Below are positions 1 through 34,104 of a stretch of DNA of 34,104 bases, in pieces; positions within the stretch are counted from its first letter, which is position 1; each line of letters begins with the position of its first letter. The stretch is from Patescibacteria group bacterium (GTDB lineage: Bacteria; Patescibacteriota; Minisyncoccia; Moranbacterales; UBA2206). A model generated the notes under the pieces. The model did no database searches. It had not been told where the DNA came from and worked only from the letters and a program-made list of their open reading frames with translations. The stretch spans positions 1 to 34,104 of the forward strand of contig JAUPKF010000011.1 of NCBI GenBank assembly GCA_030837625.1, read 5' to 3'. The position numbers and the translations under genes were made by a program.

Positions 1-1404
1 CGCAATGGATGCCGCGGCAATTTTCACGACTGATTGGATTATCATTTTGTCATCTAGCGTCTCAAAGCGGGTTCTCAGAGCGAAAAGCAGAAGGCTCATT
101 TGGACTAAGCTGGCCAAGGAAAAAGCCATTGCCAAGCCTAGAATCTGAAATTTTCCTATAAGTAAAAAAACAGCCAGGATGTTAACCGCTTCCGCGGCCA
201 GTGCAATGTAAAAAGGAGTTTTTGTGTCATGCAAAGAATAAAAAGAGCGAGCCAGAAGCGGAACCAAACATTGAGCAAAAAGACTGAGAGAAAAAATTCC
301 CAACACTTGGAAAGTTAAAACCGTATCTTCCCAATCGAATTTTCCCGCTCCCAAAATCACCCGAACCAATTGCGCCCGCAGAAGCAAGATAAAGACACTG
401 GCGGGAATAACGAAAAAAAGAATTTGCCGGAACGTCTTGGAAAAAGCTTCGATAAATCCCTGGTCATCTTTCTTGGCGTGGAAAGCCGACAGTGTCGGAA
501 ATACCGCGATGGCGAAAGATGAACCGAAAATTCCCAGCGGCACCCCTTGGAGATTTTGGGCAAAATTCATTATCGCCAAACTTCCCGCCGCCAAGGTGGA
601 AGCAAAAATTGTGATTACAAAAAGATTAATCTGATTGATGGCAATGCCTAGCGTCCGGGGAATCATAAGCCGGATCACTTTCCTGACCTCCCGGTCAAAA
701 AAACACTCCTTCAACGACCAGGCGTGCCGATATCCCAAAGCTCTGGCCGCCGGATACTGCGCCAGCATATGCAAAAATGCCCCCAGTACCACCCCCCAGG
801 CCAAGCCGATCGGCCCCCAAAGCTTCACAAAAACGACGACTCCGATGATGATGCCTAGGTTATAGAAAAGCGGCGCGATGGAATAAACCAAAAAATGCTT
901 GAAAGAAGTCAGTATGCCGCCAAAAATTCCGCTAATTCCCAAAAATAACGGGCTCAGAAACATAATGCGCGTAAAGAGAACCGCCTGCCCGGCTTTTTCC
1001 GGCGAAAATCCGGGCGTAATTATTTTCATTAAGAACGGAGCGAGAATCGCCAAAATCACCGAAAGAAAGATGATGAAAATCAAAGCCAAATTCATAATGC
1101 TGTTGGCCATTTTCCAGGCCTCATCTTCTTTCTCCCGGCTGATAAGACCGGTAAAAACCGGAATAAAAGCGGCACTCAACGCTCCCAAAATGAGAAGATT
1201 ATAAATCAAATCGGGAATTCGAAAAGCCGCGTAATAAACATCCAGCGTGTCGCCGGCACCAAACGTGGAAGCCAAAAAACGATCACGAATCAATCCCAAA
1301 AAACGGCTCGCCAGTCCGGCTACGGTAATGACGAAAGCCGCCGAAATAACGGAGTTGGAAGGACGAGAACCCAAAATATTGCTTCTGATGATTTTTTTTA
1401 TCAT
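1..1404 (-). CDS. murJ: Lipid II flippase MurJ (MviN family), 3' end cut by window edge
   Basis: Polytopic membrane protein of the MurJ/MviN family, which flips lipid II across the inner membrane for peptidoglycan synthesis. The frame opens at an ATG (1404) and stays open to base 1, giving 468 codons; family members are usually about 500-550 residues, so roughly the last 50 are outside the window. The N-terminus carries the typical SRFLGLIRDRFLASTFG stretch followed by DVYYAAFRIPDLIYN, and many hydrophobic helices follow (for example LALIFIIFLSVILAILAPF). Motifs such as RTLGIAINQINLFV and LQGVPLGIFGSSFAIA fit MurJ. It lies 111 bp downstream of the DUF4012 gene on the same strand, separated by two hairpins. 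No clear Shine-Dalgarno sequence precedes the ATG. Family assignment is firm; substrate is from family knowledge. Confidence 0.93.
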   Translation of the reverse strand, partial: MIKKIIRSNILGSRPSNSVISAAFVITVAGLASRFLGLIRDRFLASTFGAGDTLDVYYAAFRIPDLIYNLLILGALSAAFIPVFTGLISREKEDEAWKMANSIMNLALIFIIFLSVILAILAPFLMKIITPGFSPEKAGQAVLFTRIMFLSPLFLGISGIFGGILTSFKHFLVYSIAPLFYNLGIIIGVVVFVKLWGPIGLAWGVVLGAFLHMLAQYPAARALGYRHAWSLKECFFDREVRKVIRLMIPRTLGIAINQINLFVITIFASTLAAGSLAIMNFAQNLQGVPLGIFGSSFAIAVFPTLSAFHAKKDDQGFIEAFSKTFRQILFFVIPASVFILLLRAQLVRVILGAGKFDWEDTVLTFQVLGIFSLSLFAQCLVPLLARSFYSLHDTKTPFYIALAAEAVNILAVFLLIGKFQILGLAMAFSLASLVQMSLLLFALRTRFETLDDKMIIQSVVKIAAASIA

Positions 1405-1421
1405 TGTACTTACCACATTCC

Positions 1422-1493
1422 TTGCCGGAGTCTCCTGAAAGGGACTCCGGCAAAGTGGCGAGCTAGCTGGAGTCCTCTTCGAGAGACTCCAGC
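1422..1493. repeat. Twin hairpins sharing GGAGTC/GACTCC stems
   Basis: Two consecutive perfect hairpins occupy the gap between the DUF4012 gene and murJ. The first pairs 1422-1432 with 1443-1453 (11 bp). The second pairs 1466-1474 with 1485-1493 (9 bp). Both stems contain GGAGTC/GACTCC. There is no T-run on either side, so they do not look like ordinary intrinsic terminators. They may be a repeat element or an mRNA-processing/stability structure. Confidence 0.7.
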
Positions 1494-1515
1494 ACGGAAA
1501 AGTTTTTATCTTGTA

Positions 1516-3990
1516 TTATTCCTTTGAAAATGCCATTCCGAAGAATCTGTCTTTTGACAAGTCAGCCTCCATCTTAACTCCTAAAAATCCATCCGGCAAG
1601 CCGGAAATGTTTTCTATGCCTGTTTCGGGATATTTCCAAATCACCTGATAATTTTCAGGATAAATAATACTTGAACTTAACTGCGATCCTAAACTGCCGG
1701 ATTGCTTTTGAAAAAGCGCGGAATAAGTGTCGGCAGGCTTTTGGGAAAAATCAGTGTTTATTTTGAAAGGCAAAACGTAAGCATATTCTATTTCAACGGT
1801 TTCTTGAGGACTGACATACGCCCAGTTGGCAAAAACAGTTTTCCCGGCGTCTTCGTAAATCCTTGTGCCGGACTTCTCGTCAATTTCCATGGAGTCCTCT
1901 TCCATCTTAACCTGAGGATCTTGCTTGAAACCCAGGGCGCCGTAATCCAGCGGGGGAGAATTGAACTCCCGAGTCTGGCCTTCGGCGCTCAAAAGACGTG
2001 CACCCTTCGGAACGTAAACCCGGATATAGTCGGCGTTCACCTTATTCCAAAAATCATAATCGCTGTTTCCGCCGTTATGGCGGCGCCTTATTTTCACCCG
2101 ATCCACAACCGATCCGTCTGTTTGGATTTCCGCCCGGTGCTCAATTTCCTCGTCAATCACTCCGTCGGTCTTATACCCGTTAATGTTGGAATTGACCACC
2201 ATCAGATAATCTTTTTTCGCTTCCAAGATTTCTCCCGACCAACCCCGCGCGGAAATTATCTTTTCAATTTCATAATTATTGGAATATAGGAGAACGTGCC
2301 TTTCGTCCAGGCTCTCCAAGAGAATCTGGGCGGTCTTGGCCAAGTCGGAAAAATTTCCTTCGTTAAAGATCCTGTCCAAAATCATCGGCGCCAAATCAGC
2401 CAGGATTTTTTTTGGCTGGTTCAGTTCCTTGTCATAGTCGACTTCAACTTCATACTGTATTTTTTCCACAAAATTGTCCTTATCAACCGTAACGCCATAT
2501 TCAGGCATTTCGATCGGCCCGGTAACTTCCAAAAGCTTTTGCATCACGGTCGGTGTCATCGTTATCACCCCGTCCACCGTTGGACCGCCGGTTTTTTCAT
2601 AAAACCAGGAAGCCTTTTCGGCCGAAACCGGAAAATTGGGAAACCAGTTGGAATCGTGCAAGCTCCAAGCGGCGCTGATTTTTTGAATAGGAGCGGGCGG
2701 AATCACTTTCTCTTTTAACTGTCCGTCTGGGTTAAATATTCCATCGATGAAGAAACTTCTCACTCTGCCGTTAAAGATATCCAAAACGGCATACGTCCCG
2801 ATAAACCCTCCTGTGGAACGCATTTCCTGGTTATTTTGGAATAAAAACAAATATTTTCGCGGTCCGTTTCCTCCCAGAATATCGGTAAAAATCCGACTGT
2901 CCTGACAAAAACTTTCCAAAAAATCGTTTATTTCGGGAAGCTTGCCTTTGAGTTCGGAAAATTTGGCTCTCTGCTGTTCGGGTACGTCATCCGCATTGAC
3001 ATAATCCAAATTTTTTTCGGCATCCTTGAGAAGATCGGAAATTTCTTGCAAATCCCGGTTAGTTTTTTGAAAAACTTCCAAATAGGACACCGCTTTATCC
3101 GGTTCTGAGGGCTCTTTTATCTCCTCAAGCGTCCCCATCAGCTGGCTGGAAAGCATACCGACGCGGGAAATATCTTTTCCAGCTTCCGCTAGGTGTTTTC
3201 CCGAAGACAATTTAGAAAGATAGGGCACAAAGCGGGAAGATTCGATAACGACTCCGCCAAAACCCTTCAAATCATCGGAAATTTCTCCAAACTTGCGGTA
3301 AGCCTCGCCAAATTCCGAAGAGGATCGGTGAAAATCCTTGCCGATGGCGCTTTCTTTAGCGGAAGAAAGACTGGCGTAAGCGCCCTTGGCGTTCATAAAG
3401 GAAAGATTCTTTATCTGAAATCCCCTACTGACAAAATTGACGCTTATTATCAAAACAGCCACTGTCAAAGCGGCTCCCGAAAACTGTAAGAGCATCTTTC
3501 TTAAATGAAACTTGTCTAGATAAGAATCAGCCACCTCGCTATATTCCGGCTCCGGCGATAAAAAGAACTCTTCTTCCGAGCTATCCGGATATTCTTCCGG
3601 ACAGTTTTCCCTAAAATATCGCGCCTCCTTTTCCGGAACGGACTGATCAAGCTCGTATGAACTTTCCGCCGCATAATCATATTCCTTGGCGCCTGAGTAG
3701 GATACAGAAATATTACTGATATTTTCTTGATCATCTGAAGAAACCGCTATGTCGAAAGGTCCCCGCCTCGCTTCAGCTTTTTTTTGCCTAATAATTTCTC
3801 TCTGAAAACGCTCAATCTCCCGATCTCGAACGTCCGGAATTCTTACGTCATAAACTGCCGGACACCCAAAAGCACTGGGAACATTTTTTCTAATTTTCTC
3901 CCCTGGTTCAATCTTAGCTACCCGTCTTATCTTTCCGATTTTTTCAAAATCAAGACCGCCAGCACCGTCAACGGGCCGGATATCAAACAT
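1516..3990 (-). CDS. DUF4012 domain membrane-anchored protein
   Basis: An 824-residue protein. Residues 1-160 are polar and probably cytoplasmic, one transmembrane helix spans about 166-188, and a long extracytoplasmic part follows with helical, coiled-coil-like segments around 200-360. Residues about 375-600 match the DUF4012 family, with the stretches FLFQNNQEMRSTGGFIG, DSNWFPNFP and GGPTVDGVITMTP. DUF4012 proteins are frequent in CPR bacteria, Chloroflexi and Actinobacteria and often sit near polysaccharide genes, as here beside GT4 and Wzz-like genes; their biochemical role is unknown. A C-terminal beta-rich region follows, with no second membrane anchor. The start ATG at 3990 lacks a clear Shine-Dalgarno sequence. 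Family call is confident; a role in surface polysaccharide handling is only inferred from context. Confidence 0.88.
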   Translation of the reverse strand: MFDIRPVDGAGGLDFEKIGKIRRVAKIEPGEKIRKNVPSAFGCPAVYDVRIPDVRDREIERFQREIIRQKKAEARRGPFDIAVSSDDQENISNISVSYSGAKEYDYAAESSYELDQSVPEKEARYFRENCPEEYPDSSEEEFFLSPEPEYSEVADSYLDKFHLRKMLLQFSGAALTVAVLIISVNFVSRGFQIKNLSFMNAKGAYASLSSAKESAIGKDFHRSSSEFGEAYRKFGEISDDLKGFGGVVIESSRFVPYLSKLSSGKHLAEAGKDISRVGMLSSQLMGTLEEIKEPSEPDKAVSYLEVFQKTNRDLQEISDLLKDAEKNLDYVNADDVPEQQRAKFSELKGKLPEINDFLESFCQDSRIFTDILGGNGPRKYLFLFQNNQEMRSTGGFIGTYAVLDIFNGRVRSFFIDGIFNPDGQLKEKVIPPAPIQKISAAWSLHDSNWFPNFPVSAEKASWFYEKTGGPTVDGVITMTPTVMQKLLEVTGPIEMPEYGVTVDKDNFVEKIQYEVEVDYDKELNQPKKILADLAPMILDRIFNEGNFSDLAKTAQILLESLDERHVLLYSNNYEIEKIISARGWSGEILEAKKDYLMVVNSNINGYKTDGVIDEEIEHRAEIQTDGSVVDRVKIRRRHNGGNSDYDFWNKVNADYIRVYVPKGARLLSAEGQTREFNSPPLDYGALGFKQDPQVKMEEDSMEIDEKSGTRIYEDAGKTVFANWAYVSPQETVEIEYAYVLPFKINTDFSQKPADTYSALFQKQSGSLGSQLSSSIIYPENYQVIWKYPETGIENISGLPDGFLGVKMEADLSKDRFFGMAFSKE

Positions 3991-4040
3991 CTGGGAAAGT
4001 ATTAAGTTTTTGTTTTTTCTCAGTGTGATATTCTTTGCTT

Positions 4041-5168
4041 TTAAACTCTTACGTTTTTATAGGCTCGGAGCGTCATCTCGGCCATTTTTTTCCAACTGTA
4101 TTCCCTGATTTTTTCATAGCCTTTCTTAATCAGTTCCTCCCGCAATCGGCCACCTTTCAAAATCAACTTAATAGTTTCGACTATGGCATTTGTGTCTTTA
4201 GCGTCGAAATAATAAGCGCTGTCGCCCAAAACCTCTTTCATGCAAGGATGGTCGGAGGAAAAAACCGGTGTTCCTTTGGCCATCGCTTCCAATGGTGGCA
4301 AGCCGAAACCTTCGTAAAGCGAGGGGAAAATATACGCCAATGAATTGTGGAAAATCGTGTCCAACTCGTAGTCCGGAACGTAACCCGCGAAAATCACGCC
4401 GGGAACTTTTTTCTTTTCCGCGAACTCTTTAAGGCGCGCGTAAAAATAGTCTATCCGTCCGACTAAAACCAACTTTAAATCATTGTTAGATTTTTGCGCC
4501 TCTTTGAAAGCCAAAACCAGCCTCTCCAAATTCTTGTGCGGATAAGCGTTTCCGACATAAAGGATGTACGGTTTTATTATACCATATTTTAACAAAATCT
4601 CCCGGTCTTTTTCGGGGCTTAGCATGCAATAATCTTCACAAGCTTCATAGGTTACGATTACCTTCTCATTGGGCGCTTCCGGATAATTTTCCAGGATGTC
4701 TTTCTTGGTGAATTTGGAAACGGCAATCACGCGATTTGATCGACGAATGGCGGATTTTATCACGATTTTATACGCCAAAAACTTGAGCCGATACAAAACC
4801 GGACTGAGCGTCGAACTCCGCACAGTCGGAAAATGAATGAGAATAAGATCGTGAATGGTAACGATAAATTTCCCGCGGTAAAAAAGCGGAACATTGAAGT
4901 GAGGAAAGTGCACCAAATTAAGATTGCATTTCTTCAAAAGTCTGGGGAAAAATAGCTGCTCCTGCCAAGTATACCAATGGTAGTCAGCCAAAACTTTTTT
5001 GAAATTTTTGTTTTTCGGAATGTAATCGCCGAAATTTTGCTTTCGAAGGAATATGAAATACTCGTTGGTATCATCAACTTTTTCCAGGTTTTCTATCAAC
5101 TTTTGCGTGTAGCGCCCCAGCCCCTTGCCGATCGGGCCATAAAAACGGGCATCAATACCAATTATCAT
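4041..5168 (-). CDS. Glycosyltransferase family 4 (GT-B fold)
   Basis: A 375-residue GT4 glycosyltransferase of the kind that transfers sugars from nucleotide donors onto lipid-linked glycans at the cytoplasmic membrane face. The N-terminus (MIIGIDARFYGPIGKGLGRY) has the first beta strand and glycine-rich acceptor loop. The donor half starts near ILYVGNAYPHKNLERLV, and the EX7E motif is in YEGFGLPPLEAMAKGTPVFSS. The gene is 18 bp downstream of the next GT4 gene on the same strand, so the two are probably co-transcribed. A weak GAGGG lies upstream of the ATG. Donor and acceptor cannot be read from the sequence. Confidence 0.92.
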   Translation of the reverse strand: MIIGIDARFYGPIGKGLGRYTQKLIENLEKVDDTNEYFIFLRKQNFGDYIPKNKNFKKVLADYHWYTWQEQLFFPRLLKKCNLNLVHFPHFNVPLFYRGKFIVTIHDLILIHFPTVRSSTLSPVLYRLKFLAYKIVIKSAIRRSNRVIAVSKFTKKDILENYPEAPNEKVIVTYEACEDYCMLSPEKDREILLKYGIIKPYILYVGNAYPHKNLERLVLAFKEAQKSNNDLKLVLVGRIDYFYARLKEFAEKKKVPGVIFAGYVPDYELDTIFHNSLAYIFPSLYEGFGLPPLEAMAKGTPVFSSDHPCMKEVLGDSAYYFDAKDTNAIVETIKLILKGGRLREELIKKGYEKIREYSWKKMAEMTLRAYKNVRV

Positions 5169-5186
5169 AACGCCCTCATTATATCA

Positions 5187-6347
5187 CTATTCGGTCAAAA
5201 CCTCGAGCGTTTCTTTAGCCGCCTCTTGCCAGCTAAATTCTTCAGATCTGCTTTTTCCCTTTTCTACTAAATCGCTCTTAAACTCCCGATTTGTCAAGAT
5301 TTCTCTCATTGCCCGGTATATTTCTTCTGGCTTGTCGGGATCGATCATAACGGCGGCGTTCGCGGCCGTTTCCGGGAGAGAAGAATTGTTGGAGCAAACC
5401 ACTGGAACACCGCATTTCATCGCTTCGAGCGGCGGAAAGCCAAAACCTTCGAAATATGACGGGTAAACAAAAAGCGATGCCAGATTATATACAAATACCT
5501 TGTCTTTTTCGCAAACGGAGTTGACTATTTGAATGTTACTTTTGAACGGAGAATTTTCCAGCTCTTCATAAATTTTTCCGCTCGACCAGCCCCTTTCGCC
5601 AGCAATGACCAACTTGTATTTCAAAAGTTCTTCATTATTATTTTCCCGGGCGAACTTTTGCAGCGCGCCATAGGCCCGGATAACGCCGGCAATGTTTTTT
5701 CTGGGTTCGATTGTACCGAGATACAAAATAAATTTGTACGGCAAATCATACTTCTCTTTCGTCTTGATCAGTCCCTCTTCGTTCCTATCGACAATTTTAA
5801 ACTTTTCCGCCACCCCGTTCGGGATAACTTTTATTTTCTCCGGCTTTATTTTATAAAGAGATTGCAGATCGTTCTTAGTGGAATCGGACACCGCGATTAT
5901 TCGATCCGAGCTCCGGCAGATTCTTTTAGGATTGATAAAGATATGCCACAATCTTCTTTTCAAAGAAAAATTTTCCGAATAACGCTCAAAGGAAAGATCG
6001 TGGATAGTCGTAACCAGTTTCGTTTTCTTGCTGACGGCGCCGAAAATTATATTAGGCAAGAAAACGATATTACATCCGCCAACCAGCCGGTCGATTTTCG
6101 GCCAATTGAAATACCAGAACAAAGAATTAAGCAGTTTGTTAGGGAACTTGAACTTTTTCACTTTCACATTAGGAAATCTTTCCATCCAGGAAAAATAGAG
6201 TCCGGAAGCTTTCCAGGAATTAAAAAAAAGAACATACTCGTTCTTCTTGTCCAACTCAAAAAGAGTTGAAAGAATCTTTATGGTATATTCCTCCACTCCA
6301 GTCCTCCTTCCGTCCGCCAGACAGCGAATGTCGATACAGATACGCAT
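5187..6347 (-). CDS. Glycosyltransferase family 4 (GT-B fold)
   Basis: A 386-residue GT4 enzyme, paralogous in layout to the gene just downstream. It begins MRICIDIRCLADGRRTGVEE, with an acceptor-side glycine-rich loop; the donor domain begins at FILYLGTIEPRKNIAGVI, and the EX7E motif is in FEGFGFPPLEAMKCGVPVV. Its start is 3 bp after the stop codon of the Wzz-like gene, which supports one operon running from the Wzz-like gene through both transferases. Probable role is stepwise assembly of an exopolysaccharide repeat unit; exact sugars are unknown. Confidence 0.92.
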   Translation of the reverse strand: MRICIDIRCLADGRRTGVEEYTIKILSTLFELDKKNEYVLFFNSWKASGLYFSWMERFPNVKVKKFKFPNKLLNSLFWYFNWPKIDRLVGGCNIVFLPNIIFGAVSKKTKLVTTIHDLSFERYSENFSLKRRLWHIFINPKRICRSSDRIIAVSDSTKNDLQSLYKIKPEKIKVIPNGVAEKFKIVDRNEEGLIKTKEKYDLPYKFILYLGTIEPRKNIAGVIRAYGALQKFARENNNEELLKYKLVIAGERGWSSGKIYEELENSPFKSNIQIVNSVCEKDKVFVYNLASLFVYPSYFEGFGFPPLEAMKCGVPVVCSNNSSLPETAANAAVMIDPDKPEEIYRAMREILTNREFKSDLVEKGKSRSEEFSWQEAAKETLEVLTE

Positions 6348-6350
6348 CAG

Positions 6351-6956
6351 TTATTTAAGATAATGCTTCACCATTACAACCCAGAATCCCAAAAAAATCC
6401 CCACTGCCAGTGACGCCAGGAAAACCCACGGCGCGCTGTAGCTGTTTTTTACTATTACCGGACTTTGGGATATGATTTCAAACCAAACTTTTTCGTTCTG
6501 GTCTTTATTGAGAGCTTGGGTATTTTCAATGACAATTTTGCTAACCGCGTCGGAAATTTTTTGCGACGTTTCTTTTTTGGGCGAAGAAAACGAGACCGCC
6601 ACGATTTGAGAAGACATTTTTTCCGCCGTGATGCTTTTTCTCAATTGGCGAAGACTGAAATTGCTCGTATCTATTCCCGCTTTTTCATAAATATCCGCCG
6701 CCACGCGCGGACTTTTCAGCCATTCTACCACCGTTTCCGCGAATTTTTCGTCCGCCTGCAAACGGTAAAAATCGTCGAATTTATAATCGGGCGTTTCTTG
6801 CGCGCCGGAACGCGTAACGTTCAATGTCAAAGACGCGCTCCACGATTCCGGACGGAAAACAAAATAGGCGAAAACAGCGAAGACCGTCGCCAGAATTATT
6901 GCGATAAATAAGTTTAGATTTTTTTTGATTATTCGGAGATACTCTTTGAGTTCCAT
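6351..6956 (-). CDS. Wzz/YveK-like chain-length determinant protein
   Basis: A 201-residue protein with the two-membrane-helix layout of Wzz-type polysaccharide co-polymerases. A short cytoplasmic start (MELKEYLRIIKKNLNLF) leads to helix 1 at about 15-33, then an extracytoplasmic alpha/beta region, and helix 2 near 178-195 (VFLASLAVGIFLGFWVVMV). There is no C-terminal tyrosine-kinase domain. Such proteins control chain length or export of polysaccharide together with a polymerase. It is first in a tight cluster with two GT4 genes. Sequence conservation is low in this family, so the call rests on topology, length, the N-terminal pattern and context. Confidence 0.78.
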   Translation of the reverse strand: MELKEYLRIIKKNLNLFIAIILATVFAVFAYFVFRPESWSASLTLNVTRSGAQETPDYKFDDFYRLQADEKFAETVVEWLKSPRVAADIYEKAGIDTSNFSLRQLRKSITAEKMSSQIVAVSFSSPKKETSQKISDAVSKIVIENTQALNKDQNEKVWFEIISQSPVIVKNSYSAPWVFLASLAVGIFLGFWVVMVKHYLK

Positions 6957-6963
6957 AGATTGG

Positions 6964-7128
6964 AATTTCTAATTCACCTAATTACCTAATTCACCTAATA
7001 AAAATTAAAATTACCGAAGGTCAAATTTTAAAAAGTATTACTTATTTGGCATTTGAAATTTAATTTTGCTATTTGAAATTATTGAATTTTATTAGGTGAA
7101 TTAGAAATTAGACAATTAGGTGAATTTT
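6964..7128. repeat. AATTCACCT-type AT-rich repeat element, copy 1
   Basis: An intergenic AT-rich element bounded by inverted arms. The left arm (about 6964-7003) contains tandem near-9-mers of AATTCACCT; the right arm (about 7088-7128) contains the complementary AATTAGGTG motif. A 40-bp stretch of the left arm is identical to the copy beginning near 17079. The right arm overlaps the end of the downstream GT4 gene and supplies its last codons and TAA stop. Confidence 0.8.
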
Positions 7129-8225
7129 TTATGATTCTCCATCTCCTTCTCTACATATTCCCTTATCTTATCCTTAAAAACCTCTTTGTCAAATTTCAAT
7201 ACGGTTGAGCGGATGTATTCGGGATCGAATTCGCAACCGTCCATCTTTTTCACCGCTCCGATGATATCCTCCGGGGTCTGGCGTTCGAAAAATATTCCCG
7301 TCTTTCCCTCTTCCATATGCTCGGGAATATCCCCGCCACGATACGCGATCACCGGCCGCCCGGAAGCCATTGCTTCAATGGCGGTAATTCCGAAATCCTC
7401 TTCTTGAGGAAAGATAAACGCCCGACACTCCGCGTAATGCTTGAACAGCTCCCGCTCCGAAAGCCTGCCCATGAATTCAATGTTACCGCTATCCCCGGCT
7501 ATTTTTTTCAGCCGCGCCAGCTCAGGGCCTCGGCCGATGATCTTTAACTTCAATCCGGATTTCTTAAACGCTTCAATGGCGATATCAAAACGTTTGTAGG
7601 CCATCAGTCTTCCCACCAACAGAAAAAAATCGCCGGTCTTTTTACCGGCATAGAAATTTTCTAAATTCACCGGCGGATTAATTACGATCGAATCCCTTTT
7701 ATAATATTTTTTGATCCTTCTCGAAATGAACTTGGAATTAGCGACAATCTTATCCGGCCGATCGGCGCTGACTCTATCCCAAACCCGGATATAATTCATA
7801 AAAAAAGGCACTATTCTTTTTATAAAGCCGGGAAAATAAAAATCCTGGGTGTATTTTTGGCAATCATCCCAAGCAAAGCGCATCGGAGTATGCATATAGC
7901 AAATATGCAAAGTGTCCGGACCGGTGATGATTCCCTTGGCGAAGCTGGAAGAATCGGAAAGGACAATGTCATAGTTGGAAGAGTCAAAGCTTTCTATCGC
8001 CGACGGCATCAGAGGGGGGAATATTCGGTGTCTTGTTTTGGTAAAGGGGATTTTTTGCAAAAAAGATGTCCTGATTTTTTTGTCCGCGAACTTTTCGCGC
8101 ATTAGGTTTTTGTCGTAAACCAGGGTATGAATCGGCGCGTTTGGCCAAAGTTCGCAAAAACACTCCAGCACCCTTTCGGCTCCGCCGTATTGGACAAGAT
8201 AATCATGGACAAGCGCAATCTTCAT
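7116..8225 (-). CDS. Glycosyltransferase family 4 (GT-B fold)
   Basis: A 369-residue GT4 transferase beginning MKIALVHDYLVQYGGAERVL, a common start for mannosyl/rhamnosyl-type GT4 enzymes. The acceptor side includes HICYMHTPMRFAWD; the donor domain begins near DFFLLVGRLMAYKRFDIAI, and the catalytic EX7E-type motif is in QEEDFGITAIEAMASGRPV. The final residues (KKFT) and the stop codon come from the AATTCACCT repeat element. The start codon is 2 bp from an ATTCG palindromic repeat, so no Shine-Dalgarno sequence is available. Probable role is surface-polysaccharide assembly with the neighbouring WcaJ-like enzyme. Confidence 0.92.
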   Translation of the reverse strand: MKIALVHDYLVQYGGAERVLECFCELWPNAPIHTLVYDKNLMREKFADKKIRTSFLQKIPFTKTRHRIFPPLMPSAIESFDSSNYDIVLSDSSSFAKGIITGPDTLHICYMHTPMRFAWDDCQKYTQDFYFPGFIKRIVPFFMNYIRVWDRVSADRPDKIVANSKFISRRIKKYYKRDSIVINPPVNLENFYAGKKTGDFFLLVGRLMAYKRFDIAIEAFKKSGLKLKIIGRGPELARLKKIAGDSGNIEFMGRLSERELFKHYAECRAFIFPQEEDFGITAIEAMASGRPVIAYRGGDIPEHMEEGKTGIFFERQTPEDIIGAVKKMDGCEFDPEYIRSTVLKFDKEVFKDKIREYVEKEMENHKKFT

Positions 8226-8226
8226 A

Positions 8227-8357
8227 TCGATACGAATCTGCGAATGAATCCGAATCTACGAATTCACAAATAAAGTTACTCAGACAGGCACATTCGTAGT
8301 GCGCTATTCGGATGCTTTTATTCGTGAATTCGAATGCATTCGTTGATTCGAATCGCG
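8227..8357. repeat. ATTCG/CGAAT palindromic element, copy 1
   Basis: A long imperfect palindrome made of CGAAT/ATTCG units. Its left arm begins just 2 bp upstream of the GT4 start codon, and its right arm (ending in GTTGATTCGAATCG) reaches to 1 bp before the stop codon of the WcaJ-like gene. Related copies are at 9780-9868 and 23117-23215, and a half copy lies inside valS at 12016-12058. Confidence 0.85.
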
Positions 8358-8358
8358 A

Positions 8359-9774
8359 TTACAGGTTTCGCCTCTTCCGAAAAAGCACTCCAACTGTTTT
8401 CAGGCATATTTGGATGTCGAGCCAAAGCGACCAGTTTTCTATATAAAACAAATCCAGCTTGTATTCATCTTCAAAATCCAAATCCGACCGGCCAGACACT
8501 TGCGCCATTCCGGTAAGCCCCGGTTTTATGGTCAAAAGCCGCCGATGGTATTCCATGTACTTTTCCACTTCTCTTTTTTGATGCGGTCGCGGACCGACCA
8601 AGCTCATTGTCCCGAAAAGAGCATTGAAAAATTGCGGCAATTCGTCAATAGAATATTTTTCGATAAAATTCCCTACCCTGGTCTTTCGCGGATCTTTTTT
8701 GATTTTGTAGAGCGGACCCTTCCTCACGCTCTGATTTTTAATAAGCTCCTGCTCAAGCTTCAACGCTTCTTGCAATTTAGGATTATCTTTAGAAATACAA
8801 AACTCGTCTTTGAAATATCGGAACTTGTAAACAAAAAATTCTTTCCCGCCGCTACCTATCCGCTTGTTCTTGTAAATTATCGGCCCACAACTGTCCAGCT
8901 TGATGGCGACGGCCGTGGCAAGCATTATCGGAGAAGTGACGATTATTCCCAAAATGGAAGCGACAATATCAAAAACTCTTTTGGAAATTCTCCCCCAGCC
9001 GTCCAGAGGCGTACTCTTCACCTCAATAAGAGGTTGTCCCGAAAAAACTCCCAGCTCAAATTTCGACGTCTGCAGTGTGGTCGGAATGTATTTGTATTTA
9101 ACATTGTGGATAGCGCAATAGTCGATCAGCTTTTCCTGCTCGTCATCCGTCACCGACGGATTGCAAAGGATAATCTCATCGATTCCTTTTTCTTGCCTGA
9201 TTCCTTTTATCGTATGCACACTGGCTGTGTCGATCTGATCAATCACTTTATAGCCCAAATTTTTATTGTTTTTGATGATGGCAGAAATCGTGTTCATCCG
9301 ACCGTTTCTGCCAATCAAAAGCACCCGATGCACTCCGACGCCGCGGTTTCGCAGCAGCCATTTTTGAATAAGCTGGATCAGATAGCGAGCAAGGACGACA
9401 TAAAAAGTCGCCAATCCCCAGGCGGCTAAAATAATGAAACGGGAAGAAAACCATTCCCGCTTTAAAAATATAGCAACGATGATAATAACCAGTCCAATGG
9501 AAGTGGCTGTGAAAATCTTGAGCGTTTCTTTCCAGAATTTTCGAGTCGACCGGATATCATAGAGGCCCTCCAAAGCGTAAATTAGCAAAAAAAGCGGCGC
9601 CACCATCAGGGCGATTTTCAAATAGACATCGAAAGGGAAATTGTACAGCTTGGGTTTAAGCGCCAGAATTTCGGGAACATTTCTGATAGCAAAAGCCGAA
9701 ATGGCTGCCAAAATTATCATGGCAAAATCAACCGGTACCTGCAAAGCGCTGAAAAAAAGTTCCGATCTCTTCAT
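8359..9774 (-). CDS. Polyprenyl glycosylphosphotransferase (WcaJ/WbaP-type initiating sugar transferase)
   Basis: A 471-residue enzyme that transfers sugar-1-phosphate to undecaprenyl phosphate, the first committed step of exopolysaccharide repeat-unit synthesis. The N-terminal part has about four membrane helices (to about residue 130), then a CoA-binding-like Rossmann region (VLLIGRNGRMNTIS). The C-terminal catalytic domain starts at WGRISKRVFDIVASILG and holds KFRYF, YSIDELPQFFNALFG, MSLVGPRP and IKPGLTGMAQVSGRSDLDFE, all hallmarks of the bacterial sugar transferase family. The last residues come just before an ATTCG repeat, and another copy begins 6 bp upstream of the ATG. It fits as the initiator for the GT4/Wzz-like block. 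Confidence 0.95.
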   Translation of the reverse strand: MKRSELFFSALQVPVDFAMIILAAISAFAIRNVPEILALKPKLYNFPFDVYLKIALMVAPLFLLIYALEGLYDIRSTRKFWKETLKIFTATSIGLVIIIVAIFLKREWFSSRFIILAAWGLATFYVVLARYLIQLIQKWLLRNRGVGVHRVLLIGRNGRMNTISAIIKNNKNLGYKVIDQIDTASVHTIKGIRQEKGIDEIILCNPSVTDDEQEKLIDYCAIHNVKYKYIPTTLQTSKFELGVFSGQPLIEVKSTPLDGWGRISKRVFDIVASILGIIVTSPIMLATAVAIKLDSCGPIIYKNKRIGSGGKEFFVYKFRYFKDEFCISKDNPKLQEALKLEQELIKNQSVRKGPLYKIKKDPRKTRVGNFIEKYSIDELPQFFNALFGTMSLVGPRPHQKREVEKYMEYHRRLLTIKPGLTGMAQVSGRSDLDFEDEYKLDLFYIENWSLWLDIQICLKTVGVLFRKRRNL

Positions 9775-9779
9775 ATTAA

Positions 9780-9868
9780 CCGATACGAATTTACGAATTA
9801 TATTCGAATCTACGAATTCACGAATCCCCTATTCGTAGATTCGCATTCATTCGTTGATTCGAATCGGT
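9780..9868. repeat. ATTCG/CGAAT palindromic element, copy 2
   Basis: A compact copy of the same family as 8227-8357. Left arm CGATACGAAT..., right arm ending GTTGATTCGAATCG. It fills the gap between the 3' end of RNase P RNA and the start codon of the WcaJ-like gene (5-bp spacing from the ATG). Confidence 0.85.
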
Positions 9869-9877
9869 TTCAAATAA

Positions 9878-10390
9878 ATATCAAGGTAAATCTGTAAGCC
9901 GGATTCTATCGAGAGCAGTCATTTATCTAGCCCCGATGTTGCCATCGGGGTCAAGCGGCATTTTCCGTAATTACGTAAATTACAGAACACAGCCTTGCAC
10001 TCACGTAAGGATTTAGCCGTTTCACTTCTTATATTGCTATAAGAACTTATCCCATAGGGATACCCCGATTGCTTTCGCATCGGGACGTCTCTGCTCGCAC
10101 CTCTTGGATTACTCCAGACGGGTGTTACCCGCTACGCTTGCCGCGCACAGCGCGGAAACTCAAAATCCTAAGCACCAAATTCCAAATAAATTCAAATTTT
10201 CAAAATCACAATTCTCAAAACTTTTGCTTTTCAGTTTTGAATTTTGGTCATTTGAATTTTGATATTGTTTGATATTTGAGATTTTGGATTTGGGATTTCC
10301 GTGCTACGCACGGCTAAGTGTCCGGACTTTCTTATCAGCCTCTAAACTTGGCGTAAAAAGACTGATCAACTGCTCGATTTACCTTGATAT
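9878..10390 (-). ncRNA. rnpB: RNase P RNA (bacterial type) with an internal repeat insertion
   Basis: Catalytic RNA of RNase P, which matures tRNA 5' ends. Read on the minus strand, the ends form a perfect 15-bp P1 helix (10376-10390 with 9878-9892). The 5' conserved segment AAGAAAGTCCGGAC, the GCGGGTAACACCCG hairpin, a GTGCGAGCAGAG segment and GTGAAACGGC follow in order. The 3' segment contains GATAAATGACTGCTCTC and AGAATCCGGCTTAC, as in the universal bacterial consensus. The full span is 513 nt, longer than the usual 350-400, because about 140 nt of AT-rich repeat (10157-10298) sits between the AAAGTCCGGAC segment and the GGTAAC hairpin. The assignment is firm; whether the insertion is retained in the mature RNA is unknown. 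Confidence 0.95.
10157..10298. repeat. AT-rich inverted-repeat insertion inside rnpB
   Basis: About 140 nt of AT-rich sequence between two short GC-rich hairpins of RNase P RNA (10141-10155 and 10299-10313). Its two halves are imperfect inverted repeats built on TTTGAATTTTG-like words. Positions 10175-10196 are identical, on the opposite strand, to 33940-33961 inside murB, which shows a dispersed repeat family. Confidence 0.82.
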
Positions 10391-10462
10391 CTGCCTAAAA
10401 CAAGCCATTTTTTAAAAAACTCCAACACCCCAATCATAGCATAGATATTACAACCTGTCCAT

Positions 10463-10500
10463 AAAAAAAGCGGCTCGGCATACTCTGTACGCCTCACCGC
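10463..10500 (-). terminator. Intrinsic terminator of the three-gene small operon
   Basis: On the minus strand a 14-position stem with two central mismatches and a 3-nt loop (10470-10500) is followed by seven T residues (10463-10469). It lies just after the 51-residue gene and before rnpB. Confidence 0.8.
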
Positions 10501-10509
10501 CCGAACTGT

Positions 10510-10665
10510 TCATATTGCACCTCCTATATTCTTTCGACTAGCAGCAATTTCTTGTTTCATCTCCCGATCCAGTTTCCTGTTATCCAACCAAAGCCACATC
10601 GCGAGACCCGCTAGGATCAACGTCGGGACGACAACAAGAGAAAAAAGAAAATATCCTTTCAACAT
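10510..10665 (-). CDS. Small single-pass membrane protein, unknown function
   Basis: A 51-residue protein read directly from the sequence: start MLKGYFLFSLVVVPTLIL, one membrane helix at about 5-28, then a charged tail (DNRKLDREMKQEIAASRK). The ATG at 10665 has a strong Shine-Dalgarno sequence (GGGAGG) 7 nt upstream. It starts 19 bp after the preceding gene and is followed at once by an intrinsic terminator, so it is the last gene of a three-gene operon. I do not recognise a family. The length, good ribosome binding site and charged tail support a real small membrane protein. Confidence 0.72.
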   Translation of the reverse strand: MLKGYFLFSLVVVPTLILAGLAMWLWLDNRKLDREMKQEIAASRKNIGGAI

Positions 10666-10684
10666 GATAGCCTCCCACTATGAA

Positions 10685-10984
10685 TTATGAATAATGAAAA
10701 GCGCCGCTTCCTTTCGGACTCAACGGTTTTTGACCGGAGTCTTTCTGCTCGATTTCATCAGCCGCCTTTCGCAAAGCAGCCGCCACCTCCGCCGCCGTAT
10801 GATGCGGGGCAAGGTGAAAAGACGTTGCATTTCTGTCATTCTCAAAAGACAAAATGCAGAAACAAATCCTGTTGCCTCGGCAAAGGGTAACCCCGTAAGG
10901 ACTGGGCTTGCCAAGCCTGCCGCTTTCTTTCGGCAGTTCTTCTATTCCAACTCCCCCAGAAATTACATTGCAATCACACATCAT
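10685..10984 (-). CDS. Small unknown protein (99 aa)
   Basis: A 99-residue protein starting MMCDCNVISGGVGIEELP. I chose the ATG at 10984 because AAGGAG lies 7 nt upstream and because it overlaps the upstream stop codon in an ATGA arrangement, the usual sign of translational coupling; the open frame extends further upstream but lacks such support. The protein has several cysteines in its first half and a helical segment near 60-78 (TAAEVAAALRKAADEIEQK). No signal peptide or membrane helix is apparent. Family not recognised. It is the middle gene of the 11304-10510 operon. Confidence 0.68.
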   Translation of the reverse strand: MMCDCNVISGGVGIEELPKESGRLGKPSPYGVTLCRGNRICFCILSFENDRNATSFHLAPHHTAAEVAAALRKAADEIEQKDSGQKPLSPKGSGAFHYS

Positions 10985-11304
10985 CTCACTCCTTTCTGAC
11001 ACATACATTCCACAAAAGTATCCGCCTCGGTTTCCCTGGAACAAAATTCATCCTCGCATTCATATTTAACAGCCAAGTCTAACTCGCTTCTTATTCTCTG
11101 CTCCAACTTCTCGGCTAAGATGGAGTAAGCTTTCGCTTTGTCGGCGCATTCCGGCGCCACCACTCTCGACAAAGAAGACGCTGCCAAATATAAATCCAGC
11201 AGTCGCTGTCCTCTCACAACTGCCAGCCATTCGACTAAAGCATGTGGTGGCATCTTCCCTACTTCTATTATTTCCTGATAAAAGAAATCTTGTTTGTAGC
11301 CCAT
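10981..11304 (-). CDS. Small helical unknown protein (107 aa)
   Basis: A 107-residue protein starting MGYKQDFFYQEIIEVGKMPP. The ATG at 11304 follows a very strong Shine-Dalgarno run (GGAGGAGG), which decides the start over an upstream in-frame TTG. Predicted mostly helical, with LVEWLAVVRGQRLLDLYLAAS and AKAYSILAEKLEQRIRSELD-type amphipathic stretches, and a cysteine-containing C-terminal part (CEDEFCSR, CMCQKG). It heads a three-gene operon with overlapping start and stop. No family recognised. Confidence 0.68.
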   Translation of the reverse strand: MGYKQDFFYQEIIEVGKMPPHALVEWLAVVRGQRLLDLYLAASSLSRVVAPECADKAKAYSILAEKLEQRIRSELDLAVKYECEDEFCSRETEADTFVECMCQKGVR

Positions 11305-11360
11305 GAATCTCCTCCTCCATTCTGAATTGTCAAACAACTGATACCCCCTTAAAAAAACTT

Positions 11361-11520
11361 GTCATCCCGAGCGGAGTTTTGATGTAATCATCAAAACGCA
11401 GTCGAGGGATCTAGCGACGATAATCGTAAAATTTACGATTCATCGCAAAATAAACGACAGCCGCCAACAGATTCCTCGACTTCGTCCCGATGAGTACATC
11501 GGGACTTCGCTCGGAATGAC
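11361..11520. repeat. Composite nested palindromic repeat (GTCATYCCGAGC type)
   Basis: A 160-bp palindromic element whose ends are GTCATCCCGAGC and GCTCGGAATGAC, with GTCGAGG and CCTCGAC inside, a dispersed repeat type seen in many bacterial genomes. Each arm carries a small extra hairpin: TTTTGATG...CATCAAAA in the left (11377-11396) and TCCCGATG...CATCGGGA in the right (11485-11504). The right hairpin is flanked by GACTTCG on both sides, as if it had been inserted. It fills the gap between valS and the small operon. Confidence 0.8.
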
Positions 11521-11528
11521 ACAAGGCA

Positions 11529-14180
11529 TCATCCCAAATTCTTCAAAAGTTCTTTTTGCGTTTTTATTTTTTCCCCATACTCGACAAGCTTAATTTTATT
11601 TTGCGCAACGATAACTTTCGGCGCGCTTTCAAGAAACTTTTTGTTTTTAAGCAAGCCTTCGGTTTTGATTGCCAACGTTTCCAGGTCTTGTATTTCTTTT
11701 CGCAAACGCGCTTTCTCTTTTTCCATATCGACAAACTCGGCAACATCCAAAACTATTTCCATTTTCCTAGCCGACACCGCGATGCCCTTGGCGGACTGTC
11801 CGTCAAATTTAATTCGCGCCAGCCTTTCGATAAGTTCAATGTTTTTTACACTTTTACCATAAGCGGAAATAACCACACCCGGCGCGATACGATAACTTGA
11901 ACGCAGATTTCTTATTTTAGTGATCATTTCCTGGAGCGTTTCGAATTCTTTTTCGGCTTTTTTGTCAACCAACTTCTTATCCGCCACCGGCCACTTCTCC
12001 ACCATCAACAGCTTGTTTTTTATTCGTGAATTCGGATTCATTCGTTGATTCGAATCGGTATAAATTTTTTCCGTTACAAACGGCGCAAAAGGGTGGGATA
12101 ATTTAAGTACATACCCGAGTACGTACCCGAGTACGTTCCAATTTCTTTCAACCTTGCTGGTTTCCACATACCAATCCGCCAAATCGTTCCAAATAAAATT
12201 TTGCAGCTTTTCGCCAGCCAGAGAAAATCTGTAACTATCCAAATCGTCAGTAACCTCTTTTATCAAAATATTAAGCCGACTCACAATCCACCTGTCCGCG
12301 AGAGTTTTTATATTTCTTCTATCCAACTTATCAACCAGCTTAAAATCAGGGCAAGCCGTCACCGCGTAGCGGTATATATTCCAAAGCTTCGTCACAAAGT
12401 TTCTGAAACTGGAGATTTTATCTTCCGACAATCGCATATCGTTTCCCGTGGTGGAACCGACAAGAAGCGACAACCTCACCGCGTCGGTCCCGAAAAGATT
12501 AATCATATCAACCGGATTGATCCCATTGCCCTTGGATTTGGACATTTTTTTGCCGAATTTATCCAAGACCATTCCATGGAGATAAACATTTTCAAAAGGA
12601 ACTTCCCCCGTCGCGAAAAGCGACATCATAATCATCCGCGATACCCAAAGCGTGATAATTTCATAACCCGTTTCCAAAACTTGCGTCGGATGAAACTTTT
12701 TGAGATCTCCCGATTTTTTATTTTTCTTAAAATTATCAGGCCAGCCTAAGGTCGAAAACGTCCACATTCCCGAACTGAACCAAGTATCCAGCGTATCCTG
12801 ATCTTGCACCCACCCTTTGCCTTTTGGAGGATTTACCCCCACATAAATCTCCCCCTCGCTTCGCGTTCCACATTCCACGTTCCGCGTTTTATACCAAACC
12901 GGAATTTCATGCCCGAACCAAATTTGCCGGCTGATGCACCAGTCATGCAGGTTCTCCATCCAGTCGGTATAACGCTTGGTAAAACGAAAGGGAATAAACT
13001 TGATTTTCTTTTTCCTGGCGACTTCCAGCGCTTTTTCCTTGAGAGATTTGTTTCCCAGCCTTTTTATCTTTTTATCCACCGCCACAAACCACTGCTTGGA
13101 AGGAAGCGGCTCGATGGCAGTTCCGCAACGGTAACAAACCGAAAGGTTATTGTTTATTTCTTCTTCTTTCTCCAAAAGGTTTCGATTTTTGAGTTCCGCG
13201 ACAATCATTTCCCGCGCTTCCAGCGCCGTTTTTCCGGAAAATTTTCCAAACCCCGAACGAATGTTTCCGTCTTCATCGATTACTTTCATAATATTGAGCT
13301 TGTTCTCCTCGGCCATCTTCCAGTCCGCCATCGAGTGAGCCGGCGTCACGCCCAGCGCTCCGGTTCCAAAATCCTTGTCCACCTCCCGATCGGAAAATAC
13401 TTTTATGAGAAGCTGGGTTCCCAAAAAATCAGCCTCGAAAATTTCTCCAACGAACTTCGCGTATCTTTTGTCTTTCGGGTTGACCGCCACCGCCGTATCG
13501 CCCAGTTTCGTTTCCGGCCTCGTTGTCGCGATGGAAATTGGAAAATTCTTGTCATATTTGAACGTATATAATTTCGTTTTTTGCTCTTGGTATTCCAGCT
13601 CGTCGTCAGCCAATGTGGACTTGCATCTCGGACACCAATTCACTATTCTCTCTCCCCGATAGATCACGCCTTCTTTATACATATCCACAAACATTTTCGC
13701 CACCGCTTTTTTTCTCGCCTCGTCCAGAGTAAAAGCTTCCCGCGACCAATCCAATGACGCGCCCATTTTTCGAGTTTGGCTGAGAATCGTCGCTTGGGTA
13801 GTCTTGAGAAACTTCCAAACTTCTTTCAAAAATTTTTCTTTCCCCAAATCCTGGCGCTTGAGTCCTTTTTCTTTCAATAACTTTTTCTCTACAACGTTTT
13901 GCGTGGCAATGGCCGCGTGATCCGTCCCGGGAATCCAAAGCGTCCGGTATCCTTTCATCCTGTGGAACCGGATCAAAAGATCCTCGATCGCCAGCATCGA
14001 CGAATGGCCCAAGTGAAGTTTGTCGGTAATGTTGGGCGGCGGAAGAACAATCGTATAGGATTTCGCGTTTTTTGGCAATTTCAGATTATCAGGATTAAAA
14101 AACCCGCTCTTTTCCCAAGCGTCATAAATCTCATCCTCGTATTTATTCGGTTCGTAAGTTTTTGGTATTTCCTTTTTCAT
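11529..14180 (-). CDS. valS: Valyl-tRNA synthetase
   Basis: Class I aminoacyl-tRNA synthetase that charges tRNA-Val in the cytoplasm; 883 residues, normal for the family. The N-terminal Rossmann core has the HIGH-type motif (PNITDKLHLGHSSMLA, about residues 50-62). The CP1 editing domain contains TTRPETKLGDTAVAVNP, a zinc-type CPRC and CYRCGT follow, then LDTWFSSGMWTFSTLGWP and the KMSKS loop (GKKMSKSKGNGINPVD). A C-terminal coiled coil is typical of ValRS. Three anomalies appear in frame: a half ATTCG palindromic repeat at about residues 708-722, a 12-nt tandem duplication giving VLGYVLGY at about 684-691, and an extra segment near 431-441. It probably shares an operon with the PheRS gene upstream. 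No clear Shine-Dalgarno sequence. Confidence 0.97.
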   Translation of the reverse strand: MKKEIPKTYEPNKYEDEIYDAWEKSGFFNPDNLKLPKNAKSYTIVLPPPNITDKLHLGHSSMLAIEDLLIRFHRMKGYRTLWIPGTDHAAIATQNVVEKKLLKEKGLKRQDLGKEKFLKEVWKFLKTTQATILSQTRKMGASLDWSREAFTLDEARKKAVAKMFVDMYKEGVIYRGERIVNWCPRCKSTLADDELEYQEQKTKLYTFKYDKNFPISIATTRPETKLGDTAVAVNPKDKRYAKFVGEIFEADFLGTQLLIKVFSDREVDKDFGTGALGVTPAHSMADWKMAEENKLNIMKVIDEDGNIRSGFGKFSGKTALEAREMIVAELKNRNLLEKEEEINNNLSVCYRCGTAIEPLPSKQWFVAVDKKIKRLGNKSLKEKALEVARKKKIKFIPFRFTKRYTDWMENLHDWCISRQIWFGHEIPVWYKTRNVECGTRSEGEIYVGVNPPKGKGWVQDQDTLDTWFSSGMWTFSTLGWPDNFKKNKKSGDLKKFHPTQVLETGYEIITLWVSRMIMMSLFATGEVPFENVYLHGMVLDKFGKKMSKSKGNGINPVDMINLFGTDAVRLSLLVGSTTGNDMRLSEDKISSFRNFVTKLWNIYRYAVTACPDFKLVDKLDRRNIKTLADRWIVSRLNILIKEVTDDLDSYRFSLAGEKLQNFIWNDLADWYVETSKVERNWNVLGYVLGYVLKLSHPFAPFVTEKIYTDSNQRMNPNSRIKNKLLMVEKWPVADKKLVDKKAEKEFETLQEMITKIRNLRSSYRIAPGVVISAYGKSVKNIELIERLARIKFDGQSAKGIAVSARKMEIVLDVAEFVDMEKEKARLRKEIQDLETLAIKTEGLLKNKKFLESAPKVIVAQNKIKLVEYGEKIKTQKELLKNLG
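12016..12058. repeat. Half ATTCG palindromic repeat inside valS
   Basis: This segment matches the right arm of the intergenic element at 8316-8356 at about 38 of 41 positions, including TTATTCGTGAATTCG and GTTGATTCGAATCG. Here it is translated in frame as part of ValRS (about TDSNQRMNPNSRIKN) between the normal HPFAPFVTEKI and VEKWP segments. Confidence 0.85.
12107..12136. repeat. 12-nt in-frame tandem repeat in valS
   Basis: GTACATACCCGA (12107-12118) is followed by GTACGTACCCGA (12119-12130) and then GTACGT. On the coding strand this adds one extra VLGY unit before the conserved LKLSHPF segment of ValRS. The unit contains the palindrome GTACGTAC. Confidence 0.7.
12857..12889. repeat. Probable repeat-derived insert in valS
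   Basis: Internally repetitive sequence built on CGTTCCACATTCCACGTTCC. It codes for roughly RNVECGTRS between the conserved IPVWY and EIYVG segments of ValRS, where other ValRS enzymes are about nine residues shorter. It is repetitive within itself, but no second copy occurs in this window. Confidence 0.5.
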
Positions 14181-14192
14181 AGCTTAGCAGAT

Positions 14193-14218
14193 ATGTCCAT
14201 ATGTGGTTATATGGACAT
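14193..14218. repeat. ATGTCCATAT hairpin upstream of valS
   Basis: A perfect 10-bp stem (14193-14202 with 14209-14218) around a 6-nt loop, 13 bp upstream of the valS start codon. There is no T-run. It could be an mRNA leader structure or a small palindromic repeat. Nothing else is recognised in the 98-bp gap to the PheRS gene. Confidence 0.65.
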
Positions 14219-14278
14219 CTACAAGTTATTTTTACCTGTATATGTATCTGTATTATTTCTCCTTCCAATCTTTCCAGC

Positions 14279-15424
14279 TTATCTCAACAAAGCGCCCAAC
14301 TCTTTTTCGGTTTTTGCGCGGATTTTTTCCTGAATTTCATTGATTTCTTCGTTGGTCAAAGTTCTTTCGGATGAACGATAAACGATGCGGAAAGTATAGC
14401 TTTTTTTATCCTTGCCGAACTTTTCCTCATTTTCATATTCATCCAAAAGTTTTACCTCCTCAATCAGATTATCCGCATAATCCCGGACAATTTCATAATA
14501 ATTATTCAAACTTACATCCTTGTTGATAATAAACGAGATATCCCTGATGGTTGCTGGGAATTTGCTAACTTCTTTGAATTTGCTGTTAATATCTTTAAAT
14601 TGACTTGTAATTCTTTCGTCATTCGACCAAAAAACCCTAATGTCGGGTATTTCGAACTTTACCATAGCCAATCTTTCAATTCCAATTCCAAAAGCCCAAC
14701 CATTGTAAATTTCAGGATCCAGTCCTAAGTTTTTTAAAACCTGCGCATGCACCAAACCACTGCCTAAAACCTCTAACCAATCGCCATTAAATTTAATCTC
14801 AATTTGTATTGATGGATCTGTGAATGGAAAAGAATCAACTAAAAATCTATATTCCACATCTTCACCGAAAATACTTTTTGTCATTTCAATTTCCACTTCT
14901 TTCAAATCATCCAGCGTAATTATTTTTTTGTCTTTTTTGCAAATCAACAGCCCGTCAATTTGGTGAAATGCTGGAAAATGCTTCCTATCTATCTCATCCT
15001 TTCTATAAACTAATCCCGGAGCCAATGCCATAACCTGCCCCGCTTTTTCCAATTCCTGCAAAACTCCCTCTTCTCTAAAATAAAACGGCCACATCACTGT
15101 CATTTGTGTTCTCAAATGATTAGTCTCATCGATAAAAAATGTGTCAGTTTCTTTGCGTGTTGGATGTTCTGCTGGAGAATTTAATGTGTCAAACTCATCT
15201 TTTACAGTCACGATCTTTGGCATTTCAATCAAATCAAAATCTTTAAATCTTGGGAGATCCAAGATACGATCAACTAAAATCTTTATGGGCGAATTTTCTT
15301 TTTTTGTAAGATCGGGCAAAGCCAAGAGCCTTTTTATACGCTCTGCTTTTACATCACTCCTTTTATTTAATTCATCCAACAATCTTTTTTCGCTCTTGTC
15401 CTCTTCGATAACAATCCTTCTCAT
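14279..15424 (-). CDS. Single-chain phenylalanyl-tRNA synthetase (PheS catalytic core + FDX-ACB domain)
   Basis: Charges tRNA-Phe. Of 381 residues, about 60-285 form the class II PheS catalytic core: AEHPTRKETDTFFID, LRTQMT, a motif-2-like GLVYRKDEIDRKHFPAFHQIDG, FPFTDPSIQIEI, LEVLGSGLVHAQVLKNLG and the motif-3 helix FGIGIERLAMVKFEIPDIR. Residues about 290-381 are an FDX-ACB anticodon-binding domain (FPATIRDISFIINKD, LLDEYENEEKFG, YTFRIVYRSSERTLTNEEI). In ordinary bacteria that domain belongs to PheT, not PheS; the combination in one chain is known from mitochondrial PheRS. The usual N-terminal coiled coil is short. An EMAP-type domain gene precedes it by 15 bp. No full PheT gene is in the window, though one could lie elsewhere. 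No Shine-Dalgarno sequence. Confidence 0.93.
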   Translation of the reverse strand: MRRIVIEEDKSEKRLLDELNKRSDVKAERIKRLLALPDLTKKENSPIKILVDRILDLPRFKDFDLIEMPKIVTVKDEFDTLNSPAEHPTRKETDTFFIDETNHLRTQMTVMWPFYFREEGVLQELEKAGQVMALAPGLVYRKDEIDRKHFPAFHQIDGLLICKKDKKIITLDDLKEVEIEMTKSIFGEDVEYRFLVDSFPFTDPSIQIEIKFNGDWLEVLGSGLVHAQVLKNLGLDPEIYNGWAFGIGIERLAMVKFEIPDIRVFWSNDERITSQFKDINSKFKEVSKFPATIRDISFIINKDVSLNNYYEIVRDYADNLIEEVKLLDEYENEEKFGKDKKSYTFRIVYRSSERTLTNEEINEIQEKIRAKTEKELGALLR

Positions 15425-15439
15425 AATTTTGTCAACTAT

Positions 15440-15853
15440 TTATATCGAATTAATATATTTCGCAAACTCCATCCCAATTTCGGCTTTTTCATCCAAAATC
15501 ATAATTCCGCTATGGTCATTTCCCAAACCCAACTCGTCTTCGGCGCAAAGCATCCCGAAAGACTTTTCGCCGCGAATCTCCGCTTCTTTAATTTCCAGAC
15601 CATTCGGCAATTTCGCTCCAATTAACGCGACAGGAACTTTTTGACCGACTTCAATATTCGGCGCTCCGCAGACGATATGAATAATCCCCTTCTTACTTTC
15701 CCTCTCGCCCGTACTCGGGAGAGAGGGCAATATTGCAGAATGTCCGACATCAACCTTGACCAACTGCAATTTATCCGCGTTCGGATGCTTTTCGATTTCC
15801 AAAATCTTCCCAACAACAATATTTTCCAAGTCGTTTATTTTCTGTTCCAGCAT
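15440..15853 (-). CDS. Stand-alone tRNA-binding (EMAP/PheT-B1-like) domain protein
   Basis: A 137-residue protein consisting of one OB-fold tRNA-binding domain (EMAP/B1 type). Conserved stretches are VVGKILEIEKHPNADKLQLV, IVCGAPNIEVGQKVPVALIG, LPNGLEIKEAEIRGEKSFGM and LCAEDELGLG; this order is that of the N-terminal B1 domain of bacterial PheT. It lies 15 bp upstream of the single-chain PheRS gene and 4 bp downstream of a 79-residue gene, so it is probably co-transcribed. Inference: it acts in trans as a tRNA-binding helper of PheRS. Residues about 41-56 are an insertion encoded by a near-perfect palindrome (15700-15727) that breaks the usual VDVG...IVCGAP spacing. It could also be a general tRNA-binding protein like Trbp111. 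Confidence 0.88.
   Translation of the reverse strand: MLEQKINDLENIVVGKILEIEKHPNADKLQLVKVDVGHSAILPSLPSTGERESKKGIIHIVCGAPNIEVGQKVPVALIGAKLPNGLEIKEAEIRGEKSFGMLCAEDELGLGNDHSGIMILDEKAEIGMEFAKYINSI
15700..15727. repeat. Palindromic insertion inside the EMAP-domain gene
   Basis: CCCTCTC (15700-15706) pairs with GAGAGGG (15721-15727); after one G-A mismatch, CCCG pairs with CGGG around a TACT loop. The 28-nt palindrome is translated in frame as part of ILPSLPSTGERES, which is extra relative to PheT-B1/EMAP domains. Confidence 0.75.
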
Positions 15854-15857
15854 AATC

Positions 15858-16097
15858 TTAAAATCCTAGTTTCTCTTTTGCCATTCTATACTGTTCTTCG
15901 CTTATCTGTCCGCCTTTTCGCATCATTTCCATCGCCGACAAAAGCTTGCCCTTGTTTTTCGGATTAAACGCTTCGCGCGCCATCTTTTCCCGTTCTTTCG
16001 GCGACATATTCTTAATTTTTTTCTCGGCAATCTTGGCCATCATTCCCATGGCCGCATTACTAACTCCGGATTTCGCTTTTTTGAAAGGATTCCACAT
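15858..16097 (-). CDS. Small basic protein, unknown function (79 aa)
   Basis: A 79-residue basic protein starting MWNPFKKAKSGVSNAAMG. It is helical, with a KNMSPKEREKMAREAFNPKN stretch and a C-terminal part (GGQISEEQYRMAKEKLGF) that resembles the short-C-terminal-domain/SHOCT-like pattern of a helical hairpin ending in a hydrophobic residue; this resemblance is weak. It stops 4 bp before the EMAP-domain gene, so it is probably the first gene of that operon. No membrane segment. Function unknown. Confidence 0.72.
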   Translation of the reverse strand: MWNPFKKAKSGVSNAAMGMMAKIAEKKIKNMSPKEREKMAREAFNPKNKGKLLSAMEMMRKGGQISEEQYRMAKEKLGF

Positions 16098-16100
16098 TTT

Positions 16101-16180
16101 TGTATGAAGTATAAAGTATTATGTATAATGTATAAGAAAAAAACTCAGCCTTTTATACTTAATACATCATACATGATACA
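16101..16180. repeat. AT-rich imperfect inverted repeat (GTATAAAGTAT type)
   Basis: The gap between secF and the 79-residue gene is one imperfect palindrome. The left half is built on TGTATGAAGTATAAAGTAT; the right half is the near complement of the same words around an A-rich centre. It may be a repeat element. Neither T-run nor promoter is obvious. Confidence 0.6.
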
Positions 16181-16182
16181 TT

Positions 16183-17076
16183 CTACCTGCTTTGTAAATT
16201 ATAACTCGTTACCAACAGCGCCGAAGCAATGAATATTGATGAATACGTTCCAAACGTCACGCCAATGAGAAGCGCCAGGGAAAAATCTTTTATGGATTCG
16301 CCGCCAAAGATATACACTGCCAGAAGCGTGATGATAACCGTGAGGGAAGTGTTGATCGAGCGCACCAGCGTTTCGTTAAGACTCCGATTAACCACTTCCG
16401 GAAACTTTTCCTTGGCGGAACCGCGGAGCAAGTTTTCCCGCGTCCGGTCATAAACCACAATGGTATCATGGACGGAAAAACCCAAAATAGTCAAGAGCGC
16501 CGCCACAAAAGGAATTCCAACTTCCACGCCATAAAAACGCCCCAGCACGGAAAAAACTCCGACAGTAATGAGGATGTCATGAATAAGCGCGATCACCGCG
16601 CCGGCGCCGTATTTCCAGGATTCCACCGGTCGGGAAACCTTGCGGAATGCCCAAGCGATATACACCATAATTCCGGCTACCGCGAAAAAAATCGCCCACA
16701 AGGAATTCTTTTTCAAATCTTGGGAAACGGTGGAGTTGATAAAATCCACCCGAAGCCGCTGTATGCCGGCATATTTTCCTTCCAGCGCCTCAAAGACTTT
16801 CTGATTCAACGCGTCGTCTTCCGAAGCGTAACGGACAAGCATGCCTTGATTTTGAGCCGGCTGCAAAGTGAGGCTTCCTAAATTCAAATCGCGAAGAGCG
16901 TCTTCAGCTTCCGAAACATTCGGAGCGGACTCGGGAAATCTGACTTCCAAAAGCGTCCCGCCCGTAAAATCAATGCCAAACTTCAAGCCCCAAACGAACA
17001 GGCTCAATACGCTCAATGCTGTTAAGGTAATTGAGAAAATATAGGCGTATTTGGTTTTAGAGATGATGTTAATCAT
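16183..17076 (-). CDS. secF: Protein translocase subunit SecF
   Basis: 297-residue RND-type membrane protein that, with SecD, uses proton-motive force to help pull proteins out of SecYEG. Six membrane helices are visible; helix 1 is followed by FGIDFTGGTLLEVRFP, the diagnostic SecF motif. The extracytoplasmic head comes next, then helices 2-6 with VALLTILGFSVHDTIVVYDRTREN and SINTSLTVIITLLAVYIFGG. It lies downstream of secD as expected, but the two are separated by 266 bp of nested repeat elements. No Shine-Dalgarno sequence. Confidence 0.96.
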   Translation of the reverse strand: MINIISKTKYAYIFSITLTALSVLSLFVWGLKFGIDFTGGTLLEVRFPESAPNVSEAEDALRDLNLGSLTLQPAQNQGMLVRYASEDDALNQKVFEALEGKYAGIQRLRVDFINSTVSQDLKKNSLWAIFFAVAGIMVYIAWAFRKVSRPVESWKYGAGAVIALIHDILITVGVFSVLGRFYGVEVGIPFVAALLTILGFSVHDTIVVYDRTRENLLRGSAKEKFPEVVNRSLNETLVRSINTSLTVIITLLAVYIFGGESIKDFSLALLIGVTFGTYSSIFIASALLVTSYNLQSR

Positions 17077-17077
17077 A

Positions 17078-17337
17078 AATTTCTAATTCACCTAATTACC
17101 TAATTCACCTAATAAAATTTCAAAGGAAAAATAGTGAAATAAAATGTCCAATGACAAATACAAAATTTTTAATTCGACATTGGGAATTGTATTTGGACTT
17201 TGGTTATTTTACTTTTTATTAGGTTCACCCCGTTAAATAACCCTAACTTTATTAAACGGCTGTTGGATTATTCGACTTATTTTGTTAGAACTATTTAACG
17301 GGGTCAATTAGGTAATTAGACAATTAGGTGAATTTTT
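17078..17337. repeat. AATTCACCT-type AT-rich repeat element, copy 2, with nested insertion
   Basis: The secD-secF gap is filled by this element. The left arm (17079-17118) is identical over 40 bp to the copy at 6965. The right arm (about 17305-17337) carries AATTAGGTAATTAGACAATTAGGTG. A separate 76-bp hairpin element (17228-17303) interrupts it. The centre is AT-rich with weak inverted symmetry. Confidence 0.82.
17228..17303. mobile_element. Candidate MITE-like 76-bp element with 12-bp terminal inverted repeats
   Basis: CCCCGTTAAATA (17228-17239) and TATTTAACGGGG (17292-17303) are perfect terminal inverted repeats; CTAAC and GTTAG extend the pairing after a 3-nt internal loop. Both ends are flanked by TCA, a possible 3-bp target duplication. 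The element splits the surrounding AATTCACCT repeat. No coding sequence inside. It could instead be a structured RNA. Confidence 0.55.
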
Positions 17338-17342
17338 CTAAC

Positions 17343-19025
17343 TTATTTTTCTTTAACTCCGATTAAGTATTTTTTTCTTTCCAACCACTCTCCCGCCACG
17401 AACCGCAAAATCGTCCGGGTGATGACAACCGCTGTGAACATCGAAACCAGAACTCCCAAAATCAAAGTAACGGCGAAACCTTTCACAAACCCTGTGCCCA
17501 TTTCCGTCAAAATCAAAGCGGTGATTATCGACGAAACGTTGCTGTCGCGAATCGACGTCCAGGCGCGTTTGAATCCTTCATCAATCGCCGCCAAAGCGTG
17601 CCGGCCATTTCTGATTTCTTCCTTGGTCCGCTCAAAAATCAAAATATTGGCATCCACCGCCATGCCGATGGAAAGAATGAAGCCGGCAATTCCGGAAAGA
17701 GTCAGGGTTATCTGCCAAGGAGAAAAAACGGAAAATTTGAAAAGGGTGACCATCAAGCCGGTATAGATAAGCAAAGTAAACGAAGCGATAAGTCCCAGAA
17801 AACGATAATACAAAATCATAAACGCGATAACCAGCAAAAGTCCGACTGCGCCCGCTTTCAAGCTTGTTTCCAATGATGCCTGACCGAGCGACGCCTCCAC
17901 GGATTGTTGGGAAATTAAAGTAATCGGCACCGGAAGAGCGCCTTCATTGAGCCTTTTGACCAAATCCTTGGCTTCTTCGATGCTGAAATCTCCGGTGATC
18001 ACCGCCTCTCCGTTGGTTATTTCCGCCTGCACCGTCGGAGCGCTTATTATCATGTCATCCAGATAAATTGCTACTCTTTTCCCGATATTCTTTTTAGTGA
18101 TTTCCGCGAAAAGCTTGGCTCCCTCGCCGTCAAATTTGAGCGACACTTGCGGTTCTGAAAGTCCTTGGTTTTGAAAAGCCACCTCGGCCGTCTCAAGATT
18201 CTTCCCGGTCAAGCCAGTGGAAACGAAGTTCATTTGCGGTTCCGGCTGGGTTTTCTTGGCAATCAAAATGTGCGCGCTTTTAAACTCTTGGCTGCCGTCT
18301 ATCTCTCGCACCTCTATTCTTTTTATAATGTGCCAGCCAAAAGTCGTCTCCACCAATTCCGGAAAAATTTGCCCATCACCAAGACCCTTGTCGAAAATTA
18401 CCGCTTCGTACTCCGGCACGAAGGATCCTTTTTTCTGAAAATCATATTCTCCGCCGTTATCTTTCGAGCCCGGATCTTCGCTATTATCTTTAGCTAACTG
18501 GGCGAAATCTTCCCCGGCCAGCGCTTTTTTCAAAATATCTTCCGCTTTCACTTTTGCCTGCGCGTTCATATCGTCCAAAATATCCTGCGGAATTTGCTGG
18601 GATTCATCAGTCCCGCCGCCCTCCTCCTTGAATTCCAAAAAGGGCGTTTCTTTGATCAAGCTTTTCGCCTCCTCGATATCCTTTACTCCCGCCAGCTCGA
18701 CTACCAGTCTTTGCTCCGAGCCGGATCTGGTCGTATAAATCACCGGCTCCGCCACGCCAAAAGCGTTCACCCGCCGCTCAATCACATCCTGCACCGCTTG
18801 CATCGCGTCGCCGACTTGATTGGATTCAACCTGACTCACATCCGCCCGGTACTCCAAATGAATACCGCCCTGCAAATCCAGTCCCAGGTTGATTTTCAGC
18901 TTATTCAGAGTATCATAAAGAAAAGGCGCCCGCACCGTCGCCTGCGGATAGGAAACCAGACCGACAAACACGGCCAAAATAATAATGAGAGTAAATTTTA
19001 TCTGAAGCTTCCTCTTGAGAATCAT
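17343..19025 (-). CDS. secD: Protein translocase subunit SecD with embedded parvulin-like region
   Basis: 560 residues. Helix 1 at about 10-27 is followed by INLGLDLQGGIHLEYR, the SecD signature, and the P1 head. The membrane part has LKAGAVGLLLVIAFMILYYR, IGMAVDANILIFERTKEEI and the final RND helices. Between about residues 150 and 258, within the periplasmic head, there is extra sequence resembling a PpiC/parvulin prolyl isomerase: KAEDILKKALAGEDFAQLAK, SEDPGSKDNGGEYDF, FVPEYEAVIFDKGLGDGQI, TFGWHIIKRIE and then SAHILIAKK. The HILI strand, normally first in parvulins, comes last here, suggesting circular permutation. SecD pulls translocating proteins outward, so a folding domain there is plausible. 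Core assignment is firm. Confidence 0.95.
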   Translation of the reverse strand: MILKRKLQIKFTLIIILAVFVGLVSYPQATVRAPFLYDTLNKLKINLGLDLQGGIHLEYRADVSQVESNQVGDAMQAVQDVIERRVNAFGVAEPVIYTTRSGSEQRLVVELAGVKDIEEAKSLIKETPFLEFKEEGGGTDESQQIPQDILDDMNAQAKVKAEDILKKALAGEDFAQLAKDNSEDPGSKDNGGEYDFQKKGSFVPEYEAVIFDKGLGDGQIFPELVETTFGWHIIKRIEVREIDGSQEFKSAHILIAKKTQPEPQMNFVSTGLTGKNLETAEVAFQNQGLSEPQVSLKFDGEGAKLFAEITKKNIGKRVAIYLDDMIISAPTVQAEITNGEAVITGDFSIEEAKDLVKRLNEGALPVPITLISQQSVEASLGQASLETSLKAGAVGLLLVIAFMILYYRFLGLIASFTLLIYTGLMVTLFKFSVFSPWQITLTLSGIAGFILSIGMAVDANILIFERTKEEIRNGRHALAAIDEGFKRAWTSIRDSNVSSIITALILTEMGTGFVKGFAVTLILGVLVSMFTAVVITRTILRFVAGEWLERKKYLIGVKEK

Positions 19026-19073
19026 ATTTTCATTTTATAGCAAACACGAAAATATGCAAATTATGCGGCGCGC

Positions 19074-19102
19074 TTGACGCTTCCGCGTTATGCTTATATA
19101 AT
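19074..19102 (+). promoter_or_regulatory. Consensus sigma70-type promoter for the PL7 lyase gene
   Basis: TTGACG (19074-19079) and TATAAT (19097-19102) are separated by exactly 17 bp. Transcription would start near 19109, leaving a leader of about 170 nt before the ATG at 19279. The leader holds a TTCGCC...GGCGAA pair (about 19157-19183) and a TGACTT...AAGTCA hairpin (about 19242-19261). No known riboswitch is recognised. Confidence 0.8.
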
Positions 19103-19278
19103 TTTCTTCACTTTGCGCGAAAAGCGGAGATTGCGCAAAAGTAGTAACATTTTCTTCGCCAAAATTTATGCCCGGCGGCGAAATTGCTTCCGGATAAGAG
19201 CATAAGCGAAAATTAATTTTTTAACACATTTTGTTTAGTAATGACTTGCTTTGCTAAGTCAAAATTTGATATCAAAAA

Positions 19279-20199
19279 ATGAGGAGACACCTGGTTAACT
19301 TTTCTTTCGCCGCCATCTCGACAACTCTTTTTCTTGGAGGATTGCTGGCGTACCAAAATTTTTCGAGCGCCGAAGAAAAAGCGGCGGCAAACAACTACTC
19401 CGCCAATAATGGCGACGTCATCCAACTTTCCGATGACGTATCCATCACCGTGAGTAAAAAAGTCCCCGCTGAAAATGTTCCGACCGAAACTCCGACCGAA
19501 ACCGCGCCTGTTGAACCCGCCAAAACTGCGGCCGATTGTCCGGCGGAAGTCGTCAATCTTGCCAACTGGAAACAAACCCTGCCCATCGGTAATTCCAACA
19601 AACCCACGGAAATTTTCCAGCCAGCCTTGGCCGATTATTCCCTTGATCCGTATTTCCGGGTAGACTCCGCCGGCGACAAAATAATTTGCCGGGCGCCCGT
19701 CAACGGAGTCACCACCAGCAATTCCGGCTATCCCCGCTCGGAACTGCGGGAAATGACCAATAATGGAAAAGACCAAGCCAGTTGGTCAACTTCTTCCGGC
19801 ACTCACACGATGTTTATCGAACAAGCCATCACCGCCGTGCCGGAAACTAAAAAACATATTGTCGCGGGACAGATTCATGGCTCGGACGACGACATTATCG
19901 CCATCCGTCTGGAAGACAAAAAACTTTTTGTCGATCTTAACGGGAAAGCCGGTCCGACGTTGGACGCCAACTACACCCTCGGAAAAAAATTCACCGTCAA
20001 ACTGGCAGCCGCCGACGGACAGATCAAAGTTTATTACAACGGTAACTCAACGCCTATCCACACACTGAAGAAGAAAGCTTCCGGATGCTATTTCAAAGCC
20101 GGCGCCTACACCCAGTCCAATTGTTCCAAAGAAAAAAATTGCTCCGACAGCAATTTCGGAGAAGTGGCCATCTACGACCTTTCCGTCAACCACAGCTAA
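19279..20199 (+). CDS. Secreted/anchored PL7 (alginate lyase 2) family polysaccharide lyase
   Basis: 306 residues. An N-terminal hydrophobic segment (about 8-25) acts as signal peptide or anchor, followed by a Pro/Thr/Glu-rich linker (to about 85). The catalytic jelly-roll domain (about 87-304) has all three PL7 signatures: RSELRE (153-158), QIHG (198-201) and YFKAGAYTQSN (271-281). PL7 enzymes cleave alginate by beta-elimination; the QIH variant is associated with guluronate-containing blocks, QVH with polymannuronate. It is the only plus-strand gene here, has its own promoter, and converges on the GT2-AlgG fusion gene. Likely role: trimming, releasing or degrading an alginate-like polymer. 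No Shine-Dalgarno sequence precedes the ATG. Confidence 0.92.
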   Translation: MRRHLVNFSFAAISTTLFLGGLLAYQNFSSAEEKAAANNYSANNGDVIQLSDDVSITVSKKVPAENVPTETPTETAPVEPAKTAADCPAEVVNLANWKQTLPIGNSNKPTEIFQPALADYSLDPYFRVDSAGDKIICRAPVNGVTTSNSGYPRSELREMTNNGKDQASWSTSSGTHTMFIEQAITAVPETKKHIVAGQIHGSDDDIIAIRLEDKKLFVDLNGKAGPTLDANYTLGKKFTVKLAAADGQIKVYYNGNSTPIHTLKKKASGCYFKAGAYTQSNCSKEKNCSDSNFGEVAIYDLSVNHS

Positions 20200-20240
20200 A
20201 TCCAGCCTCGGTTGACCAAAGTCGCGCAGGCTACAAACCC

Positions 20241-20270
20241 AAAAAGCATACTACCTGTAGTATGCTTTTT
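20241..20270. terminator. Bidirectional intrinsic terminator
   Basis: AAAAAGCATACTA (20241-20253) pairs perfectly with TAGTATGCTTTTT (20258-20270) around a CCTG loop. The A/T flanks serve both directions, so it ends the PL7 lyase gene and the convergent fusion gene. Confidence 0.9.
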
Positions 20271-20286
20271 GATATTTAAGCGCCTA

Positions 20287-23115
20287 TTATTGGATATTGT
20301 TCCCCGCCGATCCGTCGGTGATCCGGCCGTCTTTTTTGTTGTCGAACCTCTGGAAATTGTCAAAAAGCGAATTTTCTGAAGCGTTCTTGATAGTGATGCC
20401 GATCTCGTTTCCTTTCACCACATTTTTCACCAAGGTGTTTTTCGCGGATTGATCGTAGATGTATATTCCCCGGCTGTTATCGGAAAAGTCGTTTCCTCGG
20501 ACAAAATTTCCGGACGACCCGGCGTTCAGACGGACTCCTTTTTCATTTCCGCGCGCGTCATTTTCCAAAACAACATTGTTGTCGGAATCATAAACTACTA
20601 TCCCGTCCACATTGCCATATACTTCATTGCCTTGCACTAAATTATTATCAGACTGCCGGTCCAACATTATCCCGTGCAGGCGGTTGTCATACGATTCGTT
20701 TCCGATGATAGCGTTTTGAAAACAGCGGCGGGAAATAATGATGCCGTGATTGCCGTTCCGGTACGCTTTGTTTTCGGCAATCAGCATATTATTGGAATCG
20801 TCGTGCGGGTCTAAACCGTACTCGATATTTTCATAAGCTTCATTACTACGAATCAACATCCCCGTCACGCCGAAAGTATAGAGGCCAAAATAGTTGTGAT
20901 GAAACTTGTTGCCCGTCACCACACCGGTCAAAAGACGATCGCGAAAAGCATTATTGTTGTTTTTCCAAGAAATTCCGTACGATCCGCCGAAAGGTCCGCC
21001 GCGTTTCGGAAGACCGGCATAACCCAAGTAGGCGATTTCGGAATTGACCACGTCCATCCGGCCGCTGCTTTTAGCAGTAATATATGCCCGACCGCTGGCG
21101 TATTCCATATCCGGCGCGCCGGCTTTTTCGTCCCAAGAAGTTATCTTGGTATTTGAAATTAAAATATTTCCATTTTGCGATCTAACCCAGACAAAGCCGG
21201 TATCATCGCTTTTGAGTTTCATATATTTCACCTCGCTGCCGTCCAAAACCAAAGTTACGTCTTGTCCGACATACAAATTGGCCCGCAAAATCCACTCGCC
21301 CGCAGCCGTCTGTTCCAGCAAATTACGATTAGCCAAAGGCAAAGCCAGCCGGATGCGGGAAAGCGTCGCCACGCTGCCGCTTTGCCGCACGAAAATAGTG
21401 TTGCTCGCGGCTTCATAATTCACGCGCGAAGGTTTTCTAAACATGCTCGGCGCGACAATGTTTCTGCTAATCGGATTTCGAAGATCGGCTCTCGGAATGG
21501 CCAATTGCTGTCCGACACCAAGAGGAGTGAAATTTCCCAAGGCGGTTTTGTTGCTTCCTCGGAGAATTCTTCCCGTCGCGGGAATGTTGAATTTTTGCCG
21601 AAGGCCGGCCACCGTGTCGCCCGGCTTCACAACATAGTACCCGTACGGATCGCTCTGAGCCTTGCTTGCAAGCTCCGTTTCGATTTTTTCCAAATCAGCG
21701 TCGCTCATTTTCGGCAAATCGGGAGTCATAAAAGCGTAAAGATTCCTGATTCTTTCGGTTTCTTTGATTTCCGCGATTCTTTGCTTCTCCGCTTGCGCCG
21801 CGATTAAAACATTGTTTTTGTAATTGAATATCGCAAAAAATAAGATCAGAATCAAAGAACCAGTCGCGCCGTACGATAGCGCCCTTCTGAAAAAGTTGAC
21901 CGAAGCCAAGCGCGCCTTATCCCAGCGAGTGATCCATCCCTGCTCGTCAACAGTGACAAGGGCGTAAACTTTGACCACCGCCATCACGAATGTCATTAAG
22001 ATATAATCCGGCAGGATGAAAAAATCGCCCGGCTTTTCTTTGAGATGCGGGTATAATTTCACCGCGCGACTAACCAGCCACCAAAGAAGCATAGCGATAG
22101 CTACCGGCCAATGCCCCAAAGCCAGCGCGGTAGCGAAAAATACCGGCCCCAAGAGCAGAGCTAGCGGCGAAACAAATTTATCCAGCATATGCAAAGCCAG
22201 CATCTTGTGGCGTTTCCATATCCAGCCGGAAAAAAGAATTTTAGAATCGCTGCGAAGTCCGTTCCTTGTCCAACGCAACTTTTGTTTCATAAATTGGCCA
22301 ATCCTTGGGACGCCGGAAGTATAAACACGCACGTCCCGCAAATAGCGCGTTTTCCAACCATTCTGATGAACCAGCCGAGTCAAAGTTTTGTCGTCTCCGC
22401 TAATCATCGGGCTGCCCCAAAAAGTTTCGTTTACTAAAATATCCAATTTGTCGATAATAGCTTTCTTCCTATAAACCGCCGTCCGGCCAGAAAGACAAAG
22501 CAGAGCGTCGGAAACGGTCGCCAGAAAAGGATATTCCAAAAGATAGCGGTCATCCAGAAGAATTTTAAAAAGTTTTCGCGCCAATGTATCGGTTTTGAGA
22601 ACATCCTGCCTGGTCACCAAACCTCCAACTGCCGAATCGGCAAACGGCCCTGTAAGTTTATTTTTTATATTTGGGCTCCAAACCGTATCAGAATCGACCA
22701 ACGCCACAATTTCACTTTTGGACGCTCTTATCCCATCGGCCAACGCCGGACGTTTGCCAGGCTTTTCGGTTACGATAAGCTGGGCGCCGGAAAAATCTTT
22801 TTGAAATTCACGAAACAACGCAATATTTTTTTCGTCAGAATAATCTATGACCGCAATAATTTCATCCACGCCGTTTCTCTTCCAAGAATCAAGCGCCGGA
22901 CGGAAAAGATTCGGGTTTTCGTTATACACCGGCGTAACGACCGAGAGGGCGCCGCGATAGTCTCCTTTGGGAGCCAGATAATAGTTCGCTACGCCGCGGC
23001 GAAAAACCCACACACTCCACCGCCAAACTCCGATAATACCGAGAGGCAGGTAAAGCCAGAATATTTCTAAATTGTTTTGGATAACATTTGTTATTTGTTC
23101 AATATTCATTTTCAT
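20287..23115 (-). CDS. Fusion: Alg8-like GT2 mannuronan synthase + LysM + AlgG-like C5-epimerase
   Basis: 942 residues in three parts. (1) Residues about 15-435: membrane GT2 synthase with helices near 17-38, 312-332, 335-350, 366-388 and 415-432, and motifs KRPALADG, VDSDTVW (DXD at 141-143), ISGDDKT (240-242 as GDD) and QKLRW (278-282); ISGDDKT and the WRW segment resemble Alg8. (2) About 493-541: a LysM domain (YYVVKPGDTVAGLRQKFNIP). (3) About 570-942: right-handed beta helix resembling AlgG, with ITSWDEKAGAPDMEYASGRA, AYLGYAGLPKRGG, the catalytic motif YGLDPHDDSNN (DPHD at 769-772) and HGIIISRRC. It would polymerise GDP-mannuronate in the cytoplasm and epimerise it outside. A dehydrogenase gene precedes it across a repeat; a PL7 lyase converges on it. 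Start could be Met1 or Met3. Confidence 0.9.
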   Translation of the reverse strand: MKMNIEQITNVIQNNLEIFWLYLPLGIIGVWRWSVWVFRRGVANYYLAPKGDYRGALSVVTPVYNENPNLFRPALDSWKRNGVDEIIAVIDYSDEKNIALFREFQKDFSGAQLIVTEKPGKRPALADGIRASKSEIVALVDSDTVWSPNIKNKLTGPFADSAVGGLVTRQDVLKTDTLARKLFKILLDDRYLLEYPFLATVSDALLCLSGRTAVYRKKAIIDKLDILVNETFWGSPMISGDDKTLTRLVHQNGWKTRYLRDVRVYTSGVPRIGQFMKQKLRWTRNGLRSDSKILFSGWIWKRHKMLALHMLDKFVSPLALLLGPVFFATALALGHWPVAIAMLLWWLVSRAVKLYPHLKEKPGDFFILPDYILMTFVMAVVKVYALVTVDEQGWITRWDKARLASVNFFRRALSYGATGSLILILFFAIFNYKNNVLIAAQAEKQRIAEIKETERIRNLYAFMTPDLPKMSDADLEKIETELASKAQSDPYGYYVVKPGDTVAGLRQKFNIPATGRILRGSNKTALGNFTPLGVGQQLAIPRADLRNPISRNIVAPSMFRKPSRVNYEAASNTIFVRQSGSVATLSRIRLALPLANRNLLEQTAAGEWILRANLYVGQDVTLVLDGSEVKYMKLKSDDTGFVWVRSQNGNILISNTKITSWDEKAGAPDMEYASGRAYITAKSSGRMDVVNSEIAYLGYAGLPKRGGPFGGSYGISWKNNNNAFRDRLLTGVVTGNKFHHNYFGLYTFGVTGMLIRSNEAYENIEYGLDPHDDSNNMLIAENKAYRNGNHGIIISRRCFQNAIIGNESYDNRLHGIMLDRQSDNNLVQGNEVYGNVDGIVVYDSDNNVVLENDARGNEKGVRLNAGSSGNFVRGNDFSDNSRGIYIYDQSAKNTLVKNVVKGNEIGITIKNASENSLFDNFQRFDNKKDGRITDGSAGNNIQ

Positions 23116-23116
23116 A

Positions 23117-23215
23117 CCGATCCGAATCTGCGAATAAATGCGAATTCACGAATCTACGAACGAATACTTCCAGTTTTATTCGTAGATTCGGATGCATTCG
23201 TTGATTCGAATCGCG
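23117..23215. repeat. ATTCG/CGAAT palindromic element, copy 3
   Basis: A full copy of the family at 8227-8357 and 9780-9868, with a central TTCCAGTTTTATTCG segment and right end GTTGATTCGAATCGCG. It exactly fills the gap between the dehydrogenase stop codon (23216) and the fusion-gene start codon (23115). Confidence 0.87.
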
Positions 23216-24139
23216 CTAATATTCCAAGTACATCTTATCTTTCAAGTTCTCATTCACCCGAATGACTGCGTGAAGGAGCGGCATTTTCTTTTTGGCGTCG
23301 TCATTGGCCCAATTCATAAACGCCAAAGTGTCTTTGGGTAAACACGATCCGTCAAACGGTCCGAAATTTCTGATGCCGTAATCTTTATTCCAGGCAGCTT
23401 CGGCGCTTTCCATCACTGTTTTGAAAACTTTGTCCGCGTCCACGCCGGCCGATTCCGCCACCAAACGCATCTCGTTAAAGAACGAAATTTTTGCGGCGTT
23501 ATAAATATTGTGCACGTATTTCATTATCTCCGCTTCTTTGATCGTCATATGCACGATCGGCGCTTTGAACGGCTGGTACAGTTCTTCCAAAACTTCCGCC
23601 GTTTTGAAATCGATTGAGCCAACCACCACAATCCAGGGATGCATAAAATCTTCCTCCGCTTTGACTTCCCGCAAAAATTCCGGATTCATCGCCACCGAAA
23701 AACCCGTTCCTAATTTCTTTCCGGAATACTTTTCAATTATAGGAACAAACCGGTTTTCAGTCGTCCCGGGCGGAACCGTCGAGCGAATCACAATAATGGG
23801 TTTATTGGTATTGCTCGCCAGCGCTTTTCCCAAACTGGCAATCGCCGAATCAATGAAGCGAAAATCCAGCCGGTCGTTTATAGTCGGCGTCAAAACGTTC
23901 ACCAGATAAATATCGCGATCATGGGCGCACTCGGAGCCGATATTGCAAGCCGTCAGCCCGCTTTTATTAAGCGACTCGATGAGCATCTCGTTTATGTCCA
24001 CGAAAGTCACGTCATGTCCCAAAGACAAAAGACCCTTTCCGGCCGCTTTCCCCACAAACCCACTCCCGATGATAGTTATCTTTCGAGGATTGATTTTGGG
24101 CGTTTTTACCTCCCGACTGCTACTGGTGTTGTTTTCCAT
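23216..24139 (-). CDS. Short UDP-glucose/GDP-mannose 6-dehydrogenase family protein
   Basis: 307 residues. The NAD-binding Rossmann domain has GSGFVGKAAG (25-34), followed by VIRSTVPPGTT, MNPEFLREVKAEEDFMHP, the central-domain lysine segment NIYNAAKISFFNEM and the catalytic cysteine motif GSCLPKD (Cys266). These oxidise a nucleotide sugar's C6 to a uronate in two NAD-dependent steps. AlgD and UGD enzymes are about 390-440 residues; this chain stops about 40 residues after the catalytic cysteine and lacks the C-terminal nucleotide-sugar-binding domain. Position before the Alg8-AlgG fusion suggests it makes GDP-mannuronate, but UDP-glucose cannot be excluded. The missing domain may be supplied in trans, replaced, or the protein may be altered in function. 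No Shine-Dalgarno sequence. Confidence 0.88.
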   Translation of the reverse strand: MENNTSSSREVKTPKINPRKITIIGSGFVGKAAGKGLLSLGHDVTFVDINEMLIESLNKSGLTACNIGSECAHDRDIYLVNVLTPTINDRLDFRFIDSAIASLGKALASNTNKPIIVIRSTVPPGTTENRFVPIIEKYSGKKLGTGFSVAMNPEFLREVKAEEDFMHPWIVVVGSIDFKTAEVLEELYQPFKAPIVHMTIKEAEIMKYVHNIYNAAKISFFNEMRLVAESAGVDADKVFKTVMESAEAAWNKDYGIRNFGPFDGSCLPKDTLAFMNWANDDAKKKMPLLHAVIRVNENLKDKMYLEY

Positions 24140-24197
24140 AAAATTGTTTTTAATTTTTTATTTCACCTATACTACAATAACCGCCCAATTTTATTGC

Positions 24198-24243
24198 TTT
24201 TAAAAATAAAACGAGGGAGAAGCTTCTGTTAAAACTTCTCCCT
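24198..24243 (-). terminator. Intrinsic terminator after the receiver-like gene
   Basis: On the minus strand AGGGAGAAG and CTTCTCCCT (24235-24243 and 24214-24222) form a 9-bp stem, followed by CGTTTTATTTTT (24201-24212). It lies between the small two-gene operon and the dehydrogenase gene, which starts 59 bp further on. Confidence 0.82.
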
Positions 24244-24268
24244 AAATCTGTTGAAAGAACTATGTCGA

Positions 24269-24607
24269 TTATATCCCGCAAGAGCAAATGCACTTGGCCG
24301 CCGCGGTTATTTTTCTCCTTATAGCCAAGTCGTCATCCTTTTCGCTAACAGAGATAGCATTGCCATTCAAGCTCACTATTTTCCCGATAGTTGAACCGGG
24401 CGCGTAGCTCAACTCGTCCGCGATAAAGAGCGAGTAACCCTCTCCCTCTATAATAGACGCAACTTCTCCCACAGTAGTAGCGACTTTTATCTCTAGCGGA
24501 GAAATTGCCAAGTCTGCCACTATTGCCCTTACTCGCTCCGCTAAAGAATCACGCGCGTCAAAAACCAAAAACCTCATTCCGCTACCCATCTCATATCTCT
24601 TATTCAT
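24269..24607 (-). CDS. Small unknown protein, possibly a degenerate receiver-like fold (112 aa)
   Basis: 112 residues. After MNKRYEMGSG comes MRFLVFDARDSLAERVRAIV, then alternating strands and helices (IKVATTVGEVASIIEGE, YSLFIADEL), which is similar to a response-regulator receiver pattern, with acidic residues at DARD (17-20) and D64. The usual receiver motifs are incomplete and the C-terminus has an unusual CICSC. The ATG at 24607 has AAGGGGG upstream; Met11 is an alternative. It starts 19 bp after the zinc-ribbon gene. Whether it takes part in phosphorelay cannot be said. Confidence 0.62.
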   Translation of the reverse strand: MNKRYEMGSGMRFLVFDARDSLAERVRAIVADLAISPLEIKVATTVGEVASIIEGEGYSLFIADELSYAPGSTIGKIVSLNGNAISVSEKDDDLAIRRKITAAAKCICSCGI

Positions 24608-24626
24608 AACAACCCCCTTCTTTTTG

Positions 24627-24791
24627 CTAGCACATCTTTGTAATGGAATTCCAATAGAATTGATACTCTCGACGGCACCTTGTACAAATCAGGAGCGCGC
24701 CGCAAGAATTTTCTTTGAAAGTATCAAAGCGATATCCGCAGTGATCGCACCGCCTCGCCGGAATATACTGTCTGATTGAGTTCGCCATCAT
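24627..24791 (-). CDS. Small zinc-ribbon protein (54 aa)
   Basis: 54 residues starting MMANSIRQYIPARR, with a four-cysteine zinc ribbon: CDHCGYRFDTFKENSCG followed by CTRCRREYQF (two CxxC knuckles). The ATG at 24791 is chosen because AGGAGGGG stands 8 nt upstream; an upstream in-frame ATG at 24854 lacks a ribosome binding site. It is followed 19 bp later by the receiver-like gene. Such ribbons occur in nucleic-acid-binding and rubredoxin-like small proteins. A possible -10 (TAATAT, about 24862-24867) with a TTCACC at suitable distance lies upstream. Confidence 0.68.
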   Translation of the reverse strand: MMANSIRQYIPARRCDHCGYRFDTFKENSCGALLICTRCRREYQFYWNSITKMC

Positions 24792-24910
24792 GACGCACCC
24801 CTCCTGTAGTTGAGCTTTTGAAAGAGCTTCTTCTGTTTTGTCATACCACATCACACGGTTTTTATATTAGAGCTATTACAACTATCCGGTGAAAATATTT
24901 TGCCCCAATT

Positions 24911-24941
24911 AAAAAGCCTCTCTTTTCTAAGAGAGGCTTTT
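24911..24941. terminator. Bidirectional intrinsic terminator
   Basis: AAAAGCCTCTCTT (24912-24924) pairs with AAGAGAGGCTTTT (24929-24941) around a 4-nt loop. On the minus strand it closes the 27638-25029 transcript and insulates the zinc-ribbon operon. Confidence 0.9.
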
Positions 24942-25028
24942 CCGTAATTTGGCCTAAAACTAAAATCAAACAAACTTCTTCCTTAACCACCACCAAGCAC
25001 TCAGGCCGATTCCCCGAATAAGCAAATC

Positions 25029-25208
25029 TTAAACCTTCTTTTCGCCTTTCAAAAACAAGCTCCACTGACTGGCGGCGATAAAAACAATGAGAAAAATGAA
25101 CCATACCGAGCCTTCTTCGCGAAAATTCCAGAAAAACCAAACAGCAATAACTGTCGCCGCCAACGGCATGGCGTAAGTTCTTGTTATTTTTTTCCAGTTC
25201 TTTGCCAT
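25029..25208 (-). CDS. Small two-helix membrane protein (59 aa)
   Basis: About 59 residues, MAKNWKKITRTYAMPLAA..., with two membrane helices (about 12-27 TYAMPLAATVIAVWFFW, and 35-50 VWFIFLIVFIAASQW) and a basic C-terminus (LKGEKKV). An upstream in-frame ATG at 25244 would add 12 hydrophobic residues. It follows the large repeat-protein gene by about 60 bp and precedes a terminator. No family recognised; possibly an accessory membrane subunit for its neighbour. Confidence 0.6.
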   Translation of the reverse strand: MAKNWKKITRTYAMPLAATVIAVWFFWNFREEGSVWFIFLIVFIAASQWSLFLKGEKKV

Positions 25209-25265
25209 ATATTTTTTTATAACTATTATTAATATAATCGCCATACTTTGTCGCGCTAGTCAGCG

Positions 25266-27638
25266 TCAAATAATCCATGCAAATCCGCGTCTTTTAGGAA
25301 ACAGCGACCAATTCACCGCTAGATAATAAGCTACGACTGCCGCCAGCCACATCCAAAGAGGCAAAGCGCGATCGGCGGGAGTTTGCTCTCCCAACACATT
25401 TTCCTGAGCATTGGCGGTAAATCCCAAAATATTCAAAAATCCGATCGCTTTGGGACTTCTCACTTCCCCGCTCCCGCTTCTCGTTCCCGCCGCCTCGGCC
25501 GTGTAGTTGTAAGTTTCCTTTTGTCCAGTATTCTTTATTTCAATCTCATATTCAATAAGTATCTTATCACCACTATTAAGATTCCCGATCGGCCAATGAA
25601 ACTGGCCGACTTCGCGGCCGCTCCCATCTTTCACCGCGTCAAAAACTGTCACATTCCCTACCCAAGCGTCGCTTTGATTTTCCACAATCAGAGAATTTTT
25701 GACAATTTCCCCCGGCCGGGCTTCTTCCGCGTGATCCGAGTCGCGTTGGACTGAAAGCGCGTAGCTGTATTCTCCATAATCGTATACCCGGCTTGTTCTC
25801 GCGGAACTATCTTCATCGTGATAATCATAATCATAATGAACCGTCTCGACAGTTTCACTTTCCTCTTCAGGAAATATTTCTTCGCCGCCCATGCCGTCGT
25901 CCGGCGAAGCGAATACCGCGTTTCCCCGCCAAAAGCCAAAATTGTTAACGATGGCAAAAAACCAGTTGTCGCCGACGATGTTGGTATTAATTAAATTAAA
26001 CACTCCGGCTCGAGCAAAAGCATCGCCGGTTTTGACACTGGCATTGCTCGCTTCACTCGAATCCGCGCTATTCGCGACAATAGAGTTATTACCCGTGTTA
26101 GCGGAAGCTTCCACGGTATTTTTCACCCGCGCCACGTTTTGGTTTCTGATAGACAAAATCAGGCTCTCGGGATTTCGTCCCTCCTCTTCGGAAAAATCAT
26201 ATTCAAAAGTTTCGTGTTCTTCGGGATCATCATTCCAACCGATAACCCGTCCGACCCAGTCGCCCATATCATTGATCATCAGAAAAAACCAGTTATTTTT
26301 AACGATGTTGGTATTGACGATAGTCCTGGCGTCCGCCTCGGCCGTCGCGTCGCCAGTCGCGATACTATCCGCCTTATCCGCGTCTGGATCCATGCTATCT
26401 GCGTCCGTGTACGCACCAACGAAGTTATGCCCCGTGTCAGCCGACGCCAAGACATTATTTACCGCTTCCGCCACATTCTCGTTTACAATTTCCGCTGCCG
26501 CGATTTCTCTCGCCATCGGCACTGTTAGCGCTTCCGGACTGGGCACGATAAGATCGCCCGTCCAGCTTCCAAAAATATTGATCACCGCCAAAAGCCAGTT
26601 CTCGCCAAAAATATTGGTGTTTACAATGTTAACCGCGCTGGCCGTTGCCGCCGCGTCTCCGGTTTCAATTTCCGCCCTCGCCAGCGTCCCATCCGCAACG
26701 ACAATATTATCTCCCGTACTGGCCGCCGCCGTAACGGTATTTTCCACATCCGCCTCGTTTATATTTTCCAATATGATTCGCGTTTCTTCTTTGGAAACAT
26801 TTGTTTCCTTCTCTCGAGTTTTTTCCAAGAGATCCGAGAAAAGAAAAAGAAGATCGATATCCCCCCTATATTCGCCGTAAATGTTCTCTATTATTTCTTC
26901 TTTGTTTTCGCTGACTATATTAGTATTAACTTCATTGATAACCGCCGCTCCGCTAAAAGCGTCGCCGGTTTCAACTGCGGCGTCCGCTTCACCCGTTTCG
27001 ACAGTTATTTGTTCCAGATCATCCGCCATACCCTCCGCGGCTTCCACTGGCTCATCCGCGTCCGCGTCGTTATTTGCATATTCATCGACGGCGATATCGT
27101 CCGCGCCCGCGGAATTTTCTCCAGTATTGGCGGCCGCCTCTACGTTATCCAAAATTTGGGCTTCGTTGGTATTTTCCACGGAAATTCCCTCCGGCTGATT
27201 TTCTCCAAAACCGCTCTCCTTCCCGCCAGCCGTCTCGCCGGATTCTGTTTCCCCATCAGCCGCGCCATCTTCTTTTGTTTCTATATTCTCCGCGTCCGCG
27301 CTATCCTCTTCCCCCTCTCCGTCAGCCGTTTCTTCTTCGACTGAACTTTTTTCGTTTTCGACGGCTTTGATTTCTTCTTCCTGGGTATCTTTCTGGTCAT
27401 CTTTATCTTTATCTTTTTCTTCTCCGCCGTCTTCGTTTTCCCCGTCATCAGTCTTCTCTTCCTCAGACTTTTCTTCGTCGGTTTTTTCCTCGTTCTCCGA
27501 CTCCTGTTGCGTGGAATCAGAAGAAGAAACTTCTTCAGCCAGCGCGACCAGTATCGGCAACTGTTGGTATGCCGCCAGCGTAAAAACCAGAAACCCCGCC
27601 AAAACCGCGCTTTTATATTTTCTAAATGCTCTTGTCAT
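25266..27638 (-). CDS. Secreted, C-terminally anchored four-repeat surface protein
   Basis: 790 residues from the ATG at 27638, chosen because it places a normal signal peptide (about 1-35, ending ALVALA-EE pattern) at the N-terminus; an open frame to 27764 with an ATG pair near 27749 could add about 37-42 basic residues. Residues 36-155 are a highly acidic low-complexity stretch. Four repeats of about 75-110 residues follow (155-264, 290-366, 384-468, 497-578), each with an NTGxN turn, a (V/I)xTGDAxA turn, an NTNI motif and a W-rich end such as NWFFAIVNNFGFWRG. About 636-725 resembles a DUF11/CARDB-type beta-sandwich. A C-terminal helix (about 759-780) plus PKRR anchors it. Probably a cell-surface adhesin or stalk; function unknown. 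The next gene shares the TGD/TGN motifs. Confidence 0.85.
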   Translation of the reverse strand: MTRAFRKYKSAVLAGFLVFTLAAYQQLPILVALAEEVSSSDSTQQESENEEKTDEEKSEEEKTDDGENEDGGEEKDKDKDDQKDTQEEEIKAVENEKSSVEEETADGEGEEDSADAENIETKEDGAADGETESGETAGGKESGFGENQPEGISVENTNEAQILDNVEAAANTGENSAGADDIAVDEYANNDADADEPVEAAEGMADDLEQITVETGEADAAVETGDAFSGAAVINEVNTNIVSENKEEIIENIYGEYRGDIDLLFLFSDLLEKTREKETNVSKEETRIILENINEADVENTVTAAASTGDNIVVADGTLARAEIETGDAAATASAVNIVNTNIFGENWLLAVINIFGSWTGDLIVPSPEALTVPMAREIAAAEIVNENVAEAVNNVLASADTGHNFVGAYTDADSMDPDADKADSIATGDATAEADARTIVNTNIVKNNWFFLMINDMGDWVGRVIGWNDDPEEHETFEYDFSEEEGRNPESLILSIRNQNVARVKNTVEASANTGNNSIVANSADSSEASNASVKTGDAFARAGVFNLINTNIVGDNWFFAIVNNFGFWRGNAVFASPDDGMGGEEIFPEEESETVETVHYDYDYHDEDSSARTSRVYDYGEYSYALSVQRDSDHAEEARPGEIVKNSLIVENQSDAWVGNVTVFDAVKDGSGREVGQFHWPIGNLNSGDKILIEYEIEIKNTGQKETYNYTAEAAGTRSGSGEVRSPKAIGFLNILGFTANAQENVLGEQTPADRALPLWMWLAAVVAYYLAVNWSLFPKRRGFAWII

Positions 27639-27773
27639 ATTTGTAAAGTTATTTGATACTAACTTGAATCGTCTTTTCCCAAAGACAACCCGAGTCCGCG
27701 TCCAATAAGTTTCCAGTTGTCCGGAAGAGCGGAAGCGAGGCCTCATCATCCGCCTTCCGAACAATGGAAAGTG

Positions 27774-28337
27774 CTACTCAATTTTAGTCACGTTGGATCC
27801 AATTACGATAAAGGCGCTGGCGCCCGAATCAGCGTTGCCAGTCTCAATCTCCGCTTCGCCCCCGTAGCTATAGATCGCGTTTTCTCCCGTTTCGGCTTCC
27901 GATTTCACATAGCTGTCCACGTAGGAATAGTTATCGTTTTTAACGTAAACCTTTCCTTTGTAGGGAGCTTCGGCTTCCGTGTAATTGTCTCCCACGTAAA
28001 TTTCCGCTCCGGCGTAAGACTCGGCTTTGCCGGTATCAATGTCCGCTTCACTTTTGTCGGGTTTATTGTAATCATTTCGATAGTTCTTCCGAGGCTGCGT
28101 TTCTTTTTTCTTATCGGATCCGATAACGATTTTGTTATCCCCGGTTTCGGCTTCAGACTTGACTTCGCTTTTGAGATGGGTCGTGTTTTTGCTTTCCACT
28201 TTCACTTCCGGAACCGAATCCTTTTTCGAATAGGAATGACGATCGGGTTTCGGCATAAAAGCCAAAGTTGTTCCGGCAGTCATAGCGAAAGCTACTGCCA
28301 AAGCGAATATTGAGAGTCCCAGTTTCTTGATGTTCAT
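27774..28337 (-). CDS. Secreted protein with TGD/TGE motifs, companion of the four-repeat protein
   Basis: 187 residues. Clear signal peptide MNIKKLGLSIFALAVAFAMT with a probable cleavage after TLA (about residue 26). The mature part is hydrophilic and Tyr/Ser/Glu/Lys-rich, with repeated SEAETGDNKIVIGS, EADIDTGKAESYAG, SEAETGENAIYSYG and EAEIETGNADSGASAFIVIG units. The same (E/A)TG(D/E/N)xA chemistry occurs in the large protein encoded downstream, which suggests a shared repeat fold and a common assembly. The ribosome binding site is near perfect (GGGAGGTGAT, 3 nt before the ATG), unlike the core genes. An intrinsic-terminator-like hairpin in its leader could allow attenuation. Confidence 0.85.
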   Translation of the reverse strand: MNIKKLGLSIFALAVAFAMTAGTTLAFMPKPDRHSYSKKDSVPEVKVESKNTTHLKSEVKSEAETGDNKIVIGSDKKKETQPRKNYRNDYNKPDKSEADIDTGKAESYAGAEIYVGDNYTEAEAPYKGKVYVKNDNYSYVDSYVKSEAETGENAIYSYGGEAEIETGNADSGASAFIVIGSNVTKIE

Positions 28338-28382
28338 ATTATCACCTCCCTTCCGATTGTGCTTTTATCTGCCTTGATTATT

Positions 28383-28411
28383 GAAAATAAAAGAACAGCT
28401 TGTCGCTGTTC
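28383..28411 (-). terminator. Terminator-like hairpin in the leader of the secreted-protein gene
   Basis: On the minus strand GAACAGC/GCTGTTC (28405-28411 and 28393-28399) form a 7-bp stem with 5-nt loop, followed by TTTTATTTTC (28383-28392). It lies 55 bp upstream of the 28337 start codon, after the secA terminator. Either it ends a short transcript or it attenuates the surface-protein operon. Nothing else is recognised between 28412 and 28600. Confidence 0.65.
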
Positions 28412-28637
28412 CATTCGAAAACCGGCCGCTTGTGTCAGGCAAATTTCCCCGAGCCGAATATCTAGAACTGATAATTTCATATTTCTGTTTTTGTAATGTA
28501 TTACCAAGCAATCACGCTTCATTGGAATCTACTACCACCAACCCGCCATTCTTATTTCATCCACCCTTTGCGCTCCCTTTTCTCATCTTTATAAACCTGT
28601 TATATAATATGCTATGAAAAATAATTCACCTCAAACC

Positions 28638-28668
28638 AAAAAACCGCCCCGCTGAACGGGACGGTTTT
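28638..28668. terminator. secA terminator
   Basis: AAAACCG plus CCCG pair with CGGG plus CGGTTTT around a short loop, one mismatch pair between them (28640-28668), with TTTTTT on the minus strand (28638-28643). It is 30 bp after the secA stop codon and works in either direction. Confidence 0.88.
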
Positions 28669-28698
28669 CATTTTGGCTTTTACCCTGCCGGCTATTTC

Positions 28699-31362
28699 CT
28701 ACTTCCCATGACACTTCTTATACTTCTTTCCTGACCCACATGGACAGGGATCGTTTCGGCCGACTTTATTATCATTAACGATTGGCTTTAATTCGCTTCC
28801 CTCTTTCTTCCCCGCGCCCTTGTCCGCTGAAGCTTTAGCGTAGGCGCCAAACTGCTCCACTTCTTCCGCTCCTTTGTAATTCAAATTTTCCAAGACGCGC
28901 GTTTCCTGCCGGGGAGCCGCCAGCGTTACGCGAAAAACAGTGTGGACGATGGTGGAACGGACATTGTCCAACAGGCGCGAAAACATGTGAAAAGCTTCCC
29001 GCTTATACTCAATAAGCGGATCCCTTTGCCCATATCCGCGCAGCCCGATGCCTTCGCGAAGATAATCAATCTCGTCCAGATGATTCATCCACATCGTATC
29101 AAAAGTTTCCAGCATCAAGGACTTCTCGACAGAACGCATATTTTCTGCGCCAATTTCCTGCTCTTTCCGGTTATAGGCTTCCTTGGCGGCGCCAATCAGA
29201 TGCTCCCCGATCATCCCGATTTTTTCCGCCGCGTTCTTGGCTTTGTCCTTTCTGATTTCCTTTATTTTAGAAAAAGAAGCCTCCGGAACCGGCATCATGT
29301 TTTTTATGCTTTCGCGGATTTCTTCGATTTGCCATTCGTTTTCCTCCCCGACGCAACGCGCCGCTGTCAAATTCTCTATTTCTTCAACGATAAGTCCCAG
29401 CATCTCTCTTTTAGTGTCGGCCGATATCAAAATCTCCTTCCTTCTTTTGTAAATAACTTCCCGCTGCCTGTTCATCACATCATCGTATTCCAAGACGTGT
29501 TTTCGAATGTCAAAGTTAAACCCTTCGATTTTTGACTGGGCGTTTTCGATCGTACGGGAAATTATTTTGTTTTGAATCGGCTGATCTTCCGGCAAGCCCA
29601 GCGTGTTCATAATGTTTATCAGTTTGTCCCCGCCGAAACGCCGCATCAACTCGTCTTCCAACGACACGAAAAACTGCGACATGCCCGGATCGCCCTGGCG
29701 TCCGGCCCGGCCGCGCAACTGATTGTCGATCCGGCGGGCTTCATGCCTTTCCGTTCCTAATATAAACAGACCGCCAAGTTCGCGCACGCCTTCGCCCAGC
29801 TTGATGTCCGTTCCGCGTCCGGCCATATTGGTGGCGATCGTTACCGCGCCAAGTTGCCCGGCTTCCGCCACGATAAGCGCTTCTTTCTCGTGCTGTTTGG
29901 CGTTCAAGACTTTGTGTTCTACTCCGAACCGCGAAAGTAAAGCGCTCAGATATTCCGATTTTTCAATCGCGATTGTTCCCACCAAAATCGGCTGCCCCGC
30001 CTTATGCACTTCTTTTATTTTCTCGCAAATAGCGTCGAATTTTCCTTTTTCGGATTTATAAATTATATCCGGCAAATCTTTCCTTATCATGGGTTTATTG
30101 GTCGGAATTTCAACCGCTTCGATGCTGTAAACTTTGAAAAATTCCTCGGCCGAAGTCATCGCCGTTCCGGTCATGCCGGAAAGTTTTTGGTACATCCGAA
30201 AATAATTTTGGAAAGTAATGGTCGCCAGCGTCCGCGATTCCTTTTGCACCCGCACGCCTTCTTTGGCTTCAATGGCCTGATGCAATCCCTCGCTGTAGCG
30301 TCGGCCCGGCATCAAGCGCCCCGTAAAATCGTCCACAATAATTACTTCGTCGTCCCCGCCTGCCGGCGAGGCAGGCTTCACGACATAATCGCGATCGCGC
30401 GCGAATATTATTTGGGCTTTCAACGCCTGCTCCAAATGATGAACATAATTTATTTTTCCGGATTCATAAATGTTTCCCACCCCCAGCCATTTCTCAATTT
30501 TGGAAATGCCTTCGTCGGTTATCGTCACAGCCTTCATTTTTTCGTCCACTTCGTAATCATCTTTGTGTTTCAAACGGGGAACCAGCGAGGCGAACTGCTG
30601 GTACATCTTGGTCGATTCGCTGTCCGGCGCGCTGATGATCAGCGGTGTCCTGGCTTCATCGATCAAAATCGAATCCACTTCGTCCACAATGGCGAAATTG
30701 GGTTCCCTTTGCACCATTTGGGAAAGATCGCGCACCATATTGTCGCGCAGATAATCAAAACCGAACTCGTTGTTGGTGCCGTAAGTGACATCGGCGGCGT
30801 ACGCTTCGCGGCGTGTTACCTCGATCATATTTTCCATTTCCACACTGACCTCGTTGCCATCGACTATTTTGGGAGCGTAAATGTATGACGCGTCATGGAT
30901 AATGCAAGCAGTGGATATTCCCAAAAAATACAAAATCGACCCCATCCAATTGGCGTCTCTTTTGGCCAGATAATCATTGACAGTAACCAGATGCACTCCG
31001 CGCCCGGTTACGGCGTTAAGATACATCGGCAGCAGCGCCGTGTGCGTTTTTCCTTCGCCGGTTTTCATCTCGGCAATCTTGCCTTGATGAAGCACGATTC
31101 CTCCCAGCATCTGCGCGTCAAAAAGACGCTTATCGTCCACCCTTCTCACTGCTTCCCGCACCACGGCAAACGCCTCCGGCAAGATATCATCCAGTGTTTC
31201 GTTCTTTTTCAGTCGTTCTCGAAATTCCGCGGTCTTCGCCTGGAGTTCGGCGTCCGAAAGTTTCTCAATTGCCGGCTCAAACGAGTTTATTTTCTCCACA
31301 ATCGGCCAAAGCTTGGCGATTTCCCGCTCATTGGAACCGAACAGTTTTTTTATAATATTCAT
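28699..31362 (-). CDS. secA: Preprotein translocase ATPase SecA
   Basis: 887-residue DEAD-like motor ATPase that drives preproteins through SecYEG. Walker A is in [20 protein letters not shown], Walker B/DEAD-equivalent in [19 protein letters not shown], then [29 protein letters not shown] and [18 protein letters not shown]. The C-terminal zinc finger is complete ([19 protein letters not shown]). Two in-frame insertions are visible: PASPAGG at about 329-336, encoded by a GCCTGCC palindrome, and [11 protein letters not shown] at about 839-850, encoded by a second palindrome. With SecD and SecF in the window, the export pathway is well represented. No Shine-Dalgarno sequence precedes the ATG. 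Confidence 0.97.
28814..28847. repeat. Palindromic insertion near the SecA C-terminus
   Basis: GCGCC (28814-28818) and GGCGC (28843-28847) enclose CGCT...AGCG and a central AAGCTT, forming an imperfect 34-nt palindrome. It encodes [12 protein letters not shown] in the flexible linker before the zinc finger. Confidence 0.65.
30358..30376. repeat. GCCTGCC palindromic insertion in secA
   Basis: GCCTGCC (30358-30364) and GGCAGGC (30370-30376) form a 7-bp stem with 5-nt loop. Translated it gives KPASPAGG between DYVV and [11 protein letters not shown], where SecA normally has a short turn such as KDG. Confidence 0.72.
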
Positions 31363-31450
31363 AAAACCAAAATCTAACGGACAGTCCGCTTTGCATAAAA
31401 TTACCTCATAATCTTACACCACCAAAAGACTTTTGTCTATCCGACAACGC

Positions 31451-31476
31451 AAAAAGCGGACAGTCCGCGTCCGCTT
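31451..31476 (-). terminator. Terminator after the 175-residue gene
   Basis: On the minus strand AAGCGGAC and GTCCGCTT (31469-31476 with 31454-31461) form an 8-bp stem, followed by a run of five T (31451-31455). A shorter CGGACAGTCCG palindrome (31378-31388) lies just upstream of secA. Apart from these, nothing is recognised in 31363-31559. Confidence 0.75.
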
Positions 31477-31559
31477 AACGGGATAAGCTTTCATTTTTTA
31501 GCTCGAGCAATATTTCAAAATCTCCAGTAGGTTTCCCAACCCAAGCTTTTACATTTTTA

Positions 31560-32087
31560 TTAATTTTCAAATCTAAACATAATTGGCGTGCATGTTCCCC
31601 TTGTAATTATGCCGGCTTCACAATTCACCGTATCACCAACGTCTATTTTTGTGTTTGAATCTGAAAGAAAATCATCTGCTATATTTTCTTGCTGCTCCTT
31701 AAGAATTTCTGAAAACTTATACTTTTGCAAAGGATTTCTTGGATTAAACATAAATTTTACAATTCTATCAGATGAAATGGAATTTATTTTACAAGTTCCT
31801 GGTACTTTATCATAATCACACTGCCCTCCAGTTTTCAGCTGATCTTCCTGGCATTCCGCGAACTCGCAGTTCGGTCCCGTGCGGGAAACGGCTAGGCCGT
31901 TGGGACAAATTTTGGCATCTTGGGCGCAAACAACCCCTCCACCCGGAAGCTTGTTTCGCCTGCTAGAATAATCCGCCGTGTCTTGCTCCTGCATTTTTTC
32001 GTACTTATAAACAAAGGCGCCGGCGGTAATCGCGATAAGCACAAGCACGATCGCGCCCAAAACAGTGGGGATTTTTTTGTTGTCCAT
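31560..32087 (-). CDS. Membrane-anchored cysteine-rich small domain protein
   Basis: 175 residues. One N-terminal helix (about 7-27, TVLGAIVLVLIAITAGAFVY) acts as anchor or signal. Residues about 53-82 hold a cysteine motif (VCAQDAKICPNGLAVSRTGP then NCEFAECQ) of a kind often found repeated in CPR surface proteins. A C-terminal region follows (CDYDKVPGTCKI ... CEAGIITRGTCTPIMF) with further cysteines, likely disulfide-bonded outside the cell. It is flanked by an inverted-repeat element upstream and a terminator downstream. Function unknown. Confidence 0.8.
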   Translation of the reverse strand: MDNKKIPTVLGAIVLVLIAITAGAFVYKYEKMQEQDTADYSSRRNKLPGGGVVCAQDAKICPNGLAVSRTGPNCEFAECQEDQLKTGGQCDYDKVPGTCKINSISSDRIVKFMFNPRNPLQKYKFSEILKEQQENIADDFLSDSNTKIDVGDTVNCEAGIITRGTCTPIMFRFEN

Positions 32088-32114
32088 TTTTTTGTTTTTT
32101 TATTTTTTAAGCTC

Positions 32115-32263
32115 TTATATTCAGGGACTTGCGCGTTTGACGAAAAAGTACGCACAATCATCTTCCTGATACAATAGGAACGAAAGAAGCTCTGCGAGAA
32201 ACCGGCTTAGCAAAATACTGTAGTAATCAGTACTTTTGAGGCAAACGCGTAAGTCCTTATATT
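32115..32263. mobile_element. Candidate MITE with 27-nt terminal inverted repeats
   Basis: Two 27-nt arms (32125-32151 and 32230-32256) are inverted repeats matching at 23 of 27 positions; 78 nt lie between. The direct repeat TTATATT flanks it at 32115-32121 and 32257-32263 (3 nt extra on the left), a possible target duplication. No open frame inside. It fills the gap between two membrane-protein genes, and could instead be a structured leader RNA of the 175-residue gene. Confidence 0.6.
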
Positions 32264-32277
32264 ATACAACATTTCTC

Positions 32278-33009
32278 TCAATCGGTAAATTGAAAAGTTT
32301 CCAAAATTTTATTCACGCTTTCCGCCGATTCCGTTTCCATTTTCACTCGGATGATTTTATCCTTGTTAGCATTGGCCGCGAAACAGCCGCTTTCCTGGCA
32401 AACAGCGTCACCCGAACCGGGAGCGGCATATTTGGTTTCATACGTTCCGATCTTGATTTCTCCGCTTCCTAAAGTACAATTTTTTCTTTCCTTTTCGGAA
32501 AAATTAGCCGCATACCAAGTTTCCAATTCCTGCTTGCTTTCGTTTTCATAAACGCGAAGCCGCCAAGTTTTGCCGTTTTGTGTTACCGCTAGATACGACC
32601 CTGCTTCTTTTACCGCGGCGTCTGCCGGATATTTGAACTCAAATCCGCCTTCTTCGCTTTTATGCGTTTTCCAATCTTCTTTTTCGTCTTTGCCGGCAGA
32701 TTCGCTTTCATTTTTATTTTCCGTTTCCAAAGAAGACTCCACGACAGGATTACTGGCGGGAGTAGGAGCAGGGTTATTGTTTGGGGCGGTTTTAGGATAA
32801 CTCGGGGTTTTTGGCGCTTGTTTCTGATTCACCGCCGCACCCAAACTTTTTTCCAAGTTTCCCGTTTCTTCCGATTGGCTTTCGCTCAAACTTTTCAAAA
32901 CGTCTTTGCCGCTGCTGTCCTTGATTATTTCCCGCCAAAACCAATAGCCAAAAACAGGAATCAGCAAAATAGACAGCAAAACAAAAACAGCCGGTCTGTA
33001 TTTGATCAT
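32278..33009 (-). CDS. Membrane-anchored protein with PsbP-like C-terminal domain
   Basis: About 243 residues from the ATG at 33009 (an in-frame TTG at 33021 would add four). The N-terminus has one membrane helix (about 6-26, AVFVLLSILLIPVFGYWFW). A Ser/Pro/Asn/Glu-rich linker runs to about residue 110. The C-terminal domain (about 112-243) starts WKTHKSEEGGFEFKYPADAA and continues with WRLRVYENESKQELETWY, like PsbP-type domains found in many bacterial lipoproteins and CPR proteins. Two cysteines (CQESGC) may pair. Its stop is 14 bp before the inverted-repeat element. Ligand unknown. Confidence 0.8.
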   Translation of the reverse strand: MIKYRPAVFVLLSILLIPVFGYWFWREIIKDSSGKDVLKSLSESQSEETGNLEKSLGAAVNQKQAPKTPSYPKTAPNNNPAPTPASNPVVESSLETENKNESESAGKDEKEDWKTHKSEEGGFEFKYPADAAVKEAGSYLAVTQNGKTWRLRVYENESKQELETWYAANFSEKERKNCTLGSGEIKIGTYETKYAAPGSGDAVCQESGCFAANANKDKIIRVKMETESAESVNKILETFQFTD

Positions 33010-33028
33010 AATTTTATTCAAAAATATC

Positions 33029-33397
33029 TTAAAACCGCGCGCTCTCCGAGAGTACCGTTTTTTTCTTAATTGACCGCGCGCCTCTTTCCTGCAAGTCTTT
33101 CATTTTGTCAAAGTCTTTGACGATCTGGCGTTGCAAACACTCCGCCGCCATATCCACCGACCCCTCGATCGACTCGGAAATTTCTTCGGCGCGGTAGAGC
33201 TCGTAAGGCGTTTTTATCATCACTTCCACTCGAAACTTTCCCTTTTTATCCATTTGTATCTCCACTTCGTATTCCAGCGATTTTTTCAAGAACTTCTCCA
33301 TCTTCTGGATCCTTTTCACGATATAATCTTTGGTCCGATCGTCAATCTCCAGCCCGTTATAATGCATCCTGAGATTAAGCGTGTTGTTTTGAGCCAT
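33029..33397 (-). CDS. hpf: Ribosome hibernation-promoting factor (HPF/YfiA family)
   Basis: 122 residues; binds the decoding centre of idle 30S subunits and protects or dimerises ribosomes in slow growth. The family pattern is clear: MHYNGLEIDDRTKDYIVKRI, a central KGKFRVEVMIKTPYELYRAEE and SVDMAAECLQRQIVKDFDKM. It is of the short type, lacking the C-terminal dimerisation domain of long HPF, so it would be expected to act like YfiA or short HPF. It starts 17 bp after the murB stop codon. No Shine-Dalgarno sequence. Confidence 0.9.
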   Translation of the reverse strand: MAQNNTLNLRMHYNGLEIDDRTKDYIVKRIQKMEKFLKKSLEYEVEIQMDKKGKFRVEVMIKTPYELYRAEEISESIEGSVDMAAECLQRQIVKDFDKMKDLQERGARSIKKKTVLSESARF

Positions 33398-33414
33398 ATT
33401 TATTTCTTAAAAGT

Positions 33415-34104
33415 TTAGAAACCCACGTATTGCACTTCTTCTTTCAACTCCACCCCCAACTCGTCTCTTACTTTGGTTTTTATATAACTCGCCAGCATCA
33501 CCACGTCTTGCGCTTTGGCACCGCCCAAATTTACTACAAAATTGCAATGCTTTTCGCTCACCGCCGCCCCGCCGATTTTCTTCCCGCGCAGTCCCGCCTC
33601 GTCAATCAGCCAACCGGCCGGAATTTTCCCGTCACGACTGCTGCAACCGGCGTCTTTTTCAAATTTTTTTATAAGCTCCGGATTTTTGACTGTCGGATTT
33701 TGAAAAAAACTTCCCGCGCTCCGGTCTTGCGGCACTTTCTCCGAGCGCTTTTTTATTATTTCTCTAATTTTATTTTCAATTTCCGCCTTCTCCCTTTTCT
33801 CCAATTTTATCACAACCGACAAAATTATTGAATTCGGATTTTGCTTAAAAATAGAATCGCGGTAGAAGAATTCACATTGCGGTAAATCGTAATTGGTAAT
33901 TTTTAATTCGGAGCTGGCTTTAGCTTTTGAATTTTGAATTTTGAATTTATTTGGAATTTGGAATTTGGAATTTGGAATTTTATTAGGTGAATTAGATGAA
34001 TTAGGTGAATTAGAAATTTCCAAAACCCTCACACTCTCCACGCAATCCCCCATCGAACTCCCATACGCTCCCGCATTCCCCCTCACCGCCCCCCCGACCG
34101 TCCC
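33415..34104 (-). CDS. murB: UDP-N-acetylenolpyruvoylglucosamine reductase MurB, 5' end cut by window edge
   Basis: Flavoenzyme that reduces UDP-GlcNAc-enolpyruvate to UDP-MurNAc in peptidoglycan synthesis. The frame is open to the right edge: GTVGGAVRGNAGAYG (FAD-binding loop) begins at 34104, so the first part (about 100 residues) is missing. Further motifs are CEFFYRDSIFK, DRSAGSFFQNP (active-site serine segment), AGWLIDEAGLRGKKIGG, SEKHCNFVVNLGGA and the C-terminal LKEEVQYVG with the catalytic glutamate. Between GAYG and YRDS there are 65 residues where related MurB enzymes such as that of Bacillus have about 30; the extra part is encoded by AT-rich repeats. The internal GTG at 34086 is not the start. 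Confidence 0.94.
   Translation of the reverse strand, partial: GTVGGAVRGNAGAYGSSMGDCVESVRVLEISNSPNSSNSPNKIPNSKFQIPNKFKIQNSKAKASSELKITNYDLPQCEFFYRDSIFKQNPNSIILSVVIKLEKREKAEIENKIREIIKKRSEKVPQDRSAGSFFQNPTVKNPELIKKFEKDAGCSSRDGKIPAGWLIDEAGLRGKKIGGAAVSEKHCNFVVNLGGAKAQDVVMLASYIKTKVRDELGVELKEEVQYVGF
33921..34020. repeat. AT-rich repeat tract translated inside murB
   Basis: About 100 nt composed of three known pieces: TTTTGAATT triplication, tandem TTTGGAA units, and an AATTAGGTG block ending in AATTTCC. The last block (33980-34018) is the inverted counterpart of the intergenic repeats at 6965 and 17079, and 33940-33961 matches the insertion in rnpB. It stays in frame with MurB. Confidence 0.83.

What the first reader, a model, noticed from the sequence alone, without database searches (positions are those of the whole stretch)
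10157..10298. Repeat insertion inside RNase P RNA, sharing 22 nt exactly with murB
About 140 nt of AT-rich inverted repeat separates the AAAGTCCGGAC segment from the GGTAAC hairpin in rnpB. Positions 10175-10196 equal the reverse complement of 33940-33961 in murB. One dispersed element thus occurs in an essential ribozyme and an essential enzyme gene. It could form an extra helix, or be removed from the RNA.
Basis: partly seen in the sequence, partly recalled or inferred. Interest (0 to 1): 0.75.

Follow-up and report, generated by a model that had tools for sequence, protein, structure and literature searches.

The report
IVS-like palindrome inside RNase P RNA
The single RNase P RNA gene of this tiny bacterium (a relative of Candidatus Moranbacteria) carries a 173-base hairpin-forming insert whose only close twin in the genome sits in the 23S ribosomal RNA gene, at a spot where other bacteria carry RNA inserts that are cut out, so an rRNA-type 'intervening sequence' appears to have spread to a second essential ribozyme.

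Summary
rnpB (minus strand, about 9877-10391) is interrupted by 173 nt (10141-10313), and 22 nt of it match murB exactly. The insert is an AT-rich palindrome with a self-complementary GC mini-hairpin at each end. It lies exactly between P5 and P7, both intact. A same-genus relative has the empty site, and most relatives have only a short hairpin there. The AT body belongs to a family of roughly 30-40 copies in the genome, including an in-frame part in murB. The capped form occurs only twice: in rnpB and in the loop of helix 45 of 23S rRNA, a classic intervening-sequence (IVS) site. Across 53 related genomes, all 20 perfectly self-complementary caps found lie in 16S, 23S or RNase P RNA genes. 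Class-wide, 20 of 27 such places do, against 0 of 10 imperfect-cap controls. Other relatives carry capped or other palindromes in rnpB at J5/7, P12, P15/16 and P3. Best reading: an IVS-like element of structural RNA genes sitting at the P5.1 position of RNase P RNA. It folds outward, leaves the core intact, and may be cut by RNase III without religation. Cutting is inferred, not shown. New variant of a known kind.

The parts
9877..10391 (-). rnpB, RNase P RNA (class A type), interrupted; ends approximate (P1 strands pair around 9883-9892 and 10376-10391)
   Evidence: RF00010 match E=1e-24 over 9883-10194; inverted repeat I14 9867-9892/10376-10401 is P1; aligns with rnpB of 48 relatives
10141..10313 (-). 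IVS-like capped palindromic element, 173 nt
   Evidence: absent from same-genus G001; core without it is 83% identical to G001 rnpB; folds as one hairpin, z=-6.6; 85% identical to the copy in 23S rRNA
10299..10313 (-). 5' GC cap CCGTGCGTAGCACGG, a self-complementary mini-hairpin
   Evidence: sequence; pattern found only here and in 23S in the genome
10141..10155 (-). 3' GC cap CCGCGCTGTGCGCGG, a self-complementary mini-hairpin that also pairs with the 5' cap
   Evidence: sequence and fold
10156..10298 (-). AT-rich inverted-repeat body, member of a dispersed family
   Evidence: 73 hits on both strands (roughly 30-40 places) in the own genome
10175..10196 (+). 22 nt shared exactly with murB
10317..10320 (-). 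P5 5' strand CACT, pairs 4/4 with 9998-10001
9998..10001 (-). P5 3' strand AGTG
10133..10137 (-). P7 5' strand GCGTA, pairs 5/5 with 10003-10007
10003..10007 (-). P7 3' strand TACGT
10118..10132 (-). P8 hairpin GCGGGTAACACCCGT
33931..33980 (-). partial, uncapped relative of the AT body, in frame inside murB
   Evidence: 82% identity over 51 nt, E=2.3e-7; MurB loop 61 aa here versus 27-37 aa in other genera
33415..34086 (-). murB, C-terminal part (runs off the contig end)
   Evidence: PF02873 match E=6.2e-34 at 33424-33783

Best explanation
The insert is an intervening-sequence-like (IVS-like) mobile palindrome of structural RNA genes. It has inserted in the junction J5/7 of the RNase P RNA, where B-type RNase P RNAs carry helix P5.1 and where relatives of this bacterium carry a short variable hairpin. 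In the transcript the two GC caps pair and the AT body zips up into one long hairpin that leaves the core between P5 and P7, so the conserved catalytic core can fold as usual (position, pairing and fold computed; function inferred). As with 23S rRNA IVSs, the stem is probably cut by RNase III without religation, leaving a two-piece but active RNase P RNA. I put this cutting step at about 50%; if it is not cut, the insert stays as a harmless extra helix. The two capped copies of the genome share asymmetric caps, so the element has probably moved or been copied between the 23S rRNA and RNase P RNA genes; the mechanism of movement is unknown.
For: Position: P5 4/4 and P7 5/5 paired on either side of the insert; J5/7 is 6-39 nt in 42 of 48 genomes measured. 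Recent: same-genus G001 has an empty site and the rest of rnpB is 83% identical. Fold: one hairpin, z=-6.6, also intact in the fold of the full-length RNA. IVS link: the only other capped copy in the genome lies in the helix-45 loop of 23S rRNA (RF02541 alignment), 85% identical with nearly identical ends. 19 of 28 readable genomes have 78-183 nt inserts at the same helix, several of the capped AT-rich type. Restriction: all 20 perfectly self-complementary caps in 53 genomes lie in 16S, 23S or RNase P RNA genes. In 285 class members 20 of 27 such places do, versus 0 of 10 imperfect-cap controls. RNase III is encoded (G000:C18:2264-2650). Helix-45 IVS of Coxiella is excised by RNase III and leaves functional fragmented 23S rRNA (PMC4990558). 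Short rRNA inserts of CPR at known IVS sites were judged probable IVSs (PMC11270868).
Against: No RNA data: neither cutting nor activity is shown. A few capped places lie outside RNA genes (L308 intergenic, L300 beside a tRNA). The AT body is also a general dispersed family with copies between genes and in ORFs, so the RNA-gene link rests on the capped form. The stem has mismatches and small internal loops, so RNase III cleavage is not assured.
Confidence: 0.78

Rival explanations
1. Permanent extra helix: the insert is transcribed, never cut, and simply extends the P5.1-like hairpin, as helix extensions do in other RNase P RNAs.
For: Relatives keep short hairpins at the same place; CPR RNase P RNAs with large helix extensions are reported (PMC8172020); the MFE of the full RNA keeps a single outward hairpin.
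Against: The homologous helix-45 site is one where known IVSs are cut by RNase III (PMC4990558); the stem base (11 bp, one mismatch, 7 bp) is long enough to be an RNase III substrate; RNase III is present.
Confidence: 0.4
2. Chance landing of an ordinary dispersed AT-rich repeat (MITE- or RPE-like) in rnpB, with no special link to RNA genes; the GC caps arose or were kept afterwards as a clamp.
For: Roughly 30-40 related AT-rich copies in the genome, most not spanned by an ORF, about six inside open reading frames; palindromes in genes are known from Rickettsia.
Against: Two unrelated sites (rnpB and 23S) share the same asymmetric caps; each cap is self-complementary, more than a clamp needs; uncapped copies show no cap remnants in their printed flanks; caps are concentrated in RNA genes.
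Confidence: 0.15
3. A spliced intron (group I, group II or other) removed from the RNA with ligation.
For: CPR rRNA genes often hold group I introns, including this genome's 23S gene.
Against: No intron family match in the insert at gathering score or at E<=1; 173 nt, all one hairpin, no ORF; tip-of-helix location as for IVSs.
Confidence: 0.04
4. Assembly chimera or dead gene: repeats joined two unrelated rnpB halves, or the gene is a pseudogene.
For: AT-rich repeats can break assemblies (G035 rnpB has a run of N at such an element).
Against: P1, P5 and P7 pair across the insert; both halves align with G001; it is the only rnpB in a 98.5%-complete genome; relatives have analogous inserts.
Confidence: 0.03

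Closest known systems
Bacterial 23S rRNA intervening sequences (IVS), helix 9/25/45 type (Salmonella, Coxiella)
   Same: Short stem-forming insert at the tip of a peripheral helix in an essential structural RNA; patchy among relatives; a near-identical element sits at helix 45 in this same genome.
   Different: The host RNA is RNase P RNA, not rRNA; no S23/IVP open reading frame; capped, AT-rich, nested-palindrome anatomy; cutting not shown.
Short rRNA insertion sequences of CPR bacteria (Tsurumaki et al. 2024, PMC11270868)
   Same: Same host group, short (<200 bp) inserts without ORF at IVS sites of 23S rRNA, probably IVSs.
   Different: In the abstract and passages I read that paper covers rRNA only, its main text does not mention RNase P, and no capped element family is described there.
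CPR RNase P RNAs with diverged forms and large helix extensions (Lui et al. 2021, PMC8172020)
   Same: Class-A-like RNase P RNAs of CPR that fall under the Rfam threshold because of extended or missing helices.
   Different: In the section I read, the extensions are not linked to mobile elements or to rRNA inserts.
Rickettsia palindromic elements (RPE)
   Same: Dispersed palindromes that also sit in frame inside protein genes, as the AT body does in murB.
   Different: No sequence relation tested; the capped form here is concentrated in RNA genes.
P5.1 of B-type (Bacillus) RNase P RNA; STRR repeats in cyanobacterial rnpB (both from memory)
   Same: Hairpin between P5 and P7; repetitive DNA inside rnpB.
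   Different: P5.1 is an old conserved helix; STRRs are tandem heptamers, not capped palindromes.

Membership tests
rRNA-type IVS (RNase III-excised, unligated) | Insert at the tip or junction of a peripheral helix of a structural RNA, core preserved | tested here: met
   J5/7 with P5 4/4 and P7 5/5 paired
rRNA-type IVS (RNase III-excised, unligated) | Terminal complementarity giving a long stable stem | tested here: met
   MFE -54.9 kcal/mol, z -6.6
rRNA-type IVS (RNase III-excised, unligated) | Patchy presence among close relatives | tested here: met
   absent in G001, present in short form in G004/G019
rRNA-type IVS (RNase III-excised, unligated) | Located in an rRNA gene | tested here: not met
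   it is in rnpB; its closest genomic relative is in 23S helix 45. Hence 'IVS-like', not filed as an rRNA IVS
rRNA-type IVS (RNase III-excised, unligated) | Excised by RNase III without ligation | not testable with these tools
   RNase III gene present; no RNA data
Bacterial RNase P class A RNA (RF00010) | Conserved core CR-I to CR-V and P1-P4-P5-P7-P8 pairing | tested here: met
   E=1e-24 with all 3' conserved regions; CR-I AAAGTCCGGAC 5' of the insert; sub-threshold score explained by the insert
Group I or group II intron | Match to the intron covariance models | tested here: not met
   no hit in 9700-10600 at E<=1
Rickettsia palindromic element (RPE) | Sequence membership of an RPE family | not tested
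   only the mode (palindrome in frame in murB) was compared
REP/BIME mobilised by Y1 (RAYT) transposase | Same hairpin flanking a Y1 transposase gene | tested here: inconclusive
   two PF01797 genes in the genome; no cap or AT element within the 3.3-kb locus around the better one, L088; the second was not examined

The most novel reading that the evidence does not exclude
In these bacteria a family of small, non-coding capped palindromes targets structural RNA genes as a class (16S, 23S, RNase P RNA, perhaps next to tmRNA). In this genome RNase III cutting of it turns the RNase P RNA into a natural two-piece ribozyme in the cell.
Probability: 0.35. Interest if true: 0.8.

Novelty: new variant of a known kind. 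Interest (0 to 1): 0.62.

Why it matters
IVSs are known as oddities of rRNA genes. Finding the same element type in RNase P RNA, at several helices and in several genera, suggests these elements recognise or are kept in structured RNA genes in general. It helps explain why many CPR RNase P RNAs fall below annotation thresholds and look oddly extended. It also makes testable whether a natural bacterial RNase P RNA works in two pieces, and poses a clear question about how such tiny elements come to lie almost only in structural RNA genes.

Tried and rejected
Rfam at the gathering threshold missed rnpB altogether; the e-value mode found it, and the plant microRNA hits to the hairpin are spurious. 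Group I/II intron: no match. Y1 transposase link: one of two genes examined, no cap or AT element near it. Literature on RNase P RNA with IVS or palindromic elements: nothing relevant in the held library; two older papers on palindromes in Rickettsia and repeats in cyanobacterial rnpB are not held. A first cap pattern was too strict and gave 3 hits, all in RNA genes. Counting a cap as palindromic at 6 of 7 pairs proved too lax, since many chance hits reach 6; I therefore report only the 7-of-7 class, counted by script for the 53-genome set and by eye for the class-wide set. The capped element at tmRNA in G309 turned out to abut its 5' end, not to lie inside. Of the ten fetched imperfect-cap places used as controls, one further fetched place (L326, 6 of 7 pairs) was first meant as a control but lies in 23S rRNA and looks like a genuine cap; it was left out of both counts.

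Full report
WHAT WAS CHECKED. The window is contig C27 of a 966,658-base genome, 98.5% complete. Its nearest named relative by valyl-tRNA synthetase is Candidatus Moranbacteria bacterium RIFOXYA12_FULL_44_15 (74% identity), so it belongs to the CPR/Patescibacteria. The gene rnpB runs on the minus strand. Rfam finds it only below threshold (RF00010, 80.8 bits against 100, E=1e-24) because the model swallowed the insert as 5' sequence. It is the only RNase P RNA match in the genome. The reported 22-nt identity between 10175-10196 and the reverse complement of 33940-33961 is exact, and no shuffled window has the pattern even with 3 mismatches.

THE ELEMENT. Read on the rnpB strand, the insert is CCGTGCGTAGCACGG, then an AT-rich inverted repeat of 143 nt, then CCGCGCTGTGCGCGG: 173 nt at 10313 to 10141. 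Each end cap is self-complementary (6 bp, 3-nt loop) and the two caps also pair with each other. The whole folds as a single hairpin (-54.9 kcal/mol; shuffles -31.3, z -6.6) and keeps this hairpin in the fold of the full-length RNA.

WHERE IN THE RIBOZYME. Flanking pairs were read from the sequence and compared with 48 relatives. P5 is CACT/AGTG (4/4) and P7 is GCGTA/TACGT (5/5) in the window. The same helices are CTCC/GGAG and AGGTA/TACCC in same-genus G001, and CATT/AATG and similar elsewhere, so they vary but keep pairing. The insert lies exactly between the two 5' strands, in J5/7. From established knowledge this is the P5.1 position of B-type RNase P RNA and the P6 position of A-type RNA. 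In 42 of 48 measured genomes J5/7 is 6-39 nt, mostly a short local hairpin. It exceeds 60 nt in six: G000 (this genome, 179), G034 (147), G031 (94), G014 (71), G004 and G019 (67 each). G001 has no insert, and the rest of rnpB is 83% identical. The insert is therefore younger than the genus or was lost in G001, and it is not an old conserved domain.

DISPERSED FAMILY. The AT body has 73 hits on both strands in the own genome, which is roughly 30-40 places. Of 28 copies examined by script, most are not spanned by an ORF, five lie within long open frames, and one is in 23S rRNA. In murB a partial copy is in frame: the loop between GAYGS and YRDS is 61 residues here, 79 in G001 and 27-37 in other genera.

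THE CAPPED FORM AND 23S rRNA. The pattern CCGNGCNNNGCNCGGAAA occurs four times in the genome: the two ends of the rnpB insert, and the two ends of one other element at C13:5672-5837. That element is inside the 23S rRNA gene, in the loop of the hairpin that corresponds to helix 45 (RF02541 alignment; assignment to helix 45 from established knowledge of the E. coli sequence). The two elements are 85% identical over 165 nt, with nearly identical ends and identical 3' caps. Helix 45 is where Coxiella has its IVS, which RNase III excises and which leaves a fragmented functional 23S rRNA (PMC4990558). In 19 of 28 readable genomes this helix holds inserts of 78-183 nt of several kinds, four of them (G000, G008, G010, G052) of the capped AT-rich type.

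RESTRICTION TO RNA GENES. In 53 related genomes the pattern CCNNYGCNNNGCRNNGGAA gave 36 hits; 20 have perfectly self-complementary caps. All 20 lie in structural RNA genes: rnpB (G003, G014, G035, G045, G051) or rRNA (16S in G042; 23S in G003, G008, G010, G020, G051, G052), by coordinates and alignments. In 285 genomes of the class, 27 fetched places have perfect caps (counted by eye from the list). Of these, 17 are in rRNA and 3 in RNase P RNA (L294, L296 with two elements, L298); one abuts the 5' end of tmRNA (L301). Six are elsewhere: a coding gene (L292), two plain terminator-like hairpins (L311, L312), one intergenic complete element (L308), one beside a tRNA (L300) and one unidentified (L297). 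Of ten imperfect-cap controls (L318-L325, L327, L328) none is in an RNA gene. Structural RNA genes are under 1% of such genomes, so the concentration is far beyond chance, although it is not absolute and selection may contribute.

OTHER rnpB INSERTS. Relatives carry capped elements at P15/16 (G003, G014, G051), P12 (L294, L298, and L296 on inspection) and P3 (L296), and unrelated nested palindromes at J5/7 and between P18 and the 3' end (G031, G034, G015, G038, G041, G048). Lui et al. noted CPR RNase P RNAs with large helix extensions that need lowered thresholds (PMC8172020). The present data offer a reason for part of these. Tsurumaki et al. found inserts in 82% of CPR 23S genes and judged short ones at IVS sites to be probable IVSs (PMC11270868). 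RNase P does not occur in that paper's main text.

MECHANISM. Shown by computation: position, preserved core pairing, hairpin, recent origin, twin in 23S helix 45, concentration in RNA genes, presence of an RNase III gene. Inferred: the RNA is functional (single copy, essential gene); the stem is cut by RNase III and not religated (about 50%); the element moved or was copied between RNA genes. Short single-cap hairpins at the same sites in relatives (for example G038 helix 45, G045 P15/16) could be scars of slippage deletion between the palindromic caps; this is a conjecture.

CLASSIFICATION. It works like an IVS and is anatomically the same as an element at a classic IVS site. It is not in rRNA and excision was not tested, so I call it IVS-like and a new variant of a known kind.

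Noticed in passing
G000:C13:6931-7194 (L258): Group I intron (RF00028, 55.2 bits) in the 23S rRNA gene of the window's own genome, in addition to the helix-45 insert.
   Followed up: no
window 8316-8357, 9827-9868, 12018-12059, 23174-23215: A second short repeat family (ATTCGT...GATTCATTCGTTGATTCGAATCG) sits between genes in direct and inverted copies; one lies 3' of rnpB.
   Followed up: no
window 6964-7129, 17077-17337, 33975-34019: A third repeat family (TTCTAATTCACCTAATTACCTAATTCACCTAATAAAA) lies between genes and continues directly from the AT element inside murB.
   Followed up: no
L301 (G309:C7:63532-64154): A short capped palindrome abuts the 5' end of a tmRNA gene (RF00023, E=5.5e-12, below gathering).
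   Followed up: partly
L296 (G253:C69:5704-6626): An RNase P RNA gene with two capped AT-rich elements, one at P3 and one at P12, the first holding a further GC palindrome inside.
   Followed up: partly
L041, L043, L044, L009, L045 (rnpB of G015, G031, G038, G041, G048): Large nested palindromes between CR-V and the 3' end of rnpB or in P12, several with CCAATTTTGT...ACAAAATTGG mini-hairpins, a different family from the capped one.
   Followed up: partly
L099 (G001 murB): The same-genus murB has an even longer insertion (79 residues) at the same loop, of different sequence, so this loop tolerates repeated insertions.
   Followed up: no
L257 (G020:C5:13500-14010): A capped AT-rich element apparently lies inside another large insertion of the 23S gene, upstream of model position 2665.
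   Followed up: no

Follow-up and report, generated by a model that had tools for sequence, protein, structure and literature searches.

Textbooks describe the phenylalanyl-tRNA synthetase (PheRS) of bacteria as a four-chain enzyme that proofreads Tyr, the one-piece form being reserved for organelles. In the mitochondrial enzyme, Phe is activated on the catalytic core and the tRNA is brought in by a swinging FDX-ACB domain. Human FARS2 (PheRS-M; PDB 3cmq and 5mgw) is accordingly one chain in which a PheS-type core is followed by a C-terminal FDX-ACB domain, without an editing domain, whereas heterotetrameric PheRS is marked by the B5 and B3/4 domains of its PheT subunit. Another single-chain relative of PheS is SrmL (NF051887), and free OB-fold proteins resembling a part of PheT are known as YtpR or TapR-type tRNA-binding proteins, kin to the PheT N-terminus. 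According to passages of PMC5370408, the RNA-binding OB fold of PheT is its B2 domain, which is missing from many PheTs of CPR bacteria and has been reused there as a separate RNA-binding module in B2-TyrRS and B2-LysRS fusions. In the excerpts of the literature that were searched, no report of a single-chain PheRS in Patescibacteria was found.

A single-chain PheRS in the pheST slot

The window, by which we mean the whole 34,104-nucleotide stretch analysed (contig JAUPKF010000011.1 of assembly GCA_030837625.1, a Patescibacteria group bacterium of the Moranbacterales), is contig C27 of a 967 kb draft genome of 31 contigs that is 98.51% complete. Two genes on its minus strand, encoding proteins of 137 and 381 amino acids and separated by 15 bp, occupy a position between secF and valS (Table 1). 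As originally predicted, the 381-residue protein joins a PheS catalytic core (tRNA-synt_2d, residues 39–276, E 4.6e-56) to an FDX-ACB domain (residues 287–381, E 5.1e-26) in the order found in mitochondrial PheRS. The mitochondrial layout was also supported by an AlphaFold2 model (mean pLDDT 92.7; 33 sequences), whose best structural match was human mitochondrial PheRS, aligned through both domains (Z 38.5, rmsd 2.6, 351 residues) with 34% identity, whereas bacterial PheS could be superimposed on the core only (Z 27.1, rmsd 1.6, 220 residues). With the NCBIfam model TIGR00469 (pheS_mito) the enzyme scored 257.4 bits, just under the cut-off of 258.35. It thus has the PheRS-M architecture, but differs from FARS2 in being encoded on a bacterial chromosome as the sole PheRS, and from PheS/PheT, with which it shares a homologous core and FDX-ACB, in having neither the B3/B4 editing domain, nor B5, nor the catalytic-like half of PheT.

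Table 1. Coordinates in the window of the single-chain PheRS, the free B2 gene and the neighbouring syntenic markers (columns: feature, coordinates, strand, basis)
Single-chain phenylalanyl-tRNA synthetase, 381 aa	14279..15424	-	ORF list, Pfam, NCBIfam, AlphaFold2 model
PheS-type class II catalytic core of the 381-aa enzyme	14597..15310	-	PF01409, E 7.2e-57 (genome search)
FDX-ACB (anticodon-binding) domain of the 381-aa enzyme, residues 287–381	14282..14566	-	PF03147, E 5.1e-26
Free PheT-B2 (EMAP/OB-fold) protein, 137 aa, pheT relic	15440..15853	-	Profile matches, comparison with G401, trees
tRNA_bind (OB fold) domain of the 137-aa protein	15470..15820	-	PF01588, only copy in the genome
B2 gene start, 23 nt, matching the pheS start of congener G401 (21/23 nt; MLEQKIND)	15831..15853	-	Nucleotide comparison
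79-aa ORF, upstream, syntenic marker left of the slot	15858..16097	-	Collinearity with G401; no Pfam match
secF, syntenic marker	16183..17076	-	Collinearity with G401
secD, syntenic marker	17343..19025	-	Collinearity with G401
valS, syntenic marker right of the slot	11529..14180	-	Collinearity with G401

Most likely, Phe would be activated on the PheS-type core and the tRNA brought in by the FDX-ACB domain, as in mitochondrial PheRS, and as no B3/4 domain is present, the enzyme would have no means of clearing Tyr-tRNA-Phe in cis; both catalytic activity and the loss of Tyr proofreading are predicted from sequence. Thr109 and Trp112 of the enzyme were invariant among its relatives (24/24 and 33/33). 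A1 comprised 24 of the 27 carriers described below, L026 and L028, as partial genes, and L029, as frame-split, having been set aside. At the positions of Thr109, Trp112 and Asp157, FARS2 presumably has Ser, Gln and Glu, the alignment being ambiguous here, and the Phe pocket of the Patescibacteria enzyme is possibly altered. Asp157 was common among relatives (residue stretches 107–112 and 155–157).

A complete pheT elsewhere in the genome had been named beforehand as the finding that would overturn this picture. Profile searches of the genome returned a single PheS core over the cut-off and no complete pheT, and neither B3_4 nor B5 had a match, although each was detected in 14/14 control genomes, so that the predicted lack of an editing domain held genome-wide. 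The sample of the phylum comprised 286 genomes, and 27 of them had full-length relatives of the enzyme (E 1e-72 or better, the match of the next genome being 3e-49). None of these 27 carriers had B5, in contrast to 249 of the 259 non-carriers, and B3_4 was found in 0/27 carriers, in 7/8 B5-positive relatives and in 3/10 B5-negative non-carriers. As ten non-carriers also lacked a B5 match, absence in an HMM search can by itself mislead, owing to incomplete assemblies or divergent domains. Four genomes of family f29 (G008, G029, G047 and G064) had neither a B5 match nor the single-chain enzyme, and B3_4 was found in two of them; PheT in this family may be unusual, or may be missing from bins that are 80–85% complete. 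The best 80 of 405 named relatives were from records titled Patescibacteria or its lineages, including Moranbacteria, Staskawiczbacteria, Wolfebacteria and Yanofskybacteria, or plainly ‘bacterium’.

The configuration of the slot was defined by comparison with G401, a non-carrier of the same genus, in which the gene order is secD-secF-79aa-pheS-pheT-(203-aa ORF)-valS. In the window the order is secD-secF-79aa-B2-enzyme-valS, collinear with G401 on both sides, and the flanking proteins are 74–94% identical between the two, whereas the window enzyme and the PheS of G401 share 29% identity. The SecD-like protein of the window carries a PPIC-type rotamase domain inserted at approximately residues 153–238. 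In families f36 and f61, one non-carrier from each (G108 and G173) and ten carriers likewise share the gene order around the pheST slot, which is bounded by gyrB and a gene for a UvrD/PDDEXK helicase; the contig of G094 extends no further than the enzyme. These carriers lack pheS and have B2 and the enzyme in place of pheT, the slot of G227 being without a B2 gene. The gene orders indicate horizontal displacement in place, with the same swap in the pheST slots of these two other families. We therefore consider it probable, with good confidence, that the 381-aa protein is the only PheRS of the organism and was horizontally acquired, displacing pheST in its own slot. On this reading a Patescibacteria lineage gained the one-piece enzyme, which took over the chromosomal slot of pheST; pheS and most of pheT were deleted, and the OB-fold B2 of pheT persisted as a free gene with a pheS start.

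Origin and retention of the free B2 protein

The 137-aa protein contains a tRNA_bind domain (E 5e-19) and is the only PF01588 protein of its genome. That it is a separate, PheT-derived protein encoded 15 bp upstream of the enzyme was correctly predicted, but it aligns to PheT residues about 41–151 (3pco_B 41–151) and the domain is therefore B2, not B1 as first proposed. With the PheT model TIGR00472 it scored 139.9 bits over profile positions 41–155 of 798, below the cut-off of 402.65, as expected of a fragment. The YtpR model NF045760 gave 120.1 bits, over its cut-off of 100, with the best stretch at profile positions 108–185; at 137 aa the protein is shorter than the 185-position YtpR architecture and, unlike YtpR, is traceable to the local pheT. 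It also differs from the CPR fusions described in the passages of PMC5370408 cited above, where B2 is attached to other synthetases, in being free beside a one-piece PheRS.

The first 23 nucleotides of the B2 gene correspond to the start of G401 pheS (21/23), more closely than to the pheS starts inspected in other members of the order, and the remainder corresponds to the B2 region of G401 pheT (80% over 356 nt). The two genes have a loop insertion in common, and their dS of 0.87 is in line with the values for six flanking genes (0.72–1.67). A loop near residues 38–60 of the window B2 (15440–15853) carries differing proline-rich in-frame insertions in the PheT-B2s of the order, which resemble translated repeat elements. 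A plain local truncation of the congener PheT, favoured by the shared start, the loop insertion and the dS, was rejected on the basis of both protein and DNA tests. The protein tree placed the window B2 with the free B2s of the order (97/96) and argued against a pairing with G401 PheT (AU p 0.022), as did the DNA data (p 0.036). The tree comprised 76 rows, no B2 match having been obtained for G183 and G269, and 23 of the 76 were left out of the reduced tree and AU tests as distant or long; the free-B2 group of the order was recovered at 93/91 with all rows and at 97/96 without long rows in the protein analysis, whereas the DNA tree required two changes and one group was present in 52% of bootstrap trees.

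As the window B2 groups with the free B2s of the order and yet shares features with G401, simple local truncation can be only a part of its history, and a mosaic is proposed to reconcile the two. In a site-by-site comparison, the central segment of the gene agreed with G401 at 27/27 informative sites as against 25/66 elsewhere (permutation p 0.002, partner G409), and near its ends the gene matched mainly free B2s. The B2 gene is thus a mosaic pheT relic that begins with the first codons of pheS; an incoming cassette of B2 and enzyme may have recombined with the native pheST, so that the B2 gene would have been partly remade with sequence from other free B2 genes. The free B2s of families f36 and f61 grouped with the PheT-B2s of G108 and G173, and those of the order fell among the PheT-B2s of the order, with 100/100 between the two sets. 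This separate placement indicates that free B2 arose at least twice. In G378 and G392, the free B2 genes correspond to PheT profile positions 1–155 and 1–157 of 798, and are PheT cut off after B2.

Retention of the gene varied. In the order sample of 128 genomes, which included ten carriers, an intact B2 was adjacent to the enzyme in six carriers besides the window (G409, G373, G378, G392, G319 and G371, in the last on the opposite strand), the copy in G393 was decayed, and both G370 and G376 lacked the gene. A B2 ORF lay directly upstream of the enzyme in 17 of the 27 carriers of the phylum sample, the window included. When both samples were combined, 23 of 36 distinct carriers had an intact adjacent B2 and 12 had no B2 next to the enzyme, whether intact or decayed (the contig of G193 ends at the gene). 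Searches of the whole genomes of G370, G376, G187 and G260 with PF01588 gave no match, which leaves room for another OB cofactor. Among the best 80 of the 405 named loci, an adjacent B2 was found in three.

For pairs of free B2s with computable dS, dN/dS was 0.05–0.16, the remaining pairs being synonymous-saturated, and two pairs of PheT-B2 gave 0.12 and 0.13. The low values for free B2 indicate that the gene is maintained where present, though dispensable, and that it is under purifying selection within its group. It is doubtful, though worth bearing in mind, that the free B2 has no role and has merely been kept by chance as a relic: this would account for the decayed copy in G393, for the lack of a copy in G370 and G376, and for 77 of the best 80 of the 405 named loci having no adjacent B2, but it accords poorly with intact copies beside the enzyme in 23/36 distinct carriers, with strong purifying selection, synonymous sites being near saturation, and with at least two origins. 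Most likely, B2 would act as a tRNA-binding helper in trans, either for the 381-aa enzyme or for several synthetases.

Relation to SrmL, native PheS and the viral and mitochondrial enzymes

The closest NCBIfam model besides pheS_mito is that of SrmL, likewise a single-chain protein, and the same profiles match the 381-aa enzyme over almost its entire length. It is nevertheless very unlikely that this enzyme is a ‘mystery ligase’ of the SrmL type, or some other paralogue without tRNA-Phe charging activity, with the true PheRS having been missed. The SrmL model NF051887 gave 255.9 bits, nearly equal to the mitochondrial model, and matched 24/24 relatives of the enzyme, and SrmL rows neighboured the Patescibacteria rows in one tree (98/86). 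That score is nevertheless under the cut-off of 300, and SrmL rows form a group of their own (100/100) outside which the window enzyme falls, so that SrmL was rejected as its family. G318, moreover, has two SrmL-like ORFs in addition to a PheS, and none of the 27 carriers has B5; PheRS being essential, it would be difficult to account for 27 genomes that have no other PheRS if the protein were SrmL. The two ORFs of G318, a genome of the order, lie at L043 (G318:C70), and single SrmL-like copies were found on plasmids of Glutamicibacter and Azotobacter and in a phage record of 635 kb (L201:3016-4134, L202:2896-4008 and L203). A literature search on SrmL found no useful paper.

Trees of the enzyme were built with 50 or 20 Patescibacteria rows from 116 loci, some genomes being present twice. 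In the tree with 50, the Patescibacteria rows stood apart from the PheS rows and the ten carriers of the order occurred in four places, with the starred branches forcing four changes. Uniting these ten carriers in one clade was rejected (AU p 4.8e-05; p 0.015 without G371), and a single acquisition in the order was discarded accordingly. The window, G393 and G409 joined a Staskawiczbacteria sequence (98/96), and the window enzyme is 89% identical to that of another member of its family and 79% identical to a Staskawiczbacteria sequence. Reading the changes as gains assumes that the ancestor of the order had pheST, as 118 of its 128 members are non-carriers; the tree then implies that the enzyme entered the order at least four times. 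As carriers are scattered in the enzyme tree whereas the free B2s of the order form one clade in the protein tree, the two genes differ in history.

These results also bear on the suggestion that the locus is an evolutionary intermediate towards a monomeric PheRS, in which native PheS would have acquired the FDX-ACB of PheT by fusion, with B1 becoming detached. The right domains are indeed adjacent, and native pheST is indeed the source of the B2 gene. An enzyme made by splitting and fusing the native one should not, however, be only 29% identical to the congener (G401) PheS and 89% and 79% identical to other single-chain enzymes, nor group with Staskawiczbacteria apart from the PheS rows, nor belong to a set of ten carriers that do not form one clade. 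Fusion or fission of the native enzyme was ruled out by the trees and identities, and the intermediate reading as a whole must be regarded as highly improbable; the phrase ‘parallel route to monomeric PheRS’ may possibly still apply to the deep origin of the Patescibacteria clade only. An assembly or binning artefact, through a chimeric contig or a missing pheT contig in a draft of 31 contigs, can hardly be credited given the collinearity with G401 on both sides, the same arrangement in independent assemblies such as L056 and L058, and the anticorrelation of the enzyme and B5 across the phylum.

Single-chain PheRSs were also encoded on viral contigs of up to 533 kb (L219–L249, IMG/VR), two of the viral loci being matched by the Patescibacteria query and 29 by a second query. 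A phage terminase model matched nine of the 15 viral PheRS records tested, seven over its cut-off, and a search of ten viral records for portal proteins gave no match. Just downstream of the PheRS, two viral contigs have a CysRS-like gene (L225:4853-6181 and L228:4109-5425). Human FARS2 is 54% identical to the viral L229 (L229:3001-3942) and was placed among viral rows in two trees (98/93 and 96/88). In the viral tree, built with 21 of the 29 viral loci and 20 Patescibacteria rows, the one mitochondrial sequence fell within the 21 viral rows (96/88, 100/96) and the Patescibacteria rows stood apart (100/99). The best topology did not make the Patescibacteria enzymes sister to FARS2, which lay among phage enzymes; the alternative uniting FARS2 with the Patescibacteria clade was only borderline rejected (AU p 0.052). 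As one mitochondrial sequence was used and the trees had no archaeal outgroup, the position of FARS2 among phage enzymes is a lead and not a result.

Significance of the displacement

The phage enzymes around FARS2 provide a concrete lead on the source of mitochondrial PheRS: if the lead is true, single-chain PheRSs may pass through a phage reservoir, from which the mitochondrial synthetase could have come. A still broader scheme would define a two-piece PheRS type, consisting of a mobile one-piece enzyme and a salvaged B2 acting in trans on tRNA-Phe after at least two in-place decays of pheST, with single-chain PheRSs, including the mitochondrial ancestor, spread by way of such a reservoir; we offer it as a speculation that is rather unlikely to hold in full.

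A substantial minority within one bacterial phylum (27/286 sampled genomes) appears to rely on a one-piece PheRS, and the swap is visible in stages, namely intact pheST, B2 kept, B2 decayed and B2 gone. With these stages and carriers at hand, it becomes testable what level of fidelity a bacterial proteome can tolerate in the absence of PheRS editing and why a dispensable B2 is so often retained. Many ultra-small Patescibacteria would thus have exchanged their four-part PheRS for a mitochondrion-like one-piece enzyme, beside which part of the former enzyme frequently persists as a conserved separate protein.

Follow-up and report, generated by a model that had tools for sequence, protein, structure and literature searches.

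Three adjoining genes in a Moranbacterales genome raise the question of whether a bacterium of the Candidate Phyla Radiation (CPR) encodes a compact system for making and tailoring alginate or a related polymer. They lie within a stretch of 34,104 nucleotides, here called the window, from a CPR genome of 0.97 Mb that is 98.5% complete. Production of an alginate-like gel polymer has until now been demonstrated only for brown seaweeds and two proteobacterial genera. Bacterial secretion of alginate is documented for Pseudomonas and Azotobacter alone (PMC3815931), and in a survey covering 1758 genomes the alginate operons belonged mostly to Pseudomonas (PMC7112194). Our literature search on alginate synthesis in CPR bacteria retrieved no paper.

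The original prediction, made from the window alone, described a compact three-gene module comprising counterparts of AlgD, Alg8 fused to AlgG, and AlgL. Open reading frame and profile searches confirmed the three genes themselves, which are arranged as follows.

19074..19102, forward strand: promoter-like site (TTGACG-17-TATAAT) 5' of the PL7 gene, with 11 of 12 consensus matches by consensus scan alone

19279..20199, forward strand: gene for a PL7 alginate lyase of 306 aa (PF08787, 5.1e-42)

20241..20270, no strand assigned: hairpin separating the PL7 gene from the convergent fusion gene, a probable two-way terminator (from folding)

20287..23115, reverse strand: gene for the synthase-epimerase fusion, 942 aa (profile searches, orthologue alignment)

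23216..24139, reverse strand: gene for an AlgD-like dehydrogenase without its C-terminal domain, 307 aa (TIGR03026)

24214..24243, reverse strand: terminator hairpin of the gene upstream of the dehydrogenase (13-pair stem and T run, z -5.1)

Position 19074, where the region was originally taken to start, is the first base of the promoter-like site. The hairpin at 20241-20270 (-17.3 kcal/mol, z -9.7) has A-rich sequence to one side and T-rich sequence to the other, and together with the terminator at 24214-24243 it indicates that the dehydrogenase and fusion genes form their own transcription unit and the PL7 gene another. Since the PL7 gene is convergent with the other two, it lies outside their operon; the three genes are side by side, as predicted, but they do not form a single unit. 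A dispersed palindromic repeat around TTCGTAGATTCG occurs in the window at 8233-8350, 9786-9861 and 23123-23208 and also on contig C18 of the window's genome (G000:C18, L025), with 12 matches against 0.2 expected. The copy between the dehydrogenase and fusion genes folds strongly (z -4.95); it is missing in G120, a genome of the same genus, where the two genes touch. Elsewhere in the window, a peptidyl-prolyl isomerase domain of parvulin type (PF13616, 6.8e-21) interrupts SecD (17343-19025, reverse strand) between the SecD_1st and P1 head parts, and a second polysaccharide cluster (4041-9774, reverse strand) encodes three GT4 glycosyltransferases, a Wzz-like protein and a bacterial sugar transferase.

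The fusion protein runs from a GT2 domain (PF13641, residues 57-285) through hydrophobic helices to about residue 440, then through a weak LysM-like stretch to a beta-helix that begins at about residue 585. Its parts map to the window as listed below.

22216..22983, reverse strand: GT2 catalytic domain, about residues 45-300, with DSDT, LSGRT, SGDDK and QxxRW motifs (PF13641, 7.8e-23; tree; motifs)

21796..22206, reverse strand: membrane part, about residues 304-440, with a gating-loop-like GWITRW at 393-398 (hydropathy, model helices, alignment to WGTR of hyaluronan synthase)

21481..21657, reverse strand: weak LysM-like stretch, about residues 487-545 (PF01476, E 0.0041)

20290..21363, reverse strand: AlgG-like right-handed beta-helix, residues 585-942 (NF038177, PDB AlgG 4ozy, Foldseek 4nk6)

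20728..20820, reverse strand: epimerase active site Y766, D769-P770-H771-D772 and R796 (YGxDPHD in orthologues; AlgG roles from PMC4444821)

The LysM assignment was rejected, as PF01476 scores 17.5 bits, under its cut-off of 20.9. That the fusion is an assembly artefact is ruled out by 12 orthologous sequences, 42-86% identical to the one in the window, which align end to end; the only split copy, from genome G130, carries an ambiguous base at its break and may reflect an assembly flaw. The structure model of the fusion has a mean pLDDT of 85.5 and a pTM of 0.53, and because of the latter value it does not set the relative placement of the two halves. A viral origin was also rejected: the fusion is without a relative among the viral contigs searched, and phages gave partial matches only. 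Its top viral match is FirrV-1-A15 of Feldmannia irregularis virus, a virus of a brown alga, and we counted this match in favor of alginate. Separately, Pseudomonas phage Y5 (OQ572407.1, 70560-71339) has a gene for a helix resembling AlgG (29.8% identity, E 1e-24), which may be used on host alginate.

The synthase half could belong either with Alg8 or with hyaluronan synthase (HAS) and NodC. The Alg8 references were sequences from Rhizobium megaplasmids, assigned by operon context and not by biochemistry. In the maximum-likelihood tree, which included four rhizobial Alg8 sequences and none from Pseudomonas, the GT2 domain joins Alg8 with support of 98/98, in agreement with the predicted Alg8-like synthase; holding it with HAS/NodC costs 71 log units (p-AU 4.9e-10). 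Because the Alg8 branch is long (4.6), a point that we counted against alginate, motif states were used beside the tree. The fusion and Alg8 both carry GR (SGRT, TGRM) behind the catalytic Cys/Thr strand and both have a G[DE]DK motif; in HAS and NodC, GP stands in place of the SGR of the fusion, and G[DE]DR in place of its G[DE]DK. A literature search on residue K297 of Alg8 found nothing. The HAS/NodC assignment had been raised by pairwise scores, in which NodC and a Lactococcus GT2 come closer to the GT2 domain than rhizobial Alg8 does and which we counted against alginate, and by PDB searches, in which hyaluronan synthase is the best match of this half; it was rejected on the tree and the motif states. 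HAS and NodC have in common with the fusion the GT2 catalytic motifs, the membrane layout and the WxTR gating-loop motif, and they provide the best solved fold for the synthase half, but they fall outside the group formed by the fusion and Alg8 and carry no attached epimerase. As a side observation, a Lactococcus plasmid (L056) encodes a nucleotide-sugar dehydrogenase adjoining a HAS/NodC-like GT2, possibly another polysaccharide pair.

In hyaluronan synthase the WGTR gating loop is cytoplasmic, and GWITRW of the fusion aligns with this motif. With the gating loop in the cytoplasm, the last hydrophobic helix (about residues 411-432) would lead outward, and the epimerase half would be located outside the cell membrane.

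For the helix half, the best named model is AlgG (NF038177, 8.6e-42), with a score of 143.4 bits for the fusion against the cut-off of 700 for this full-length model, which is thus not reached; we counted this against alginate. AlgG is likewise the best PDB sequence match of the helix (4ozy, 2e-29) and the top Foldseek match of the fusion model (4nk6, E 2.7e-17, TMt 0.70). In AlgG the His of DPHD acts as base, a Tyr-bound water acts as acid and an Arg shields the carboxylate (PMC4444821). The YGxDPHD motif is kept in 15 of 15 fusion orthologues, and residue 796, Arg in the window protein, is Arg or Lys in 14 of the 15 and missing in G438. Judged by these residues, the helix keeps the AlgG active site, which bears out the AlgG-like epimerase of the prediction.

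The fusion is found in 13 of the 131 genomes of the order, spread over several families, and in a 14th genome (G003) a contig end truncates it; two further fusions (G372 and G438) come from another family among 380 genomes of the phylum. The dehydrogenase gene lies directly upstream of the fusion gene in all 13 loci of the order and in G372; this is not the case in G438. PL7 is encoded in 8 of the 131 genomes, two of them with a second copy, and all eight carry the fusion (hypergeometric P 2e-9, or 4e-7 by genus, kinship being ignored in both). Among the 380 phylum genomes, PL7 exceeds its cut-off in the window's own genome (G000) only. The PL7 gene is adjacent to or near the fusion (within about 4 kb) in only five loci and unlinked to it in three carrier genomes. 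Of the expectation that the trio would be kept together, the fixed dehydrogenase-fusion pair and the restriction of PL7 to fusion genomes therefore held, while general physical linkage of PL7 did not. The alginate-type module in a CPR genome, as originally proposed, came through on the three points chosen beforehand as capable of overturning it, namely the place of the GT2 domain in the tree, the active site of the helix and the conservation of the genes.

In relatives, the place beside the fusion is taken by a secreted beta-propeller or beta-helix protein. These are encoded in 7 and 8 of the 131 genomes, respectively, and both are confined to fusion carriers (P values uncorrected for kinship); the window's own genome and G120 have neither and encode PL7 instead. 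Because the dehydrogenase-fusion pair is constant and its neighbors vary, we describe the system as a fixed two-gene core with variable secreted partners. The beta-propeller partner (L029, L030, L031, L032, L033, L039, L067, L069) has weak BNR_4/BNR_2 matches and none in a PDB sequence search, and it is a candidate for a new lyase or hydrolase family. The beta-helix partner (L034-L038, L030, L031) is NosD/DUF1565-like, with highly conserved KNGEGIYIGTAPEQ and GNECVDIKE motifs.

The gene upstream of the fusion had been proposed as the AlgD equivalent. Its product is an AlgD-like nucleotide-sugar dehydrogenase that passes TIGR03026 (215 bits, cut-off 189.8), with the catalytic Cys266 in GSCLPKD; the orthologues all keep this Cys unchanged, and likewise the helical-domain Lys and Asn and the Rossmann motif. 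The closest PDB sequence is AlgD (1mfz, 2.5e-48), which is also the first Foldseek match (TMq 0.86, 2.0 A, followed by UGD at 0.71) of a model folded from an alignment without rhizobial AlgD rows. In the tree it groups with AlgD (88/91), and the test does not reject placing it with UGD (p 0.09). As an AlgD it is incomplete: the protein encoded in the window, like every orthologue, ends at the point where members of the AlgD/UGD family continue into their C-terminal domain, at about 291-340 aa in all 13 members from the order and in G372. The AlgD active site is formed by two chains, the N-terminal domain of one and the C-terminal domain of the other (PMC10740432), and includes Lys324 (PMC10619135). 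The region holding this lysine is missing from the short dehydrogenase, and we counted its absence against alginate. Given the loss of a domain needed for the AlgD site from every one of these 14 proteins, the short protein may, though less likely than not, be no NDP-sugar dehydrogenase and oxidize a different substrate, or it may need a second protein in order to act; the invariant catalytic residues and Rossmann motif and the match to the AlgD fold argue against this. Such a role would concern one part of the system and is compatible with an alginate-type reading of the whole. Two other NDP-sugar dehydrogenases are encoded in the window's genome, one TuaD-like (a full-length UGD) and one WecC-like, and no second AlgD-like one was found there.

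The lyase belongs to PL7 (PF08787 144.6 bits, cut-off 29.7) and so differs from AlgL, whose counterpart it had been taken to be; PL5, the AlgL family (PF05426), has no match in the window's genome. Its RSELRE, QIH and YFKAGAYTQ sequences represent the catalytic Arg, Gln-x-His and Tyr motifs (the last of YxKxGxYxQ type). The best PDB sequence matches are AlgAT5 (3.8e-69) and the polyguluronate lyase 1uai (ALY-1 type; 1.4e-65), with which the protein shares the whole catalytic domain, all three motifs and the QIH type. The QIH type and the nearness to 1uai suggest a G-cleaving enzyme. It differs from these lyases in that its gene, in a CPR genome, neighbors that of a polymer synthase, and in having a hydrophobic N-terminus (signal peptide or anchor) and a linker ahead of the catalytic domain, which starts at residue 92. 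A second PL7 gene of the same genome (G000:C3:52528-53187, L078) is on the same contig as the precursor genes described next.

The window's genome encodes a GMP_PMI of AlgA type (TIGR01479, 480 bits, cut-off 373) and, 3.8 kb from it, a phosphomannomutase/phosphoglucomutase, which together cover the AlgA and AlgC activities of GDP-mannose supply. Of 16 fusion carriers, 9 have a GMP_PMI that exceeds the cut-off, against 3 of 11 non-carriers; it has no match in G120 and G438 and a weak partial one in the single-contig G372. We counted this patchiness against alginate. AlgK, AlgE and AlgX were not found among the window genes scanned, and no PilZ domain (Alg44) was found in the genome. The absence of AlgK, AlgE and the acetylation set from the window had been put down to the lack of an outer membrane; such a lack does not account for the genome-wide absence of Alg44/PilZ. 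Acetylation by an MBOAT protein was rejected as part of the system, since such proteins are present in only 3 of 16 carriers, the window's genome included (on another contig).

Compared with the alginate operon of Pseudomonas and Azotobacter (algD-alg8-alg44-algKEGXLIJF-algA), the Moranbacteria locus has a related synthase, C5-epimerase and dehydrogenase and a nearby lyase, and GMP_PMI and phosphomannomutase are present as well, here elsewhere in the genome. The differences are that synthase and epimerase form a single polypeptide, that Alg44/PilZ is absent, that PL7 replaces the PL5 AlgL, that the dehydrogenase is short, and that an acetylation enzyme is not conserved. The rhizobial alg-type operons (Rhizobium etli 8C-3 pRsp8C3c and others) likewise hold AlgD, Alg8 and AlgG homologues together, along with a PilZ Alg44, a ManC-type gene (in one type), a Sel1-repeat gene and AlgX. 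Their Alg44, Sel1-repeat (AlgK-like) protein, AlgX and full-length AlgD are all unlike the Moranbacteria locus, and their AlgG is fused to a long N-terminal part and not to the synthase. A PL7 gene lies roughly 13 kb from the rhizobial reference operons, and we counted this in favor of alginate. Since a complete AlgD, Alg44, AlgL and a score above the AlgG model cut-off were looked for and not found, we did not file the Moranbacteria system as a member of the alg system; most likely it works like that system without being a classical alg operon.

We consider it probable that these genes encode a minimal system of alginate type, suited to a cell that has no outer membrane, with an epimerase tethered to the synthase and a secreted PL7. 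On the inner side of the membrane, the GT2 domain would polymerize an activated uronic acid (probably mannuronate) and extrude the chain through its own membrane helices. Outside the membrane, the AlgG-like helix of the same polypeptide would epimerize the emerging chain at C5 (M to G). The short dehydrogenase, of AlgD descent and encoded immediately upstream, may take part in making the uronate, and the PL7, expressed from its own promoter, may trim or release the polymer. A more specific version, which we hold tentatively and as rather unlikely, is a one-protein polymerase-epimerase free of Alg44/c-di-GMP control, paired with a new kind of minimal AlgD that, having given up the C-terminal half of its active site, oxidizes its sugar by another route, for instance with the donor held by the synthase or the sugar bound to lipid or polymer.

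The product could instead be a different polyuronate made from UDP-sugars, for instance glucuronan or a mixed uronate, which the helix would epimerize and the PL7 would cut. The full-length UGD of the genome, the patchy GMP_PMI, and the pairwise and PDB affinities of the GT2 domain to NodC, the Lactococcus GT2 and hyaluronan synthase are in line with this; in addition, actinobacterial GT2s branch beside the fusion and Alg8, one of them, from Curtobacterium, adjoining a UDP-glucose/GDP-mannose dehydrogenase. We regard it as unlikely, since the tree rejects the HAS/NodC grouping, GDDK and SGR/TGR are common with Alg8, and the partner dehydrogenase is nearer to AlgD than to UGD. The PL7 relatives include 7nde, a PL7-like enzyme able to cut glucuronan, which we counted against alginate, but the lyase scores 237 bits with alginate/polyguluronate lyases and 49 with 7nde. 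Two unrelated functions, an exopolysaccharide synthase-epimerase and a PL7 attacking the alginate of others for food or access, would agree with the convergent PL7 gene, its own promoter-like site, its unlinked copies in three carriers and the second copy in this genome, but this is very improbable given that PL7 occurs in fusion carriers only (8 of 8 in the order, and above cut-off in 0 of 379 other phylum genomes), a confinement that scavenging would not predict, and lies within about 4 kb of the fusion in five loci.

If the minimal alginate-type system is real, it would represent the least machinery able to make and pattern a uronate polymer, found in ultra-small CPR cells, and these cells would possess their own matrix or attachment polymer. 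A single chain that both polymerizes and epimerizes would be useful for producing alginates of set composition. How the short, AlgD-like dehydrogenase may work without its C-terminal domain is a further question open to experiment.
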